Positions 1 to 64,000 of a DNA stretch of 64,000 nucleotides are shown one piece after another. Both the position numbers and the translations under genes were made by a program. The stretch's first letter is position 1. Every line of letters starts with the position of its first letter. Below the pieces are notes generated by a model that saw only the letters and a program-made list of their open reading frames with translations, made no database searches and was not told the DNA's origin. Location of the stretch: NCBI RefSeq assembly GCF_003350475.1, contig NZ_QQAV01000009.1, positions 1 through 64,000 of the forward strand, read 5' to 3'. This DNA is from Pseudacidovorax intermedius (GTDB taxonomy: Bacteria; Pseudomonadota; Gammaproteobacteria; Burkholderiales; Burkholderiaceae_C).

Positions 1-150
1 TCAGCCTGCAAAACAGGCCGAATATAAGACTGCAGCCCTGCCTCCTGATTCGTCACACACACGAGTTCTTGCAATCCGGGAGGCGCCCATATAAGGGCGG
101 ACTAAGTAGGTCTCTTTCGGCGACACATTCGCATGGCGATGTGCCGCACC

Positions 151-1137
151 TCAGGTAGTCCGGAGTTGGGCATGATTGGTCAAAAAGTCCTGGTACGCCA
201 GCTTGAGGCCATCGCGCAGCGACACCTGCGCACGCCAGCCCAGCTTGCCCAGGCGAGACACGTCCATCAGCTTGCGCGGCGTGCCGTCGGGCTTGGTCGG
301 GTCGGTCACGATCTCGCCCGTGTAGCCCACCGTCTCGGCCACCAGCTTGGCCACGTCCAGGATCGAGATGTCGTCGCCGCAGCCCACGTTGATGTGGCTC
401 TGCATGGGCTGGGTGTGCGCGCGGTAGATCTCGGGCGCCAGGTCCATCACGTGCACGGTGGCGGCGGCCATGTCGTCCACATACAGAAACTCGCGCTTGG
501 GCGTGCCCGTGCCCCAGATGGTGACCGTGGGCGTGCCGGCCAGCTTGGCCTCGTGAAAGCGGCGGATCAGCGCGGGCAGCACATGGCTGTTTTCCGGGTG
601 GTAGTTGTCGCCCGGGCCGTACAGGTTGGTGGGCATCACGCTGCGGTAGTCGATGCCGTGGCTTGCGCCGTACTGGCGGTTGTAGCTTTCGGTCAGCTTG
701 ATGCCGGCGATCTTGGCGATGGCATAGGGCTCGTTGGTGGGCTCCAGCGTGCCGGTGAGCAGCGCGTCTTCCGTCATGGGCTGGGGCGCCATGCGGGGGT
801 AGATGCAGCTGCTGCCCAGAAAGACGAGCTTCTTCACGCCGGCGCTGAAGGCCTGATGGATGACGTTGGCCTCCATCATCAGGTTGTCGTAGATGAACTC
901 TGCGGGGTAGGTGTTGTTGGCATGGATGCCGCCCACCTTGGCCGCCGCCAGGTACACGTCGGTGATGCCCTGGGTCTGGAAGAACTCGCGCACGGCCGCC
1001 TGGTTGGTCAGGTCCAGCTCGGCGTGGGTGCGGGTGACGATGTCGGTCTCACCGGCCGCCTGCAGGTGGCGAACGATGGCGCTCCCGACCATGCCGCGGT
1101 GGCCGGCGACGTAGATGCGCTTGGAGGAAGAGGTCAT
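151..1137 (-). CDS. fcl: GDP-L-fucose synthase
   Basis: This 328-residue protein is a cytoplasmic short-chain (extended SDR) enzyme that converts GDP-4-keto-6-deoxymannose to GDP-L-fucose for surface polysaccharide. The N-terminus has the Rossmann motif [10 protein letters not shown] (residues about 13-22). The catalytic SDR serine lies in LGSSCIYPR and the Tyr-Lys pair in [10 protein letters not shown], both typical of Fcl/WcaG. Length matches the family (about 310-325). It stands alone here, without gmd next to it, although manC, which makes GDP-mannose, lies about 19 kb away. The ATG at 1137 is preceded by purine-rich sequence. Confidence 0.95.
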
Positions 1138-1422
1138 GGTGCTTGCGGATGCGGCGGAGGAGGGGGAAGGAAGAGGGCCAGGCGCACAGGGGTGCGCGCC
1201 AGCCTAGAAAGGTTCGTGCCTGCCGAAGGCCCGGCCTTCGGCGTCGGCTCCGATTCTGCCGGGTTCTCGACACATTCTTGCGAGCCTCGCGCGGTGTCTG
1301 AAGCCTTCGTAACAGTTTGGGGTGGCGATTTCAATGGCGGCCGGCGTGCCATGGGTGTGGCCTTTCGTCTCGCTCTGTGCACGCTCCTTGCATCGCATGC
1401 CGGATCGCGCACAGGAGTCGGC

Positions 1423-1668
1423 ATGAGTCACGCATCAGAACAGGTCCCCGTTCCCCAACCCGATCTGGCCGCACGGCTGGATGCGATTCACGCATTCCTG
1501 CGTTTGACTTCTTTTTTCGTATCCCGCGTGACGCTGGGCAATGCCATCGAGGGTTATGCGCGCGTGCACAAGCTCACACCGCTCCAGGCGGCGTGCGAGG
1601 TGGAAGAGCGGCTGTCCGAATCCAGTCTGGCGCCCGCCCAACTGGTCGGCTATGCAGGGCAGGAGTGA
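1423..1668 (+). CDS. small hypothetical protein (81 aa)
   Basis: The frame is open far upstream, but the ATG at 1423 is chosen because AGGAG lies a few bases before it. The product is small, soluble and alpha-helical looking, with no signal peptide, membrane segment or cysteine. A central stretch (about residues 20-60) contains FFVSRVTLGNAIEGYARVHK. I do not recognise the family. It converges on the next gene with only 36 nt between them. Confidence 0.55.
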   Translation: MSHASEQVPVPQPDLAARLDAIHAFLRLTSFFVSRVTLGNAIEGYARVHKLTPLQAACEVEERLSESSLAPAQLVGYAGQE

Positions 1669-1704
1669 TGACGCGGCGGTGCGCGGAGCCCCGTCGCGGT
1701 GCGG

Positions 1705-1989
1705 CTAACGGTGCCTGCGGCGGGCGCGCCAGGCCAGCGTTGCGTAGTCCTTGAACAGCAGGTCGCGGTACAGCATGTACAGGCCGCGCAGCAGGAACAC
1801 CACGCAGAGCAATGCAGCGGACACGGTGACGACGATGTAGGCGCCGCTGGCGGCGCTGGCCGGTGCCGCCACAAAAATGGCAAAAGATACGACCAGAAAA
1901 AGCAGGATGGAATAAAGCAAAAGAACAAGCCCGCGCCATTTCCCAAGCCGACGGGCCGCATATTCGGGACTGAAAATAAACTTAAGCAT
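1705..1989 (-). CDS. small inner-membrane protein (94 aa)
   Basis: The product has two predicted transmembrane helices, one around residues 19-42 (LVLLLYSILLFLVVSFAIFV) and one around residues 50-72. It ends in a very basic tail (RARRRHR), which suggests both termini are cytoplasmic. The start at ATG 1989 (MLKFIFS) is preferred to the ATG 24 nt upstream because the extra residues are basic and unconserved-looking. It lies 36 nt downstream of the Crp/Fnr-type regulator on the same strand, so the two may be cotranscribed. Function is unknown. Confidence 0.6.
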   Translation of the reverse strand: MLKFIFSPEYAARRLGKWRGLVLLLYSILLFLVVSFAIFVAAPASAASGAYIVVTVSAALLCVVFLLRGLYMLYRDLLFKDYATLAWRARRRHR

Positions 1990-2025
1990 TCGTCTTGCGC
2001 ACCGGACCGGCAAAGCAATTGCAGA

Positions 2026-2796
2026 TCACGCCCATTTGGGCTTCTTGTAATTGGCCGCGGCGCCAGGGTCCTTGCCCGCCTGCTGTTGTTGCTGCTGGTA
2101 CAGTTTTCTCAGCGATTCCTGCGTTTCTCCAAAAAGGGTGTCGTATTCGTCGGATTCTTCCAATTGAATCGAATCGCCGCTTCTGCGCAATTGGCCGCGC
2201 TGCTCCAGGTCGTTGATGACCTTGTTGACGACGCCGCGCGACAGGCCGGTGTACGACGCGATGAGCGCCTGTGAGATGCGCTTGCTGAAGGCCCGGGTGC
2301 CCTGCGGTGCGAGTTGCGTCAGTTCGTGCAAGACGCGTGCCACCATCTTCTCGGCCGACAGGGTGCTGCGGCGGCGCAGCTGGCGCCGGAGCATGTTGGC
2401 GCGTTCCAGGCTGATGTCCACCAAAGCCATCGAGATCGAGGGGTACTGTGTACAAAGCCCGCGTACGATGTCCATCGGCAGCACGTACACCGCCGAGGGC
2501 AGGGCAGCCACCAGGGTGAGTTCGGAGATGTTGGGACGGTCGGCCTGGGCAAGGGGGCCGCTCAGATAGATGTCGTTGACGCGCAGGAAGTTGGTGGTGA
2601 TCAGTTCCGCGCGGGCTGTGGCGTCGGTCGGCAGGCCCACCCGCAGCAGTCCCGAGGCAACGCAATACATCGAAAACGCAGGCTGGCCCGTAAGTAGAAC
2701 TACGTCATTTTTGCGGAAGTGGCGCAGTTCCACGAACCGCATCAGTTGCTGGCGCACCCCTTGGGGCACTTCGGAAAGCAAAGGATGAATCAACAT
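2026..2796 (-). CDS. Crp/Fnr family transcriptional regulator
   Basis: This 256-residue protein has an N-terminal cyclic-nucleotide-binding-like beta-roll (about residues 10-125) and a C-terminal winged helix-turn-helix (about 150-215), where SQALIASYTGLSRGVVNKVI is the recognition region. It lacks the N-terminal cysteine cluster of FNR, so it is not an iron-sulphur oxygen sensor. The ligand is not evident. Behind the HTH is an unusual low-complexity tail with six consecutive glutamines. A perfect 9-bp inverted repeat lies 59-96 bp upstream of the start codon and is a natural autoregulatory operator candidate. Confidence 0.85.
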   Translation of the reverse strand: MLIHPLLSEVPQGVRQQLMRFVELRHFRKNDVVLLTGQPAFSMYCVASGLLRVGLPTDATARAELITTNFLRVNDIYLSGPLAQADRPNISELTLVAALPSAVYVLPMDIVRGLCTQYPSISMALVDISLERANMLRRQLRRRSTLSAEKMVARVLHELTQLAPQGTRAFSKRISQALIASYTGLSRGVVNKVINDLEQRGQLRRSGDSIQLEESDEYDTLFGETQESLRKLYQQQQQQAGKDPGAAANYKKPKWA

Positions 2797-2854
2797 GCGC
2801 GTTCAAGCCGGCCGCAGCCGAAATAATGAGCAGCGCCAAATGTGACGATTCGCT

Positions 2855-2892
2855 GCATGCGTTGCAAGGAGGCTGAAAGTAGTAACGCATGC
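2855..2892. promoter_or_regulatory. inverted repeat upstream of Crp/Fnr-type regulator
   Basis: GCATGCGTT (2855-2863) and its exact reverse complement AACGCATGC (2884-2892) are separated by 20 nt. They lie 59 to 96 bp upstream of the regulator start at 2796. The half-site spacing is compatible with two dimer sites or a looped operator. An operator role is inferred from position only. Confidence 0.35.
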
Positions 2893-3740
2893 TAGAAGCT
2901 GGGATGTGGGCTTGTGCGCACGAAATCATCGGAATTGAAGACTTGCTGACACTTTAGGCTTAATAAAAGTGAAGGAAACGAGAAAAAATCTCTATCTCCG
3001 CAAGATTTCTACTGAATTCAGCAACGATTAGCGGTTTGGTTGTAAAGGGGGGGGCCGCCAGCCCCCACGAGGACGCCCATGGCTCCGGGAAGGGCCGATG
3101 GGCGTTGAGCTCTGTGAAGGGGGGCTCGGGCGAGCTGGGCGGTACGTCGAGGTCGCGCGGGTAGCCCGCGGGCGCAAGGCGCCGCCAGCAGGCACTCAGC
3201 CCTCGAGTCCCTGGCGTGAAGGACTGGCGCAGCGGCAGGCTGCCGGCGCCGATGCACCATGCGCGCGGTCATCGGCGATTTCCTCTGCGCCTTGGCGTCG
3301 GCGGCCAACGTAACGACGTAGCGTTCGCGGCCGAACAAGGCTCGTGAGTGAGCGGCGCCGATGCGCCATACCTGATGGATACGAGCGTGTCCCATGCGCT
3401 GGGCGGGCGTGTACGGCGCCAGCGCCAATGGGCCTTGTCGTGCGGGATCGTCGATCACCCCGGCAGCGTATTCGTCGAAAGCATCAGCGGGCTGGTGCAA
3501 CAGTCCGAATGTGCGGCGCCCCGTAGCGCCGGTGGTGGCCCTTCGCGCGGTGAATGAATTCCGATTTGTGTGAGTTGCGCGCTGCAGCGAATTCGAGCAA
3601 CTAAATCCTGAGTAATTTTCCACGGATTTGCATGATTCGGATGAAAGTTCCGGCCTGTGCGCTGGTTCAAGGGTAAAAATCGCGTGTCGATCAGCGACAA
3701 ATCAAGAATTTTCACTCTGAAGAATCATGAAGGGAGAAAT
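2893..3740. other. gene-poor stretch before the PAAR cassette
   Basis: About 850 bp hold no gene I can defend. From about 2930 to 3030 the sequence is AT-rich and looks like promoter or spacer. From about 3045 to 3550 it switches to high GC. The only long frame there (minus strand, 3623 to 3018, 201 codons) has a ragged composition, very rich in Arg, Ala and Pro, and matches no family I know. From about 3550 it becomes AT-rich again and leads into the cassette. This may be a degraded gene or element at the edge of a transferred segment. Confidence 0.4.
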
Positions 3741-4295
3741 ATGTATTACCGTGCATTGATTAGAGAGGGCGACACCTTGAAGCCGGGCGGCGGATTGGTT
3801 CAACCGAAACCGCAGCAATACAAGGTGGAGTATTTCGGAAAGCTAGCGTGCTTCGAGGGCGATCCCGTGTTTTGTAATGCGTGCAAAACTTGGGGTGTCA
3901 CCAAATGCGTTCCTCCCTATCGCCCCCAGACAGATGCCATTGGTCGGCAAGCGAATCTGGATGGTGATTTGTGCATGTGCAAATGCGCTGTGCCTCCGCG
4001 ACTCAAAGCAACGCTGGATACAATCCGAATGTGCTTCGAGCCCCATGAGATTGTGGGCGATGCTGTCTCATGGTTTATTGGCGAAGGGCATGATCCTGCA
4101 GTCATAGGAATGAATGCAGACCAGCGATTCGTTTTGGTTGATTCCATTACTGGTCAGGCACTGGCCGGCAGCGCGTACGTACTCGAATGCGATGGCATGA
4201 CCGTGCAAGGGGTGACAGACTTGCATGGAATGACTCAGCCCATTTACACAAGGGCCGGCGCTCGCCTCGTCACGGTATTTCTGCAGGTGGAATAA
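3741..4295 (+). CDS. PAAR domain-containing protein (T6SS spike tip)
   Basis: This 184-residue protein is predicted to cap the VgrG spike of a type VI secretion system and carry an effector. Residues about 20-90 form a cysteine-rich PAAR_CT-like domain: FEGDPVFCNACKTWG at about 38-52 and GDLCMCKCAVPP at about 75-86 give candidate metal ligands. Residues about 115-184 resemble the small beta domain (DSITGQALAGSAYVLECDG) often found behind PAAR in effectors. ATG 3741 is chosen because AGGGAGA precedes it; the upstream in-frame extension is basic and lacks a ribosome site. No vgrG or T6SS structural gene is in the window. Base composition is clearly more AT-rich than the neighbours. Confidence 0.85.
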   Translation: MYYRALIREGDTLKPGGGLVQPKPQQYKVEYFGKLACFEGDPVFCNACKTWGVTKCVPPYRPQTDAIGRQANLDGDLCMCKCAVPPRLKATLDTIRMCFEPHEIVGDAVSWFIGEGHDPAVIGMNADQRFVLVDSITGQALAGSAYVLECDGMTVQGVTDLHGMTQPIYTRAGARLVTVFLQVE

Positions 4296-4298
4296 ATC

Positions 4299-4880
4299 AT
4301 GACCAATAAGTCACCCGTCAAGGTCGGTACGGGGTACACCACACCATTGCACGACAAGACGCCCCAAACCGTCAAGGTGGACAGCCGACTTATCCGCTTG
4401 GCGGAGAACAGGGCGTATCTCAAGAACCCCAATGTACGAGCGTTTCTGGACATGATCGCTTGGGCAGAGGGCGGCGACTATCATGCCAAATTCGGCTATG
4501 GGTGGGCCCGTGGCGATTGGTCTTTCAAAGACGAGAGCACGCACCCAGGGCCGGGTTCAGATGGCAAGACCACAGCTGCAGGTCGCTACCAGATCACCAA
4601 AGCAAACTGGCAGGAAAACGGCGTGAAAAAGATGGGGCTCACCGACTTCAGCCCGGAAACACAAGACCTGATTGCTGTGGAAGGGCTGCGTAGCTCAAAG
4701 AGTCTGGATGCGGTGATTGATGGCGACATGGTTGTTGCACTCGGCAGCGCAGCGAGAACATGGAATTCCTTGCCTCAAGGGCCCGGCCTTCCGAATCGAG
4801 TAAAGGGTCAGCCGTATAAAAGATATGAAGACTTGGTTGCCCAGTTCAGAAAATTTGGGGGAAAGGTGACCAAAGAATGA
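4299..4880 (+). CDS. lambda endolysin-like lytic transglycosylase (GH104), probable T6SS effector
   Basis: The C-terminal two-thirds of this 193-residue protein aligns by eye with phage lambda endolysin R. FLDMIAWAEGGD (residues 49-60) carries the catalytic glutamate E57, AAGRYQITKANW follows, then GLTDFSPETQD. Such enzymes cleave peptidoglycan glycan strands. There is no signal peptide and no holin nearby, so delivery by the PAAR spike encoded 3 nt upstream is more likely than phage lysis. The first 40 residues are an extra leader, possibly for loading. The stop overlaps the next start (ATGA), which fits a toxin-immunity arrangement. Confidence 0.85.
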   Translation: MTNKSPVKVGTGYTTPLHDKTPQTVKVDSRLIRLAENRAYLKNPNVRAFLDMIAWAEGGDYHAKFGYGWARGDWSFKDESTHPGPGSDGKTTAAGRYQITKANWQENGVKKMGLTDFSPETQDLIAVEGLRSSKSLDAVIDGDMVVALGSAARTWNSLPQGPGLPNRVKGQPYKRYEDLVAQFRKFGGKVTKE

Positions 4881-5440
4881 ATCTGGCGAAGATATTGCTT
4901 ATCGCGGCTTTTTTGAAAGGCGCTCCGCTTTACGCTGAAATATTATTTGAAAATTCCACTGAGGATTCCACCGCCAAATGGGCTGCCGCGTCTGGCCCAA
5001 TAACCGATGTCTTGATTGCCACCCTGGAAGATAGGGACGTCCTGGAAAATGAAATGAGGGAAAAAGGTTATCGGATAGGCCGAACCAAAATATTGGCAGA
5101 GAAGAAGATAGCTTTGAGTGATTCCCCCGGTGTTTATCGGTTCGTCCGTCCCGCCACGTCTCCATACGTTTCCTATTTCTACGGCGCCCACAACTTTCAG
5201 TATTGGTTCATGGCGGATTCAAAGGTGTTGTTCTCGTCTAGATCCGACAAGGTGACGGTTCTATCTTCTGGACGCCACGGTATGAAAGACATCGTCGTCT
5301 CCAATTTCAGCGCAGCTGGACGTTATTGGCAGGAAATCAAATATGCCTACGGTAAAGACGGGTACACAGCGGTGAGCTGCCGCGCCTATGAGGCTGCCAA
5401 ACCAGAGAAGAGGTTTGCGTGCACCCATGAGTTCAGATGA
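4877..5440 (+). CDS. exported protein, probable periplasmic immunity to the muramidase
   Basis: This 187-residue protein begins with a clear Sec signal peptide (MNLAKILLIAAFLKGAPLYA). The mature part has no family I recognise. Two cysteines (in AVSCRAYEA and FACTHEFR) near the C-terminus could form a disulphide. It overlaps the muramidase gene by 4 nt. A peptidoglycan-cleaving effector acts in the periplasm, so an exported partner is what an immunity protein should look like. The assignment rests on position, export signal and coupling, not on homology. It shares the AT-rich composition of the cassette. Confidence 0.65.
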   Translation: MNLAKILLIAAFLKGAPLYAEILFENSTEDSTAKWAAASGPITDVLIATLEDRDVLENEMREKGYRIGRTKILAEKKIALSDSPGVYRFVRPATSPYVSYFYGAHNFQYWFMADSKVLFSSRSDKVTVLSSGRHGMKDIVVSNFSAAGRYWQEIKYAYGKDGYTAVSCRAYEAAKPEKRFACTHEFR

Positions 5441-5475
5441 CGCCGTACATGCGCGACTTTCGCGCATGTAGGGCG
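5441..5475 (+). terminator. hairpin after the effector-immunity cassette
   Basis: TACATGCGCG (5446-5455) and CGCGCATGTA (5461-5470) form a perfect 10-bp stem with a 5-nt loop. The stem can extend through CGCC/GGCG after one mismatch. It begins directly after the stop codon at 5440. There is no T-tract, so it may be an RNA 3' end stabiliser or a weak terminator. Confidence 0.5.
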
Positions 5476-5517
5476 CTGGGACGCTCAGGCGCGAATGCTC
5501 GTTCGGCGTTGGAAGCC

Positions 5518-6207
5518 TCAGCCTCCAACTGGTGTCCAGCCAGATGAGTCATGCGTGAATGTTTGCTTCAACTGCAGACTCCCATCCCCCTGCACCACGC
5601 GTGCCACCATCGGAAACACGCGTTGCGCATCGGCGTCGGCGGCCCAGGGTGCGGGCTGCACGTGGTAGGTGTAGGTGACGACCACCGGGCCGCCGTCGGC
5701 CGCGGGGTGCCCGGGCTCGGGCGCCCAGCCGACGATGCGGTCGAGCGTGAGGTGGGCGGCGCAGAAGTCGGCCGGCGCTGCGGCGCCGGTGGCGGTCTTG
5801 CGGGCGATGAAGTACTTCTGGCCTTCGGGCGTCAGGGTGTAGCGGATGGCGGCAGCGGCCGGCGCATCGGCCGTGGCGGGCAGGGCGATGTCTTCGGCCT
5901 GCACCAGGCCCAGGTGCTGCAGCACGGGCATCTGCACGGCGTCGCGCGCATGGGCCCGGGCTTCGGCCGGGGTCACGTCGATGGGCCAGCGGGGCTTGCC
6001 CAGGCACAGGTCGCCATGGCGGGCCAGGTACAGCTCGGTGGCGGCATGCAGGGCGCCAGGATCCACGGTGGCTTCGTGCTGGCAGCCGGCCAGCAGGGCG
6101 GCGGCGCAGAGCAGCGCGGCGGCAGCGGGCACGGCCAGGCGGCTACGCGGGGCGACGGGGTCAGTGGCGGGAAGGGGCAGGGTGGTCGGAGTCATGGGGC
6201 GCGTCAT
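5518..6207 (-). CDS. hypothetical lipoprotein
   Basis: This 229-residue product has a hydrophobic N-terminus ending in a lipobox (LLAGC, cysteine at about residue 42) and is otherwise soluble. Two further cysteines (GDLCLGKPR and ADFCAAHL) suggest a periplasmic disulphide. I do not recognise the family. The start codon overlaps the stop of the di-haem peroxidase gene (ATGA at 6204-6207), making it the third gene of a coupled operon with two other predicted lipoproteins. An alternative start lies 12 nt downstream. Confidence 0.7.
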   Translation of the reverse strand: MTRPMTPTTLPLPATDPVAPRSRLAVPAAAALLCAAALLAGCQHEATVDPGALHAATELYLARHGDLCLGKPRWPIDVTPAEARAHARDAVQMPVLQHLGLVQAEDIALPATADAPAAAAIRYTLTPEGQKYFIARKTATGAAAPADFCAAHLTLDRIVGWAPEPGHPAADGGPVVVTYTYHVQPAPWAADADAQRVFPMVARVVQGDGSLQLKQTFTHDSSGWTPVGG

Positions 6208-7658
6208 TGGGCGCAGTCTTCGGGCTTGAGCGGTTGGGCGGCCGTGGTGTCGGCGTCGTCCAGGGTGTGGAGGAAGCAGATCAGGTCATGGATGTCCTGC
6301 TCCGACATGGGCGGGGCGGAGCCGGGCTTGCGGCCGTCCATGGGCATCTGCGGGTCGATGTTGGGCAGGTAGGCGCTGGGCAGGTCGTCGAACTTCCTGA
6401 CGGTGCCGCCCGTGTACTGGGTGGTGATGAGGCCGTAGGTCGGGAAGGCCGGGTCGTTCTTGGCCTTGGGCTGGCCGCCCACGGTGGGGTACCACAGCTC
6501 TGGGTTGGTGTCGCGCGTGTTGTAGAAGCGGATGACCTGCTCCAGCGTGTGCATCACTCCGTTGTGGAAGAAGGCGCTGCGCGTGGCCACGTTGCGCAGG
6601 GTGGGTGCCTTGAACATGCCGCAGAAGCTGTCGGCGGCGCCGGGGCTGGCGGGCAGGTGGTCGGTGCGCAGGGGGCCGCACACGCCCATGTCGTAGTAGC
6701 TGGGGTCGGCATTGGCGGCGATGGCCGCGTTGCGCGGCACGCCGATGGCCTCGTACGAGAAGTCGGTGAACAGGGCCGAGCTGCCGTTGAGCCCCGCGCC
6801 CTGGTAGTGGCACGAGGCGCAGTTGCCGGTGTTGGGATCGGTGAACACCTTCAGACCCCGTACTTCGGCCGGCGAAAGGTTGCCGCCCAGCTTGTTGCTG
6901 GCATAGCGGTCGAACTTGCTGCTGTAGGGGTGAAAGCTGGTGTCTTCCAGCTGGTAGGCCTGCAACGCCTGCACGGCGCTGGCAAAGGCCGTGTCGGGGT
7001 TGTCGAACACATGCGCGCCGAAGGCCTGCGTGATGAGCGGCGCATAGCTGGCCGCCTGCAGCTTGCGCACGACGTCGGCCGGGCTGGCATTGGCCATTTC
7101 GGCGGCGTTGAGCAGCGGCACGCGGGCCTGATCGGCCAGGGTGTTGGCGCGGCCGTCCCAGGTGAAGCCACCGCCGGGGCCGGGGGCACTGATGCCGTCG
7201 GGGTTGTCCAGCAGGTCGGCGTAGGCGGGGGTGAATTCCTTGTAGCGCAGCGAGGGCACGGCGCGGGTGCCGGGCTGATCGAGCTTGGGGCCGCCCAGCT
7301 GCACGGCCAGGTCGTTGGCGGGAGCGTAGGCATGGGCTGGGTCGTGGCATGAGGCGCAGCTCATCTGGCCCGAACCCGAGAGGGCCTTGTCGAAGAACAT
7401 CTTCTGGCCCACCTGCGCGGCCAGGCTGAGCGGGCCCGTGGCCGCAGGCGCGGCGCCGGCTGCAGATGCCTGCGCCGCGGCGGGCGTGGAGGCAGGCGCG
7501 GGCGCCGCCGCGCTGCCACCGGCGCCCAGGCCGAGGGGCAGGGCGCTGCCGCCCCCGCCGCCTCCGCCGCCGCAGCTGGCCAGGCCCACCGCCACGGCAG
7601 CCGCCGCCGCCACCGCGATGAGCGTGGCGCCGGCCGCCGGAGCGATGGTCCGCCTCAT
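6204..7658 (-). CDS. di-haem cytochrome c peroxidase/MauG-type lipoprotein
   Basis: This 484-residue protein is predicted to be a periplasmic lipidated di-haem c protein. The signal region ends at Cys29 in LASCGGGG, followed by a low-complexity Gly/Ala/Pro linker to about residue 75. The first haem motif is CASCH (residues 101-105) and the second, CASCHYQG, is near residue 281. Spacing and context fit the cytochrome c peroxidase/MauG superfamily, which reduces peroxide or oxidises a partner. The frame runs on through the upstream gene, but ATG 7658 overlaps that gene's stop (ATGA), so this is the start. The substrate is not predictable. Confidence 0.88.
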   Translation of the reverse strand: MRRTIAPAAGATLIAVAAAAAVAVGLASCGGGGGGGGSALPLGLGAGGSAAAPAPASTPAAAQASAAGAAPAATGPLSLAAQVGQKMFFDKALSGSGQMSCASCHDPAHAYAPANDLAVQLGGPKLDQPGTRAVPSLRYKEFTPAYADLLDNPDGISAPGPGGGFTWDGRANTLADQARVPLLNAAEMANASPADVVRKLQAASYAPLITQAFGAHVFDNPDTAFASAVQALQAYQLEDTSFHPYSSKFDRYASNKLGGNLSPAEVRGLKVFTDPNTGNCASCHYQGAGLNGSSALFTDFSYEAIGVPRNAAIAANADPSYYDMGVCGPLRTDHLPASPGAADSFCGMFKAPTLRNVATRSAFFHNGVMHTLEQVIRFYNTRDTNPELWYPTVGGQPKAKNDPAFPTYGLITTQYTGGTVRKFDDLPSAYLPNIDPQMPMDGRKPGSAPPMSEQDIHDLICFLHTLDDADTTAAQPLKPEDCAQ

Positions 7659-10036
7659 GGCTTGACGGCCCAGACGTTGGTCTGGTTGGCGTCGGGGCCG
7701 GTCTGCGCGGTCACGGTCACGTCGGCGGACTGCTTCTGCGTGTAGCCGGTGGGGGCCACGAAGGCGTGGTTGATCGGCCGCACGCTGTCGAAGTGCGTGT
7801 CGGCGCTGCCGGCGTATTCGGGCAGGTTCAGGATGTTCGCGGCGATGAAGGCCTCGGTGTACTTGGAGCGGTTCATGTACGAAGCGTCGTTGGCCGGGTC
7901 GGCCAGGCCGAACATGTCCTGCAGCGTGCGCACGAAGGCGAAGTGGCTGTAGGCGTCGCTGTCGACCACGCCCTTCGGTGCGTTGGGCTGGTTGGTCAGG
8001 ATGCCGAAGATGCTCTCGCCGTGGCCGCGGTTGCCCATCTGGTAGTTGTTGATGGTGGTGTCCTGCGACCAACTGCCGTCCGCGTTCTGCTGCAGCGGGT
8101 TGGGCATGTTGGTGGTCTGCTTGACCTTGAGCGGGTTCCAGCCGCAGCAGGAGTTGAAGCCGGCGGTGGCATTGCCTTCGTCGAACATCAGCACGATGGC
8201 GACGCGCTTGTTGGGGTTCTGCCAGAGCGGCGAGGCCTGGATCTTCTTGACGACGTAGTCGACGTAGTTGTCGCCGCGCGTGATGATGGGCGACACGGCG
8301 CTGGTGGCCACGTTGTTGGCCACGCTGCTGCAGTCGCTGGCCGATGCGGTGGTGCCGCCGCCGTTGGTGCCCTTGACCGTGATGCCGTGCATGTCGTCGC
8401 ACTGGTCGGGCATCAGGAAGTTGAGGTTGCCCACGTTGCCGCTGGCCAGGTCGGTGCCCAGCTGGTCGATGTCGTAGCCGGTGGGCACGGTGTAGGCGCT
8501 GGCCTTGCCAAGCGCGGCGTCCCACTGGCCGCCGCCCATGGTGCGGTTGCTGTACTTCCACTCGGGGGCGCTGCGCACGTTCTGGTAGGCCATGCCGGGG
8601 TGGTGCTTGGTCTTGTACAGGCCGGCGGGCATGGGCAGCGTGAGCGTGGCGTCGCCGATGGGGCTGGTGTTGGGGCCCAGGGTGCCGGGCGGGTAGACAT
8701 GGTCCTGCGCGGTGACGGCGGCGTCGGCCACGCTGTCGGTGCGGAAGTCCTGGCCCGGGTTCATCGACTCGCTGTAGGTGCGCCAGGTCATGCCGGCGGC
8801 GGTGATGGCGTTGAACAGGTTGGGCCGGCCCACGATGTTGTGGCTGACGGCGGCGGCCTGCGTGCAGGTGGTCTTGAAGGGCGAGCTGGCCAGGCCGGGC
8901 TGGGTGTTGTCGGGCACGGGCAGGTCCTGCACGGCGGTGGGGCCGGTGGCGTCGCAGTTCCACTGGCTGTCGTCGGTGATGCCGAAGTCGTCGGCGCCAC
9001 CCAGCGCGGTGTAGTTGGGCTCGCTGGGGTTGCCGGTGGCGTAGTAGCTCACCAGCTGGTTGCCGGCCTGCAGGTAGGCGTTGATCTTGGGCGCGTAAGG
9101 CGAGTTGACGATCGACGAGGTCGCCTTGTTCTCCAGCATGACGATGAAGATGTTGTCGTAGCGCGGAATGCCTTCGACGTTGAAGGCGGCCTGCTGCGCC
9201 TGCGCGAAGGTGATGGGCTTGCGCGTGTCGGCCGTGTTGGCGGTGAGGGCCGTGACGCCGTTCTTGCCCGTCAGGCGCGGGTCGCCGCCGGGCACGGCCA
9301 GCGCGTCGGGGTACAGGTCGCCGCGGTCGAGCTTGGTGGTGGCGTAGACGTAGCGGTTGTTCAGCGCATTGGCCTCGGCCAGCAGGGCGGCCTGGGCCTT
9401 GCCGCTGGCCTGGTTGAAGTCGCCCAGCACGGCGGTCTCGGCCACGCCCAGGCGGCTGGCGACGTTCTTGCGCTCGGTGGCATAGCTGCTGCCGTTGGCG
9501 TCGAGCAGGCGGGCCACCTCGGCCGACAGCGGGCTGATGACGACCTGCGCGGCCTGCTGGTCGCTGACCTGGCCGGCGCTGATGCGCAGGGCCTCGCGGC
9601 TGGCCACGGCCTGGCCGCTGGCGGTGTTCTTGGCGCTGGTGCCGATGTCGGCCAGCAGGGCCGAGCCGGCGGGCACCGTCAGGCTGAACTTGCCGCTGGC
9701 GTCGGTGGTCGTGGCGGTTTCGCCATCGTCGCAACGGCCGTTGTTGTTGCTGTCCACGCAGACCTTGGCGCCTGCGAAGTAGCCGGCCGAGAAGACCGGG
9801 TCGGTGGCGCTGCCGGACTTGAAGGCCGTGGCCGCGACCACGCCGTTGACGGCCACGGTGTTGGCCGTGCTGCCGGTCTGGCCGCCGTTGTTGCTGTTGC
9901 TGCCGCTGCTGGTCGAGGCCGGCAGGAAGGCGATGCCGTCGTTGCCACCGCCGCCGCAGGCGGTCAGGGCCGCAGCGGCCAGCACGGTGAGGGCCGGGAG
10001 AAGAAGACGTGAAGTGGAAGGGGCGGTGGGTTTCAA
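7655..10036 (-). CDS. phosphoesterase-family lipoprotein (acid phosphatase/phospholipase C type)
   Basis: This is a 793-residue exported protein with a lipobox cysteine at residue 27 (LTACGGGG). Residues about 60-130 form a small SdrD_B/carboxypeptidase-regulatory-like beta domain containing VCVDSNNNGRCDDGE, a likely calcium loop. The catalytic domain starts near residue 290 with NIFIVMLENKATS, the metal/nucleophile signature of the PF04185 phosphoesterase family. A later MFDEGNATAG adds the usual acidic metal ligands. It should hydrolyse phosphate esters or phospholipids outside the inner membrane. It is the first gene of a three-gene coupled operon and is divergent from another phosphoesterase at 10312. 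Confidence 0.85.
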   Translation of the reverse strand: MKPTAPSTSRLLLPALTVLAAAALTACGGGGNDGIAFLPASTSSGSNSNNGGQTGSTANTVAVNGVVAATAFKSGSATDPVFSAGYFAGAKVCVDSNNNGRCDDGETATTTDASGKFSLTVPAGSALLADIGTSAKNTASGQAVASREALRISAGQVSDQQAAQVVISPLSAEVARLLDANGSSYATERKNVASRLGVAETAVLGDFNQASGKAQAALLAEANALNNRYVYATTKLDRGDLYPDALAVPGGDPRLTGKNGVTALTANTADTRKPITFAQAQQAAFNVEGIPRYDNIFIVMLENKATSSIVNSPYAPKINAYLQAGNQLVSYYATGNPSEPNYTALGGADDFGITDDSQWNCDATGPTAVQDLPVPDNTQPGLASSPFKTTCTQAAAVSHNIVGRPNLFNAITAAGMTWRTYSESMNPGQDFRTDSVADAAVTAQDHVYPPGTLGPNTSPIGDATLTLPMPAGLYKTKHHPGMAYQNVRSAPEWKYSNRTMGGGQWDAALGKASAYTVPTGYDIDQLGTDLASGNVGNLNFLMPDQCDDMHGITVKGTNGGGTTASASDCSSVANNVATSAVSPIITRGDNYVDYVVKKIQASPLWQNPNKRVAIVLMFDEGNATAGFNSCCGWNPLKVKQTTNMPNPLQQNADGSWSQDTTINNYQMGNRGHGESIFGILTNQPNAPKGVVDSDAYSHFAFVRTLQDMFGLADPANDASYMNRSKYTEAFIAANILNLPEYAGSADTHFDSVRPINHAFVAPTGYTQKQSADVTVTAQTGPDANQTNVWAVKP

Positions 10037-10311
10037 GATGACCTCTTGATCGTGGGCTGGAAATGCAAAACCGCTGAATGTTGGTCAATGGCGGTGTCAC
10101 GCCCGTGAAGGAAAGCTGAAACGATGCTGACTTCTGTCGCGTGCGGTGGCGGCATTTCGTGGCCGCGCGCGAATCCTTGTTTTTGCTTAAACCAAGCTGA
10201 CCAGGTCTGGGAAATATTCAGGTGGATTTGTCACTTGAATGTAAAGACGCGTCCCCATCATTTCGCCTTTTTCCGGCGCACTGCAATGCGCCGTTCCATC
10301 GAGGGTTCGAA

Positions 10312-12615
10312 ATGAGTGAATACCAAAATACGCGCATTCCCGCGACGTTGAATATCGACGAGCTCGCGCGCGTCAACGAGATCCAGCGCCGGCGCCTGCT
10401 CCAGCTGATGCTGGCGGGCTCGGCCGTGGGCGTGTCGGGCGTGCTGGCGGGCTGCGGCGGCGATGGCAGCACGCTGTTGCCGGCGTCTTCTTCCTCGGGC
10501 GGTGGCAGTGCCGCAGCATCTGCGCCGGCCGCCGCACCGGCGCCCGCTGCCGCGCCGCAGACGCAACCCACGCAGGATGTGCCGACGTCGTCGTTTTCGG
10601 TGATGGTGCTGCCCGACACGCAGTTCTATTCGCGCTATGCGTCGCAAAAAATGGGCATGCTCTACCAGAAGCTCTATGCCGATATCGATCCGCGCTACAA
10701 CAATCCCTTCAAGGCGCAGACGCAATGGATCGCCAGCAATGCGCAGCAATTGAAAACTGCATTCACCATGCATCTGGGCGACGTGGTCGACCAATCCTGG
10801 TATTACTCGTCAGAAAAATCCGCGCCCTGGACTCCCTCCACCGATCTGGTGGGCAATGGGCAAATTGCCGCCAATACGGTGCAAAAGGAATGGGAATTGG
10901 CCAGCCAGGCCATGCAGGTGCTGGAGCAGGCCAAATGCCCCTATTCCATTTGCGCCGGCAACCATGACGTGGGCGCCATCGGCTCCGACATGCAATGGGG
11001 CCCCGACTGGGGCGTGGGCGTGACCGGCTTCGACAACACCGACGGCTACCAGGACGGCGGCAGCCACCGCGTGAACCTGTTCGAGCCCTACCTGCAGGTG
11101 TTTCCCACCGCGCGGGCCCAGCAGCAGTCCACCTTCGGCGGGCGGCATTCCTCCGGCTTTCACGAGTACCACGTGTTCCAGGCCGAGGGAAACCGCTTTC
11201 TGGTGCTCTCGATGTCGTGGCGCGCGTCCGACGACGCCATCGCCTGGGCCAACCAGGTGATCCAGAAGAACCCGACGCTGCCGGTCATCCTGATCAACCA
11301 CCAGCTGATGGGCATCGGCCAGGACGGCGTGACCGCCGCCGACACGGCCTATTCCAACTACATGTGGGACAGGCTCATCAAGAACAACGACCAGATCTTC
11401 ATGGCCGTGAACGGCCATTACCACGGCTCTTGCACCGTGACGAAGAAGAACGCCTTCGGCCATGACGTGTTCCTGATGGTGGTCGACTACCAGATGGCCT
11501 ACATGGGCGGCAACGGCCTGATGCGCATGTACGAGTTCGACCTGACCCACAAGAAGATCGTGGCCAGTTCCTTCTCGCCGTGGGTGCCGGTCAAGCCGCA
11601 GGCCGAGCTGAACAACTTCGACTCGGCCTGGCTCACGGAGGCCAACCAGGGCTTCACCCTCGACATCGACTTCGCGGCGCGCTTCGGCGGCTTCAACCCC
11701 GGCTTTGCGGTGCCGGCCGGCACGCGCACCAAGGCCATCACGCAGCAGGCCAAGGAGACGATCCTCACCAACTTCAAGAGCCCCACGGTGGCCGCGAGCC
11801 GGCCGGCGTCGGGCCCGGACGACTATCCCAAGGTGGCCAACACGCTGGCGCACTGGCGCTTCTACAGCAGCACCGCGGCCGAGGGCGACAAGTTTCCGTA
11901 CCAGAACGGCCAGCAGATCGCCGACGTGTCCCCCGCGGGCGCCAACCCCATCTCGGTCAACACCTGGATGGGCAAGGACGGCGACCTGGTCTGGTCCAAA
12001 AGCCACCACCCGCTGTCGGCCGCGCCGGGCAGCCTGCGCTTTCTGAATGCCACCGGCAGCCGGGCCTCGTACTTCACCACCGACAAGACCTCGAAGCTCA
12101 ACACCGAGCAGTTCCTGAGCGGCTACACGGTCGAGGCCTTCGTCTACATCGACCCGGCCTTCGACGCCAACGTCAACGGCTGGATGGGCATCCTGTACCG
12201 GCTGGGCGCGCGTTCGCACCTGCAGGGCTTCGGCAGCGGCGAGGGCGACACCCCCATGATGTTCGCGCTGTCGAACCTGATGGAGTTCCAGTGGGAGATC
12301 GTGCCCACCGACCAGGCGACCAACCTGACCTGCTGGTCGGGCAGCATCTCGGCGGGCCAGTGGCTGCACGTGGCCATCGTCAACGACCCGGCGGACGGCT
12401 ACGCGACCACGATGTACGTGGAGGGTGCACCGGTGCTGCGCAACAACAGCAACATGCACGGCATCCAGTACGTGGCCGCCCAGCAGCAGATGGCCATCGG
12501 CTGCGGCCAGTGGGCCGACGGCATGTCCACCGGCTTCCTGGGCAGCCTGGGCGAGATCCGCATCGTCGGCGCGCCCCTGCCGCCGAGCCAGTGGCTGACG
12601 GCGCGGGCGAGCTGA
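10312..12615 (+). CDS. Tat-exported metallophosphoesterase with C-terminal LamG-like domain
   Basis: The 767-residue product starts with a twin-arginine-like signal (RRRLLQLMLAGSAVG) that ends in a lipobox-like LAGCGG. A calcineurin-type metallophosphatase domain follows at about residues 95-400. All metal motifs are visible: PDTQFY, LGDVVDQ, AGNHDVG, INHQLMG and NGHYHGS. Residues about 545-765 look like a concanavalin/LamG jelly roll, a substrate- or wall-binding module. ATG 10312 follows GAGGG; the frame is open 90 nt further upstream without a ribosome site. It shares a 275-bp divergent promoter region with the phosphoesterase operon, so joint regulation is plausible. Confidence 0.88.
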   Translation: MSEYQNTRIPATLNIDELARVNEIQRRRLLQLMLAGSAVGVSGVLAGCGGDGSTLLPASSSSGGGSAAASAPAAAPAPAAAPQTQPTQDVPTSSFSVMVLPDTQFYSRYASQKMGMLYQKLYADIDPRYNNPFKAQTQWIASNAQQLKTAFTMHLGDVVDQSWYYSSEKSAPWTPSTDLVGNGQIAANTVQKEWELASQAMQVLEQAKCPYSICAGNHDVGAIGSDMQWGPDWGVGVTGFDNTDGYQDGGSHRVNLFEPYLQVFPTARAQQQSTFGGRHSSGFHEYHVFQAEGNRFLVLSMSWRASDDAIAWANQVIQKNPTLPVILINHQLMGIGQDGVTAADTAYSNYMWDRLIKNNDQIFMAVNGHYHGSCTVTKKNAFGHDVFLMVVDYQMAYMGGNGLMRMYEFDLTHKKIVASSFSPWVPVKPQAELNNFDSAWLTEANQGFTLDIDFAARFGGFNPGFAVPAGTRTKAITQQAKETILTNFKSPTVAASRPASGPDDYPKVANTLAHWRFYSSTAAEGDKFPYQNGQQIADVSPAGANPISVNTWMGKDGDLVWSKSHHPLSAAPGSLRFLNATGSRASYFTTDKTSKLNTEQFLSGYTVEAFVYIDPAFDANVNGWMGILYRLGARSHLQGFGSGEGDTPMMFALSNLMEFQWEIVPTDQATNLTCWSGSISAGQWLHVAIVNDPADGYATTMYVEGAPVLRNNSNMHGIQYVAAQQQMAIGCGQWADGMSTGFLGSLGEIRIVGAPLPPSQWLTARAS

Positions 12616-12660
12616 GGCGCGGAGGGGGGGCGCCGCCGGCCCGCAGCCGTCCTCTCCCCG

Positions 12661-13269
12661 TCAGGCGCGGCCCAGCACGCGCGAGCGGAAGCTGTTCATC
12701 GGAAAGGCCGGGCCCGGGTCGACCTTGCGACCGGGGCTCACATCCTCGTGCCCGAGGATGTCCGTGAAGCCGTACTGCACGTGCAGCGCCAGGCCCGCTG
12801 CGATGGCGGCTTCGAGTTGTGCCTCGGGGTATTCCTGCCAACCGGCGCTGCTCGATTCCTGGGGATGGGTGGCGACGATCACCTCGGACGGATCGATGCG
12901 CTTGCCCGACCAGTTGACCCACTCGCCAGCGCCGTTCTGCCTGAGCTTGCCGGCGTTGACCAGCTCGATGCCGATGGCGTACTGGTTCATCGACTCCAGC
13001 TCGCCCCAACTGCTCTTGCCGGCGTGCCAGGCGCGCTTGTTGAAGGCCACCATCTGCACGATGCTGCCGTCGCGGTCGATGACCAGGTGGGCCGAGGCCT
13101 GTGCCGCCGGATTCCTGAACCAGGACACCGCGCCGTCCAGCGACGTGCCGGCGGTGTAGTGAATGATCAGGTACAGCGGCTTGATCGGTGCCGACTGGTT
13201 GGGCGTGTCGATGAACGTCACGTCGTTGTCGCCGTCCTCGGCAATCAGCCTGTGATTCGCGATGCGCAT
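12661..13269 (-). CDS. N-acetylmuramoyl-L-alanine amidase (amidase_2 family)
   Basis: This 202-residue protein resembles AmpD/T7-lysozyme-type zinc amidases. The zinc ligands are visible in YLIIHYTAG (first His), ILGHEDVSPG (second His) and the following KVDPGPAF region. The conserved AWHAGKSSW motif is also present. It cleaves the bond between muramic acid and the stem peptide. No signal peptide is seen, so it is cytoplasmic (recycling) or exported by another route. ATG 13269 is fixed by AAGGAGT just upstream; the open frame extends further but lacks a ribosome site. It follows a lipoprotein gene on the same strand. Confidence 0.9.
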   Translation of the reverse strand: MRIANHRLIAEDGDNDVTFIDTPNQSAPIKPLYLIIHYTAGTSLDGAVSWFRNPAAQASAHLVIDRDGSIVQMVAFNKRAWHAGKSSWGELESMNQYAIGIELVNAGKLRQNGAGEWVNWSGKRIDPSEVIVATHPQESSSAGWQEYPEAQLEAAIAAGLALHVQYGFTDILGHEDVSPGRKVDPGPAFPMNSFRSRVLGRA

Positions 13270-13313
13270 GATGACTCCTTGCTTCGTGGGGAAAAGGCGA
13301 AGAGGGAAGGGCG

Positions 13314-14714
13314 TCAGTCGGTGAGGCTGACGTCGACGTACACGGGGCGGGGCGTGGGGGCGCTGTCGGTGATGCGCAGGCGCGTCTGGAGCGCCGTAGC
13401 CTCGGGTTTGACGGGCGTGGCCGTGACTTCGACGCGTGTGTCGTAGCGGATGGGCGGCTTGATGCTCAAAGCGGTGGAGGTCGGACCGTCCCATTCCGCG
13501 AAGTAGGGCGGCGTGCCGCCTTGGATGTCGACGATCGAGCGGGAAGGGGTCTTGATCTTGAAGGAGAGCGTCGCTGGGGCGGCTGTCAGCTTAGGCACCG
13601 CTGCGGCCACACCGCAGCCGCTGAACGCATCGTTCTTGATGGATGCTGCGGTCCGCATGGTCAACGTCTGCACCACCTTGGCCTGAGCGATCAGGGCGTT
13701 GGTGGAGTCTTCGATCTTCTTGGCGGCCTGAGCAGCCTTTTTTGCCGATGTGTCCTCATCCTCTTCTGCATCGGCCAATGCCGCGAGAAGTTGCCGGAGC
13801 AACGCGTTGTCCGACCCACCTTGATTTTGAATAAGGCCCTGGAGGCGCGCCATCTCGCGTCTGCTTGTCGCGGCAGGTGCGGGAGACGGCGCCTCGGGCA
13901 CCATGATCTTCAGGTCGATGCCGGGCGCAAAAGCTGCCGTCATATCGCGCAGGCCGCTGATGGCGCTCGGGACTGTGGAAAGCTTCGGTGTGTCTTCGAC
14001 GACAGCACGCGTCACGGCTTCGTCCACCTCGTTAACCGCCGCCACCATCAGGTGGCCAGCCTTGGCCGACGCGCCGAGCTGCTCATGCGCTGCCGCTGTC
14101 ACTTTGACTCCGGCGGCTTTGGCCTCGTCGGCGCTGCGCTGCAACTGGCTGAGGCGTGCTGCCTCCTCTGTCGGTACCGGAGGCTGAAGCTTCTGGGCAC
14201 TGGTCAGAGCGTCGTCGACTTGGGACTGACGCACGGCAAGTGTTCCCAGTTCGCGACTGAGCTCGTCGGTGGGTATTGACCCGAGGGGTGCGAGTGGCGC
14301 TGCTGCTTGCTCGACGCAGCCCAAGGCCTTTATTCCCTCCAGGTAAATCATGACGCGGTTGCGCGGAAGGTTGCGATTTCCGAGGGCATAGCCTGTGCCC
14401 GCGAGCAACGACGCCCCGAGGATCGCGTCGGCGTGCACCTTGGCCGTTGCCAGTGCGAGGACCACGGCGCCTGTACCGATAAGCCCGTTCGACAGATTGC
14501 GCTCGTGCGCCATCTGCTCCGCTACCGTGGTCTCGTAGTGCGTTCGCGCCTTGCCGAGGTATTCGGTCGCACTTGAAAAGCTGGAGCCTGCCTGGGCCAA
14601 CGAGCCCCGTTCCCATCTGGCGACAGGAGCGCTGGTGCAGCCACCGAGTACCAGACCGCTGGCCAGCGCGAGCATGACCATGGCGCCGTTTGCGCGCCGG
14701 TGGTTGCTTGTCAT
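13314..14714 (-). CDS. large hypothetical lipoprotein
   Basis: This 466-residue protein has a type II signal peptide ending in LVLGGC (Cys about 26). A glycine/alanine-rich hydrophobic segment around residues 70-105 could associate with membrane. A long helical, coiled-coil-like middle includes an acidic run (ADAEEDEDTSAKK). A beta-rich C-terminal domain of about 100 residues (from about 365) contains DIQGGTPPYFAEWDG, reminiscent of an Ig-like fold. The start at 14714 is supported by AGGAGG; a start 27 nt upstream is possible. The amidase gene follows 44 nt downstream, so a cell-wall role is plausible. Family not recognised. Confidence 0.7.
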   Translation of the reverse strand: MTSNHRRANGAMVMLALASGLVLGGCTSAPVARWERGSLAQAGSSFSSATEYLGKARTHYETTVAEQMAHERNLSNGLIGTGAVVLALATAKVHADAILGASLLAGTGYALGNRNLPRNRVMIYLEGIKALGCVEQAAAPLAPLGSIPTDELSRELGTLAVRQSQVDDALTSAQKLQPPVPTEEAARLSQLQRSADEAKAAGVKVTAAAHEQLGASAKAGHLMVAAVNEVDEAVTRAVVEDTPKLSTVPSAISGLRDMTAAFAPGIDLKIMVPEAPSPAPAATSRREMARLQGLIQNQGGSDNALLRQLLAALADAEEDEDTSAKKAAQAAKKIEDSTNALIAQAKVVQTLTMRTAASIKNDAFSGCGVAAAVPKLTAAPATLSFKIKTPSRSIVDIQGGTPPYFAEWDGPTSTALSIKPPIRYDTRVEVTATPVKPEATALQTRLRITDSAPTPRPVYVDVSLTD

Positions 14715-14860
14715 GAACTTCCCCTCCTGCCCCTCGGGCATGCCGTGTGTGCCGCGATTCTGGGAAGTGCCGTGTTTTCTCGAATCCTCTAAATTGGTGA
14801 AAAGTTCACAGTTGCTGGCGATCTAGGATGGCGGGTTGTGAAGCATGCGCACCGCCGGCA

Positions 14861-14898
14861 CAAAGAAAAGCCCGCCTGGCTTTCGCTGAGGCGGGCTT
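14861..14898 (-). terminator. rho-independent terminator after yqhA-like gene
   Basis: AAGCCCGCCT (14868-14877) and AGGCGGGCTT (14889-14898) form a perfect 10-bp stem. Read on the minus strand, the stem is followed by TTTTCTTTG. It lies 30 nt past the stop of the minus-strand gene ending at 14928. Confidence 0.85.
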
Positions 14899-14927
14899 GG
14901 GGGAGCGGAGGGCTGTTGCTACGACGC

Positions 14928-15566
14928 TCAGTGCCCGCCGTTCTTCTTCCCATGCGACGCCGTGCTGCTCATCAGCTTGTCGGTATAGGCAATCGCCATG
15001 GCCGAGAACAGGAAGGCGACGTGGATCACCGTCTGCGCGATCAGCACCTTCTCGGTGTAGTTGTCGGCGTTGATGAAGGTCTTGAGCAGGTGGATCGAGC
15101 TGATGCCGATGATCGACATGGCCAGCTTGACCTTGAGCACCGAGGCATTGACGTGGCTGAGCCACTCGGGCTGGTCGCGGTGGCCTTCCAGGTTCATGCG
15201 GCTGACGAAGGTCTCGTAGCCGCCCACGATCACCATGATGAGCAGGTTGCTGATCATCACCACGTCGATCAGCGCCAGCACCACCAGCATGATCACCGTC
15301 TCGTTCAAGGTGGTGATGGGCGCGGTGGTCTTGTAGCCGATGCTGTTGATCAGGGCCTGCAGCGCGTTCTGGTTGCCGAAGGCGGCCTCGACCAGGTGCA
15401 GCAGCTCGACCAGGAAGTGCACCACGTACACCGCCTGCGCAACGATCAGGCCCAGGTACAGGGGCAGCTGCAGCCAGCGGCTGGCGAAGATCAGGTTGGG
15501 CAGGGGGCGCAGGGGAGAGGTGCGCTTGACGGGCGCGGGCGGAGTCGGGTCGTTCAGGTCGGCCAT
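14928..15566 (-). CDS. YqhA/UPF0114 family membrane protein
   Basis: The 212-residue protein has three or four transmembrane helices (about residues 30-55, 90-125, 150-170 and 178-195). It contains the conserved features of the TIGR00645/UPF0114 group, including [18 protein letters not shown], a [10 protein letters not shown] loop and [18 protein letters not shown]. The biochemical role of this family is not established. A strong terminator follows. ATG 15566 begins a hydrophilic, proline-rich cytoplasmic N-terminus. Confidence 0.9.
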
Positions 15567-15629
15567 GGAGATCGGACGGAGGGGAAAAGGAAAGGGGTAA
15601 GGGGTGCGGGTGCAAGCCGCGGGACGGAG

Positions 15630-16046
15630 CTAGTGCGAGCCGGGGCGCAGACAGCGAATCTGCACGTTCAATGTGTCAGCCAGCGCAAGCCAGGGCCGGT
15701 CCGCCGTGAGCACGGGCGCCTGCAGTCTGGCGGCCACGGCCAGGCACAGGCGGTCTCCGAGGCTGAGGCCGTGCGCGCGGGTCAGGCTGCGCCAGTGACC
15801 GGCGCGCGCGCCATCTTCGGCGGTGACGTCCACCACCTGATAGCCCAGGTCGGCCACCACGGCATCGATGGCCTCCGTCGGCATCTGGCGGTCGAGCAGC
15901 TTGGCCACGACTTCGCACTGGTTGGCGGCGGTGACCAGGCAGGGGCGGTCGTGCAGGGCCTCTTCCACTTCGAGATGGCCCGGCTCTTCCTGCAGAAAGG
16001 CCAGGATCGCCGAGGCGTCCAGCACGATGGGCGATGGCGTGCTCAT
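15630..16046 (-). CDS. vapC: PIN-domain toxin VapC
   Basis: This is a 138-residue PIN-domain ribonuclease, the toxin of a type II toxin-antitoxin pair. The acidic metal-binding residues fall where expected: VLDASAILAFL (D10), NQCEVVAKL (Glu near residue 45), LGDRLCLAVA and LTADRPW. Its target is presumably tRNA or rRNA, as in other VapC proteins, but cannot be read from sequence. The start overlaps the antitoxin stop by 4 nt (16043-16046), the usual coupling. Confidence 0.92.
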   Translation of the reverse strand: MSTPSPIVLDASAILAFLQEEPGHLEVEEALHDRPCLVTAANQCEVVAKLLDRQMPTEAIDAVVADLGYQVVDVTAEDGARAGHWRSLTRAHGLSLGDRLCLAVAARLQAPVLTADRPWLALADTLNVQIRCLRPGSH

Positions 16047-16288
16047 TCGGTGTCGGCGGCGCGACGGCGGTCGGCCGCGAGTTCTTCGGACAGCGACGGG
16101 GAATCCTTGGCCACGGTTTGCTGAAAGCGTTGCTGCGCGCGATGCAACTGGGCGCGGCGGGTGGTGGCGACCAGTTCGCCATCGCGCACCTGCCAGATCA
16201 ACTGGTCGCCGTCGTGCAGGCCGAGTTGCTCGCGCAAGGCGGCGGGAATGACGGCTCTGCCATGGTGAATGTTAGAGGTGGCTTGCAT
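16043..16288 (-). CDS. vapB: AbrB/MazE-type antitoxin VapB
   Basis: This 81-residue protein has an N-terminal swapped-hairpin AbrB DNA-binding domain (IHHGRAVIPAALREQLGLHDGD, described here only by its core VIPAALREQLGL). Its charged, flexible C-terminus is predicted to bind VapC. It should repress its own operon; repeated GCATGGCA sites overlap the start codon and lie 57-90 bp upstream. The coupled vapC gene follows directly. Confidence 0.92.
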   Translation of the reverse strand: MQATSNIHHGRAVIPAALREQLGLHDGDQLIWQVRDGELVATTRRAQLHRAQQRFQQTVAKDSPSLSEELAADRRRAADTE

Positions 16289-16378
16289 GGCAAATGGGGC
16301 AATCTGCGGCGGGGCCTGGCATTTTCACTGGATTGCGGTGGCTTTGCCATGCACCATGGGTTGGTGGGGCGCATGGCA
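16285..16378. promoter_or_regulatory. candidate VapBC operator with three copies of one octamer
   Basis: The octamer GCATGGCA occurs at 16285-16292 (covering the vapB start codon) and at 16371-16378. Its reverse complement TGCCATGC occurs at 16345-16352. The last two form a perfect inverted repeat with an 18-nt spacer. Repeated palindromic half-sites in front of vapB are the usual autoregulatory arrangement. The role is inferred. Confidence 0.45.
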
Positions 16379-16514
16379 GGTTGATTAGCATGCGCGGGCT
16401 CGTCCGGCCGCCCGACCCTGCGTCAGAGCCTCGTAAGACGCCCGCGGGACAGTACACCGCGTTCACCTTTCCGCCATCAAGATCGGGCCCATTCAGCCCC
16501 CAGGAGACAAGACC

Positions 16515-18515
16515 ATGAGCAGCAGCTCGGCTTCCACCATCCAGTCCGTGCTCGTCGAAAACCGCGTCTTCGAGCCGAGCGCCCAGGCGCAGCAGGGCGC
16601 CCGCGTGTCGGGCATGGCGGCCTACCAGGCGCTGTGCGACGAGGCGGCCAAGGACTTCGACGGCTTCTGGGCCCGCCACGCCCGCGAGCACCTGAACTGG
16701 ACCAAGCCCTTCAGCCGCACGCTCGACGAGTCGAATGCCCCTTTTTACAAGTGGTTCGACGACGGCGAGCTCAACGCCAGCGCCAACTGCCTCGACCGCC
16801 ACATCGGCACACCGGTCGAGAACAAGACGGCCATCGTCTTCGAGGCCGACGACGGCACGGTCACCCACGTCACCTACAAGGAGCTGCTTTCGCGCGTGAG
16901 CCGCTTCGCCAACGCGCTCAAGGCGCAGGGCATCGGCAAGGGCGACCGCGTGATCGTCTACATGCCCATGGGCGTGGAAGGCGTGGTCGCCATGCAGGCG
17001 TGCGCCCGCATCGGCGCGACGCACAGCGTGGTGTTCGGCGGCTTCTCGGCCAAGGCGCTCAACGAGCGGATCATCGACGCTGGTGCCGTGGCGGTGATCA
17101 CGGCCAACTACCAGCTGCGCGGCGGCAAGGAGCTGCCGCTCAAGGCCATCGTGGACGACGGCATCGCCCTGGGCGGCTGCACCACGCTCAAGACGGTGCT
17201 GGTGTACGAGCGTACGCCCTCGGCCTGGAACAAGGTCGAAGGCCGCGACAAGACCTTTGCCGAGGCGCTGCAAGGGCAGGGCGACGACTGCCCGCCGGTG
17301 GCGGTGGGCGCGGAGCATCCGCTCTTCATCCTCTACACCTCCGGCTCCACCGGCAAGCCCAAGGGCGTGCAGCACGCCACCGGCGGCTATCTGCTGTGGG
17401 CCAAGATGACGATGGAATGGACCTTCGACATCCGGCCCGAAGACGTGTTCTGGTGCACGGCCGACATCGGCTGGATCACCGGCCACACCTACGTGGCCTA
17501 CGGCCCGCTGGCGGCGGGCGCGACGCAGGTGGTGTTCGAAGGCATTCCCACGTACCCGAACGCTGGCCGCTTCTGGCAGATGATCGAGAAGCACAAGGTC
17601 AGCATCTTCTACACGGCGCCCACGGCCATCCGATCGCTAATCAAGGCGGCCGAGTCGGACGAGAAGGTGCATCCCAAGAATTGGGATCTGTCGTCGCTGC
17701 GCATCCTGGGTTCGGTGGGCGAGCCCATCAACCCCGAGGCCTGGATGTGGTACCACCGGAACATCGGCCACGAGCGCTGCCCCATCGTCGACACCTTCTG
17801 GCAGACCGAGACCGGCGGCCACGTGATCACGCCGCTGCCGGGCGCCACGCCGCTGGTGCCGGGCTCCTGCACGCTGCCGCTGCCGGGCATCATGGCCGCC
17901 ATCGTGGACGAGACGGGAAAGGACCTGCCCAATGGCGCCGGCGGCATGCTGGTCATCAAGCGGCCCTGGCCCTCGATGATCCGCACCATCTGGAACGACC
18001 CCGAGCGCTTCAAGAAGAGCTACTTCCCCGAGGAGATGGGCGGCACCATCTACCTGGCCGGCGACGGCGCGGTGCGCAGCGAGGACCGCGGCTACTTCCG
18101 CATCACGGGCCGCATCGACGACGTGCTGAATGTGTCGGGCCACCGTCTGGGCACCATGGAGATCGAATCGGCCCTGGTCGCCAAGACCGACCTGGTGGCC
18201 GAGGCCGCCGTGGTGGGCCGCCCTGACGATGTGACGGGCGAGGCAGTCTGCGCCTTCGTCGTGCTCAAACGCGGCCGCCCTACCGGCGAAGAGGCCAAGC
18301 AGATCGCCAACGAGCTGCGCAACTGGGTCGCGAAGGAAATCGGCCCCATCGCCAAGCCCAAGGACATCCGCTTCGGCGACAACCTGCCCAAGACCCGCAG
18401 CGGCAAGATCATGCGCCGCCTGCTGCGCAGCATCGCCAAGGGCGAGGCGATCACGCAGGACACCTCGACGCTGGAGAACCCGGCGATCCTGGAGCAGCTC
18501 GCGCAGACCAACTGA
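16515..18515 (+). CDS. acs: acetyl-CoA synthetase
   Basis: The 666-residue AMP-forming ligase makes acetyl-CoA from acetate, ATP and CoA. The adenylation P-loop is [16 protein letters not shown] (about residues 270-285). FWQTETGGH and the catalytic C-terminal lysine in [13 protein letters not shown] are present; that lysine is the usual acetylation-control site. Length (about 650) and the absence of a signal peptide are typical. It is monocistronic, divergent from vapBC, and followed by a GC-rich inverted repeat (18524-18544) without a T-tract. Confidence 0.97.
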
Positions 18516-18700
18516 GCGCGGCCGGCGCGGGCGGGCGCCGCGCCCCCGCCGCTGCAACACGGCGGCTGCAAAGATTTGTCACCGTGCTTACAACCAAAGT
18601 GCGGGTAGATGCGTATTGCGCGTCCGCTGGTCAGGAGCTGTTTAAGATCGGGCGCCATCGCGTTGCCTTTCGGTAGCGATTTTTCACAAAGCCCCGACCC

Positions 18701-19705
18701 ATGATCCTCGTCACCGGAGGCGCCGGCTTCATCGGCTCCCACACCTGCGTCGCGCTGGCGGCGGCGAACCGTGCCTTCGTCGTCCTCGACAACTTCGACA
18801 ACAGCCGGCCTGATGTGCTCACGCGCGTGGGCCAGATCATCGGCCGCGAGGTGCCCTTCGTGGAGGGCGACGTGCGCGACGAGGCGCTGGTGCGGCGGGT
18901 GCTGGCGGAGCACGGCATCACGGCCGTCATCCATTTCGCGGCGCTCAAGGCGGTGGGCGAGTCCATGGCGCAGCCGTTGCGCTACTACGACAACAACGTC
19001 GCGGGCACCGTGACGCTGCTGCGGGCCATGCAGGCCTCCGGCGTGCGGCAGATGGTGTTCTCGTCCTCGGCCACCGTGTACGGCGACCCCGACACCGTGC
19101 CCGTGCGCGAGGACTTTCCCTTCCGTCCGGCCAACGTCTATGGCCACACCAAGGCCATGATGGAGCAGATGCTGGCCGACCTGTGCGCGGCCGAGCCCGA
19201 CTGGCGGGTGGCGCGCCTGCGCTACTTCAACCCGGTGGGCGCCCACGAGAGCGGCCTCATTGGCGAAGACCCGCAGGGCATTCCCAACAACCTGATGCCC
19301 TATGTGGCCCAGGTGGCCGTGGGCCAGCGCGCCGAGCTGAGCGTGTTCGGCAACGACTACCCCACGCCCGATGGCACCGGCGTGCGCGACTACATCCACG
19401 TGATGGACCTGGCCGAAGGCCATGTCGCCGCGCTCGACCACCTTGACCGCCAGGCTGGCCTGCTGACCGTGAATCTGGGCACCGGCCGGCCGGCTTCCGT
19501 GCTGGACCTGGTCAAGGCCTTCGAGCGGGCCTGTGGCAAGCCCATTCCGTACAAGGTGGCGCCGCGCCGCGCGGGCGACGTGGCCGAATACTGGGCCGAC
19601 CCGGCGCTCGCACGAGAATTGCTCGGTTGGCAGACCCGCCGCGACCTCGACAGCATGTGCGCCGACGCCTGGCGCTGGCAGAGTGGCCGCGCGGCCGCCG
19701 CTTGA
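18701..19705 (+). CDS. galE: UDP-glucose 4-epimerase
   Basis: The 334-residue extended SDR enzyme interconverts UDP-glucose and UDP-galactose. It begins with the NAD-binding motif GGAGFIGSHT and carries SSSATVYG and the catalytic YGHTK motif near residue 147. RYFNPVGAHESG and GTGVRDYIHVMDLA are strongly GalE-like. Length is normal. manC follows 30 nt downstream, so the two probably form a nucleotide-sugar operon feeding exopolysaccharide or LPS. Confidence 0.95.
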   Translation: MILVTGGAGFIGSHTCVALAAANRAFVVLDNFDNSRPDVLTRVGQIIGREVPFVEGDVRDEALVRRVLAEHGITAVIHFAALKAVGESMAQPLRYYDNNVAGTVTLLRAMQASGVRQMVFSSSATVYGDPDTVPVREDFPFRPANVYGHTKAMMEQMLADLCAAEPDWRVARLRYFNPVGAHESGLIGEDPQGIPNNLMPYVAQVAVGQRAELSVFGNDYPTPDGTGVRDYIHVMDLAEGHVAALDHLDRQAGLLTVNLGTGRPASVLDLVKAFERACGKPIPYKVAPRRAGDVAEYWADPALARELLGWQTRRDLDSMCADAWRWQSGRAAAA

Positions 19706-19735
19706 TCCTTTTTGATTGCCTACTCCTCTGCCACC

Positions 19736-21163
19736 ATGATTCCAGTCATCCTCTCCGGCGGCTCCGGCACGCGACTCTGGCCGCTGTCGCGCGCGGGCTA
19801 CCCCAAGCAGTTCCTGGGTCTCACCGAAGAGCAGACGCTGTTCCAGCTCACCGCGGCGCGCCTGGCGGGCCTGAACGGCAACGCGCCGGTGCGGCCGCTG
19901 GTGGTGTGCAATGAAGGCCACCGCTTCATCGTGGCCGAGCAGCTGCGCGAGAAGGGCCTGAGCGCCCATGCCATCGTGCTGGAGCCGGTGGCGCGCAATA
20001 CGGCGCCGGCCATTGCTGCCGCCGCCGTGACCGCGATGGCCGATGGCCAGGACCCGGTGCTGCTGGTGCTGGCCGCCGACCATGCCATTCCCGACACCGC
20101 CGCCTTCCACGAGACCGTGCGCGCCGGCCTGTCCGCGGCCGAAGCGGGCAAGCTGGTCACCTTCGGCATCGTGCCGACGGCGCCCGAGACGGGCTACGGC
20201 TACATCAGCGTTGCCAACCGCATCGATGCCGCGGCGCCGGTGGCGCCCATGGCCGTGCAGGCCTTCGTCGAGAAGCCCGACCTGCAGACCGCCCAGGGCT
20301 ACCTGGAGGGTGGCCGGCACCTGTGGAACAGCGGCATGTTCCTGTTCAAGGCTTCGGCCTACCTGCAGGAGCTGGAGCGCTTTGCGCCCGCCATCGCCCG
20401 CGCCGCGCGCGAGGCGGTCGAGAAGGGCAAGAAGGACCTGGACTTCGTGCGCCTGGACGCCGAGGCCTTCGCCACCTCGCCCGAGGACTCCATCGACTAC
20501 GCCGTGATGGAGCGGACCGACAAGGCCGTGGTCGTGCCGCTGCGCGCTGGCTGGAGCGACGTGGGTGCCTGGAACGCCGTGTGGGAAGTCAGCGCCAAGG
20601 ACGCCCAGGGCAACGCCTTCCGCGGCGACGTGGTGGCCCACGAGGTGCGCAACAGCCATGTGCATGCCGAGCACCGCCTGGTGTCTGTACTGGGCATCCA
20701 GGACGTGGTGGTCGTCGAGACGGCCGACGCCGTGCTGGTGGCCAGCAAGTCCAGAGTGCAGGACGTCAAGAAGATCGTCGAGAAGCTCAAGGCCGACGGC
20801 CGCTCCGAGGCCTCGGCCCACCGCAAGGTCTACCGGCCCTGGGGCGCCTACGACTCCATCGACCATGGCGACCGCTACCAGGTCAAGTGCATCACGGTGA
20901 AGCCCGGCGAGAAGCTGTCGGTGCAGATGCACCACCACCGCGCCGAGCACTGGATCGTGGTGTCGGGCACGGCCAAGGTGCAGATCGGCGACAAGGAGAT
21001 CCTGCTCTCCGAAAACCAGTCCACCTACATCCCGCTGGGCGTGATCCACGCGCTGGAGAACCCCGGCAAGATCCCGCTGGAGCTGATCGAAGTGCAGTCG
21101 GGGGCCTACCTGGGCGAGGACGACATCGTCCGCTTCTCCGACCGCTACGGCCGCGTGGGCTGA
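19736..21163 (+). CDS. manC: mannose-1-phosphate guanylyltransferase/mannose-6-phosphate isomerase
   Basis: This 475-residue protein has an N-terminal nucleotidyltransferase domain (residues 1 to about 285; [19 protein letters not shown], then FVEKPD) and a C-terminal cupin isomerase domain (about 350-470; [15 protein letters not shown] and [14 protein letters not shown]). It makes GDP-mannose for surface polysaccharide and for GDP-fucose, so it connects functionally to the fcl gene at the left end. ATG 19736 fits the family start; an in-frame TTG 24 nt upstream is less likely. It follows galE closely. Confidence 0.95.
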
Positions 21164-21176
21164 GCGTCGCGCCTTC

Positions 21177-21207
21177 GCCGGCCGCGGCTGTCTGGTGCGC
21201 GGCCGGC
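21177..21207 (+). terminator. GC-rich hairpin after manC
   Basis: GCCGGCCGCG (21177-21186) and CGCGGCCGGC (21198-21207) form a perfect 10-bp stem with an 11-nt loop, starting 14 nt after the manC stop. There is no T-tract, so intrinsic termination is uncertain. Confidence 0.4.
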
Positions 21208-21299
21208 CCACACCGGGCGGCGCCCGTGGCCGACACGGCCGCGCGGCCCGGCCGATGTACAACCCGGGGCTTTCCACATCGAAAAAGAGAGGAAGCCCC

Positions 21300-21854
21300 A
21301 TGGGTGTGCGCTCCATCGTCCTGTTCGTCATCGCCATCGTCATCGCGGCCCTTGCCGCGCTGAACTGGGGCACGCTGTCGGCGCCCACCGCCATGTCGCT
21401 GGGTGTCACTACGGTCACGGCGCCGCTGGGTCTGGTCATGCTGGGCCTGACCGTGCTGCTGGCCGCCTTCTTCCTGGCCTATGTGCTGTGGCTACAGGGC
21501 ACGGTGCTGCTGGACGCCCGTCGGCACACCAAGGAACTGCAGGCCCAGCGCGAGCTGGCCGACAAGGCCGAGGCCAGCCGCTTCACCGAGCTGCGCACCT
21601 TCCTCGAAACGCAGGAAAACGCCCACATGGCCCGCAATGGCGAGCGCCATGCTGCCCTGCTGGCCCGCATCGAACAGCTCGAAACCGCCCTGCGCCAACG
21701 TGCGGAGCAGGCGGACAACACGCTGGCTGCGCACATCGGCCAGCTGGAAGACCGGCTGGATCGGCGGGCCGCTGCCGCGACCGCATCGACGCCCGTGGCC
21801 GTGACGCCGCTCAGCGCCGCGCCGGCGCCGGTGGCCTTCGACCCGCGTCCCTGA
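21300..21854 (+). CDS. LapA-like two-helix membrane protein with coiled coil
   Basis: The 184-residue product has two transmembrane segments (about residues 5-23 and 40-66). A cytoplasmic coiled coil (about 75-155) follows, then a short Pro/Ala-rich tail. Two N-terminal helices joined by a short loop, followed by a coiled coil, match the LapA/DUF1049 envelope-protein pattern. The start at 21300 is chosen because AGAGAGGAAG lies upstream. The precise role is unknown. Confidence 0.7.
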   Translation: MGVRSIVLFVIAIVIAALAALNWGTLSAPTAMSLGVTTVTAPLGLVMLGLTVLLAAFFLAYVLWLQGTVLLDARRHTKELQAQRELADKAEASRFTELRTFLETQENAHMARNGERHAALLARIEQLETALRQRAEQADNTLAAHIGQLEDRLDRRAAAATASTPVAVTPLSAAPAPVAFDPRP

Positions 21855-21972
21855 GCGCGCACAGGGTGGCTGCGGACCGCGGCCACCGCCTCGGAGACAG
21901 GGGCGGACCGGAGGGGCCGGTACAGTGCTCGTTTCGCATATCCGACGAGACAGCCCCGAAAGGACGCCCGCA

Positions 21973-22890
21973 ATGACCACCCCCTCCCTCGACTTCAACG
22001 GCCGCGTGGCCATCGTGACCGGCGCCGGCGGCGGCCTGGGCCGCCAGCATGCGCTGGCCCTGGCGCGTCGCGGCGCCAAGGTGCTGATCAACGACCTGGG
22101 CGGCGCGGTGGACGGGCAGGGCGGCTCGGCCACGGCCGCGGAGCGCGTTGCGCAGGAGATCCGCGACATGGGCGGCGAGGCGCTGGCCAATGGCGCTTCG
22201 GTGACCGACTTCGCCGCCGTGCAGGCGATGGTGCAGCAGGCGGTGGACGCCTGGGGCCGTGTCGACGTGCTGGTCAACAACGCCGGCATCCTGCGCGACA
22301 AGAGCTTCAGCAAGATGGAGTTGGACGACTTCCGCCTGGTGGTGGACGTGCACCTGATGGGCGCCGTGCACTGCACCAAGGCCGTGTGGCAGATCATGAA
22401 TGCGCAGAAGTACGGCCGCATCGTCATGACCAGCTCCTCCTCGGGCCTGTACGGCAACTTCGGCCAGAGCAACTACGGCGCCGCCAAGATGGCGCTGGTG
22501 GGCCTGATGCAGACGCTGAGCCTGGAAGGCGCGAAGAACAACATCCACGTCAACTGCCTGGCGCCCACGGCCGCCACGCGCATGACCGAGGGCCTGATGC
22601 CGCAGGAGGTGCTGGACGCCCTCAAGCCCGAGGCCGTGGTGCCGGCCATGCTGGTGCTGGCGCACGAGTCGGCGCCCACGCGCACGGTGCTGTGCGCCGG
22701 CGCCGGCACCTTCGAGGCCGCGCACATCACGCTGACGCAGGGCGTGCACCTGGGCCTGGGCGACACGGTGCCCGAGCAACTGGCGGCGCGCCTGGCCGAG
22801 GTGACCGACCGCAACGGCGAGCAGGTGCCGCAGAGCGGCTCCGCCCAGGGCACCAACGAGGTCAGCCAGGCGATGGCCGCACGCCGCTGA
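21973..22890 (+). CDS. SDR family NAD(P)-dependent oxidoreductase (3-hydroxyacyl-CoA dehydrogenase-like)
   Basis: The 305-residue classical SDR carries TGAGGGLGRQHALALARRGA for cofactor binding, LVNNAGILRDKSF, a catalytic Ser in MTSSSSGLYGNFGQ, and the YGAAK motif. The RDKSF motif and the overall length resemble the dehydrogenase half of peroxisomal multifunctional enzyme 2, which suggests fatty-acyl or steroid-like substrates. ATG 21973 is placed so that the protein begins just before the Rossmann fold. Its 3' end overlaps the convergent EF-hand gene by 29 bp. Confidence 0.88.
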   Translation: MTTPSLDFNGRVAIVTGAGGGLGRQHALALARRGAKVLINDLGGAVDGQGGSATAAERVAQEIRDMGGEALANGASVTDFAAVQAMVQQAVDAWGRVDVLVNNAGILRDKSFSKMELDDFRLVVDVHLMGAVHCTKAVWQIMNAQKYGRIVMTSSSSGLYGNFGQSNYGAAKMALVGLMQTLSLEGAKNNIHVNCLAPTAATRMTEGLMPQEVLDALKPEAVVPAMLVLAHESAPTRTVLCAGAGTFEAAHITLTQGVHLGLGDTVPEQLAARLAEVTDRNGEQVPQSGSAQGTNEVSQAMAARR

Positions 22891-25129
22891 GTGCGGGCGC
22901 GCCCACCGGGGCGCGGAGCCCCGGCGCCGCCGCCGGTACGGTGCCGGTGGGCCTCATCGTCTCGGGCAGGTGGCGGTCGAACCAGCCCGTGCGCCAGCCC
23001 CACACCAAGAGAGCGGCGGCAACCACCAGCACACCCAGTCCCACCAGCCAGCCGCTGCTGCGGTCGGCATAGGGATCCTGCAGCACGCGCTTGGCCCCAT
23101 GGGGCAGTTTGGCCATCCGCGACAACGAGCCGCCGAGCCGCACGCTCACCTTCATGCGGCCGTTGATGGCCCAGCCGCTCGCATCCAGGATCGGGCCCAG
23201 GCTGCGCTGGCGCAGCTTGATCCAGGCGATCAGCATGCTCGGCCCCGAGATGGCCACCACCACGCCGACCAGCGCGATGGGAATCCACGGCCCCAGGTCG
23301 ACGAACTTGGTGAACATCGCCACCAGCACCGCGCTGATGCTGCCCATGGCCACGCCCAGCGCGGCCACGGTGCCCACGTCGATGCGGCCGGGCAGCTTGG
23401 GCAGCGCCGCAGGCTGGCCGGCGGTGGCCGGCGGCACGGCCTTGTCGGCCGTGGCCACGGTGGTCGCCACGCTGCTCAGGCTGGCCTGAGCCGTGGCCTC
23501 GCTGGCAGCGGCGCGCTTTGCCACCTGCTCCTCGACCAGTCGGATGAACTTCTTGTAGGGCGCCACGAAGGCCTGCGCCACGCTCGTCGGGTTGTCGATC
23601 AGCTGGGTGATGGTGGCGTCCCAGTCCTTGCCTTCGCGGTCGTAGAACACGCCGTTGCGTCCGACGAAGAGGAAGTCGGTGTCGCCCGCGGTGAAGGCGG
23701 CCACGATGGTCTGCTTGTCCTTGCCGCGGGTGCATTCGCAGTAGGCCAGGCAGGTCTTGGCCAGGCCGGCCAGCATGGCGTGCTTCTTGGCGTCGGCGAC
23801 CCGCACCACCAGGTCGCAGCTACGGCCGTCCAGGTACAGGCGACCGGCCTGGAAGATGGCACCCCGCCGCGCGTAGAAGTCCTCGAACGAGACGAAGTTG
23901 CGCAGCAGCCGGTACAGGTCGCGCTTGAAGCGCAGCAGCCGTTCCAGATCGACGAGGCGCTTGTTGTGGGCCTCTTCGGCCTCGTCCTGGGTGAGCAGGG
24001 CCAGCACGGCTTCTTCGGCCGCAAGCCAGGTTTCCAGTTTCTCGGGCGGGGTGTCGGCGGCGCTGCCCAGCTGGGTGGACGGGCGGCTCGCCAGCCAGCG
24101 GCGGCAGGGCGCCAGCCGTTCGCGCAGCAACGCCCACTGACCCTCGTCGATGGCTTCGAGGGCCTCGCCCAGCAGCGGCGCGACGGCGCGCTCGCGCAAC
24201 TTGGTCAGGGCCTCGGCCCAGGCCGGGTTGACGCGCCCGGCCATGGGCAGGGTGCGGCCGGGCGCCACCGGCGCCAGGGGCAGGGCAATGAGCGCAGGGG
24301 AATGGGTGTCGATGGCGCTGCCCGCCAGCGCGTCGTAGGCCGCGGCCGCCGGGTTGAGGGCGGGCACGGCCTGCGGGTCGAAGGCCGCCACGCTGCACCG
24401 GGCGAAGAAGTCGTCGACCTTGGCCTCGACCGCATCGAAGGCGGCCGCCGCTGCCAGCGTGGCCTCGCCGAGCGGCATGGTGGCATCGTCACTCACCGCC
24501 TTGGCCTGCCAGTCTGCCAGGGCGTGCGCCTGCTTGAAGAAGGCTTCGGCCTGGGTGCGCTGGATGCCCATGGCGCCGCTGCGGTCGGCAACGCTGCCTT
24601 GCGTCCTGATGATCTGTTCGATGACGGCGCGGATCGCGTCGTCCTCGGCCGTCGCCGGCGTGATGACGCCGTCGCCGTTGAAGCGCAGTGAGGCCAGCAG
24701 TTCGCTGCGGCCGGTCACGTCTTCGAGCGTGAGCGCAGCAGCTTCGTCCTTCCCGACGATGCGCAGGATCCTCTTCGCTTCGGCCTGCAGCGCGCTGCTG
24801 TCGGCAATGTCGTGGGGGGAAAGGGTGTCGCCGCCAGCGATGAGCAACTGGGCATCGCGCAACTCGCGGCAGGCCCACTCGCACGCGGCGATCAGCTCGG
24901 GCGGCCGGATGCGGCCGTCGTCGTTGGTGTCGATGAGGGCGAGCGTGCGGCTGTCGAATTCCAGGCCCTGCACCGGGCAGGCCAGGGCGACCCACAGTTT
25001 GCGGTCCAGCTCGCCGATGTGGGCGATGTCCTCGCCCCGGCGGATCAGGACCTGGTCGACGCCGCCGGTGCGGGCGAATTCCCAGACATGGCGCCCGGGG
25101 GCCGCCACGTCCGGCGCATCAGCGCTCAA
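22862..25129 (-). CDS. EF-hand-containing membrane protein of unknown function
   Basis: The approximately 755-residue product has a canonical calcium loop, DTNDDGRIRPPE, at residues 67-78 and a second, shorter loop FNGDGVIT further on. The middle is long and helical. Near the C-terminus (from about 590) are two closely spaced hydrophobic helices and, about 90 residues later, a third (LVGLGVLVVAAALLVWGW), so it is probably anchored in the inner membrane by its C-terminus. No ATG fits the start of similarity. TTG 25129, which overlaps the stop of the HPF gene (TTGA), is the best start; GTG slightly downstream is an alternative. I know no described function. Confidence 0.7.
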   Translation of the reverse strand: MSADAPDVAAPGRHVWEFARTGGVDQVLIRRGEDIAHIGELDRKLWVALACPVQGLEFDSRTLALIDTNDDGRIRPPELIAACEWACRELRDAQLLIAGGDTLSPHDIADSSALQAEAKRILRIVGKDEAAALTLEDVTGRSELLASLRFNGDGVITPATAEDDAIRAVIEQIIRTQGSVADRSGAMGIQRTQAEAFFKQAHALADWQAKAVSDDATMPLGEATLAAAAAFDAVEAKVDDFFARCSVAAFDPQAVPALNPAAAAYDALAGSAIDTHSPALIALPLAPVAPGRTLPMAGRVNPAWAEALTKLRERAVAPLLGEALEAIDEGQWALLRERLAPCRRWLASRPSTQLGSAADTPPEKLETWLAAEEAVLALLTQDEAEEAHNKRLVDLERLLRFKRDLYRLLRNFVSFEDFYARRGAIFQAGRLYLDGRSCDLVVRVADAKKHAMLAGLAKTCLAYCECTRGKDKQTIVAAFTAGDTDFLFVGRNGVFYDREGKDWDATITQLIDNPTSVAQAFVAPYKKFIRLVEEQVAKRAAASEATAQASLSSVATTVATADKAVPPATAGQPAALPKLPGRIDVGTVAALGVAMGSISAVLVAMFTKFVDLGPWIPIALVGVVVAISGPSMLIAWIKLRQRSLGPILDASGWAINGRMKVSVRLGGSLSRMAKLPHGAKRVLQDPYADRSSGWLVGLGVLVVAAALLVWGWRTGWFDRHLPETMRPTGTVPAAAPGLRAPVGAPALSGVRPSPG

Positions 25130-25491
25130 TCGCCCAGGCCGGCGTCGATGCCGGCCGTGCGGATGGTGGTGCGGTCGCGGTGGTCGGTGCGCTTGCCGAT
25201 GGCGGTGTCCAGCGCGCGCTTGAGCTTGTCCAGGGCGCCGCGGAAGGCCTCGTCCTGCGTGGGCGCGTCCTGCGAGGTGGCGATGGGGGCATGGCCTGCG
25301 AGCCGGGCTTCCATGGTGCAGCGCTTGTCGGCCTGGCCGCCGCGGGCGGCGTTCTCGTCGCTCAGGTGCACCTCGACGCGGGTGACTTCCTCGGCAAAGC
25401 GGTGCAGTTGCTGACGCAGTTCGGCGTCGGCCCAGCGCTCCAGCGACTCCTTGTTCTCGATGCCGTTGCCGGTGTTGACCTGGATCTGCAT
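25126..25491 (-). CDS. HPF/RaiA family ribosome-associated protein
   Basis: The 121-residue protein resembles the sigma-54 modulation/ribosome hibernation factor domain. It has the beta-alpha-beta pattern MQIQVNTGNGIENKE..., a basic patch in RVEVHLSDENA, and a second helix rich in Lys and Arg (ALDKLKRALDTAIGKR). It should bind the 30S subunit and silence ribosomes in stress. It is short, with no long C-terminal dimerisation domain. ATG 25491 is fixed by AAAGGAG. Its stop overlaps the start of the EF-hand gene. Confidence 0.82.
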   Translation of the reverse strand: MQIQVNTGNGIENKESLERWADAELRQQLHRFAEEVTRVEVHLSDENAARGGQADKRCTMEARLAGHAPIATSQDAPTQDEAFRGALDKLKRALDTAIGKRTDHRDRTTIRTAGIDAGLGD

Positions 25492-25764
25492 GAAATGGGC
25501 TCCTTTGTCGGTGAGGGCCGGTCGGCAGGGATGCCATACCGGCCATGGGGACGAGCTTGCACTGTGCCCCAGCCCCGGGCGGGCCGGCGTAGGCCAAGGC
25601 CAATGCGTGCTTGCAGGCGAGGCCGGCGGCGAGCGGCGACAATCCGGCCCCTTCGCCGCCGTGGTGCGCTGCCGCGCCATGCCACACGGCCCCGCCCCGC
25701 GGCGGGCCGACGCGCCCTTGCCGCGCGCTTTCCTTCCCCTGTCTCCCTCGCCCCGACTGCTGCC

Positions 25765-26769
25765 ATGACGATCCAATGGTTTCCCGGCCACATGCATGCC
25801 ACCCGCAAGGCCATCACCGAGCGGATGAAGACCACCGACGTCGTGATCGAGCTGCTGGACGCGCGCCTGCCCGGCTCCAGCGCCAACCCGGCGCTGGCGG
25901 CCATCACGGCCAAGAAGCCGCGCCTGAAGATCCTCAACAAGCAGGACCTGGCCGACCCGGCCCGCACCGCCGAATGGCTGGCCCACTACCAGGCGCAGGA
26001 GGCCACCGGCGCCATCGCGCTGGACGCGAGCCAGACGCCGCCGGCCCAGCGCGCGGCCATCATCGAGGCCTGCCATCGCCTGTCGCCCAAGCGCGGCGGG
26101 CTGGCCAAGCCGATGCGGGTGCTGATCTGCGGCGTGCCCAACGTGGGCAAGTCCACGCTGATCAACACCCTGAGCCTCAAGCGCCAGGCCAAGGCCGCGG
26201 ACGAGGCCGGCGTGACCAAGCAGGAGCAGCGCATCCTGCTGGCCGACGATTTCTACCTGTACGACACGCCCGGCATGCTGTGGCCCAAGATCATCGTGCC
26301 CGAGAGCGGCGTGCGCCTGGCCGCCACCGGCGCCGTGGGCCGCAATGCCTACGACGACGAATCGGTGGCGCTGGACGTGCTGGCCTACCTCAAGGCCCAG
26401 TACACCGAGCCGCTGCGGGCCCGCTACAAGCTGCCGGCCGACAACGCCCAGCTGGCGCTGTGCACCCAGCCCGACGAGGACATCCTGGGCGCCATCGGCC
26501 GCAAGCGTGGTGCGCTGCTGGGCGGCGGCCGCATCGACATGCAGAAGGCGGCCGAGGCGGTGCTCACCGACCTGCGCGGTGGCGTGATCGGCCGCATCAC
26601 GCTGGAGACGGTCAACCAGTTCCTGGGCTGGCTGGCGGCGGGGCGCAAGGCCGAGGCCGAACTCAAGCGCCAGCGCGCCGCGGCCCTGCGCGCCCGGGGC
26701 CGAGGCCGTGATGCGGACGCCATCGAGCAGGACGAGAACTGGGGCGGTCCCGTGGACGAAGAGGGCTGA
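25765..26769 (+). CDS. ylqF: ribosome biogenesis GTPase YlqF/RbgA
   Basis: This 334-residue circularly permuted GTPase acts in late 50S assembly. The G motifs appear in permuted order: NKQDLAD (G4) comes before GVPNVGKSTLIN (G1), then DTPGML (G3). The N-terminal WFPGHMHATRKAI is the RbgA signature. ATG 25765 opens exactly at that signature; the frame is open upstream through non-coding sequence. A charged tail ends the protein. It stands divergent from the hpf gene. Confidence 0.95.
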   Translation: MTIQWFPGHMHATRKAITERMKTTDVVIELLDARLPGSSANPALAAITAKKPRLKILNKQDLADPARTAEWLAHYQAQEATGAIALDASQTPPAQRAAIIEACHRLSPKRGGLAKPMRVLICGVPNVGKSTLINTLSLKRQAKAADEAGVTKQEQRILLADDFYLYDTPGMLWPKIIVPESGVRLAATGAVGRNAYDDESVALDVLAYLKAQYTEPLRARYKLPADNAQLALCTQPDEDILGAIGRKRGALLGGGRIDMQKAAEAVLTDLRGGVIGRITLETVNQFLGWLAAGRKAEAELKRQRAAALRARGRGRDADAIEQDENWGGPVDEEG

Positions 26770-26847
26770 GCGCCTTCTGCCTTTCATCTCCGCCCGCCTC
26801 GTCCGCTCGGCGCGATGGGCTTTCCGCTTTTCTCTGCTCCGATTCCC

Positions 26848-28302
26848 ATGTCCCGCCACCCCCATCCCTTCCGCGCCGAATGGGCGCCCAGCATTCCGCG
26901 CGAGCTCATGGCCGGCGCAGTGGCCACCTTCGCGCTGATCCCGGAGGTCATCGCCTTCTCCTTCGTGGCGGGCGTGGACCCGGCCGTGGGCCTGTTCGCC
27001 TCCTTCGTCATCAGCATCGTGATTGCCTTCGCGGGCGGGCGGCCGGCCATGGTGTCGGCGGCGGCCGGCTCGGTGGCGCTGGTGGCGGCGCCGCTGGTGC
27101 ATTCGCACGGCGTGCAGTACCTGTTCGCGGCCGGCGTGCTGGCGGGGCTGGTGCAGATGCTCTTCGGCTGGCTGCGGCTGGGCACGCTGATGCGCTACGT
27201 GTCGGGCTCGGTGCGCACCGGCTTCGTCAATGCGCTGGCGATCCTGATCTTCTCGGCGCAGATGCCGCACCTCGTGGGCGCCAACCTGGCGACCTGGGCC
27301 GCGGTGGGCGCGGGCCTGGTCATCATCTATGGCCTGCCGCGGCTCACGACGGTGGTGCCCTCGCCGCTGGTGAGCATCGTGGTGCTCACGCTGGCGGCGC
27401 AGTGGCTGAACCTGCCGCTCAAGACGGTGGCCGACCTGGGCCTGCTGCCCGACGGCCTGCCCAGCTTCGGCGTGCCCCAGGTACCGCTGACCTGGCAGAC
27501 GCTGCAGCTGATCGCGCTGCCGGCCCTTGCCATCGCCATGGTGGGCCTGCTGGAGTCGCTGATGACCGCCAGCGTGGTGGACGAACTGACCGACACGCCA
27601 AGCGCCAAGAACCGCGAGGCCACCGGCCTGGGCCTGGCGAACGTCGCGGCCAGCTTCTTCGGCGGCATCGCCGGCTGCGGAATGATCGGCCAGACCGTCA
27701 GCAACGTGCGCTATGGCGGGCGCGGCCGGCTGTCCACGCTGTTCGCGGGCGCCTTCCTGCTCGTGCTGATGGTGCTGCTCAAACCCTGGGTGTCGAAGGT
27801 GCCGGTGGCGGCGCTGGTGGCCGTGATGGTCATGGTGTCGGCCTCGACCTTCGACTGGGGCTCGGCGCGGGCGCTGTGGCGGCATCCCAAGCTTTCCAGC
27901 GTGGTGATGCTGGCGACGGTGGTGGTCACGGTGCTCACCGACAACCTGGCGGCAGGCGTGGCGGTGGGTGTGCTGCTGAGCGGCGTGTTCTTCACCTTCA
28001 AGGTGGCGCGGCTGATCGCCGTCCAGCCGGCGGAGGAGGGAGGGGCGCTGGTCTACCGCGTCTCGGGCCAGGTCTTCTTCGCCTCGGCCGACATGCTGGT
28101 GGAGGCCTTCGACATCCGCGACATCGAGGGCCGGCCGGTGCGCATCGACCTCACCGGCACGCATTTCTGGGACATCACCGCCGTCAATGCGCTGGACAAG
28201 GTCTGCCAGCGCCTGCGCAAGCATGGCAGCGCCGTGGAGGTGGTGGGCATGAACGCGCAGACCCGTGCGCTGGTCTCGCGGCTGGACCTGGCCATCGAGT
28301 GA
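26848..28302 (+). CDS. SulP family anion transporter with STAS domain
   Basis: The 484-residue inner-membrane protein has about ten to twelve helices from residue 20 to 380. SulP landmarks include the first-helix segment around ALIPEVIAFSFVAGVD and GMIGQTVSNVRYGG. A cytoplasmic STAS domain occupies about residues 385-484 (VRIDLTGTHFWDITAVNALD). Substrates of the family include sulphate, bicarbonate and dicarboxylates; the sequence does not decide between them. ATG 26848 is used; an in-frame ATG at 26815 would add 11 residues. Confidence 0.9.
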   Translation: MSRHPHPFRAEWAPSIPRELMAGAVATFALIPEVIAFSFVAGVDPAVGLFASFVISIVIAFAGGRPAMVSAAAGSVALVAAPLVHSHGVQYLFAAGVLAGLVQMLFGWLRLGTLMRYVSGSVRTGFVNALAILIFSAQMPHLVGANLATWAAVGAGLVIIYGLPRLTTVVPSPLVSIVVLTLAAQWLNLPLKTVADLGLLPDGLPSFGVPQVPLTWQTLQLIALPALAIAMVGLLESLMTASVVDELTDTPSAKNREATGLGLANVAASFFGGIAGCGMIGQTVSNVRYGGRGRLSTLFAGAFLLVLMVLLKPWVSKVPVAALVAVMVMVSASTFDWGSARALWRHPKLSSVVMLATVVVTVLTDNLAAGVAVGVLLSGVFFTFKVARLIAVQPAEEGGALVYRVSGQVFFASADMLVEAFDIRDIEGRPVRIDLTGTHFWDITAVNALDKVCQRLRKHGSAVEVVGMNAQTRALVSRLDLAIE

Positions 28303-28360
28303 GCGGCCGCGGGCCCCGCGGCGCCGAGCAGGCTTCGGCCGGCTCGCCCACAATGGTCCG

Positions 28361-29302
28361 ATGACCGCCCCACTTCCCACCTTCGAGGTCCTGCCCCGCG
28401 ACCTGTCCGCTTACCGCCGTGGCAACACCGGCATCGACTATGTGCACCGCTTCGACTCGGGCCAGCCCGGGCCGCACGTGCTGGTCAATGCGCTGACCCA
28501 CGGCAACGAGATCTGCGGCATGGTGGCGGCCACGCATCTGCTCGACAGCGGCGTGCGGCCCGTCAAGGGCACGCTGACCATCAGCTTTTCCAACGTCGCG
28601 GCCTACGAGAGCTTCGACATCGAGCGGCCCTTCGACAGCCGCCAGCTGGTGCACAACATGAACCGCATCTGGTCGGCCGAGATGCTCGACGGCAGCGAGG
28701 ACAGCCCCGAGCTGCGCCGCGCCCGCGAGCTGCGCGCCGTGGTGGACGCGGCCGACCATGTGCTGGACATCCACTCCACCAGCCAGGACGTGCAGCCCTT
28801 CTGGGTCTACCCGGCCTATGCGCGCAATGCGGCCGTGGCCGTGGCGCTGGGCCTGCCGCCCGTGCACCTGGTGATGCCGCAGGGGCTGGGCTCGGGCACG
28901 CCGCTGATCCAGTACGGCCGGCATGGCGTGGACGGCGACGGTCCGCAGACGGCGCTGGTGGTGGAGTGCGGCCAGCACTTCGCGCAGTCCGCGGCGGACC
29001 TGGCCACGAAGGTGGCGCACGACTTCATCGCCCATTTCGGCCTGATCTCGCCGCGCGAGGGGCGCCAGCCGCCGGCGCCGCAGCGCCGCTTCGAGCTGCT
29101 GCAGACGCACATGGTGCACACCAAGGAATTCCGCTTCGAGCGGCCGCTGGTCGGCTTCGAGACCTTCGCCAAGGACGAGCCGATCGCCACCGACGGCGAG
29201 CGGCGCATCGTCTCGCCGTGCGACGGCTGCACCGTCTTCATGCCGACGCGCGACGCCATCGTCGGCCGCGAGGCCGTCTACCTGACGCGGCCGCTGGGCT
29301 GA
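28361..29302 (+). CDS. succinylglutamate desuccinylase/aspartoacylase family protein
   Basis: The 313-residue zinc hydrolase belongs to the M14-like AstE/AspA group. Zinc ligands are visible in LTHGNEICG (His and Glu) and in VLDIHSTSQD (His). The catalytic Glu is in LVVECGQHF. It should remove an acyl group from an amino acid or related amide; the substrate is not readable. The gene follows the SulP gene by 58 nt and may be cotranscribed. It ends near a dispersed inverted repeat. Confidence 0.9.
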   Translation: MTAPLPTFEVLPRDLSAYRRGNTGIDYVHRFDSGQPGPHVLVNALTHGNEICGMVAATHLLDSGVRPVKGTLTISFSNVAAYESFDIERPFDSRQLVHNMNRIWSAEMLDGSEDSPELRRARELRAVVDAADHVLDIHSTSQDVQPFWVYPAYARNAAVAVALGLPPVHLVMPQGLGSGTPLIQYGRHGVDGDGPQTALVVECGQHFAQSAADLATKVAHDFIAHFGLISPREGRQPPAPQRRFELLQTHMVHTKEFRFERPLVGFETFAKDEPIATDGERRIVSPCDGCTVFMPTRDAIVGREAVYLTRPLG

Positions 29303-29319
29303 GCACGTTCAACCTTGCC

Positions 29320-29385
29320 CGTTCGGGCTGAGCCTGTCGAAGCCAGGGCACATCGGCCGGCGCTTCGACGAGCTCAGCGCGAACG
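29320..29385. repeat. REP-like imperfect inverted repeat
   Basis: A 24-nt left arm (29320-29343, containing TTCGGGCTGAGCCTGTCGAA) and a right arm (29362-29385) are reverse complements at 21 of 24 positions, with an 18-nt loop. It sits between two convergent genes. The TTCGGGCTGAGCCTGTCGAA core is one I know as a widely dispersed intergenic palindrome in proteobacteria. Here it probably also serves as a bidirectional RNA 3' end. Confidence 0.6.
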
Positions 29386-29408
29386 GTTGGAGAGGCTTCG
29401 GGCAGCCG

Positions 29409-29735
29409 TCACTTCAGCGTCAGCACCCAGGCCGCCAGCTTCTTCGCATCGGCCTCGCTGACCTGGGTGTTGGCCGGCATGGGCACCGGCCCCCAGGCGC
29501 CCGCGCCGCCCTTGAGAATCTTGGTGGCAAGCATGTCCGCGGCGCCCTTCTGGTCCTTGTAGCGGGCGGCCACGTCCTTGAAGGCGGGGCCGATCACCTT
29601 GCGGTCCACCGTGTGGCAGGCCATGCAGGCCTTGCTGGTGGCCAGGGCCAGGTCGGCCTTGGCCGCAGGCAGCAGGCCGGCCAGCGCCAGGGCGGCGATC
29701 GCGCCGGCGCGCAACGCGAACGCGGAGCCGACCAC
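29409..29735 (-). CDS. class I cytochrome c (c5/c551-like)
   Basis: This small periplasmic electron carrier has one haem site, CMACH, near the start of the mature protein. A distal methionine ligand is likely in VPMPANTQV. The GTG at 29735 gives a short signal peptide (ending LLPAAKA) and leaves about 80 bp to the divergent gene. The ATG at 29816 would add 27 residues before the signal and overlap the neighbour's start codon, so I prefer the GTG. The mature size, about 85 residues, is normal. Confidence 0.85.
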   Translation of the reverse strand: MVGSAFALRAGAIAALALAGLLPAAKADLALATSKACMACHTVDRKVIGPAFKDVAARYKDQKGAADMLATKILKGGAGAWGPVPMPANTQVSEADAKKLAAWVLTLK

Positions 29736-29814
29736 TGGCCCGCCGGCGGCGTTACAGTCGTTTGCAATGTGGCTCGTGCGTCGCGCGGCGGGCTGTTGGA
29801 ACGAGGAGCGGAAC

Positions 29815-30075
29815 ATGTGGCTGTTGATCGTGGGGTTGGTGGCAATCGGCTTGAAGTACTTCGAGGTCGGCTTCTTCGCCGGCCTCTCCTGGTGGATCGT
29901 ACTGTCGCCCTTTCCGGCCGCGATGGTCTGGTGGGCTTTCGCGGACTGGTCGGGCTACACCGCCCGGCGCGCGATGGAGCGGGACGACGCCCGCAAGCAG
30001 GCGCGCATCGACCGCCAGCGCGATGCGCTGGGCCTCACGACGCGCGCCCGCGGCGCCGCGCGCCGCAAGCCCTAG
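29815..30075 (+). CDS. small Trp-rich protein
   Basis: This 86-residue protein has two hydrophobic N-terminal segments (MWLLIVGLVAIGLKYFEVG and WWIVLSPFPAAMVWWAF) and a basic, helical tail ending RRKP. The Trp-rich double-helix plus charged tail matches the small Trp-rich protein family (TIGR04438) that I know from Burkholderiales. Function is not established. ATG 29815 follows GAGGAGCG. The stop lies 3 nt from the convergent ilvD stop. Confidence 0.85.
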   Translation: MWLLIVGLVAIGLKYFEVGFFAGLSWWIVLSPFPAAMVWWAFADWSGYTARRAMERDDARKQARIDRQRDALGLTTRARGAARRKP

Positions 30076-30078
30076 GTC

Positions 30079-31770
30079 TCAGAACCGATCGAGCACCGCG
30101 CCCAGGCTGGCGCTGGACGCGTTGAAGGCGAACTTGGCCTGCACGCCGCGGGTGTAGCGCGGGGCGGGCGCCTTCCAGGCCGCGCGGCGGCGGGCGATCT
30201 CTTCTTCCGGCACGTTCAGTTCCAGGCTCAGCGTCTTGGCGTCGATGGTGATCGAGTCGCCCTCGTGCACCAGCGCGATGGTGCCGCCGGCCGCGGCCTC
30301 CGGCGCCACGTGGCCCACCACCATGCCCCAGGTGCCGCCGGAGAAGCGGCCGTCGGTGATCAGGCCCACGCTCTCGCCCAGGCCGGCGCCGATCAGCGCG
30401 CCGGTGGGCGCCAGCATCTCGGGCATGCCGGGGCCGCCCTTGGGGCCCAGGTAGCGCAGCACCATCACGTCGCCCGCCTGGATCTTGCCGGCCAGGATGG
30501 CCTGCAGCGCCGACTGCTCGTCGTCGAACACGCGGGCCGGGCCGGTGATGGCGGGGTTCTTCAGGCCGGTGATCTTGGCCACGGCGCCCTCGGGGCTCAG
30601 GTTGCCCTTCAGGATGGCCAGGTGGCCCTGGGCATACAGCGGGTTGTCGATGGGCCGGATCACCTCGGGGTTGGGCGGCACATCGGGCACGTCCTTGAGC
30701 GTCTCGGCGATGGTCTTGCCGGTGATGGTGATGCAGTCGCCATGCAGCAGGCCGGCGTTGAGCAGCAGCTTCATGACCTGCGGAATGCCGCCCGCCCGGT
30801 GCAGGTCGACGGCCAGCCAGCGGCCGCTGGGCTTGAGGTCGCAGATGACCGGCACGCGCTGGCGGATGCGCTCGAAGTCGTCGATGGTCCATTCCACGCC
30901 CGCTGCATGCGCGATGGCCAGGAAATGCAGCACGGCGTTGGTCGAGCCGCCCGTGGCCATGATCACCGACACGGCGTTCTCGATGGCCTTGCGGGTGACG
31001 ATGTCGCGCGGTTTCAGGTCGCGCTTGATGGCCTCGATCAGCACCTTGGCCGATTCCTTGGCCGAGTTCTGCGTCTCGTCGTGCGGGTTGGCCATGGTCG
31101 ACGAATAGGGCAGGCTCATGCCCAGCGCCTCGAAGGACGAGCTCATGGTGTTGGCGGTGTACATGCCGCCGCAGGAGCCGGTGCCGGGAATGGCGCGGCG
31201 CTCGATCTGCAGCAGGTCCTCGTCGCTCAGGTTGCCGGCGGCGTTCTGGCCCACGGCCTCGAAGACGCTGACGATGTTCAGGTCCTGGCCCTTGTAGTGG
31301 CCCGGCAGGATGGTGCCGCCATAGACGTAGATGGCCGGCACGTTGGCGCGCAGCATGCCCATCATGCCGCCGGGCATGTTCTTGTCGCAGCCGCCGACCA
31401 CCAGCACGCCGTCCATCCACTGGCCCTGCACGCAGGTCTCGATGCAGTCGCTGATGACCTCGCGGCTGACCAGCGAGTACTTCATGCCCTCCGTGCCCAT
31501 GGCCATGCCGTCGGAGATGGTGGGCGTGCCGAAGATCTGGGCGTTGCCGCCGGCTTCCTCGATGCCGGCCACGGCCGCGTCGGCCAGCTTCTGCAGGCCG
31601 GCATTGCAGGGCGTGATGGTGCTGTGGCCGTTGGCCACGCCGACCATGGGCTTGGCGAAGTCGTCGGCCTCGTAGCCGATGGCGTAGTACATCGAGCGGT
31701 TGGGCGCGCGGCTCTTGCCTTCGGTGATGTTGGCGCTGCGGCGGTTGATCTTGATCGGCTTACTTTCCAT
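30079..31770 (-). CDS. ilvD: dihydroxy-acid dehydratase
   Basis: The 563-residue iron-sulphur dehydratase makes the 2-keto acids that lead to valine, leucine and isoleucine. Cluster cysteines are in [17 protein letters not shown] and [14 protein letters not shown]. The C-terminal [14 protein letters not shown] motif is present. Length matches the IlvD family, and no sugar-acid dehydratase features stand out. The ATG at 31770 removes a long non-coding N-terminal extension. It is divergent from a LysR-type gene with a small palindrome in between. Confidence 0.95.
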
Positions 31771-31821
31771 GGGGCGTGTCTCCGCGGTTCGTGGGTGGCG
31801 GGGATTCTCGACCCGGCCTCT

Positions 31822-31835
31822 GATTGCTTCCAATC
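31822..31835. promoter_or_regulatory. candidate LysR-type operator between ilvD and its divergent regulator
   Basis: GATTG-CTTC-CAATC is a perfect 5-bp inverted repeat. A T-N11-A pattern (T at 31821, A at 31833) coincides with it, as expected for a LysR-type site. It lies between the divergent starts at 31770 and 31868. The regulator and its target are inferred. Confidence 0.4.
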
Positions 31836-31867
31836 CTATTTGGCGGGCGGATTGATATGCTGGCCGA

Positions 31868-32815
31868 ATGAAGGAAGAGGCCCCGATCGAGTTGCGCGCC
31901 TGGCGGCAGTTCCTGGCCGTGGCCGAGGAACTGCACTTCGGCCGCGCGGCGCAGCGGCTGCACATGACCCAGCCCCCCGTCACCCAGGCCATCGCCCAGT
32001 TGGAGCGCACGCTGGGCGTGCAGCTCTTCGACCGCACGCGCCGACGCGTGGCGCTCACGGCCGCGGGCGAGGCACTGGTGCCCGAGGTGCGGGCCCTGCT
32101 GGCCCAGGCGCGGTCGTTGCCCGCCCGGGCGCGCGCGGCCGACTCGGGCGAGGCCGGCCGGGTGCGTCTGGCTTTCGTCTCCACCATCGGCTTCGACCGG
32201 CTGCCAGGCTGGGTGCGCGACTTCCGCGAGCACAGCCCGCAGGTGGCGCTGGAACTGGTGGAGGCGACGGGCGACGTGCAGCTGGAATCCCTGGCGCGCG
32301 GCGACATCGATGCCGGCCTGCTGCTGCATCCGCCCGGCGTCGCGCCGGCCGGCCTGGCCCGGCTGGCGGTGGCGCGGGAGCCGCTGGTGCTGGCGCTGCC
32401 GGCCGCGCATGCGCTGGCGCATCAGGTGCGACCGGCGCTGGCCGAGGTGATGGACGAACCGCTGGTGCTGTACCCGCGCCGCATCCTGCCCGGCGTGCAC
32501 GACGCGGTGATGCAGCTCTACGCCGCCCATGGCCGCCGTCCGCGCGTGGCGCAGGAGGCGATCCAGATGCAGACCATCGTCAACCTGGTCTCCGGTGGTC
32601 TGGGCGTGGCCTGGGTACCAGCCAGCGTGACAGCCTTCAGCCGCGCCGGCGTGGTGTACCGGCGGGCGGAGGAATTGAAGGAGCGGGGAGGAAAGAAGGC
32701 AGTGCTGCCGTCCTGCGAAACCAGCCTGGTGTGGCTGGCGGAGCGGCAGCCACCGGCCCTGGCGCGCTTCGTCCGCTTCCTGCGGACGCGGGCCGGGGCC
32801 GGCGAGGCGGGCTGA
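31868..32815 (+). CDS. LysR family transcriptional regulator
   Basis: The 315-residue protein has an N-terminal winged HTH (residues 8-67; [20 protein letters not shown]) and a periplasmic-binding-like effector domain (about 95-300). Its divergent position next to ilvD suggests control of branched-chain amino-acid synthesis, but LysR neighbours do not always regulate each other. Its stop directly abuts the end of the convergent bacterioferritin gene. Confidence 0.92.
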
Positions 32816-33310
32816 TCAGCCGGCCGAGGTGGACGAGTCGCCTTCGCCCATCTGCGACTGCAGGTAGTTGGGCAGGCCGATCTTGGCGATCAGGCCCAGC
32901 TGCTTCTCCAGCCAGTAGGCATGGTCTTCCTCGGTGTCGTGCAGTTGCGAGACCAGGATGTCGCGGCTCACGTAGTCGCCCACGCTCTCGCACAGGGCGG
33001 CGCCCTTGCGCAGTGCGTCGCGCACCTCGTACTCGGTGTCGAGGTCCTTGCGCAGCATTTCCTCGACGGTCAGGCCGGGGGTGAAGGCCTTGGGGCTCAT
33101 GTCGGGCTTGCCGCCGAGCATCAGGATGCGGCGCATCAGTGCGTCGGCATGCTCGGTCTCTTCCTGCATCTCGTGGTCGATGCGCTCGTACAGGCGCCCG
33201 AACCCCTGGTCTTCGTAGTTGCGGGAATGGATGAAGTACTGGTCGCGGGCGGCGAGCTCGCCGCGCAGCAAGTCCTTCAGGTAGTCGATGACTTGGGGGT
33301 TGCCCTGCAT
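32816..33310 (-). CDS. bfr: bacterioferritin (haem-ligand methionine replaced)
   Basis: The 164-residue four-helix ferritin stores iron in a 24-subunit shell. Ferroxidase ligands align with E. coli Bfr: E18, E51, H54 and the EEDHAYW segment near residue 130. At position 52, where E. coli Bfr has the haem-binding methionine, this protein has threonine (QEETEHAD). The protein therefore may not bind haem in the usual way or may be a partner subunit. Start and length are normal. Confidence 0.92.
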
Positions 33311-33489
33311 GGTGTGTGATTCTTCGAAGACAAAAACGCCGCGAGTATCCGCCCGGCCCTGGCTTTGGCGAAACGCTCGCGGCCAATGCCCCCCACGCGG
33401 CGTTCTGCATGCGGATGCGGCAGCCGATCAGACGCATTCGCAACGGCGCGTCACCGCCTCGCCATGGGGTGCCGGGCACAATGCGCGCC

Positions 33490-34311
33490 ATGCTGATGTA
33501 CCCCCATATCGACCCGGTCGCCCTGCAGATCGGCCCCCTTGCCGTGCACTGGTACGGCCTGACCTACCTTGCGGCATTCGGCCTGTTCTTCTTCCTGGGC
33601 ACGCGGCGGCTGCGGCACGAGCCCTTCGCCTCGATGACGGGCAGCGCGGCCTGGACGCGCAAGGACGTGGAGGACATCCTCTTCTTCGGCGTGCTGGGCG
33701 TGATCGTGGGTGGCCGGCTGGGCTACTGCCTGTTCTATAAGCCGGGCTACTACCTGTCGAATCCGCTGGAGATCTTCATGGTCTGGCGCGGCGGCATGAG
33801 CTTCCACGGCGGGCTGATCGGTGTGATCGCCGCCATGGCCTGGTTCGCGCGGGCGCGAGGGCGGCGCTTCTGGCAGCTGATGGACTTCGTGGCACCCTGC
33901 GTGCCGACGGGCCTGGCCGCCGGCCGCGTGGGCAACTTCATCAACGGCGAGCTGTGGGGCCGCTTCGCGTCGCCGGACCTGCCCTGGGGCATGGTGTTTC
34001 CGCAGAGCGGCTCGATGCTGTCGCGGCACCCGTCGCAGGTCTACCAGTTCCTGCTCGAAGGGCTGCTGCTGTTCGTGATCCTGTGGCTGTATGCCCGCAA
34101 GCCGCGGCTGGAGCGACGCGTCTCGGCCGTCTTCCTCATGGGCTATGGCGTGATGCGCTTCGTGGCGGAGTACTTCCGCGAGCCGGACGACTTCCTGGGC
34201 CTGCTGGCGCTGAACATGAGCATGGGCCAGTGGCTGTGCGTGCCCATGATCCTGGCCGGCATCGTGCTGTACGCCACGGCGCCCAAGCAGCCGCGCGTGA
34301 CCCGCGCCTGA
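33490..34311 (+). CDS. lgt: prolipoprotein diacylglyceryl transferase
   Basis: The 273-residue inner-membrane enzyme transfers diacylglycerol from phosphatidylglycerol to the lipobox cysteine of prolipoproteins. Signatures seen are [11 protein letters not shown] in the first helix, [10 protein letters not shown], the HGG motif in MSFHGGLIG and the Lgt signature [14 protein letters not shown]. About seven transmembrane helices are present. ATG 33490 (MLMYPHIDP) is preferred, with ATG 33481 as the alternative. Confidence 0.95.
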
Positions 34312-34317
34312 GCCGAT

Positions 34318-35502
34318 TCAGGCCGAGCGAAGCAGCGCCGGCCGGGTCGACCACAGCAGCCAGGCGGCCCCGGCCAGCATCGGCAGCATCGCGGCATTGA
34401 TCGCCGTCCAGCCGATGCCCGACTGCAGCGCACCCGAGGCAAAGGACATCGCCGCCGCCGTGCCGCCATTGGCGAATTCCATCAGCGATTGGGCGCCGGC
34501 CCGCTCGGTCGGCGCATGCGCCTCGGTCAGCAGCGTGGTGCCGGCCACGATCATCAGGCTCCAGCCGATGCCCAGCAGCAGCGAGCTGGCCACGAACTGC
34601 GCCAGCGCCACGCCCGACAGGGCCAGCGCCGCACTGGCCACCAGCACGGCGATGCCTGCGGCGGCCACGCGTCGGCTGCCATGCCGGTCCACCAGGCCCC
34701 CGGCAAAGAAGGCGGGCAGGAACATGCCCAGCACATGCCACTGGATCACCCGCGCCGACGATTCGACGGCGAAGCCGCAGTCGGCCATGGCCAGCGGCGT
34801 GGCGTTCATCACCAGGATCATCAGCCCGTGGCCCACGCCGGTCATGACGATGGCGGCGCGCAGTGCGGGGCGGGCCAGCAGCGTGCGCCAGCGGGTGGCG
34901 GACGCCTGGCCGGCCGCGGGGGTGGCCGCTGCGCCTTCCGGCAAGCGGGTCAGCAGCAGGGCGGCGACGGCGGCCAGGCCGGCGATGGCCAGGTAGGCGC
35001 CGGCAAAGGGCGTGATCAGCCACTGCCGCGCCGCGAGCGCCAGCGACGGTGCGAACAGGGCCGCGCACACGCCACCGGCCAGCACACAGGCGGCGGCCCG
35101 GCCGCGCCATTGGGCCTCGACGGCCTCCAGCGCCACATAGCGGTAATAGGCCGACGAAGCCTGGTACACGCCCACGCCCGCAATGCCCAGGCCGAAGAGC
35201 GCGAAGCTGTCCGCCATGATGGCGAGGCAGGCCGTGAGGCCGCCCGCCACGCCGACCAGCGCACCGGCCACCAGCACCCGCCGCCGGCCGTGGCGCTGCA
35301 TGGCCGCCGCCAGGGGCCGCACGGCGACCAGGTTGCCGGCCACCAGCAGCGCCAGCGGCAGCGTCGCCAGCCAGGGCAGCGGCGCCAGCCGGGCGCCGAC
35401 CAGCGCGGTCAGGGCGATGCCGATGATGGAGCAGGACCAGTAGAGCGCCTGGCCGAGGAAGAGCAGGCGCAGGCTGGCGTGGGTGCGAAGCAGGGCGAAC
35501 AT
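34318..35502 (-). CDS. MFS transporter
   Basis: The 394-residue protein has about 12 hydrophobic segments and the cytoplasmic basic loops of the major facilitator superfamily (MQRHGRRRVLVAG between helices 2 and 3, DRHGSRRVAAAG between the halves). A drug/metabolite efflux role is typical, but no substrate motif is visible. The ATG at 35502 has no clear ribosome site; instead four copies of a 7-bp repeat lie directly upstream. The GlxA-type regulator is encoded just upstream on the same strand and may control it. Confidence 0.85.
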   Translation of the reverse strand: MFALLRTHASLRLLFLGQALYWSCSIIGIALTALVGARLAPLPWLATLPLALLVAGNLVAVRPLAAAMQRHGRRRVLVAGALVGVAGGLTACLAIMADSFALFGLGIAGVGVYQASSAYYRYVALEAVEAQWRGRAAACVLAGGVCAALFAPSLALAARQWLITPFAGAYLAIAGLAAVAALLLTRLPEGAAATPAAGQASATRWRTLLARPALRAAIVMTGVGHGLMILVMNATPLAMADCGFAVESSARVIQWHVLGMFLPAFFAGGLVDRHGSRRVAAAGIAVLVASAALALSGVALAQFVASSLLLGIGWSLMIVAGTTLLTEAHAPTERAGAQSLMEFANGGTAAAMSFASGALQSGIGWTAINAAMLPMLAGAAWLLWSTRPALLRSA

Positions 35503-35505
35503 GGG

Positions 35506-35536
<31 letters not shown>

Positions 35537-35591
35537 TTGGGAAGGCGGGATGGCGCGGGTCTTGGCAACAGCCGGCAGACGCGCATGCTGG

Positions 35592-36629
35592 TCAGGTGCT
35601 GGACTGCACCGTGTCGACGGCGACGCCGCCAAAGCGCTCCGCCCAGGCCTGCGGCCCCACGCCGTAGTGCTTGTGGAAGCTGCGTCGCAGGTTCTCCGGA
35701 TGGCCGAAGCCGCACAGCCGGGCGACGGTGGCCACTGAGGCCTGGCCCTGGGCCATCAGGGCGCTGGCCGTTTCCACCCGCAGGCGCTCGATGTAGCGGG
35801 CGGGCGAGGTGCCCAGCTCCTTCTGGAAGGCGCGGGTGAGCGTGCGCGGCGGCAGGCAGGCCTGGGCGGCCAGACGCTCCAGCGACAGGTCGGCGCCGAG
35901 CTGGCCCGGCAGCCAGTCGAGCAGCGCAGCCAGCCGGGGCGTGCGGCGCGGCTCGGGCGCGAGCAGGGCGCTGAACTGCGCCTGCCCGCCCGGCCGGCGC
36001 AGGAACATCACCAGTTGCCGCGCCACGGCCAACGCCATCGGCCGGCCCAGGTCGGCCTCCACCAGGGCCAGCGCAAGGTCGATGCCCGCCGTGACGCCGG
36101 CCGAGGTGAAGACATGGCCGTCCTGGGCGCTGCCGGGGTCGAAGGTGTGCAGGCAGTCGGGCTCCACCTGCACGTCTGGATGCCGCTCTCGCAGCTGGTC
36201 CAGCCGCGACCAGTGCGAGGTGGCGCGCCGGCCGTCGAGCAGGCCCGCCTCGGCCAGCAGCAGGGCGCCGGAGCACACGGAGCCCAGGCGCCGCACCAGC
36301 GGCTCTGCGCGGCGCAGCAGGTCCAGCAGCGCCATGTTGTCGCGTTGGGCGATCACGCCGTCGCCGCCGGGGACGAGCAGGGTGTCGACGGTGTCGAGCG
36401 CCGATGCGGACCAGGCCTCATCCGGCATCAGGCGAATGCCGGCCGAGGTCGCGACCGGCGCGGGCGTCTCAGCGAGCAGCTGCAGCCGGTAGGGCGCCCG
36501 CCGGCGGTGGCCGTGCTGCGCCACGTCGTTGGCCGTGGCGAAGACCTGCATCGGGCCGGTGACGTCCAGGCTCATGCAGTCGGCGTAAAGCAGGCAGGCG
36601 ATGGTGCGGGGTGGGGCGGCGGCGGGCAT
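35592..36629 (-). CDS. GlxA family AraC-type transcriptional regulator
   Basis: The 345-residue protein has an N-terminal DJ-1/PfpI-like domain (about residues 8-190; GSVCSGALLLAEAGLLDGRR around the nucleophile-elbow Cys) and a C-terminal AraC HTH pair (about 240-335; LSLERLAAQACLPPRTLTR and VARLCGFGHPENLRRSF). Such regulators respond to small metabolites. It precedes the MFS gene on the same strand with about 90 nt between them. ATG 36629 removes an unrelated upstream extension. Confidence 0.9.
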   Translation of the reverse strand: MPAAAPPRTIACLLYADCMSLDVTGPMQVFATANDVAQHGHRRRAPYRLQLLAETPAPVATSAGIRLMPDEAWSASALDTVDTLLVPGGDGVIAQRDNMALLDLLRRAEPLVRRLGSVCSGALLLAEAGLLDGRRATSHWSRLDQLRERHPDVQVEPDCLHTFDPGSAQDGHVFTSAGVTAGIDLALALVEADLGRPMALAVARQLVMFLRRPGGQAQFSALLAPEPRRTPRLAALLDWLPGQLGADLSLERLAAQACLPPRTLTRAFQKELGTSPARYIERLRVETASALMAQGQASVATVARLCGFGHPENLRRSFHKHYGVGPQAWAERFGGVAVDTVQSST

Positions 36630-36808
36630 GGCGGGGAGTCTGGGCCCCCGCGCGCGTGGCCGCAAGGACAATGAGCCCACAAATCTAGCCACTTTCTGGC
36701 GTGTCCGCGCGTGCAGCCACGGAGGCCGCCAACGTGCTGGGGCGGACATTGTCGTGAGCCCCTCGCAGGAGAGGGAGCCGACCCGCGGGGGCCGAGCAGC
36801 AGGCCGTC

Positions 36809-37771
36809 CTAGAGCGGGCCGCCTGCCGAACGGCCGTCCGGCCACGCCAGCGACAACGTACTTCGGAACACCCGTGCCTCCCGCGTCACTGGATCATCGA
36901 AGGCGATACCGCGCGCCAGCAGCCGCAGCGGGTTCTGCCAGTCGTCCGCCCCTTCCGGCCGCAGCACCGGATAGATGCCGTCGCCCACGATCGGCATGCC
37001 CAGCGCCTCGCAGTGCGCGCGCAGCTGGTGCTTGCGGCCGGTGTGCGGCGCCAGGTCGAGCAGGGCGACGTCGCCGCGCAGCTCGCGCAGGGCGATGGCG
37101 GTCTCGGCGTTGGGCTCGCCGGCCACCGTCTCGCTGCGCATGAAGACGTCGGCCAGCCGGCTGCGGTAGACCGCCGGCAGCGGCGCCGGGGGCGGCCAGT
37201 GAACGATGGCCTCGTACTGCTTGCGCACCGCCCGTTCGGCGAACAGCCGCTGATAGGCGCCCCGCGTGGCCGGCTGCACGCTGAAGACCACCAGCCCGGC
37301 GGTCTCGCGGTCGATGCGGTGGATGGGCACCAGCGTGTCCAGGCCCAGGCGCTGCTTCAGGCGCACCAGCAGCGTCTCGCGCACATGGCGGCCGCTGGGC
37401 ATCACGGGCAGGAAGTGCGGCTTGTCGGCCACCACCAGTTGCTCGTCCTGGAAGAGCACCGTCTCCTGGAAGGGCACGGGCGCCTCCTCGGCCCATTCGC
37501 GGTAGTACCAGACACGCAGGTCCTTGCGGTAGGCCGTGTGTGCAGCAAGCGGGCTGCCGTCGCCCGCCACCACGCGGCCGGCGGCCATGCGGGCCTGCCA
37601 GTCGGCACGCGTCACCATCGGAAAGCGTTCGGCCAGGAAGTCCAGCACCGTCGCCCAGCCGCCGGGCGGCAGCGCCACGCAGCTCGGGCCCAGGCCGCCG
37701 TCCACCGGCAGCGGGCGGGGCTGGGCGGCTCGGCGGGCGCTGCCGGATTTGCGGGCGGGGCGGTCGGACAT
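36809..37771 (-). CDS. RluA family pseudouridine synthase
   Basis: The 320-residue enzyme isomerises uridine in rRNA or tRNA. The catalytic aspartate is in PIHRIDRETAGLVVF. The TGRKHQLRAHCEALG motif near the C-terminus is typical of the RluA/RsuA fold. There is no clear S4 domain. The exact RNA target is not readable. ATG 37771 gives a basic N-terminus, usual for these proteins. Confidence 0.9.
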   Translation of the reverse strand: MSDRPARKSGSARRAAQPRPLPVDGGLGPSCVALPPGGWATVLDFLAERFPMVTRADWQARMAAGRVVAGDGSPLAAHTAYRKDLRVWYYREWAEEAPVPFQETVLFQDEQLVVADKPHFLPVMPSGRHVRETLLVRLKQRLGLDTLVPIHRIDRETAGLVVFSVQPATRGAYQRLFAERAVRKQYEAIVHWPPPAPLPAVYRSRLADVFMRSETVAGEPNAETAIALRELRGDVALLDLAPHTGRKHQLRAHCEALGMPIVGDGIYPVLRPEGADDWQNPLRLLARGIAFDDPVTREARVFRSTLSLAWPDGRSAGGPL

Positions 37772-37931
37772 GGGCGGAGATTGTCGTGATGGGGCAGGCC
37801 AGCCCAAGGAAACGGCCCCGCGCGGCTGAAACGCGTTCGCGGCGCCTGCGCCTGGAAATATCGAGGTGTCGGCTGCCGGCGCACACGACGTGTGGCGCGC
37901 GGTCGCCTCGCCGCAGGTCGGCCGCCCGCCC

Positions 37932-39425
37932 TCAGCGCGCCGGCGGCGCGGCCTGCAGCACCTTGGCCGCAAGATCCTCGTAGTTCTCGCCCAGGTGATG
38001 GCCGCCTGGCATGGGCAGCACCTTCGCCTGAGTCGCGTCCAGTCGAGGGCAGAGCGAGTCGGCCTTCTCCTCGGTGCCGTACACGCACAGCGTGAGGCCT
38101 GCCGGCAGGCGCTTCGCCTCGGGCGCGATGGGCTGGTCGCCGGACTTGCCGATCCAGTTGCTCACATGGAATTCGAAGGCCGCCTTCTCGCCAGGGCCCA
38201 GCAGGCCCAGCAGCTTGACGCTGGCGCGGGTGCGCTCGGGCAGGCGGTTGTAGGCGAAGGGCAGCACGTCGGCGCCCTGCGAGTAGCCCAGCAGCAGCAC
38301 CTCGCTGCGGCCCCAGCGGGCGGCGTAGTAGCGGATCAGCCGGTCCAGGTCGGCGGCCACACCCTCGGGCGTACGGCGGGTCCAGAAGTAGCGCAGCGAA
38401 TCCAGGCCGGCGACGGGAATGCCGTCCTTCGCCAGGGCGGCGGCCAGGCGCTTGTCGATGCTGGCCCAGCCGCCGTCGCCCGACACCAGCACGGCGAAGC
38501 GCTTGCCGGCGCCCTGCACCGGCACCTCGGTCACGGGCAGGTCCGACAGCTGGCTGGGCGGCAGGGCGAGGCCGGCGCGCTTCGCGGCCAACTGCGCGAA
38601 GGCGGCGTCGAAGCCGGGCGGTGGCGCGTCGGCCGAATTGGCTGCGGCGGGCGCGACCCAGCGGGCGTTGGGCACCTGGGCGGTGAACGCGGCGGGCGCC
38701 TGCGGGCCCGCAGCGCAGGCTGCCGCATGCGGGGCGGCGCCCATGGCCGTCCAGGCGCCGGCCAGGCGCTTGGCGGGTTGCAGGTCGAAGGCGGGCTCCA
38801 GCGGCCGCAGCGTCTGCACAGGCCGGCCGAGCTGCGCGGATTCGCCAGCGACGGGCCGGCTCCGGAAGTTCTCGTCGCCGCACATCGGCAGCGGCAGGGC
38901 CACTCGCGGGCAGAAGTCCAGCGACAGCGCGCCGGTGTAGGTGTCGGCGGGCGACTGCGCGAGCAGGCCGTAGGCCAGCGCACCGGCCTGGCCGGTGCCG
39001 ACCAGGATCGGCTCGATGTACGTGGGCAGCTTCTCGCCGGCCTGCACGAAGCGCGCGAAGTTCTCCAGCGCGCCGGGGCCGTGCACGCACTGCTGGCTGA
39101 CCGCCGCGAGGCTGCGGTAGAAGCCCAGGCCGGGCACGGCGATGACCATGGCGCCCTGGGCGGTCATGGCCTGTACCAGGCGCAGGTCGCGCGCAGTGGG
39201 CGCGTCGCTGCCGGTCAGCAGCACCACGAACTGCTGCACGGCACCGGCGGGGCGGTACAGAGGCACGTCCTTGAAGATCTCGCGCGTGATGCGCTTGGCC
39301 GGCTGGGGCAGGGCGGCCGCGCCGGCCACGGGGGCGGCGGGCTGGGCGATGGCGGCGCAGGCCAGCAACAGGCCCGAGGCGCCGGCCACCAGGGTGCGGC
39401 GCAAAAAGGAGGTCGGCAATGTCAT
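37932..39425 (-). CDS. acvB: AcvB/VirJ-type serine hydrolase (lysyl-phosphatidylglycerol hydrolase)
   Basis: This is a 497-residue exported protein with signal peptide (MTLPTSFLRRTLVAGASGLL...). It has two alpha/beta-hydrolase-like halves; the C-terminal VirJ-type half has the nucleophile elbow LLGYSQGADV and a His near the end (PGGHHLGENY). Agrobacterium AcvB is known to hydrolyse lysyl-phosphatidylglycerol in the periplasm. The gene follows mprF, which makes that lipid, by 31 nt. Together they would set the level of cationic lipid. The function is by family and context. Confidence 0.88.
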   Translation of the reverse strand: MTLPTSFLRRTLVAGASGLLLACAAIAQPAAPVAGAAALPQPAKRITREIFKDVPLYRPAGAVQQFVVLLTGSDAPTARDLRLVQAMTAQGAMVIAVPGLGFYRSLAAVSQQCVHGPGALENFARFVQAGEKLPTYIEPILVGTGQAGALAYGLLAQSPADTYTGALSLDFCPRVALPLPMCGDENFRSRPVAGESAQLGRPVQTLRPLEPAFDLQPAKRLAGAWTAMGAAPHAAACAAGPQAPAAFTAQVPNARWVAPAAANSADAPPPGFDAAFAQLAAKRAGLALPPSQLSDLPVTEVPVQGAGKRFAVLVSGDGGWASIDKRLAAALAKDGIPVAGLDSLRYFWTRRTPEGVAADLDRLIRYYAARWGRSEVLLLGYSQGADVLPFAYNRLPERTRASVKLLGLLGPGEKAAFEFHVSNWIGKSGDQPIAPEAKRLPAGLTLCVYGTEEKADSLCPRLDATQAKVLPMPGGHHLGENYEDLAAKVLQAAPPAR

Positions 39426-39456
39426 GCGAGGGAAGTCGAAAGCGGGCAGCGCGGCG

Positions 39457-42072
39457 TCACTTGCCGATCACGCCCTTGGTGCCGCCGCCGATCAGCGCGG
39501 CCAAGTCCAGCAGCACCCACAGCGGTGCCACGCCGCCGGGCGCGGCCAGGTAGCGGGGCTCCCAGACGGGCTCGAACTTGTCCTTGAAGCTGCGCAGCCC
39601 GCGGAAGTTGTAGAAGCGCTCGCCATGCTCGTAGAGCAGACGGCCCAGCCGCTGCCAGCGCGGCGCATGGCGGCGCTCGGCCATGCCGGCCATGGGCGCC
39701 ATGCCCAGCGCAAAGCGCTGGAAGCCGCGGTCCTTCAGGTGCAGCAGCACCTTGGCGAACAGGAAGTCCATGGTGCCGGGCGGCGCATCGGGCAGGTGGC
39801 GCATCAGGTCGACGGCGGCCTCTTCGGCCGGCGCGGTGACCAGCAGGTTGGCGAAGGCCAGGATGCGGCCCTCGCGCCGGGCCACGGCCACCGGCAGGCG
39901 GCGTAGGTAGTCCTCGTCGAAGCGGCCGACCGAGAAGCCCTTCTCGCGCGTCTTCTGGCGCGAAAGCCAGGCGTCCGACACGGCGCGCAACTCGGGCAGG
40001 GCCGCTTCCAGCGCCTCGCCCTCGATCACCTCGAACACCAGGCCCTCGCGCTCGCCGCGGTTCATGCCCGAGCGAAGGTTGGCGCGCTTGGCGCCCTTGA
40101 GGTCGAACCCGGGCAGCTCGATGTGCGCATGCTCGCCCAGCTTGAAGGCCTGCAGGCCGCAGTCCAGGTACAGCGGCAGGCTGGCCGGGCGCACCTGGTA
40201 GAAGGCCGGCCGCCCGCCGTGGGTGCGGGCCATCTCGACGAAGCGCCAGGCCAGCTCGGCCCATTCGGCCTTGTCGCCGGCCGGGCCGTACAGCGCGATC
40301 CAGGAGCGGTTCTGCTTGCCGTACATCAGGAAGCTGCGACCCGAGGGCGAGAACAGCAGATGCTTGTCGCCGGTGAGCGCGAAGCAGGCGTCGGCGCGCG
40401 GATTGGCGGCCACGATGGCGGCGGCGCGGTCCAGGTCCTCCGTGGTGGGTGCCGCCGCCTGGCCCACGGGCGGGCGCAGCAGCTGCCACAGGCCATAGGC
40501 CATGCCGGCCAGCGCCACGCCCAGCAGCGCGCGCAGCGAGCGCGGCGCCTGCGCGTCCAGCTCGAACTGCCACCACAGGCGGTGGGTGTAGGCCACTTCC
40601 TGGTAGGCGAAAAAGAGCAGCCACAGCGAGCCCGCCAGCACCGCGCCCAGACCGATCAGCCAGCCGGGCTCCAGCCGCATCGACAGCAGGGAGGAGCGGC
40701 GGTCGAACTGCTTGCGCGAGACGACCAGCAGCACCGCCAGCGTGGCCAGCAGGCCGGCCTCGTGCAGCGCGATGCCCTTGGGCAGGGCCAGCACCGCCGA
40801 AACGACGGCGAGCACCAGCGCGGCCCACCACGCGGCATCGAGCCGGTGGAACAGTCCCCGCGCCACCAGCAGCAGGCCCAGCCCGGCCACGCTGCCCAGG
40901 AAGTGCGAGGCCTCCACCAGCGGCAGCGGCACATTGAGCGTGGCCAGCATCTCGCGCGCGTCCTCGGTGAAGGGCGTCACGCCCGAAGCGATGAGCCACA
41001 GCCCCGCCACCAGCGTCAGCGCCGCGAGCAGCCGCGGGCTCAGCCGCGTGGCCGCCCGCGCGATGGGCGTGCCCACGCCGCTCTTGAGTTCCCAGCCCAG
41101 CACCAGGGCGGTGGCCGCCACCAGCGGCACGATGTAGTAGATGCCGCGGTAGAGCACCAGCGCGGCTAGCATCGAGTCGGCCGGCACGTCGTTGCGGGTG
41201 GCCATCAGCATCACCGCCTCGAACACGCCCACGCCGCCGGGCACGTGGCTGATGATGCCGGCCACGATGGCGATGGCATAGAAGGCGGTGAAGGCCGGCA
41301 GGTCGATGCGCTCGCCCGGCAGGAGGAACCAGAGGGCCGCCGCCGAGGCCGTCAGCTCGAAGGCCGAGATGACCAGCTGCCGCACCGCCAGGCCCGCCGG
41401 CGGCAGCCGCAGCCGCCAGCGCCCGGCGATCTGCAGGTTGCGCTGGCGCCGGCACAGCGCCAGGAACACGCCCACGCCCACCAGCAGCAGGCCCGAGCCC
41501 AACTGGAGCAGTTCTGGCGGCAGGCCGACCAGCCCCGCCACCTCGGGCGCGCCCCACAGCAGCGCCACCGCGCCGAAGGCGGTGATGCCCAGGCCGAAGG
41601 CCGCGGCGTTGAACACCACCACCTGCGCCACCTGGTGCGCCTTGAGCCCGGCCGCCGTGTACAGCCGGGTGCGTACCGCCCCGCCCGTCAGCGGGCCCAG
41701 GCCGATGGTGTTGGACAGCGCATAGGCCGTGAAAGAGGTCAGCAGCACCGTGCCCCGGTTCACCCGGGCATGGGCATAGGCCAGGGCCGAGAAGTCGTAG
41801 CCCGACAGGATGAGGTAGCTGGCGGCGGTGGCCATCAGCGCCAGCACGATGTCCAGCTCGTGCGTGCCCGCGATGGCCTTCATCACGTCGTCGTAGCGCA
41901 CCTCGCCGGCCAGGCCGTGCAGCGCGGCGGCGAGCAGCAGGCACAGGAGCAGGGCGGCTGCGGCGATCAGCCAGGGTTTGAGTCGCTGCCAGCCGAGGGC
42001 GACGGCCTCTGTAGGAACAGGGCTCGTCGCGGGTGGCGCATGGTCGGGGGAGGAATGGGAAAGCTCGGTCAC
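39457..42072 (-). CDS. mprF: phosphatidylglycerol lysyltransferase/flippase MprF
   Basis: The approximately 871-residue protein has an N-terminal membrane region of about 14 helices (residues 30-540) that includes the flippase domain. A C-terminal GNAT-like DUF2156 synthase domain (about 560-870; DACFALTGDKHLLFSPSG, then RSGMNRGEREG) transfers lysine from tRNA to phosphatidylglycerol. The result is a less negative membrane, which often confers peptide resistance and acid tolerance. The GTG at 42072 is chosen because upstream sequence is non-coding; no strong ribosome site is seen. It is divergent from the malonate operon and heads the mprF-acvB operon. Confidence 0.92.
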   Translation of the reverse strand: MTELSHSSPDHAPPATSPVPTEAVALGWQRLKPWLIAAAALLLCLLLAAALHGLAGEVRYDDVMKAIAGTHELDIVLALMATAASYLILSGYDFSALAYAHARVNRGTVLLTSFTAYALSNTIGLGPLTGGAVRTRLYTAAGLKAHQVAQVVVFNAAAFGLGITAFGAVALLWGAPEVAGLVGLPPELLQLGSGLLLVGVGVFLALCRRQRNLQIAGRWRLRLPPAGLAVRQLVISAFELTASAAALWFLLPGERIDLPAFTAFYAIAIVAGIISHVPGGVGVFEAVMLMATRNDVPADSMLAALVLYRGIYYIVPLVAATALVLGWELKSGVGTPIARAATRLSPRLLAALTLVAGLWLIASGVTPFTEDAREMLATLNVPLPLVEASHFLGSVAGLGLLLVARGLFHRLDAAWWAALVLAVVSAVLALPKGIALHEAGLLATLAVLLVVSRKQFDRRSSLLSMRLEPGWLIGLGAVLAGSLWLLFFAYQEVAYTHRLWWQFELDAQAPRSLRALLGVALAGMAYGLWQLLRPPVGQAAAPTTEDLDRAAAIVAANPRADACFALTGDKHLLFSPSGRSFLMYGKQNRSWIALYGPAGDKAEWAELAWRFVEMARTHGGRPAFYQVRPASLPLYLDCGLQAFKLGEHAHIELPGFDLKGAKRANLRSGMNRGEREGLVFEVIEGEALEAALPELRAVSDAWLSRQKTREKGFSVGRFDEDYLRRLPVAVARREGRILAFANLLVTAPAEEAAVDLMRHLPDAPPGTMDFLFAKVLLHLKDRGFQRFALGMAPMAGMAERRHAPRWQRLGRLLYEHGERFYNFRGLRSFKDKFEPVWEPRYLAAPGGVAPLWVLLDLAALIGGGTKGVIGK

Positions 42073-42173
42073 GGTGTACAAACAGGGTGCCAGGCGGCAT
42101 GCGCCGTCGGCCTCAAGCCACAACGCAGGCCCTGGCCCATGCGTTGGCCCGGCCCCGAAATTTTGTCGATTCC

Positions 42174-43646
42174 ATGACCAAAACTCCCCCAGACTGGCTG
42201 TCCAAGGGTGTCTCGCTGCTGCGCCCCGGCGCGTCGGCGGGGGGCTCGACCGCCGCCAAGCCGGCAGTGACCCCGACCCCGGCCGGCGATAACCGCCCGC
42301 CCCGCACCCTGACGGAGCGCATGGCCGCCACGCTGCGCCGCCATGGCGAGGCGCTGCCGCCCCGCGCGCTGCGTCGCATGCTCGAAGACCTCCAGGGCGT
42401 GACCGACAGCCGCACCAGCGAGGTCGAGGCCGGCCGCCGCGCCCACGCGGTCTTGACGGCCTACGAGGCACTGACGGCCGACGAGCGCCGCGATGTCTGG
42501 CTGCTGATGGCCGAATGCTTCGCCCCCGATGCCGCCAAACTGCGCACCGCGCGCGAGCAGTACGAGGCCACCGAGCCCGGCTCGCCCGAGCAGGCGCAGG
42601 CCGAGGCCAGGCTGCGTCGCGCCTCGGCCTCGCCCCGCGCCCGCCTGCTGCAGCGCTTCGCGATTCCGGAAGAGGGGCTGCGCTTCCTGGTCGGGCTGCG
42701 GGCCGAGCTGCTGCCGGTGGTGCGCAAGGACCGGCGCCTGGCCGCGCTGGACGCCGAGCTGGAGCAGCTGTTCTCGACCTGGTTCGACGTCGCCTTCCTC
42801 GACCTCAAGCGCATCAGCTGGGATTCGCCGGCCTCGCTGATCGAGAAGCTGATCGAGTACGAGGCGGTGCACGACATCAAGAGCTGGTCGGACGTCAAGA
42901 ACCGGCTGGACGACACCGACCGTCGCTGCTACGGCTTCTTCCACCCTCGGCTGCCGGGCGTGCCGCTGATCTTCGTGGAGGTGGCGCTGACCGACGCCAT
43001 CAGCGATGCCATTGCACCCTTGCTGGACGAGGCGGCCACCGCCACCCCGGCGCACAAGGCCTCGACCGCGATCTTCTATTCGATCAGCAACACCCAGACC
43101 GGGCTGCGGGGCGTGAGCTTCGGTGATTCGCTGATCAAGCGGGTGGTGGAGACGCTGCGCGAGGAATTCCCCAAGCTCAAGAACTTCGCGACGCTTTCGC
43201 CCATTCCCGGGCTGCGCCAGTGGCTGGGCGGCCAGGCCGCGGCCCTGCTGCCGCGACTGCCCGACAAGCAGGCCCAGGCGCTGGGCCGGCATCTGGGCAG
43301 CCTGCCGCCCACGGCCGACCGGCTGCTGGCGGCGCTGGACGATGCGCCTTCGCTGGGCGAGCGCTCCCCGCTGCGGCAGACGCTGCTGCACCTGGCGGCC
43401 GAGTACCTGGGGCGGGTCGGCCAGGATGGCAAGCCGGCGGACCCGGTGGCACGCTTCCACCTTGGCAACGGCGCGCGCGTCGAGCGGCTCAACTGGGCGG
43501 CCGACCTGTCGCCCAAGGGCGTCAAGCAGTCCTGGGGGCTGATGGTCAACTACCTGTACGACCTCAAGCGCCTGGACAAGCACCGCGCCCTGCTCGCAGA
43601 CGGCAAGGTGCCGGTGTCGGGCGACATCGAGGGGCTGCTGCTCTGA
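42174..43646 (+). CDS. malonyl-CoA decarboxylase
   Basis: The 490-residue enzyme converts malonyl-CoA to acetyl-CoA and CO2. It has an N-terminal helical domain (about 60-190) and a C-terminal GNAT-like catalytic domain. The landmark residues are FFHPRLPGVPLIFVEV, STAIFYSISNTQTGL and the final HLGNGARVERLNW and LMVNYLYDL. Catalytic Ser and His candidates lie in those motifs. It opens an operon with a binding protein, an enoyl-CoA hydratase-like protein and malonyl-CoA synthetase. Start ATG 42174 lies about 100 nt from divergent mprF. Confidence 0.94.
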   Translation: MTKTPPDWLSKGVSLLRPGASAGGSTAAKPAVTPTPAGDNRPPRTLTERMAATLRRHGEALPPRALRRMLEDLQGVTDSRTSEVEAGRRAHAVLTAYEALTADERRDVWLLMAECFAPDAAKLRTAREQYEATEPGSPEQAQAEARLRRASASPRARLLQRFAIPEEGLRFLVGLRAELLPVVRKDRRLAALDAELEQLFSTWFDVAFLDLKRISWDSPASLIEKLIEYEAVHDIKSWSDVKNRLDDTDRRCYGFFHPRLPGVPLIFVEVALTDAISDAIAPLLDEAATATPAHKASTAIFYSISNTQTGLRGVSFGDSLIKRVVETLREEFPKLKNFATLSPIPGLRQWLGGQAAALLPRLPDKQAQALGRHLGSLPPTADRLLAALDDAPSLGERSPLRQTLLHLAAEYLGRVGQDGKPADPVARFHLGNGARVERLNWAADLSPKGVKQSWGLMVNYLYDLKRLDKHRALLADGKVPVSGDIEGLLL

Positions 43647-43729
43647 GCCCCTGCTGAATCCCCGGGCCGATTCCATCCCACAAGCGCCGCCGGCCCCGGC
43701 GCATCCAAGACGAGAGACGGAGACAAGCC

Positions 43730-44719
43730 ATGACCCCCCAACCGATCCATCGGCGCAGCGTGCTGCGCCTGGCCGCGGCCGGTGCCGCCGCGGCCTGCGC
43801 CGGTGTGCGCGCCCAGACTTCCTGGCCCAGCCGGCCCGTGACGCTGGTCGTGCCCTTTCCGGCCGGCGGCGGCACCGACGCCTTCGCCCGGCCGCTGGCG
43901 GCGCAGTTCACCAAGACGACCGGCCACACGCTGGTGATCGACAACCGCGGCGGCGCGGGCGGCACCGTGGGCGCCAGCATCGCGGCCAAGGGCGCGCCCG
44001 ATGGGCACACGCTGTTCATGGGCGCGGTGCACCATGCCATCGCGCCGGCCATCTACCCGAAGCTGGACTACGACATCGAGCGTGATTTCGTGCCGCTGAT
44101 GTTGCTGGCCAATGTGCCGCAGGTGGTCGTCGTCAACCCGCGGCGCGTCACCCAGCCAGGCATCAAGGAATTCATCGCCTATGCCAAGCAGAACCCCGGC
44201 AAGCTCAACTACGCCTCGGCCGGGGCGGGCACCTCGCACCACCTGGCGGGCGAGCTCTTCAAGCTGCAGACGGGCACCTTCATCACGCACATCCCCTACC
44301 GCGGCGCCGGCCCCATGCTGCAGGACCTGATCGCCGGCAACGTGGACTGCGGCTTCGACGGCCTGGGCTCGTCGGCCCAGCACATCAAGGCCGGGCGCAT
44401 CAAGGCGCTGATGGTCTCGGGCGCGCAGCGCAACGCCGCCTTTCCCGACGTGCCGAGCGCCAGCGAGTCGGGCCTGCCCGACTACACCGTCACCACCTGG
44501 TACGGCCTGTGGGCGCCCAAGGGCACGCCGCCCGAGCTGGCGGCGCGCATCACGGAGGACATGCGCCGCACGCTGGCCGCCGACGAGCTCAAGACCATCT
44601 GGGCCAACAACGGCTCGGAGATTCCCAGCCTGACCGGCCCGGCCTATGGCCAGTTCGTCTCGGCCGAGGTCAAGCGCTGGGCGGCGGTGGTCAAGGCCTC
44701 GGGGGCCAAACTCGAATAG
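43730..44719 (+). CDS. tripartite tricarboxylate transporter (Bug) substrate-binding protein
   Basis: The 329-residue exported protein has a Tat-like signal (RRSVLRLAAAGAAAACA) and the Bug/TctC fold. VTLVVPFPAGGGTDAFAR forms the first ligand loop, and IDNRGGAGGTVGA follows. Bug proteins bind small carboxylates in the periplasm. In this operon the ligand may be malonate, which is inference. No TctA/TctB membrane genes are adjacent, as is common for Bug proteins. Confidence 0.92.
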   Translation: MTPQPIHRRSVLRLAAAGAAAACAGVRAQTSWPSRPVTLVVPFPAGGGTDAFARPLAAQFTKTTGHTLVIDNRGGAGGTVGASIAAKGAPDGHTLFMGAVHHAIAPAIYPKLDYDIERDFVPLMLLANVPQVVVVNPRRVTQPGIKEFIAYAKQNPGKLNYASAGAGTSHHLAGELFKLQTGTFITHIPYRGAGPMLQDLIAGNVDCGFDGLGSSAQHIKAGRIKALMVSGAQRNAAFPDVPSASESGLPDYTVTTWYGLWAPKGTPPELAARITEDMRRTLAADELKTIWANNGSEIPSLTGPAYGQFVSAEVKRWAAVVKASGAKLE

Positions 44720-44730
44720 ATTTGGCCTCC

Positions 44731-45507
44731 ATGAGCGACAAGAACGATGCCATCGACCTGGCGCGCGAAGGCGCCATCGCCACCCTGACGCTGCGCAATC
44801 CCGGCCGGCTCAACGCCATGACGCGCGGCATGTGGCACGGCCTGCGGGCCGCTGCCGAGGGGCTGGCGACCGACGCCAGCCTTCGCTGCGTGGTTGTGCG
44901 CGGGGAGGGCGGTGCCTTCTGCGCCGGCGGCGACATCTCCGAATACCCGGCCTTCCGCTACGACGTGGCGAGCCTGCGGCACTTCCACGAGGAGGAGGTC
45001 TGGGGCGCCCTGGCGGCGCTGCTGGCTTGCCCGGTGCCGCTGGTCGCGCAGATCGAGGGCGCCTGCATGGGGGCCGGGCTGGAGATCGCCAGCTGCTGCG
45101 ACATCCGCCTGGCGGGCGCCTCGGCCCGCTTCGGCGCGCCCATCGCGAAGCTGGGCTTTCCGATGGCGCCGCGCGAGGCCGCGCTGGTGCGCAGCCAGAT
45201 CGGCGATGCGCTGGCGCGCGACATGCTGCTGGCCGCCGGCCTGCATCCGGCGCAACGGCTGCTGACGGCGGGCTTTCTGCTCGACGTGCTGCCCGATGCC
45301 GAGGTGCCCGACGCCGCCTGGCGCCATGCGCAGCGCATCGCTGCCCTGGCGCCGCAGGCCGCTCGGCTGCACAAGGCCACCTTCCGCGCCCTGGCCGCGG
45401 GCGAGATGAAGCAGCTGCTGGCCGGCGCCTACGACTATGCCGACTCGGCCGAGCACCGCGAAGGCATCGATGCCTTTCTCGCCAAAAGGCCGCCCCGCTT
45501 CGGCTGA
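44731..45507 (+). CDS. enoyl-CoA hydratase/isomerase family protein
   Basis: The 258-residue crotonase-fold protein has the oxyanion-hole segments GGAFCAGGDISEY and IEGACMGAGLEIASCCDIR. The usual catalytic glutamates are partly replaced in this alignment, so the reaction (hydration, isomerisation or decarboxylation) is open. It starts 11 nt after the Bug gene and precedes malonyl-CoA synthetase, which suggests a role with malonyl- or related acyl-CoA. Confidence 0.88.
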   Translation: MSDKNDAIDLAREGAIATLTLRNPGRLNAMTRGMWHGLRAAAEGLATDASLRCVVVRGEGGAFCAGGDISEYPAFRYDVASLRHFHEEEVWGALAALLACPVPLVAQIEGACMGAGLEIASCCDIRLAGASARFGAPIAKLGFPMAPREAALVRSQIGDALARDMLLAAGLHPAQRLLTAGFLLDVLPDAEVPDAAWRHAQRIAALAPQAARLHKATFRALAAGEMKQLLAGAYDYADSAEHREGIDAFLAKRPPRFG

Positions 45508-45576
45508 ATCCGTGAATACTCGGCCCCTGTCCAAGAACCCCTCCCCATCCAACCGCTCCTTCGCCTTCCCCTCTTC

Positions 45577-47124
45577 ATGAGCTCCACGCCCAACGCCAAC
45601 CTCTTTGCCGCGCTGCGCGCCGCCTTCCCGCACGACCTGGACGAGATCGCCGTCGAGACCGATGACGGCCTGGCCTATTCCTGGCGCGACCTGGAGCGGG
45701 CCAGCGCCATGATTGCCAACCTGCTGGGCAGCCTGGGCCTGAAGCCGGGGGCGCGGGTGGCGGTGCAGGTCGAGAAGTCGGTGGAGGCCATGCTGCTGTA
45801 CCTGGCCACGCTGCGCGCGGGCTACGTCTTCCTGCCACTGAACACCGCCTACCAGCGTGCCGAGATGGAGTACTTCATCGGCAATGCCGAGCCCGAGGTG
45901 GTGGTGTGCACCAGCGCCAACCTCGACTGGGTGGAGCGCATCGCCAAGGCGGCCGGCACGCGCTGGGTGTTCACGCTGGACGAGAACCGCACAGGCACCC
46001 TGCTGGGCCACGCCGCCACCTGCAGCGCCGAGCACGAGATCGTGCGCAAGGCCGACGACGACCTGGCGGCCATCCTCTATACCAGCGGCACCACCGGCCG
46101 CAGCAAGGGCGCGATGCTGTCGCACCGCAACCTCCGCAGCAATGCCGAGGTGCTCAAGACCTACTGGGGCTGGACGCACGGCGACGTGCTGCTGCATGCG
46201 CTGCCCATCTTCCACGTCCATGGGCTGTTCGTGGCTATCCATGGCGCGCTGCTCAACGGCAGCAAGATGCTCTGGTTCGGCAAGTTCGACCCGAAGCGCG
46301 TCATTGCCAAGCTGCCCGAGGCGACCGTCTTCATGGGTGTGCCCACGCTCTATGTGCGCATGCTGGCCGAGCCCACGCTGAGCCTGGCGGCCTGCGACAA
46401 CATGCGCCTGTTCATCAGCGGCTCGGCGCCGCTGCTCATCGAGACCTTCAACGACTGGCAGACGCGCACCGGCCACACCATCCTGGAGCGCTACGGCATG
46501 AGCGAAACCATCATGCTGACCTCCAACCCCTACACCTCGGTGCAGGGCGCGCGGCGCGGCGGCACGGTGGGCTTTCCGCTGCCGGGCGTCAAGCTGCGGG
46601 TGCGGGCCTATGAAGACGGAAAGCCGCCGCGCGACTGCGAGCGCGACGAGATCGGCAACATCGAGGTGGCCGGCCCCAACGTGTTCGCCGGCTACTGGCG
46701 CATGCCCGAGAAGACCAAGGAGGAGTTCACGCCCGACGGCTTCTTCAAGACCGGCGACGTGGGCAAGGTCGACACGCTGGGCTACGTGACCATCGTCGGC
46801 CGCAGCAAGGACCTGATCATCAGCGGCGGCTACAACGTGTACCCGGCCGAGATCGAGGGCTACATCAACGAGATGCCGGGCGTGGCCGAGAGCGCCGTGG
46901 TGGGCGTGCCCCATCCCGACTTCGGCGAGGTGGGCGTGGCGGTCGTGGTGGGCAAGCCGGGCGCCTCGCCCGACGCCGATGCCATCGTGGCCGAGCTCAA
47001 GGCCAAGCTGGCCAACTTCAAGATCCCCAAGCGCTGCTTCGTCGTCGACGAACTGCCGCGCAACCAGATGGGCAAGGTGCAGAAGGCGCTTCTGCGCGAC
47101 CAGCACAAGGCGCTGTTCATTTAA
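45577..47124 (+). CDS. matB: malonyl-CoA synthetase
   Basis: The 515-residue AMP-forming ligase activates malonate to malonyl-CoA. It has the P-loop YTSGTTGRSKGAMLSHRN (about residues 170-187), LERYGMSETIM, GFFKTGDVGKVD and a C-terminal catalytic lysine in NQMGKVQKALLR. Overall pattern and its place behind malonyl-CoA decarboxylase identify it as MatB rather than a generic acyl-CoA ligase. Together with the decarboxylase it converts malonate to acetyl-CoA. Confidence 0.9.
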   Translation: MSSTPNANLFAALRAAFPHDLDEIAVETDDGLAYSWRDLERASAMIANLLGSLGLKPGARVAVQVEKSVEAMLLYLATLRAGYVFLPLNTAYQRAEMEYFIGNAEPEVVVCTSANLDWVERIAKAAGTRWVFTLDENRTGTLLGHAATCSAEHEIVRKADDDLAAILYTSGTTGRSKGAMLSHRNLRSNAEVLKTYWGWTHGDVLLHALPIFHVHGLFVAIHGALLNGSKMLWFGKFDPKRVIAKLPEATVFMGVPTLYVRMLAEPTLSLAACDNMRLFISGSAPLLIETFNDWQTRTGHTILERYGMSETIMLTSNPYTSVQGARRGGTVGFPLPGVKLRVRAYEDGKPPRDCERDEIGNIEVAGPNVFAGYWRMPEKTKEEFTPDGFFKTGDVGKVDTLGYVTIVGRSKDLIISGGYNVYPAEIEGYINEMPGVAESAVVGVPHPDFGEVGVAVVVGKPGASPDADAIVAELKAKLANFKIPKRCFVVDELPRNQMGKVQKALLRDQHKALFI

Positions 47125-47136
47125 GAGCACCCTCCA

Positions 47137-47223
47137 AGCCGCTTCGCGGCTCCCCCCTCTCTGTCGCCTTCGGCTCGGAGGGGGGCGCACCCAGAGGCCT
47201 GGCGAAGCCAGTTCCTCGGGTGC
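47137..47223. repeat. intergenic element of three consecutive hairpins
   Basis: Three stems follow each other: AGCCGC-TTC-GCGGCT (47137-47151), CCCCCCTC with GAGGGGGG (47152-47159/47178-47185), and GCACCC with GGGTGC (47087+100 numbering: 47187-47192/47218-47223) enclosing CTGGC-GAA-GCCAG (47199-47211). The element begins 12 nt after the matB stop. From memory, similar arrays recur between genes in comamonads. It probably serves as a transcript 3' end. Confidence 0.6.
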
Positions 47224-47270
47224 CCTTGCGTGGCCCGCTCCGCGGCCCTTCCGCGGTTTGCCACCGATGG

Positions 47271-47310
47271 AAAGAAAGAAGGCCGGCGGCGGTTGCCCGC
47301 GCCGGCCTTC
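47271..47310 (-). terminator. rho-independent terminator of the usp gene
   Basis: GAAGGCCGGCG (47278-47288) and CGCCGGCCTTC (47300-47310) form an 11-bp stem. On the minus strand it is followed by TTTCTTT (47271-47277 read in reverse). It lies 35 nt past the minus-strand usp stop at 47345. Confidence 0.85.
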
Positions 47311-47344
47311 GTCGTGGGTGCCTGTAGAGAGGCTGCGGGGCGCG

Positions 47345-47770
47345 CTACTGCACAAGCAGCACGGGCAGACTGCTCTCGGCGATCACCTTGGTGGCCACCG
47401 AGCCCATCAGCGCGCGGCCCAGGGTGCCATGCCCGTGCGTGCCCATGACCACCAGGCCCGCGCCGCATTCCTCTGCGGCGCGCACGATCTCTTCGGCAGC
47501 CTGCCCATGGCGGGTCTGCACCGAAGCGTTGGCGATGCCGAGGCCTTGCAGCTGCTGCTTCACCGGATCGATCACCTTGGCGCCTTCTTCCTTGTAGTAC
47601 TCGGCCAGGGTGTCCTTCGCGATGTGGCGGCTGGCATGCGGCGGGATGGCCGGGCACACATGCACCAGCACCAGCTCATGGCCATCGACAAACATGCTTC
47701 GCTGGGCGGCGATGTAGTCCAACGCCTTGCGGGTGAACTCACTGCCATCCACGGCGACGACGATCTTCAT
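47345..47770 (-). CDS. universal stress protein (UspA family)
   Basis: The 141-residue protein has a single Usp domain with the ATP-binding G-2X-G-9X-G(S/T) pattern in VVMGTHGHGTLGRALMGSVA. It starts with MKIVVAVDGSEFTRKAL. It is the second of two tandem usp genes downstream of an FNR box, so it is probably induced under low oxygen. A strong terminator follows. Confidence 0.92.
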   Translation of the reverse strand: MKIVVAVDGSEFTRKALDYIAAQRSMFVDGHELVLVHVCPAIPPHASRHIAKDTLAEYYKEEGAKVIDPVKQQLQGLGIANASVQTRHGQAAEEIVRAAEECGAGLVVMGTHGHGTLGRALMGSVATKVIAESSLPVLLVQ

Positions 47771-47844
47771 TGCTCTTGCTCCTTTTCTGGGGTGAGGACA
47801 TGCGCCGCGAGGGCGCAGCCCAGTGTGGCTGCTGGGGACCGCGC

Positions 47845-48288
47845 TCAGCGCAATACCAGCACGGGCAATGTGGAATGGGTGAGCACGTGCTGCGTCTCGC
47901 TGCCCAGCAGCAGCCGCTTGATGCCCTTGCGGCCGTGCGAGGCCATCACGATCAGGTCGGCCTTGTGCTTGCGCGCGGCGCTGATGATGGACTCGGCCAC
48001 CAGGTCCGACTTGACCACCGCGGCCCGGGCCTTGACGCCCTTGGCCTGTACCTGCGCCACCACCTTGTCCACCAGCTCGCGGGCCTGTTCTGACCATTGC
48101 TTCTCGATGCGCGCCACATCCTGCGTCTCGAACACCACGGCGCCTTCGAGATAGCTCACCGGGTAGCGGGGCACGACGTTCAGCACCACGATCTCGGCGC
48201 CGCAGGTCTGGGCGAGCGCGGTGGCATGCTGGACGGCTTTCTTCGACAGGCTGGAGCTGTCGGTCGGGACGAGGATGCGCTGGTACAT
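47845..48288 (-). CDS. universal stress protein (UspA family)
   Basis: The 147-residue Usp domain protein begins MYQRILVPTDSSSLSKKAV and has IVMASHGRKGIKRLLLGSETQ for nucleotide binding. On the minus strand a TATGCT -10-like sequence (48318-48323) lies about 30 nt upstream of its start. The FNR box at 48346-48359 is centred about 41 nt from the implied start of transcription, the usual activating position. It shares the promoter region with divergent ccoI. Confidence 0.92.
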   Translation of the reverse strand: MYQRILVPTDSSSLSKKAVQHATALAQTCGAEIVVLNVVPRYPVSYLEGAVVFETQDVARIEKQWSEQARELVDKVVAQVQAKGVKARAAVVKSDLVAESIISAARKHKADLIVMASHGRKGIKRLLLGSETQHVLTHSTLPVLVLR

Positions 48289-48345
48289 GATGGAAGGCTC
48301 CGTGTTGATGTGGCTCCAGCATAGGCAGCACGGCGCGGCCGAAAC

Positions 48346-48359
48346 TTGACCGAGGTCAA
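48346..48359. promoter_or_regulatory. FNR box, usp/ccoI divergent region
   Basis: TTGAC-CGAG-GTCAA is a perfect palindrome that matches the FNR/ANR consensus TTGAT-N4-ATCAA with a symmetrical C/G change. It lies 58 nt from the usp start and 35 nt from the ccoI start, and can serve both. Confidence 0.85.
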
Positions 48360-48393
48360 GGCCGACGAGGGTGCGTACGCGCAGCATCGGTGC

Positions 48394-50757
48394 ATGCAAG
48401 CTGCCCTTCCTCTAGGCTCCGCCAGCGCACCGACGGAAGCCGACGTCCAGGCCCGCACGGCCCTCGACGATCCGGCCGAATGGCCGGCCTTCGGCCATGA
48501 ACTGCGCGCGGGCGGCGACTGGGAATCTCAGGTCTGCGTCGACGGCATCCACTGCGCGGCCTGCGCCTTCACCATCGAGGACGCATTGCTGCGCCTGCCC
48601 GGTGTGCGCAAGGTGACGGTCAATGCCGCGAGCCGGCGCGCGCGCGTGGTGTGGTCGCCCTCGCAGGTGCAGCCCTCGCGCTGGTTCGCCGCGGTGGCCG
48701 AGGCCGGCTACCGCTTCGCGCCGGCCGCCGATGCTTCGCTGCGCATCGCCCGCCAGAAGGAGGCGCGGCGCGCGCTCTTCCGCTGGCTGGTGGCGGGCCT
48801 GTGCATGATGCAGGTGATGATGTATGCGCTGCCCGCCTACGTCGCCGGGCCGGGCGAGATGACGCCCGACATCGAGCGCCTGTTGCGCTGGGCCTCGTGG
48901 GTACTCACGCTGCCCGTCATGGCCTTCGCCTGCGGCCCCTTCTTCGGCAGCGCCTGGCGCGATCTGCGCCATGGCCGCATCGGCATGGACGTGCCGGTGG
49001 CGCTGGGCATGGCCATCGCCTTCGTGGTGAGCACGGCCGGCACCTTCGACCCGCAAGGGCCGCTGGGCCATGAGGTGTACTTCGACTCGCTCACCATGTT
49101 CGTGTTCTTCCTGCTCACCGGCCGCTGGCTGGAGTCGCGCCTGCGCGACCGCACGGCCGGCGCGCTGGATGCGCTGGCCGGCCGGCTGCCGGAGACGGCC
49201 GAGCGGCGGCAGATCCACGGCGGCTTCGAGCGCGTGCCGCTGCGCCGCGTGCAGGTGGGCGATGTGCTGCGCGTGCGGCCGGGCGAGTCCTTTCCGGCGG
49301 ACGGCATCGTGGTCGACGGCGACACGCTGGCCGACGAGGCGCTGCTGACCGGCGAGTCGCGCCCCGTGGCCAAGCCCTATGGCGAGGCGGTGCATGCCGG
49401 CAGCCACAACCTGTCGGCGCCCGTGCTGGTGCTCGTGCGTCAGGTAGGCAGTGGCACGCGCTTCGCGCAGATCGTGGCACTCATGGAAAGCGCAGCCATG
49501 CAGCGCCCGCGGCTGGCCGCGATGGCCGACCGCATCGCGCGGCCCTTCCTGCTTGCGGTGGTGCTCGCGGCGGGCGGTGCGGCGCTGTGGTGGTGGCCGG
49601 TGGACCGGGGCCATGCGCTGATGGTCGCGGTTTCGGTGCTGATCGTGACCTGCCCCTGCGCGCTGTCGCTGGCCACGCCCGCGGCCATGCTGGCCAGCGC
49701 CGGGGCGCTGGCGCGGCGCGGCGTGCTGGTGGCCCACATGCAGGCGCTGGAATCGCTGGCCACGGCGCAGGCCGTGGTCTTCGACAAGACCGGCACGCTC
49801 ACGCGCGGCACGCCGCGGTTGGACCGCGTCTACAGCCGCCGCGGGACGCTGCCGGGCGACGCGCTCGAACTCGCCGTGGCGCTGGCCGAAGGCTCGCTGC
49901 ACCCGGCCGCGCGGGCGCTGCGTCAGGCCTGGGATGCACAGCATCGCCTGCCGCCTGCATGGCGGGCCGAGGCCGTGCAGGAGCAGCACGGGCAGGGCAT
50001 GCAAGGCACGCTCTCGCCGCAGCAGGGCGATGCGCCGGGGCGCCATGTCCGTCTGGGCAGCGCCGCCTTCTGCGAGGCCCGCGCGCTGGAGACCGATGCC
50101 ATGCAGGTGCACCTCAGCGACGATGAGGGCTGGGTGGCCAGCTTCGCGCTCGCCGAGGACCTGCGGCCCGAAGCGCCGGAGGCGATCGCGCGGCTCAAGG
50201 CCCAGGGCCTGGTGCCACGCCTGCTTTCCGGCGACCGCGAGGCAGCGGCGCAGCGGCTGGCGGCCAGCGCCGACATCGACACGGCACGCGGCGGCTGCAG
50301 CCCCGAGGACAAGCTGCACGAGGTGCGCCGCCTGCAGGCGCAGGGCAGGGCGGTCGCCATGGTGGGCGACGGTCTCAACGACGGGCCGGTGATCGCGCAG
50401 GCCGACGCCTCCTTCGCCTTCGGCAATGCCGTGCCGCTCACCCAGGCGCGGGCCGACTTCGTGGTGCTGGCCGACTCCTTGCAGGCGGTGCCCGACACCG
50501 TGGCACAGGCGCGGCGCACGCTGCGCATCGTGCGGCAGAACCTCGCCTGGTCGGCGGCCTACAACGCGCTGTGCGTGCCGCTGGCGCTGGCGGGCTGGTT
50601 GCCGGCCTGGCTGGCGGGTCTGGGCATGGCGCTCAGCTCACTGGTGGTGGTGCTGAACAGTGCACGCCTGTCTCGCATGGATGCCGGAGAAAGCCAAGCG
50701 GCAGTGGCTTCCGCGGAGCACATGCCTGCGCATGCAACGCTGGTGCCGCAAGGCTGA
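48394..50757 (+). CDS. ccoI: cbb3 oxidase copper-transporting P-type ATPase CcoI
   Basis: The 787-residue P1B ATPase is predicted to export copper for cbb3 oxidase assembly. It has an N-terminal heavy-metal-associated domain (VDGIHCAACAFTIEDA), eight hydrophobic segments, TGES, the intramembrane CPCALSLATP motif, DKTGTLTRGTPR with the phosphorylated Asp, and GDGLNDGPV. Position directly in front of ccoS and ccoNOQP marks it as CcoI/FixI. The frame is open to a TTG at 48346, but that codon is part of the FNR box, so ATG 48394 is used; a start further downstream is possible. Confidence 0.92.
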   Translation: MQAALPLGSASAPTEADVQARTALDDPAEWPAFGHELRAGGDWESQVCVDGIHCAACAFTIEDALLRLPGVRKVTVNAASRRARVVWSPSQVQPSRWFAAVAEAGYRFAPAADASLRIARQKEARRALFRWLVAGLCMMQVMMYALPAYVAGPGEMTPDIERLLRWASWVLTLPVMAFACGPFFGSAWRDLRHGRIGMDVPVALGMAIAFVVSTAGTFDPQGPLGHEVYFDSLTMFVFFLLTGRWLESRLRDRTAGALDALAGRLPETAERRQIHGGFERVPLRRVQVGDVLRVRPGESFPADGIVVDGDTLADEALLTGESRPVAKPYGEAVHAGSHNLSAPVLVLVRQVGSGTRFAQIVALMESAAMQRPRLAAMADRIARPFLLAVVLAAGGAALWWWPVDRGHALMVAVSVLIVTCPCALSLATPAAMLASAGALARRGVLVAHMQALESLATAQAVVFDKTGTLTRGTPRLDRVYSRRGTLPGDALELAVALAEGSLHPAARALRQAWDAQHRLPPAWRAEAVQEQHGQGMQGTLSPQQGDAPGRHVRLGSAAFCEARALETDAMQVHLSDDEGWVASFALAEDLRPEAPEAIARLKAQGLVPRLLSGDREAAAQRLAASADIDTARGGCSPEDKLHEVRRLQAQGRAVAMVGDGLNDGPVIAQADASFAFGNAVPLTQARADFVVLADSLQAVPDTVAQARRTLRIVRQNLAWSAAYNALCVPLALAGWLPAWLAGLGMALSSLVVVLNSARLSRMDAGESQAAVASAEHMPAHATLVPQG

Positions 50758-50769
50758 AGGGGAGCGGCC

Positions 50770-50907
50770 ATGGACATCCTCTTCGTGCTCGTGCCGCTGT
50801 CGGTGCTGCTGGTGCTGCTGATCATTGCGGGCCTGTGGTGGGCCGTGGAGCGCGGCCAGTTCGATGACGTGGAACAGGAAGGCGCGCGCATTCTGCAAAG
50901 CGATTGA
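50770..50907 (+). CDS. ccoS: cbb3 oxidase assembly protein CcoS
   Basis: This 45-residue protein has one N-terminal transmembrane helix ([20 protein letters not shown]) and an acidic cytoplasmic tail ([10 protein letters not shown]), the CcoS pattern. CcoS is needed for cofactor insertion into the oxidase. It starts 12 nt after ccoI with GGGGAGCG before the ATG. Its stop codon is inside an FNR box for the next operon. Confidence 0.9.
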
Positions 50908-50917
50908 TCTCCGTCAA
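50904..50917. promoter_or_regulatory. FNR box in front of ccoN
   Basis: TTGAT-CTCC-GTCAA deviates by one base from TTGAT-N4-ATCAA. It overlaps the ccoS stop codon and lies 59 nt upstream of ccoN, at a position suited to activate a separate ccoNOQP promoter. Confidence 0.85.
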
Positions 50918-50975
50918 TCGACCGACGGGAACCGAGTCGGACACTGCCTACAAGTTCCTCAACCTGGTTCCCAAG

Positions 50976-52415
50976 ATGCAGTCCTCCCACTCACCTGCGG
51001 CGCTCTACAACGACACGGTCGTGCGCCAGTTCTCGCTGATGGCCGTGGTCTGGGGCGTGGTCGGCATGCTCGTCGGCGTGATCATCGCCGCCCAGCTGAC
51101 CTGGCCCGATCTCAACCTCGGCATCCCCTGGCTGAGCTACGGGCGCCTGCGTCCGCTGCACACCAACGCCGTCATCTTCGCCTTCGGCGGCTGCGCACTC
51201 TTTGCCACCAGCTACCACGTGGTGCAGCGCACCTGCCAGACGCGCCTGTTCGCGCCGGGGCTGGCGGCCTTCACCTTCTGGGGCTGGCAGGCCGTCATCG
51301 TGGCCGCGGCCATCAGCCTGCCGCTGGGCTACACCACCGGCAAGGAATACGCTGAGCTCGAATGGCCCATCGACATCCTGATCACGCTGGTCTGGGTGTC
51401 GTATGCCATCGTGTTCTTCGGCACGGTGGGCACGCGCAAGGTCAAGCACATCTACGTGGCCAACTGGTTCTACGGCGCCTTCATCATCGCGGTGGCCCTG
51501 CTGCACGTGGTCAACAGCGCCGAGGTACCCGCAGGCTGGATGAAGAGCTACTCGGCCTATGCCGGTGTACAGGACGCCATGGTGCAGTGGTGGTACGGCC
51601 ATAACGCGGTGGGCTTCTTCCTCACCGCCGGCTTCCTGGGGATGATGTATTACTACATCCCCAAGCAGGCCGAGCGCCCGGTCTACAGCTACCGCCTGTC
51701 GATCGTGCACTTCTGGGCGCTGATCTTCACCTACATGTGGGCGGGTCCGCACCACCTGCACTACACCGCGCTGCCGGACTGGACGCAGTCGCTGGGCATG
51801 CTGTTCTCGCTGATCCTGCTGGCGCCCAGCTGGGGCGGCATGATCAACGGCGTGATGACCCTGTCGGGTGCCTGGCACAAGCTGCGCACCGACCCGATCC
51901 TGCGCTTCCTGATCGTGGCCCTGTCCTTCTACGGCATGTCCACCTTCGAGGGCCCGATGATGTCCATCAAGACGGTCAACGCCCTCAGCCACTACACCGA
52001 CTGGACCATCGGCCACGTGCACTCCGGCGCTCTCGGCTGGGTGGGCCTGATCTCGATGGGCTCGCTGTACTACCTGATCCCGCGCATGTGGGGCCGCACC
52101 ACGATGCACAGCATCAAGGCCATCGAGCTGCACTTCTGGATGGCCACCATCGGCATCGTGCTCTACATCGCCGCCATGTGGATCGCCGGCGTGATGCAGG
52201 GCCTGATGTGGCGCGCCATCAACCCCGACGGCACGCTCACCTACACCTTTGCCGAAGGCGTGAAGGCCACCTTCCCCTTCTACGTGGTGCGCCTGCTGGG
52301 CGGCCTGCTGTACCTCGGCGGCATGCTGGTCATGGCCTGGAACGTGTGGATGACCGTGATCTCGGGCCGTGCCGTGCGCGCCACCATCCCGGCCCCGCAA
52401 GCGGCCCATGCCTGA
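50976..52415 (+). CDS. ccoN: cbb3-type cytochrome c oxidase subunit I
   Basis: The 479-residue catalytic haem-copper subunit has about 12 transmembrane helices. Histidine ligands for haems b and b3 and CuB lie in [38 protein letters not shown] and [11 protein letters not shown]. It reduces oxygen with high affinity. ATG 50976 is the first plausible start after the FNR box. It heads ccoNOQP. Confidence 0.96.
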
Positions 52416-52434
52416 ACGAACGGAGCACAAGAAC

Positions 52435-53067
52435 ATGAGCCAGACGACGCCCTCCACGTCCACCGGCTTCTCGCATGAGAAGGTCGAGACCAACAACTTT
52501 TTGATGATCGTGCTGATCCTGCTGGTCGTCGCCGTCGGCGGCCTGGTGGAGATCGTGCCGCTGTTCTTCCAGAAGTCCACCACCGAGCCCATCGCCGGCC
52601 TCAAGCCCTACACGGCGCTGCAGCTGGCCGGCCGCGACATCTACCTGCGCGAGGGTTGCTACAACTGCCACTCGCAGATGATCCGCCCCTTCCGCGCCGA
52701 GACGCTGCGCTATGGCCACTACTCGGTGGCCGGCGAGTTTGTGTACGACCACCCCTTCCAGTGGGGCAGCAAGCGCACCGGCCCCGACCTGCAGCGCGTG
52801 GGCGGCAAGTACAGCGACGAGTGGCACCGCATCCACCTGAACAACCCGCGCGACGTGGTGCCCGAGTCCAACATGCCCGCCTACAGCTGGCTGGAGAAGA
52901 GCACCGTCGACGCCGCGGCTTTGCCGTCCCACATGCGGGCCCTGCGCAAGGTGGGCGTGCCCTACACCGACGAGGACATCGCCGGCGCCCAGGCCGCCGT
53001 GGAGGGCAAGACCGAGATGGAAGCCACCATCGCCTACCTGCAGTCGCTGGGCCGTGCCCTGAAGTGA
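52435..53067 (+). CDS. ccoO: cbb3-type cytochrome c oxidase subunit II
   Basis: The 210-residue monohaem c subunit is anchored by one N-terminal helix ([20 protein letters not shown]). Its haem site is [12 protein letters not shown], near residue 80. Axial Met is likely in SNMPAYSW. It passes electrons from CcoP to CcoN. It lies 19 nt downstream of ccoN. Confidence 0.96.
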
Positions 53068-53089
53068 GCGAACGAGGAGTACCCACATC

Positions 53090-53227
53090 ATGGACCTGAC
53101 CACCCTGCGTTCCATCGCCACCGTCGTGTGCTTCGTGCTCTTCCTGGGCATCGTGGCCTGGGCCTACGCGCGGCGCAACCGTGCCGGCTTCGAGGAGGCA
53201 GCACGGCTGCCCTTCGAGCAGGATTGA
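53090..53227 (+). CDS. ccoQ: cbb3-type oxidase subunit CcoQ (FixQ)
   Basis: This 45-residue protein has one transmembrane helix (VVCFVLFLGIVAWAYA) followed by a charged tail (RRNRAGFEEAARLPFEQD), as CcoQ. The family stabilises the oxidase complex. GAGGAGT precedes the ATG. It lies between ccoO and ccoP as expected. Confidence 0.92.
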   Translation: MDLTTLRSIATVVCFVLFLGIVAWAYARRNRAGFEEAARLPFEQD

Positions 53228-53264
53228 GCGCCCCGCGCCAACGCATCGAACGAGAGAGATCACG

Positions 53265-54188
53265 ATGAGCGACTTCATCAACAACTTCTGGTCGAACTAC
53301 GTCATCGCCGCCACGGTGCTGAGCATCCTGGGCTGCGCGATCCTGCTGTGGATGACGGCGCGCAAGCGCGTCGTCGGCGACAAGGACAACACCACGGGGC
53401 ATGTCTGGGACGAGGACCTGCGCGAGGCCAACAACCCGCTGCCGCTGTGGTGGGTGGGCCTGTTCATCATCACCATCGTCTTCGCGGTGGGCTACCTGGC
53501 TTTCTTCCCGGGCCTGGGCAGCGTGCAGGGCAAGCTGGGCTGGAGCTCGGCCGGCGAGTACAAGGCCGAGGTCGAGAAGGCCAATGCCGAGTTGGCGCCG
53601 GTCTATGCGCGCTTTGCCAGCGCACCGGTGGAGCAGGTGGCGGCCGACCCGGCTGCGCGTGCCATCGGCGAGCGGCTCTTCATGAACAACTGCGCCCAGT
53701 GCCACGGCTCCGACGCACGCGGCAGCAAGGGCTTTCCCAACCTCACGGACAACGACTGGCTGCACGGCGGCACGCCCGACAAGATCATCGAGACCATCAC
53801 GATGGGCCGCGTCGGCGTCATGCCTCCCATGGCCGCGGCCGTGGGCAGCGCGGACGACGTGAAGAACGTGGCCAACTACGTGCTCAGCCTGTCGGGCAGC
53901 CCGCACGACTCGGTGCGCGCCGGCCTGGGCAAGGCCAAGTTCGCAGTGTGCGCGGCCTGTCATGGCGCCGATGGTGGCGGCAACCAGGCGCTCGGTGCAC
54001 CGCGGCTCAACGACAACATCTGGCTGCACGGCTACGGCGAGGCCGCCATCATCGCCATGGTCAACAACGGCAAGCAGAACGTGATGCCGGCGCAGAACGA
54101 GCGGCTGACCGAGGCGCAGATCCGCGTGCTCGCGAGCTACGTCTGGGGCCTGTCCCACAACGCCACCACGGCGTCGGCCAAGCCTTGA
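53265..54188 (+). CDS. ccoP: cbb3-type cytochrome c oxidase subunit III
   Basis: The 307-residue di-haem c subunit has two transmembrane helices (about residues 12-32 and 60-82) and two haem motifs, CAQCHGSDARG and CAACHGADGGG. It accepts electrons from soluble cytochromes. ATG 53265 has AGAGAGA upstream. It ends the structural operon; ccoG follows 64 nt on. Confidence 0.96.
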   Translation: MSDFINNFWSNYVIAATVLSILGCAILLWMTARKRVVGDKDNTTGHVWDEDLREANNPLPLWWVGLFIITIVFAVGYLAFFPGLGSVQGKLGWSSAGEYKAEVEKANAELAPVYARFASAPVEQVAADPAARAIGERLFMNNCAQCHGSDARGSKGFPNLTDNDWLHGGTPDKIIETITMGRVGVMPPMAAAVGSADDVKNVANYVLSLSGSPHDSVRAGLGKAKFAVCAACHGADGGGNQALGAPRLNDNIWLHGYGEAAIIAMVNNGKQNVMPAQNERLTEAQIRVLASYVWGLSHNATTASAKP

Positions 54189-54222
54189 GTGGCTTCATGA
54201 CCCTCCGAGCCTGATCCCCACG

Positions 54223-54244
54223 AAAAAAGGCGCCTGCGGGCGCC
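54223..54244. terminator. hairpin between ccoP and ccoG, T-tract on the minus strand
   Basis: AAAAAA (54223-54228) is followed by GGCGCC-TGCG-GGCGCC (54229-54244). In the plus direction no T-run follows. Read on the minus strand it is an intrinsic terminator (hairpin then TTTTTT), although no minus-strand gene is known here. It may moderate ccoG expression or protect the ccoP mRNA end. Confidence 0.45.
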
Positions 54245-54252
54245 CCAACGCC

Positions 54253-55701
54253 ATGTCCGCATCCTCCAACGCGCCCACGCCCAACCCTCGGCGCGTCATC
54301 CCCATCGCCGCGGAGCCGCCTGCCGAAGAGGCCGTGTCGCTGTATGCCGCCAGCAAGAAGATCTACCCGCGTGCGGTGCAGGGCATGTTCGCGCGCTGGC
54401 GCTGGGCCATGGTGTTTGCGACGCAACTGGTGTTCTACGGCCTGCCGTGGCTCAGCTGGGGCGAGCGGCAGGCGGTGCTCTTCGACCTGGCATCGCGGCG
54501 CTTCTACCTGTTCGGGCTGGTGCTCTATCCGCAGGACCTGATCTACCTGTCGGGGCTGCTGGTCATCTCGGCCCTTTCGCTCTTCCTGTTCACGGCGGTG
54601 GCCGGCCGGCTGTGGTGCGGCTATGCCTGCCCGCAGACCGTCTATTCCGAGATCTTCATGTGGGTGGAGCAGAAGATCGAAGGCAGCCGCACGGCGCGCA
54701 TGCGGCTGGACGGCGAGCCGCTCTCCATGGAAAAGCTGGTCAAGAAGGCCTACAAGCACATCGTGTGGATCGCCATCGCGATGTGGACGGGCTTCACCTT
54801 CGTGGGCTACTTCACGCCGGTGCGCGAGCTGGGCCTGGCCTTCCTGCAGACGCAGATGGGCTCCTGGGAGGTGTTCTGGGTCTTCTTCTATGCCTTCGCC
54901 ACCTATGGCAATGCCGGCTTCATGCGCGAGCAGGTGTGCAAGTACATGTGCCCCTATGCGCGCTTCCAGAGCGCCATGTTCGACCGCGACACGCTGATCG
55001 TCACCTACGACCCGGGCCGCGGTGAGCCGCGGGCACCGCGGGGCCGCAGCGTGGATTACAAGGCCCGCGGCCTGGGCGAATGCATCGACTGCGACCTGTG
55101 CGTGCAGGTCTGCCCCACGGGCATCGACATCCGCCAGGGCCTGCAGTACGAATGCATCGGTTGCGGCCAGTGCGTGGATGCCTGCAACACCGTGATGGAG
55201 AAGATGAACTATCCGCGCGGCCTGATCCGCTACGACACGGTCAACGGCATGGCGGGCCACTGGAGCCGCGCGCAGCTGTGGCGCCGCGTGCTGCGGCCGC
55301 GGGTGCTCATCTATGCCTCGGTGCTCATGCTGCTGGTGGTGGGCATGCTGGTGAGCCTGGTGGCCCGCACGCCGCTGAAGGTGGACGTGGTGCGCGACCG
55401 GGCGTCGTTGGCCCGTATCGCCGAAGGCGGCCGGCTGGAGAACGTCTACCGCCTGCAGATCATGAATGCCACCGAGCGGCCGCAGAAGTACCGGCTCGCG
55501 GCGCAGGGGCTGGAGGGCATTGCCGTCTCGCCCGACACGCCGGTGGAGGTCGGTCCGGCCGAGGCCCGCTGGGTGGCCGTGCGGCTGAGCATTCCCTACG
55601 GCAGCGCCACCCCCGGTTCGCACAGCGTGCGCATCGAGGTGGGCGAGGAGGGCGGCGGCGCCCATGTGGCCGAGAAGGCTGCCTTCCTGGTGCCGCGCTG
55701 A
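54253..55701 (+). CDS. ccoG: cytochrome c oxidase accessory protein CcoG
   Basis: The 482-residue membrane iron-sulphur protein is a reductase implicated in copper handling for cbb3 assembly. It has about five transmembrane helices. RLWCGYACPQTVYSE and CKYMCPYARFQ precede two 4Fe-4S ferredoxin motifs, CIDCDLCVQVCPTGID and CIGCGQCVDACN. A C-terminal Ig-like periplasmic domain (about 385-482) follows the last helix. Length matches FixG/CcoG. Confidence 0.95.
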   Translation: MSASSNAPTPNPRRVIPIAAEPPAEEAVSLYAASKKIYPRAVQGMFARWRWAMVFATQLVFYGLPWLSWGERQAVLFDLASRRFYLFGLVLYPQDLIYLSGLLVISALSLFLFTAVAGRLWCGYACPQTVYSEIFMWVEQKIEGSRTARMRLDGEPLSMEKLVKKAYKHIVWIAIAMWTGFTFVGYFTPVRELGLAFLQTQMGSWEVFWVFFYAFATYGNAGFMREQVCKYMCPYARFQSAMFDRDTLIVTYDPGRGEPRAPRGRSVDYKARGLGECIDCDLCVQVCPTGIDIRQGLQYECIGCGQCVDACNTVMEKMNYPRGLIRYDTVNGMAGHWSRAQLWRRVLRPRVLIYASVLMLLVVGMLVSLVARTPLKVDVVRDRASLARIAEGGRLENVYRLQIMNATERPQKYRLAAQGLEGIAVSPDTPVEVGPAEARWVAVRLSIPYGSATPGSHSVRIEVGEEGGGAHVAEKAAFLVPR

Positions 55702-55745
55702 CTGCCCGACGCATCGACTTCGCATCCATCACGACGAGGATCCCC

Positions 55746-56042
55746 ATGACGAACCCGACGACGCTTGCTTCCGTACCCCTGGTCGAGCCTTCCAGCGGTC
55801 CCTGGTGGCGCCATCCGCTGATGTGGATGGTGGTGGGCGGTCCGGCGGTGGTGGTGGTGGCCGGCTTTGCCACGCTGTGGCTGGCGGTGCACAGCCCCGA
55901 TCCGGTGATCGAGGCGGACTATTACCGCCGCGGCATCGAGATCAACCGCACGCTGGAGGCCCAGCGCGCCCTGACGCCGGCGCAGCAGGCTCGCAACCAC
56001 GTGACAACGCCGACGCGGAACCTGCCTCCAGCGCAGCCTTGA
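55746..56042 (+). CDS. ccoH: FixH/CcoH family protein
   Basis: The 98-residue protein has one transmembrane helix (about 27-48) followed by HSPDPVIEADYYRRGIEIN, the hallmark of the FixH family (DYYxKG-like). It helps assemble the cbb3 oxidase. It is shorter than many FixH proteins (about 150), so the periplasmic beta domain is mostly missing. GACGAGGA precedes the ATG. Confidence 0.88.
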   Translation: MTNPTTLASVPLVEPSSGPWWRHPLMWMVVGGPAVVVVAGFATLWLAVHSPDPVIEADYYRRGIEINRTLEAQRALTPAQQARNHVTTPTRNLPPAQP

Positions 56043-56151
56043 CATGGCGCGTCGATCACCGGCACGACCGTCCGCGGCCAAGCATGCCCCGCTGCGGCGC
56101 CGCCCGCGGGGCCGCAGCCGCCCCGCAACCCAGAAGACGGAGACATCCCGC

Positions 56152-56418
56152 ATGCTGCGCCAGCCTCACTGCCTGATGGCCATCGCCTGGCCGGCGTTTC
56201 TGGCCGCCTGCCTGATGGAGTTCCTGGTCTTCGGCTTCGTCGATCCGGCCGAGTTGCGCTGGTTCGGCCATGTGCTCGAGATGCCGCGGCAGGCCATCTA
56301 CGCGCTGGGCTTCTTCGGCTTCTGGGTCGTGACCATGGTGTGCAGCGCGACGACGGCGCTGCTGATGCGCACGCCGGCCCAGGTCAATGCGCAGCCCGGG
56401 CCCGCCGGCCAGGCCTGA
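56152..56418 (+). CDS. small membrane protein after ccoH
   Basis: The 88-residue product has two transmembrane helices (about residues 8-27 and 46-67). I do not recognise the family. ATG 56152 follows GACGGAGACA; an in-frame ATG at 56044 would add an Arg-rich, unlikely leader. As the last gene before the terminator of the cco operon it may assist oxidase assembly, but that is inference from place only. Confidence 0.7.
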   Translation: MLRQPHCLMAIAWPAFLAACLMEFLVFGFVDPAELRWFGHVLEMPRQAIYALGFFGFWVVTMVCSATTALLMRTPAQVNAQPGPAGQA

Positions 56419-56432
56419 GCCCCCGAAACGAA

Positions 56433-56460
56433 GAAGGACGCCGAGGCGTCCTTCCTGTTT
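56433..56460. terminator. intrinsic terminator at the end of the cco operon
   Basis: GAAGGACGCC (56433-56442) pairs with GGCGTCCTTC (56445-56454), followed by CTGTTT. It lies 15 nt after the stop at 56418 and could also serve the convergent fnr gene. Confidence 0.75.
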
Positions 56461-56502
56461 ATGACGTGCCAGGTGGCCCTGGCGGGCCACCGGCCCCGGG
56501 GC

Positions 56503-57222
56503 TCAGGCGCAGACCGTGGGGTTGACCATCCGTCGCAGTGCTTCCGCGTCGAGGATGCGCACATGCCGCTGGTTGACCTCGACCACGCCGTCGTCGACGA
56601 ACTTGGAGAGGGTGCGGCTCACCGTCTCGAGCTTGAGGCCCAGGTAGCTGCCGATCTCCTCGCGAGTCATGCGCAGCACCAGCTCGGAGGCCGAGAAGCC
56701 GCGCGCATGCAGGCGCTGCACCAGGTTCAGCAGGAAGGCAGCCAGGCGCTCCTCGGCGCGCATGCTGCCCAGCAGCAGCATCACGCCATGCTCGCGCACG
56801 ATCTCGCGGCTCATGATCTGGTGCACATGGCGCTGCAGCGCCGACACCTCGCGCGACAGCTCCTCGATGCGGTCGAAGGGCATCACGCAGACCTCGGAAT
56901 CTTCCAGCGCCACGGCGTCGCAGGTATGGCGGTCGTTGACGATGCCGTCCAGGCCGATGATCTCGCCGGCCATCTGGAAGCCGGTGACCTGGTCGCGGCC
57001 GTCCTCGGAGGTGATGCGGGTCTTGAACACGCCGGTGCGGATGGCGTAGAGCGAGACGAACTGCTCGCCGTTATGGAACAGCAGTTCCTTGCGGCGCACC
57101 TTGCGGCGCGTGGCGACCAGCGAATCCAGTCGCTGCAGTTCCTCCGGCGACAGGCCCACGGGCATGCACAACTCGCGCAGGTTGCAGTTGGAACAAGCGA
57201 CTTTGATGGATTCTGGGGTCAT
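56503..57222 (-). CDS. fnr: FNR-type oxygen-responsive transcriptional regulator
   Basis: The 239-residue Crp-family regulator has the four [4Fe-4S] cysteines of FNR: C10, C13, C19 (ACSNCNLRELC) and C101 (RHTCDAVAL). The C-terminal HTH has the FNR recognition helix pattern ETVSRTLSKF, with Glu, Ser and Arg that read TTGAT. It should activate the nearby cco, usp and hemN promoters when oxygen is low. An FNR box 112 nt upstream suggests autoregulation. Confidence 0.95.
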   Translation of the reverse strand: MTPESIKVACSNCNLRELCMPVGLSPEELQRLDSLVATRRKVRRKELLFHNGEQFVSLYAIRTGVFKTRITSEDGRDQVTGFQMAGEIIGLDGIVNDRHTCDAVALEDSEVCVMPFDRIEELSREVSALQRHVHQIMSREIVREHGVMLLLGSMRAEERLAAFLLNLVQRLHARGFSASELVLRMTREEIGSYLGLKLETVSRTLSKFVDDGVVEVNQRHVRILDAEALRRMVNPTVCA

Positions 57223-57333
57223 GGTGTGTCCGACTCTGTAGGGTGGGGGGACGGCCCGACGCCTCGCTCGTGGGGTCTGTGGCGTCCGAAGGCTCCCTTG
57301 TCAGTCATTCTCCGACAGCGATCAACTTTCTGT

Positions 57334-57347
57334 TTGACGTGGATCAA
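57334..57347. promoter_or_regulatory. FNR box between fnr and hemN
   Basis: TTGAC-GTGG-ATCAA deviates by one base from the consensus. It is centred about 42 nt upstream of a plausible hemN transcription start (CATTAG -10-like at 57372-57377) and lies 112 nt from the fnr start. Confidence 0.85.
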
Positions 57348-57415
57348 GCGCCGATCATGGCTTCGAACGCACATTAGAGGCAACAACCCTGGCGCTGCTG
57401 TGCCCTCCTGCTGCG

Positions 57416-58837
57416 ATGAGTTCTCTGCCCATCCCGTCCCCCTTTGCGACCGAGCCCGCGGTGCTTTCGACGTCGCTGCTGCGCCGTTTCGACGTGCCGG
57501 GCCCGCGCTACACCTCCTATCCGACCGCCGACCGCTTCGTGGAGGCCTTCGGTCCCGCGGAGTATGCCCAGGCCCTGGTCCAGCGCCGCGAGGCGGCCGG
57601 CGCGCGCGCGCTGCCGCTGTCGCTGTACGTGCACATCCCTTTCTGCGAATCGCTGTGCTACTACTGCGCCTGCAACAAGATCATCACGCGCCACCACGAG
57701 CGGGCGGCCGAATACCTGCAGGACCTGCTGGGCGAGCTGCGGTTGCAGGTGGCCGAACTGGGCCGGGGTGAGCCGGTGAGCCAGTTGCACCTGGGGGGCG
57801 GCACGCCCACCTTCTTCAGCGACGAGGAGCTCTCGACCCTGATGACGGCGCTGCGCGAGTCCTTCGACTTCCTGCCCGGCGCCGAATGCTCCATCGAGGT
57901 CGACCCGCGCACGGTCGATGAGGCCCGCCTCGCGCACCTGGCGGCGCTGGGCTTCAACCGCCTCAGCTTCGGCATCCAGGATTTCGATGCGCAGGTGCAG
58001 AAGGCGGTGCACCGCATCCAGCCCGCGGCCGAGGTCTTCGCGCTGATGGCGGCGGCAAGGCGGCTGGGTTTCGCCTCGATCAATGCCGACCTGATCTACG
58101 GTCTGCCGCGGCAGAACAGCACGTCCTTCGAGCGCACGCTGGCGCAGGTGGTGGAGCTGCGGCCCGACCGCATCGCCCTGTACGCCTACGCCCATCTGCC
58201 CGAGCGCTTCAAGCCGCAGCGTCGCATCCTGTCGCAGGAGTTGCCCGACGGCCCCACCAAGATCGACATGCTCTCGCGCGCCATCGGCGTGTTTGGCGAG
58301 GCGGGCTACGTCTACATCGGCATGGATCACTTCGCGGTGCCGGAGGACGCCCTGGCCGTGGCCAAGCGCCAGGGCCGGCTGCACCGCAACTTCCAGGGCT
58401 ACAGCACCCAGCCCGACTGCGACATCATCGGCCTGGGCGTCTCGGCCATCGGCCGTGTGGGCGCCAGCTACAGCCAGAACGCCAAGACGCTGGAGGACTA
58501 CCGCGACCGGCTGCAGCAGGGCCAACTGCCCGTGGTGCGCGGCCTGGCCCTGGGCCGCGACGACGTGGTGCGACGCGCGGTCATCATGGCCATCATGTGC
58601 CAGGGCCGCATCGACTTCGAGGCCATGGGCGCCGCCAATCTGGTGGACTTCCGCCAGTACTTCGCGGCCGAGCTGCAGGCGTTGCAGCCCCTGGCGGAGC
58701 AGGGGCTGGTACGCCTGGATGCGCGCGAACTCGAGGTCACGCCGGCCGGCTGGTACGTGGTGCGCGCCATCGCCATGGTGTTCGACCGCTACCTGCAGGC
58801 CGACCGGGCGCGCACCCGCTTCTCACGCATCATCTGA
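57416..58837 (+). CDS. hemN: oxygen-independent coproporphyrinogen III oxidase
   Basis: The 473-residue radical SAM enzyme makes protoporphyrinogen without oxygen. The cluster motif is HIPFCESLCYYCACNK (CX3CX2CXC, near residue 73). The GGGTPTF motif for SAM binding follows. The N-terminal PGPRYTSYPTADRF and the total length identify true HemN rather than HemW. Placement next to fnr with an FNR box supports induction under low oxygen, where haem for cbb3 is needed. Confidence 0.96.
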   Translation: MSSLPIPSPFATEPAVLSTSLLRRFDVPGPRYTSYPTADRFVEAFGPAEYAQALVQRREAAGARALPLSLYVHIPFCESLCYYCACNKIITRHHERAAEYLQDLLGELRLQVAELGRGEPVSQLHLGGGTPTFFSDEELSTLMTALRESFDFLPGAECSIEVDPRTVDEARLAHLAALGFNRLSFGIQDFDAQVQKAVHRIQPAAEVFALMAAARRLGFASINADLIYGLPRQNSTSFERTLAQVVELRPDRIALYAYAHLPERFKPQRRILSQELPDGPTKIDMLSRAIGVFGEAGYVYIGMDHFAVPEDALAVAKRQGRLHRNFQGYSTQPDCDIIGLGVSAIGRVGASYSQNAKTLEDYRDRLQQGQLPVVRGLALGRDDVVRRAVIMAIMCQGRIDFEAMGAANLVDFRQYFAAELQALQPLAEQGLVRLDARELEVTPAGWYVVRAIAMVFDRYLQADRARTRFSRII

Positions 58838-58970
58838 GCTGCGCCCAGGCCTTTGCCCATGCGTCCCCAAGCCTGCCGACCCGTGCCGAGGGCGCCGTCC
58901 ATTGCGGGCAGGGCACTCACGTCCCCGGACCGACGGCAGCGGCCAGACGTCCGGCTGACCTAGAGATTTC

Positions 58971-59723
58971 ATGGCCTGGATCGAAGGACTCGCGCTGTCG
59001 GCGACGCTGCTTGGCGTGGCCTCTGCGCCGCACTGCGCCATGATGTGCGGCCCGGCCTGCACCTCATTGATGAGCGCTTGCACACGGCGGCCCATGGCGC
59101 AAGCCGGCGATAAGTCCCAGGTGCAGATCTTCCCGCGCGGCAGTGGCGAGCCTGCCTCAATCACCCCGTCGATGCAGCTTGCCTTTCATGGGGGCCGCCT
59201 GTTGAGCTATGCGGCAACCGGTGCATTGGTGGCGTCGGCCACCGGCATGCTTGCGACGCTCAGTGCCACCTTGACGGCACTCAAGCCCCTGTGGTTGCTC
59301 ATGCATGCAGTCGTGCTGAGTTGGGGAATCGTCCTGGCCGCCGTGGGTCGGCAGCCTCTCTGGGCGGCGCAGCTGGGAAGGGGCGCCATGCAACGTGCGG
59401 CCACTTGTGCGGCGTCCCCGCGGGGGCTGCTGGCGGTGGGCTCGGTGTGGGCGTTGATGCCTTGCGGCATGTTGTATTCGGCGTTGATGTTGGCGGCGCT
59501 GGCCGGCAGTCCCTTCGAAGGGGCAACGTTGATGGTTCTGTTCGGCGCCGGGGGCGCTGCAGGCCTTTGGCTGGCACCGAGGTTCTGGTCGTACCTGCGC
59601 GGCGGACAGGGGACCTGGCGGGCAGCAGCGGGCACGCGGGTGGCTGGGCTGCTGCTTGCCACGGCCGCAGGCTACGCCCTTTGGATGGATCTGCGAGAGC
59701 AGGTGGCGCGCTGGTGCGCTTGA
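58971..59723 (+). CDS. sulfite exporter TauE/SafE-like membrane protein
   Basis: The 250-residue protein has about six transmembrane helices. The first contains ATLLGVASAPHCAMMCGPAC, the conserved His/Cys segment of the DsbD_2/UreH-like group. A second conserved loop, WALMPCGMLYSAL, has another Cys. In many proteobacteria this type lies beside cco genes and is thought to help copper or thiol handling in oxidase maturation. That role is inferred from position here. Confidence 0.85.
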   Translation: MAWIEGLALSATLLGVASAPHCAMMCGPACTSLMSACTRRPMAQAGDKSQVQIFPRGSGEPASITPSMQLAFHGGRLLSYAATGALVASATGMLATLSATLTALKPLWLLMHAVVLSWGIVLAAVGRQPLWAAQLGRGAMQRAATCAASPRGLLAVGSVWALMPCGMLYSALMLAALAGSPFEGATLMVLFGAGGAAGLWLAPRFWSYLRGGQGTWRAAAGTRVAGLLLATAAGYALWMDLREQVARWCA

Positions 59724-60218
59724 CTGCGGAAGGCGTCGTCCGCGATCTCTTGCCTGTGGACTTCCAGAGCTTCGAGCCCAAGACGTTGGCAGGCCCTCTT
59801 TGAATCCGGTGCCGAGTCCGGCCGCCGGCGCGTGAAGCGCAGCACCGTCTGAGTTGTTGCCGCGTCTGCGACGACGTCGATTTCGATTTGCAGATCGCAA
59901 GCCCGGGCCACGGGGGCGCATTCGACAGCGGAATGGCCGTCAATGCTGGACCTTTCTGATGCTGCGGTGGCCCGCTCGTGAACGCGTGTTGAGCTTTTGA
60001 AAAACTTTTCTTTTAAATTATTCACCTAATTTTTAATTAGGTGGTGAATCTCGATCAAGGCAGGGCTGGCGTCCTAAAAAATACCTGGTAAGTGTGTGAA
60101 TGTCCTCATAAAGTTCTAATTCATGCTGTCATCGTCAATCTTTCGCGAGCATGCCCGTCATGATTTAACTCACGCTTCTGGTCATTGATTCATGGCTAGG
60201 CGAATCCAAGGAGGGGCC
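59724..60218. other. AT-rich intergenic region with a perfect hairpin
   Basis: Between the SafE-like gene and the barrel locus the sequence turns AT-rich (about 59990-60200), unlike the rest of the window. A perfect hairpin, CACCTAATT-TTT-AATTAGGTG, lies at 60023-60043, and A/T tracts flank it. This probably holds the promoter of the downstream operon and perhaps a binding site. A minus-strand frame from 60025 to 59672 has poor coding character. Confidence 0.5.
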
Positions 60219-60344
60219 TTGAAAAGGTCGGAGCGCTTGCCGGCAAATCGAACTGATTCATTGCACGTGGTTCCAAGCCGCAAAGATGGGCTTGGCTCTG
60301 CGCCGCGATCGCTGTCCGCCCTTGTGGCGGGCCGGCACAGGTGA
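60219..60344 (+). CDS. possible leader peptide upstream of the barrel gene
   Basis: A 41-codon frame starts at TTG 60219, just 2 nt after AAGGAGGGG (60208-60216), the strongest ribosome-binding sequence in the area. It ends in a GTGA overlap with the next start (60341-60344). The product is basic and shows no motif. An in-frame ATG at 60192 would extend it. It may be a coupling leader, or the true N-terminal part of the barrel gene if the sequence contains a frameshift. Confidence 0.3.
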   Translation: MKRSERLPANRTDSLHVVPSRKDGLGSAPRSLSALVAGRHR

Positions 60345-62569
60345 GGTGCAGCGGTGCGGCCCGGATTGCAATTGGCCGTCGTTGGATGTTGGCCGTCCTT
60401 GGTGGCCTTTGTGCTTGGCCGTGCGGCGCGCAGGACGCTGGCGGATCGGTACGAGTGGAGCCAATGAGTCGCTTCGAGGCAGAACAGGCGCGTTTGCGAG
60501 CGCAGTTGGAGCGGGCGCCGCAGGCCTATGTGGACCGCGTCATGGACGAATCCGTCCTGGATTCAGCAGACACCGCGACAGCACCCGTCGGAGGCGAGCT
60601 CGCAGGCGTGCGGTCCTGGGTGGTGGAGTCGCGCGCGGGTTGGGCAAATTCAGACGACAGCGGCGCATCGCTGCATGCCTTCGAAGCCGGTATCCATGCC
60701 GAGTACCGGCGCGAGATGCTCAATTTCGGAGACTTGAGCTTTCAGTTCGACGGTCGCGGCGCCAACGGTGATTCGCAGTCCGGACTCTTCGGGCTGGGAT
60801 CGCTTGGACAGTCCACCCATGCCAGTGGCGACCGTTTGACCCTGCGCATGACCGGTGTGCCGCTGACCTCCCGACGTTTCGCCGACATCGCGCTCGGCGA
60901 TTTCTATGCCGAGCGCACGGACGGTCTTCAGCGGTATGAACGGCTGGCCTTTGGAAGCAGCCCGTTGCGTGGCGCATCGGTGCGCCTGTTCGACGCAGAC
61001 GGCGAACTGCGGCTCGGGGGCGGCTTGCGCGGTTGGCTGGTGGGAAGCCCCTATCCGGGCTTCGAGCGTAGCCAGGGCAGCAAGAGCTGGATCGCGATGA
61101 CCAGGCGAGTGGACGGCGATGGTTTTGCGGCTTTTCAGATCGAGCAGGCGAACAACGTACCGGCCTTCTACTACGACGGGTGGAGAGGGCAGGGCAGCGG
61201 ATCGAAAGACGTACGCAGCTTCGCGGCCTCGGTCGGGCGCAACAACTGGCCCCTGCGCGATGGCGAACCCCGTGGCCGGCTCACGCTGATTGCAAGCAGA
61301 GTGCAATCGAGCACTCCCGATGTCGCCCAGGGAAGCTCCGTCGGTCTGTTCGCCGAAGGGGCTGTGCGTCTGGGCTCCTACAGGCACACCGCGAGCCTGT
61401 TCGTTGCGCGCCCCAATCTTCATTTTGGTGACACTTCGCTGGCGACCGGGACCAGCGGAGGCCACTGGCGCGTCGATTACACGAGCGCGCGGCTCAGCTG
61501 GGGCGGCGGGGTCGACCTGGACCGCGGTCCGCAGGAGGCATACCAGAGCGGTACAGAACGCTCGCGGCGAGCGTTTTCCCTCAACGGGCAATATCTTCTG
61601 GACCGCGACAGCGCCATCGGGGGCAGCTTCTCGGCTGCCGTCCTGCATCAGCAGGGTGGTACGAACTTCGGCAGCAACTGGAACGCCGAAGCCTCGACTC
61701 CGAGCAGCACGCAGAAGAGTTTTCTCGCGTCCTGGTACGGCCAAAGCCGATTTTTCGGACTGCCGCGCAGCCGTCTCACGCTCACCGTGCAACGCAATCG
61801 TTCGGTTGCGGCCGACAGTGACACCGCAACCGGTCAGGAGCTGGTCTGGGAGCAGGACTGGTTCGATGCCCGCGCGTCCAACGGAGGCAGAGAGTTCACG
61901 ACCCTCATCGGCTATGCGCGAGACGAAAGCGGCGGCGTCGTCCGCCATTACCCCACGGCCGGCGCACAGTTTCGCGGCAGGCTGGCCGGCACGGTCGAAG
62001 TGCAGGGCAATCTTCGCTACACGTCGCGAACCGGTGGGCTCTACACCAGCAGGGGCCTGTCTGGGAGCCTCTCGCTGGAGCAGAGCCTTGCTGCGGGCTG
62101 GCGAGTAGGCGCGACCCTGAGCCTCAATCAGGCGCGAACTGCTCTGGTTCGAACCCTGGCGGATACGGCCCAGGTCTATCGAAGCAACGAAAAGACGCTC
62201 CAGCTCTACCTTCGATGGCAAGGGCAGAGTGGCCAGCCATTTGCACCGATCGGCGACCGGGCGGCGGGTGCAGGCAGTGGCGACATCGAAGGGCAGGTGT
62301 TCCTGGATGCGAACCGTGACGGCATACAGCAGCCGGGTGAGGCCCTCGCAGCAGGTGTCGAAGTCGTGCTCGACGGGCGGTTCCGAACCGTCACTGATCG
62401 CAACGGTCGCTTCGAATTCCGCTTGGTCGCAGTGGGTCGGCACCGGTTGAGCGTGACGCCCGAGAGCATCCCGCTTCCCTGGGTGGATTCTGGGTACGGC
62501 GCAGGGGTCGAAGTCCCCCTGCGCGGTACGGGCTCGGTCACGCTTGCGCTTGTGCGAGGGACGCCATGA
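60341..62569 (+). CDS. predicted outer-membrane barrel protein with SdrD_B-like C-terminal domain (usher-like)
   Basis: The 742-residue exported protein has a signal peptide (cleavage after LCAWPCGAQ, about residue 31) and a short helical segment (FEAEQARLRAQLERAPQAYV). About 550 residues of alternating polar/hydrophobic strands typical of an outer-membrane beta barrel follow, including RRFADIALGDFYAER. Residues about 655-742 form a beta-sandwich with QVFLDANRDGIQQPGE and TDRNGRFEFR, like SdrD_B or carboxypeptidase-regulatory domains. Size and layout recall fimbrial ushers, but the usual usher signatures are not obvious. GTG 60341 is used; ATG 60386 would still leave a signal peptide. It heads an operon with two secreted paralogues. 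Confidence 0.75.
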   Translation: MRCSGAARIAIGRRWMLAVLGGLCAWPCGAQDAGGSVRVEPMSRFEAEQARLRAQLERAPQAYVDRVMDESVLDSADTATAPVGGELAGVRSWVVESRAGWANSDDSGASLHAFEAGIHAEYRREMLNFGDLSFQFDGRGANGDSQSGLFGLGSLGQSTHASGDRLTLRMTGVPLTSRRFADIALGDFYAERTDGLQRYERLAFGSSPLRGASVRLFDADGELRLGGGLRGWLVGSPYPGFERSQGSKSWIAMTRRVDGDGFAAFQIEQANNVPAFYYDGWRGQGSGSKDVRSFAASVGRNNWPLRDGEPRGRLTLIASRVQSSTPDVAQGSSVGLFAEGAVRLGSYRHTASLFVARPNLHFGDTSLATGTSGGHWRVDYTSARLSWGGGVDLDRGPQEAYQSGTERSRRAFSLNGQYLLDRDSAIGGSFSAAVLHQQGGTNFGSNWNAEASTPSSTQKSFLASWYGQSRFFGLPRSRLTLTVQRNRSVAADSDTATGQELVWEQDWFDARASNGGREFTTLIGYARDESGGVVRHYPTAGAQFRGRLAGTVEVQGNLRYTSRTGGLYTSRGLSGSLSLEQSLAAGWRVGATLSLNQARTALVRTLADTAQVYRSNEKTLQLYLRWQGQSGQPFAPIGDRAAGAGSGDIEGQVFLDANRDGIQQPGEALAAGVEVVLDGRFRTVTDRNGRFEFRLVAVGRHRLSVTPESIPLPWVDSGYGAGVEVPLRGTGSVTLALVRGTP

Positions 62570-62693
62570 GTCCTCCGGCTGCGGCAGAGATGACAGCGAG
62601 CGCTATACGACGCGGTGAGGACGCGACTCGCGAATTCCGCCGCACTTCCAAAAAAGAGTTTTTCAGCAGCCCGTACTTCAGAGAGGAACCACG

Positions 62694-63311
62694 ATGAGAA
62701 AACAGCACTTCTTCCAAAACCGTGTCGCAGCCGTTGCTTTGGCAGTTGGCGCACTCGCCAGCACCCCGGCGCTGGCCGAGTCCACCTATGGTTATGCGTC
62801 GTCCGGCACCGGTACCGTCACTGCAAACGCACGGGTCAACCTGTCTGTCACCGTGCCCAAACTGCTGCTGCTGCGCGTGGGTAGCGCGAACACGGTAGTG
62901 GACACGCTGTCCTGGACGTCGGGCTACAGCATTCCTGCGGCATCCACCGTGCCCACGACGGGCAACAACACGGCTGTGAACTGGGATGCCAATGCCCCGA
63001 CCGCGACGGCCGGCACGCAGCCAGGCGCACTCGCCGTGACCGCATGGACGAACGCAGGCAGTGGAACCATCAATTGCGCGGTTGCCGCCTGGAGCCCGGC
63101 CAGCGGTGGACCCCTCAACAGCAACTTCACGGTGAACTCCTCTGGTACCTTGCCTCACCCGGGTGCCAACCTGGGTGCCTGCCAGTCGACGACCTTCCCG
63201 AGCAATGCATTGGCCGCGAGCACTTGGACCTATGTGCTTGGCGGCACTCCGGCCAGCTGGTCCGCAGGCTCCTACACGGCCACCGTCACCTACACAGCCA
63301 CGGGAGTGTGA
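62694..63311 (+). CDS. secreted two-cysteine protein A (possible fibre subunit)
   Basis: The 205-residue protein has a signal peptide ending ASTPALA. The mature sequence starts ESTYGYASSGTG and is Ser/Thr/Ala/Gly-rich and beta-strand-like. Two cysteines (TINCAVAAWS and LGACQSTTF) could form a disulphide. The C-terminus GSYTATVTYTATGV resembles the last strand of pilin-like or spore-coat-U-like Ig folds. No known family is certain. AGAGAGGAA precedes the ATG. Its stop overlaps the start of the paralogue by 1 nt. Confidence 0.8.
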   Translation: MRKQHFFQNRVAAVALAVGALASTPALAESTYGYASSGTGTVTANARVNLSVTVPKLLLLRVGSANTVVDTLSWTSGYSIPAASTVPTTGNNTAVNWDANAPTATAGTQPGALAVTAWTNAGSGTINCAVAAWSPASGGPLNSNFTVNSSGTLPHPGANLGACQSTTFPSNALAASTWTYVLGGTPASWSAGSYTATVTYTATGV

Positions 63312-63958
63312 TGACGCGGATCGACATTCAACTCCGCGCGCGTTCCAGCCAACTCTGGGCTAGAGGAGCGCTGGCGCTCGCGGTGGGGCTTCTGTCCGTC
63401 GTGTGTTTTGGCACACCGGCCCGGGCCGAGTCCACCTATGGCTACGCGTCCTCGGGCTCTGGCACCCTGACCGCCACCGGAAGGGTCAACCTGTCGGTGA
63501 CGGTCCCCAAGCTCATCCTTTTGCGGGTGGGGGCGGCCAACGCCACGCAGTCCAGCCTGACATGGGCGCCCACGTTTTCCATTCAGAACGGGCCGACCAG
63601 TCCGAACAATGGCAACAACACGGCGATCAACTGGAACGCTGCTGCACCGACCCTGGCGGTCGGTTCGCAGCCTTCCGCGCTGACAGTGGCTGCCTGGACC
63701 AACGCCGGCGTGGGCACACTCAGCTGCGCGGTCGGTGCATGGTCGGCAGCGGGAGGGCCGCCCAACTCCAGCTTCGCCGTATCCGGCTCGGGAACGCTCG
63801 CGCATCCCGGCGGCGATCTTGGTGCGTGTTCGTCATCCACCATCGCCAGCAACGTGCTCGCCAGCGGCAGCTGGACCTATACCCTCAACGGTACGCCGAC
63901 GAGCTGGACGGCAGGTGCGTACAGCGCGACGGTGACATACACGGCCTCCGGGGTATGA
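63311..63958 (+). CDS. secreted two-cysteine protein B, paralogue of A
   Basis: The 215-residue protein has a signal peptide ending GTPARA. Its mature part closely parallels protein A: ESTYGYASSGSGTLTA, RVNLSVTVPKLILLRVG, cysteines in TLSCAVGAWS and LGACSSSTI, and the end GAYSATVTYTASGV. It is clearly a tandem duplicate. Start overlaps the stop of A (TGATG). Its stop overlaps a further ATG (ATGA at 63955-63958), so translation seems coupled through the operon. Confidence 0.82.
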   Translation: MTRIDIQLRARSSQLWARGALALAVGLLSVVCFGTPARAESTYGYASSGSGTLTATGRVNLSVTVPKLILLRVGAANATQSSLTWAPTFSIQNGPTSPNNGNNTAINWNAAAPTLAVGSQPSALTVAAWTNAGVGTLSCAVGAWSAAGGPPNSSFAVSGSGTLAHPGGDLGACSSSTIASNVLASGSWTYTLNGTPTSWTAGAYSATVTYTASGV

Positions 63959-64000
63959 CCGCATTCGGGCGGTGCAGATCGTCTGACCGATGGCGTATGC
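63955..64000 (+). CDS. start of a further operon gene, cut by the window end
   Basis: An ATG overlapping the stop of protein B (ATGA) opens a frame that stays open to the end of the window (15 codons). The first residues, MTAFGRCRSSDRWRM, are basic as in the n-region of a signal peptide. With chaperone-usher systems in mind it could be a chaperone or a third subunit, but nothing in 15 residues decides that. Confidence 0.5.
   Translation, partial: MTAFGRCRSSDRWRM

Follow-up and report, generated by a model that had tools for sequence, protein, structure and literature searches.

Few bacterial surface machines are as well understood as chaperone-usher pili. The systems against which we compare a new locus here are the classical (FimC/FimD, PapD/PapC), the archaic (sigma; CsuC/CsuD), and the alternative ones (alpha, class 5; CfaA/CfaB/CfaC, EcpB). 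Described ushers are built from five domains, namely a 24-stranded barrel, a plug, an N-terminal domain, and two C-terminal domains, CTD1 and CTD2, and the N-terminal tail of PapC adopts a helical fold upon recruitment of a chaperone-subunit complex by the N-terminal domain (PMC8410936). For classical systems, PMC9452303 states that most of the contact with the chaperone comes from the N-tail and that the complexes move from the N-terminal to the C-terminal domains. Archaic chaperones, according to PMC4654587, have no counterpart to the classical Arg/Lys pair; an Arg in strand F of domain 1 is used instead.

The window, by which we mean the whole stretch of 64,000 nucleotides analyzed, corresponds to positions 1-64000 of contig C9 of the 5.98-Mb genome of Pseudacidovorax intermedius. 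The contig runs on to 266,771 and shares its coordinates with the window; the extracted locus L001 covers C9 62001-80000, such that contig position equals L001 position + 62000. The right edge of the window falls inside a run of seven genes, all on the + strand, which encode an usher-like outer-membrane barrel protein of 742 aa with a GTG start (60341-62569), the twin pilin-like subunits 1 (205 aa, 62694-63311) and 2 (215 aa, 63311-63958), the pilin-like subunit 3 (204 aa, 63990-64604, of which only 63990-64000 lies inside the window) and, beyond the window, an exported protein termed S (177 aa, 64635-65168), a two-domain periplasmic chaperone (286 aa, 65165-66025), and subunit 4 (66022-66642). 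Start and stop codons overlap between subunits 1 and 2, S and the chaperone, and the chaperone and subunit 4. The original prediction had listed the barrel frame, the twin frames, and a fourth start at 63990, all of which are present; the fourth, coupled gene encodes a third subunit-type protein and not a chaperone. It had also pointed to the next genes rightward as the place to look for a chaperone or an adhesin: the chaperone gene is indeed there, sixth in the run and starting 1.2 kb past the window edge, and no separate adhesin was recognized among the seven genes. Sequence searches of the operon against Pfam, NCBIfam, and the PDB gave an SdrD_B/CarboxypepD_reg domain in the barrel protein and otherwise weak or chance matches. 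In the same searches, the left neighbor of the operon matched DsbD_2; a 271-aa open reading frame on the opposite strand comes after subunit 4. We regard the locus as a likely divergent operon for chaperone-usher-type assembly, with a probability of roughly 0.83, in which subunits would be joined by a donor-strand mechanism and the fiber would pass through the barrel.

As in classical systems, the operon encodes a PapD-related two-domain chaperone. For the 286-aa protein, Pfam matches were no better than E 0.02 and the PDB gave none by sequence; its homology to the PF00345 family (two-domain Ig chaperones) emerged at the level of profiles. Database searches yielded 639 relatives at E up to 0.001, and some of the 120 listed carry the source label fimbrial chaperone or PapD. 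The closest named chaperones, at 76-81% identity, were those of Pseudacidovorax. A profile of 18 relatives matched a reference of 17 PapD_N-type frames from 16 loci of the same order (one locus, L112, contributed two equally long frames, of which one is probably spurious) at 98.0%, with an E value of 2e-13, over 204 columns across both domains. On this sequence evidence, the 286-aa protein is a divergent periplasmic pilus chaperone. Among its relatives in 60 loci, two Cys are invariant (60/60), as is the Arg in the column where the reference has a conserved Arg (60/60; 14/17 in the reference frames), and the strand that the profile alignment assigns to G1 carries Ile, Leu, or Val at five alternating positions in 60, 60, 60, 58, and 60 of the 60 loci, the alternating hydrophobic pattern of classical chaperones. 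Unlike in the classical Arg plus Lys carboxylate anchor, the G1 Lys is absent: it occurs in 0/60 loci, and the column aligned to the Lys of reference L107 holds Ala in 42, Ile in 15, Thr in 2, and Ser in 1 of the 60, compared with Lys in 4, Pro in 12, and His in 1 of the 17 reference frames. R131 is invariant in 18/18 relatives and is a possible counterpart of the archaic strand-F Arg anchor, a candidate likeness to archaic systems that stands beside the shared chaperone-usher layout.

The AlphaFold model of the barrel protein (pLDDT 84.7) contains 26 long strands between residues 91 and 630 (E91-106 to E616-630), as counted from the DSSP line of the model, followed by a single SdrD_B/CarboxypepD_reg-like beta domain (residues 646-739). 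It thereby differs from a classical usher in predicted strand number (26 against 24) and in having no N-terminal domain, no plug, and one C-terminal domain where ushers have two; the original prediction, which had made a 24-strand barrel a mark of its usher-type idea, fails as worded on this point. The longest strand-free stretch within the modeled barrel is ∼20 residues. A plausible signal peptide (exported N-termini of the window proteins were judged by eye) and strand 1 are separated by some 60 residues, which form one short helix (residues 44-58, pLDDT ∼75), the remainder being mostly of low confidence; the helix is followed by a conserved Y-x-D motif, whose Y63 and D65 are nearly invariant among relatives. 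The C-terminal SdrD_B-type domain that had been predicted is real, although at 27.9 bits it falls just below the Pfam cut-off of 29.7. SdrD_B was matched at E up to 1 in all 41 barrels scanned, a selection that includes the window barrel, and PF00577 and PF15976 were matched at the same threshold in 0/41. The barrel should not be counted as a member of the known usher family, because it has no Pfam usher match and its model shows neither 24 strands, nor a plug, nor an N-terminal domain.

Among solved structures, Foldseek ranks ushers first for the barrel model: all of the first 14 matches are FimD/PapC, with a best E value of 1.9e-13 over 739 columns and low TM-scores. VIA-align returned numerous porins and TonB receptors with comparable Z. 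Chain B of 6r2q, presumably MtrB of the Mtr porin-cytochrome complex, ranked after the 14 usher chains with 7% identity, and unlike in that complex no cytochrome gene is found among the seven genes of the operon. Profile-profile comparison (hhalign, secondary structure left out) matched the C-terminal domain to that of PF00577 ushers at 90% over 74 columns, against a usher profile from 14/20 fetched PF00577 loci that mixes usher types; in controls with the barrel profile, five column shuffles gave at most 0.1% and the reversed profile 0.4%. For the barrel part itself, no sequence homology to PF00577 or CooC-type ushers was found by this comparison. Against the alternative ushers, the whole protein reached 3.0% and its C-terminal domain 0.1%, with the CooC-type ushers entered as their ∼600 C-terminal residues only (cut by stored flanks). 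A search of a large protein set with the barrel alignment, limited to scoring the 8000 candidates with the most shared words, yielded no bridge to ushers: of the 16 proteins obtained, 15 were known beforehand and the other matched 8% of the query.

The chaperone relatives were also used to find further copies of the locus: a pattern scan of a species-genome collection with the chaperone alignment identified 65 loci in Beta- and Gammaproteobacteria. S is present in 64 of them, nearly as widespread as the chaperone and less conserved in sequence, with its gene usually directly before that of the chaperone and with a conserved mature start, RLDDSxSPR. None of 20 members matched a Pfam family better than E 0.017, no PDB sequence match fell below E 1, and the S profile reached at most 1.8% against ushers, chaperones, SCPU, pilins, or the barrel. 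S may supply a missing usher function; it could act in recruitment as a detached factor, serve as a gate, or be a minor subunit.

These features bear on whether the operon is simply a fast-evolving archaic or alternative locus whose usher has drifted and lost domains, an account that overlaps with our own, so that the odds given to the two are not exclusive. The homology of the chaperone, the similarity of the C-terminal domain to that of ushers, and the usher ranks in Foldseek all speak for common descent, and the absence of the classical Lys together with an invariant F1-strand Arg resembles what is reported for non-classical chaperones. Against ordinary drift, PF00577 and CooC-type ushers recognize each other at 99.5% in the same profile comparison in which the barrel is recognized by neither, three usher domains are absent from the model and the strand number differs, and the extra protein S recurs almost without exception. 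We regard ordinary drift as rather unlikely. A bolder proposal is that of an undescribed fourth chaperone-usher class, whose usher would be wider, with 26 strands and neither plug nor N-terminal domain, and in which S and the barrel helix would take over subunit recruitment or gating; we put this forward tentatively, as something that we would not yet bet on. No description of this system was recognized in the open-licence part of PubMed Central, as judged by titles and the starts of abstracts.

Several small exported proteins with a pilin-like fold, at weak scores, are a further likeness to classical systems. The twins are near-duplicates, as had been predicted, with 60% identity and the common motifs ESTYGYASSG, RVNLSVTVPKL, and ATVTYTA.GV at start, core, and end; each has two cysteines in its mature part, and subunit 2 has a third in its signal-type leader. 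In sequence, the subunits carry an N-terminal extension, which in subunit 1 precedes the Ig-like domain, and a common type of C-terminal strand (AGxYxGxVTFTA). With the AlphaFold model of subunit 1, Foldseek ranked chaperone-usher subunits (classical, alternative, and archaic) in all of positions 1-13, and such pilins make up 32 of the 50 rows listed; the best E value was 0.02 and none fell below 0.001, such that the fold is only weakly indicated as pilin-like. A CsuC-CsuA/B chain was the tenth match, another likeness to archaic systems. In contrast to those systems, the genome of the window has no match to PF05229, which we take to be the family of SCPU pilins, and no PF00577 usher, and the subunit profile (built from 107 of 211 matches, with lengths of 150-250 and redundancy removed) reached 10.6% over 18 columns against SCPU, the subunit-3 type 11.7% over 61 columns. 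The usher-type idea of the original prediction is partly supported, by a PapD-related chaperone in the operon, by FimD/PapC ranking first for the barrel, and by pilins ranking first, if weakly, for the subunit, and not by the strand number.

The same data could be read as chaperone-assisted secretion without a fiber, in which single Ig-like proteins would be exported as surface adhesins or released and would not polymerize. Such a reading draws on the lack of a recognizable tip adhesin or two-domain subunit in the operon, on the low number of similar subunits, 1 to 4 in each cassette (with cassettes truncated at contig ends counted), and on the weak fold matches. It sits poorly with paralogous subunits whose N-terminal extension and common C-terminal strand suit a polymer, and with first-ranked folds that belong to polymerizing pilins, and we hold it to be improbable.

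The original prediction had suggested looking for the same gene order in other Burkholderiales, and it is found there. The 65 loci come mostly from Variovorax, Comamonas, Delftia, Xenophilus, Ramlibacter, Hydrogenophaga, and related Burkholderiales, with further loci in Thiothrix, Thiolinea, Lysobacter, and unclassified Gammaproteobacteria; because the scan was keyed on two conserved chaperone motifs, it undercounts distant relatives. At least one subunit is present in all 65 loci, and 60 of them have the barrel. Of the remaining five, three have a barrel on another contig, one is masked there (L047), and one (L035) is without a barrel, keeping only chaperone and subunit. The commonest order, barrel-subunit-subunit-S-chaperone-subunit, occurs in 32/65 loci; in a second architecture, the barrel comes after subunit-subunit-S-chaperone, either in tandem with these genes or pointing back at them. 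This tally of gene order missed the barrel of L071, which is present but below the domain threshold. Since the cassette is found again in these loci, intact or truncated at contig ends (L035 apart), it is not a chance assembly.

Among 200 genomes of the family, 14 contain the chaperone (E up to 1e-10), that of the window being one of them, and exactly these 14 also contain the barrel (E up to 1e-20). In 13 of them the two genes share a contig and are no more than a few kilobases apart; in G685 they are on separate contigs. The chaperone was detected in 3/398 genomes of a phylum sample, that of the window included, and the barrel in 9/14 genomes of the same genus, which makes the distribution patchy; neither protein had a match on plasmids. 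Chaperone and barrel identities correlate over 60 loci with r 0.90, to which shared species history contributes, compared with at most 0.15 in 30 shuffles. That an unrelated porin merely lies beside unrelated exported proteins is highly improbable: the porins and TonB receptors at similar Z in VIA-align, the lack of usher sequence homology in the barrel part, and the 1/65 loci with chaperone and subunit but no barrel would fit it, whereas the joint occurrence in 14/200 genomes, a gene order largely kept over 65 loci, the start-stop overlaps in the operon of the window, and the correlated divergence of chaperone and barrel, shared history notwithstanding, oppose it, and it is already refuted if co-inheritance is accepted.

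In an order-level sample, PF00577 and PF00345 were found in the same 10/60 genomes. The genome of the window has no match to PF00577, PF00345, PF15976, or PF05229, and by these models it is without a known chaperone-usher locus; the absence of CooC_C (PF15976) also sets it apart from alternative systems. A search of this genome with the chaperone profile returned the present locus only.

On present evidence, then, the divergent operon works like a chaperone-usher pathway, for which we infer donor-strand exchange, fiber formation, and passage through the pore. After export, the Ig-like subunits would be bound in the periplasm by the chaperone, whose hydrophobic G1 strand would complete them (donor-strand complementation), and would be handed to the barrel, where the N-terminal extension of the next subunit would displace the chaperone strand (donor-strand exchange) and the growing fiber would exit through the pore. 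The short N-terminal helix and Y-x-D motif of the barrel may recruit the chaperone as the N-tail of ushers does, the C-terminal domain may hold the chaperone-capped base of the fiber, and the pore may be gated by loops or by S, not by a plug.

Judging from sequences and predicted structures together, the gene set probably builds hair-like surface fibers in the chaperone-usher manner. Its pore is too divergent for standard searches, and the set could represent an additional, so far missed branch of a well-studied family; in that case, surveys that rely on usher Pfam models would miss fimbrial loci in Variovorax, Comamonas and relatives, Thiothrix, and Lysobacter. A related system that apparently lacks three usher domains and has an extra conserved component would show which parts of the usher are essential.

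The database record of the barrel, the usher-like outer-membrane protein that opens the cassette (P0001), begins at an internal ATG and has 701 aa, as opposed to 742 aa in the GTG-started frame (60341..62569, + strand). The internal start removes the signal-type N-terminus of the longer frame, and export of the barrel may thus be hidden by this choice of start. The barrels of some relatives carry an N-terminal extension of 200 to 300 residues ahead of the Y-x-D motif (L062, 3699-6743; L081, 9764-12568; and L014, 1489-4083), the sequence of which we take to be LysM-like; no LysM-like Pfam match was found in the 41 barrels scanned, a set that included L081 and had L062 and L014 outside it.

Approximately 300 bases upstream of the barrel start, an AT-rich patch contains a perfect 9-nt inverted repeat, CACCTAATT/AATTAGGTG (60023-60043), possibly a regulator site. 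The genes to the left (54253-59723) presumably form a cbb3-oxidase assembly and FNR/HemN cluster, the sole label tested among them being that of 58971-59723, which matches DsbD_2 (Pfam).

WxLIP_PGBD is matched weakly by ten of the 18 aligned relatives of the PapD-related chaperone, at E 0.017 in the best case, and the PDB search included EfmWxLIP1 among its matches (E 0.69), suggesting a faint similarity to a WxL-interacting surface protein.

At the locus of a Burkholderiales MAG (L035, 3686-5249), the chaperone gene adjoins one subunit gene, with neither barrel nor S, the small exported protein, and no barrel was found in the rest of the assembly; the two genes may be an orphan pair or what is left of a decayed cassette, or the MAG may be incomplete. 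A further cassette lies on a contig labeled as a Halobacteria archaeon MAG (L082) and resembles the gammaproteobacterial form, so misbinning is likely.

Other loci hold more than one cassette. Both architectures, barrel first and barrel after the chaperone, adjoin with one cassette each in a Burkholderiaceae MAG (L068, 3358-12287), where the first barrel would fall past the contig end, and in Hydrogenophaga borbori (L067, 3924-15256). Comamonas sp. JUb58 (L025, 4673-17188) carries a tandem of two complete cassettes.
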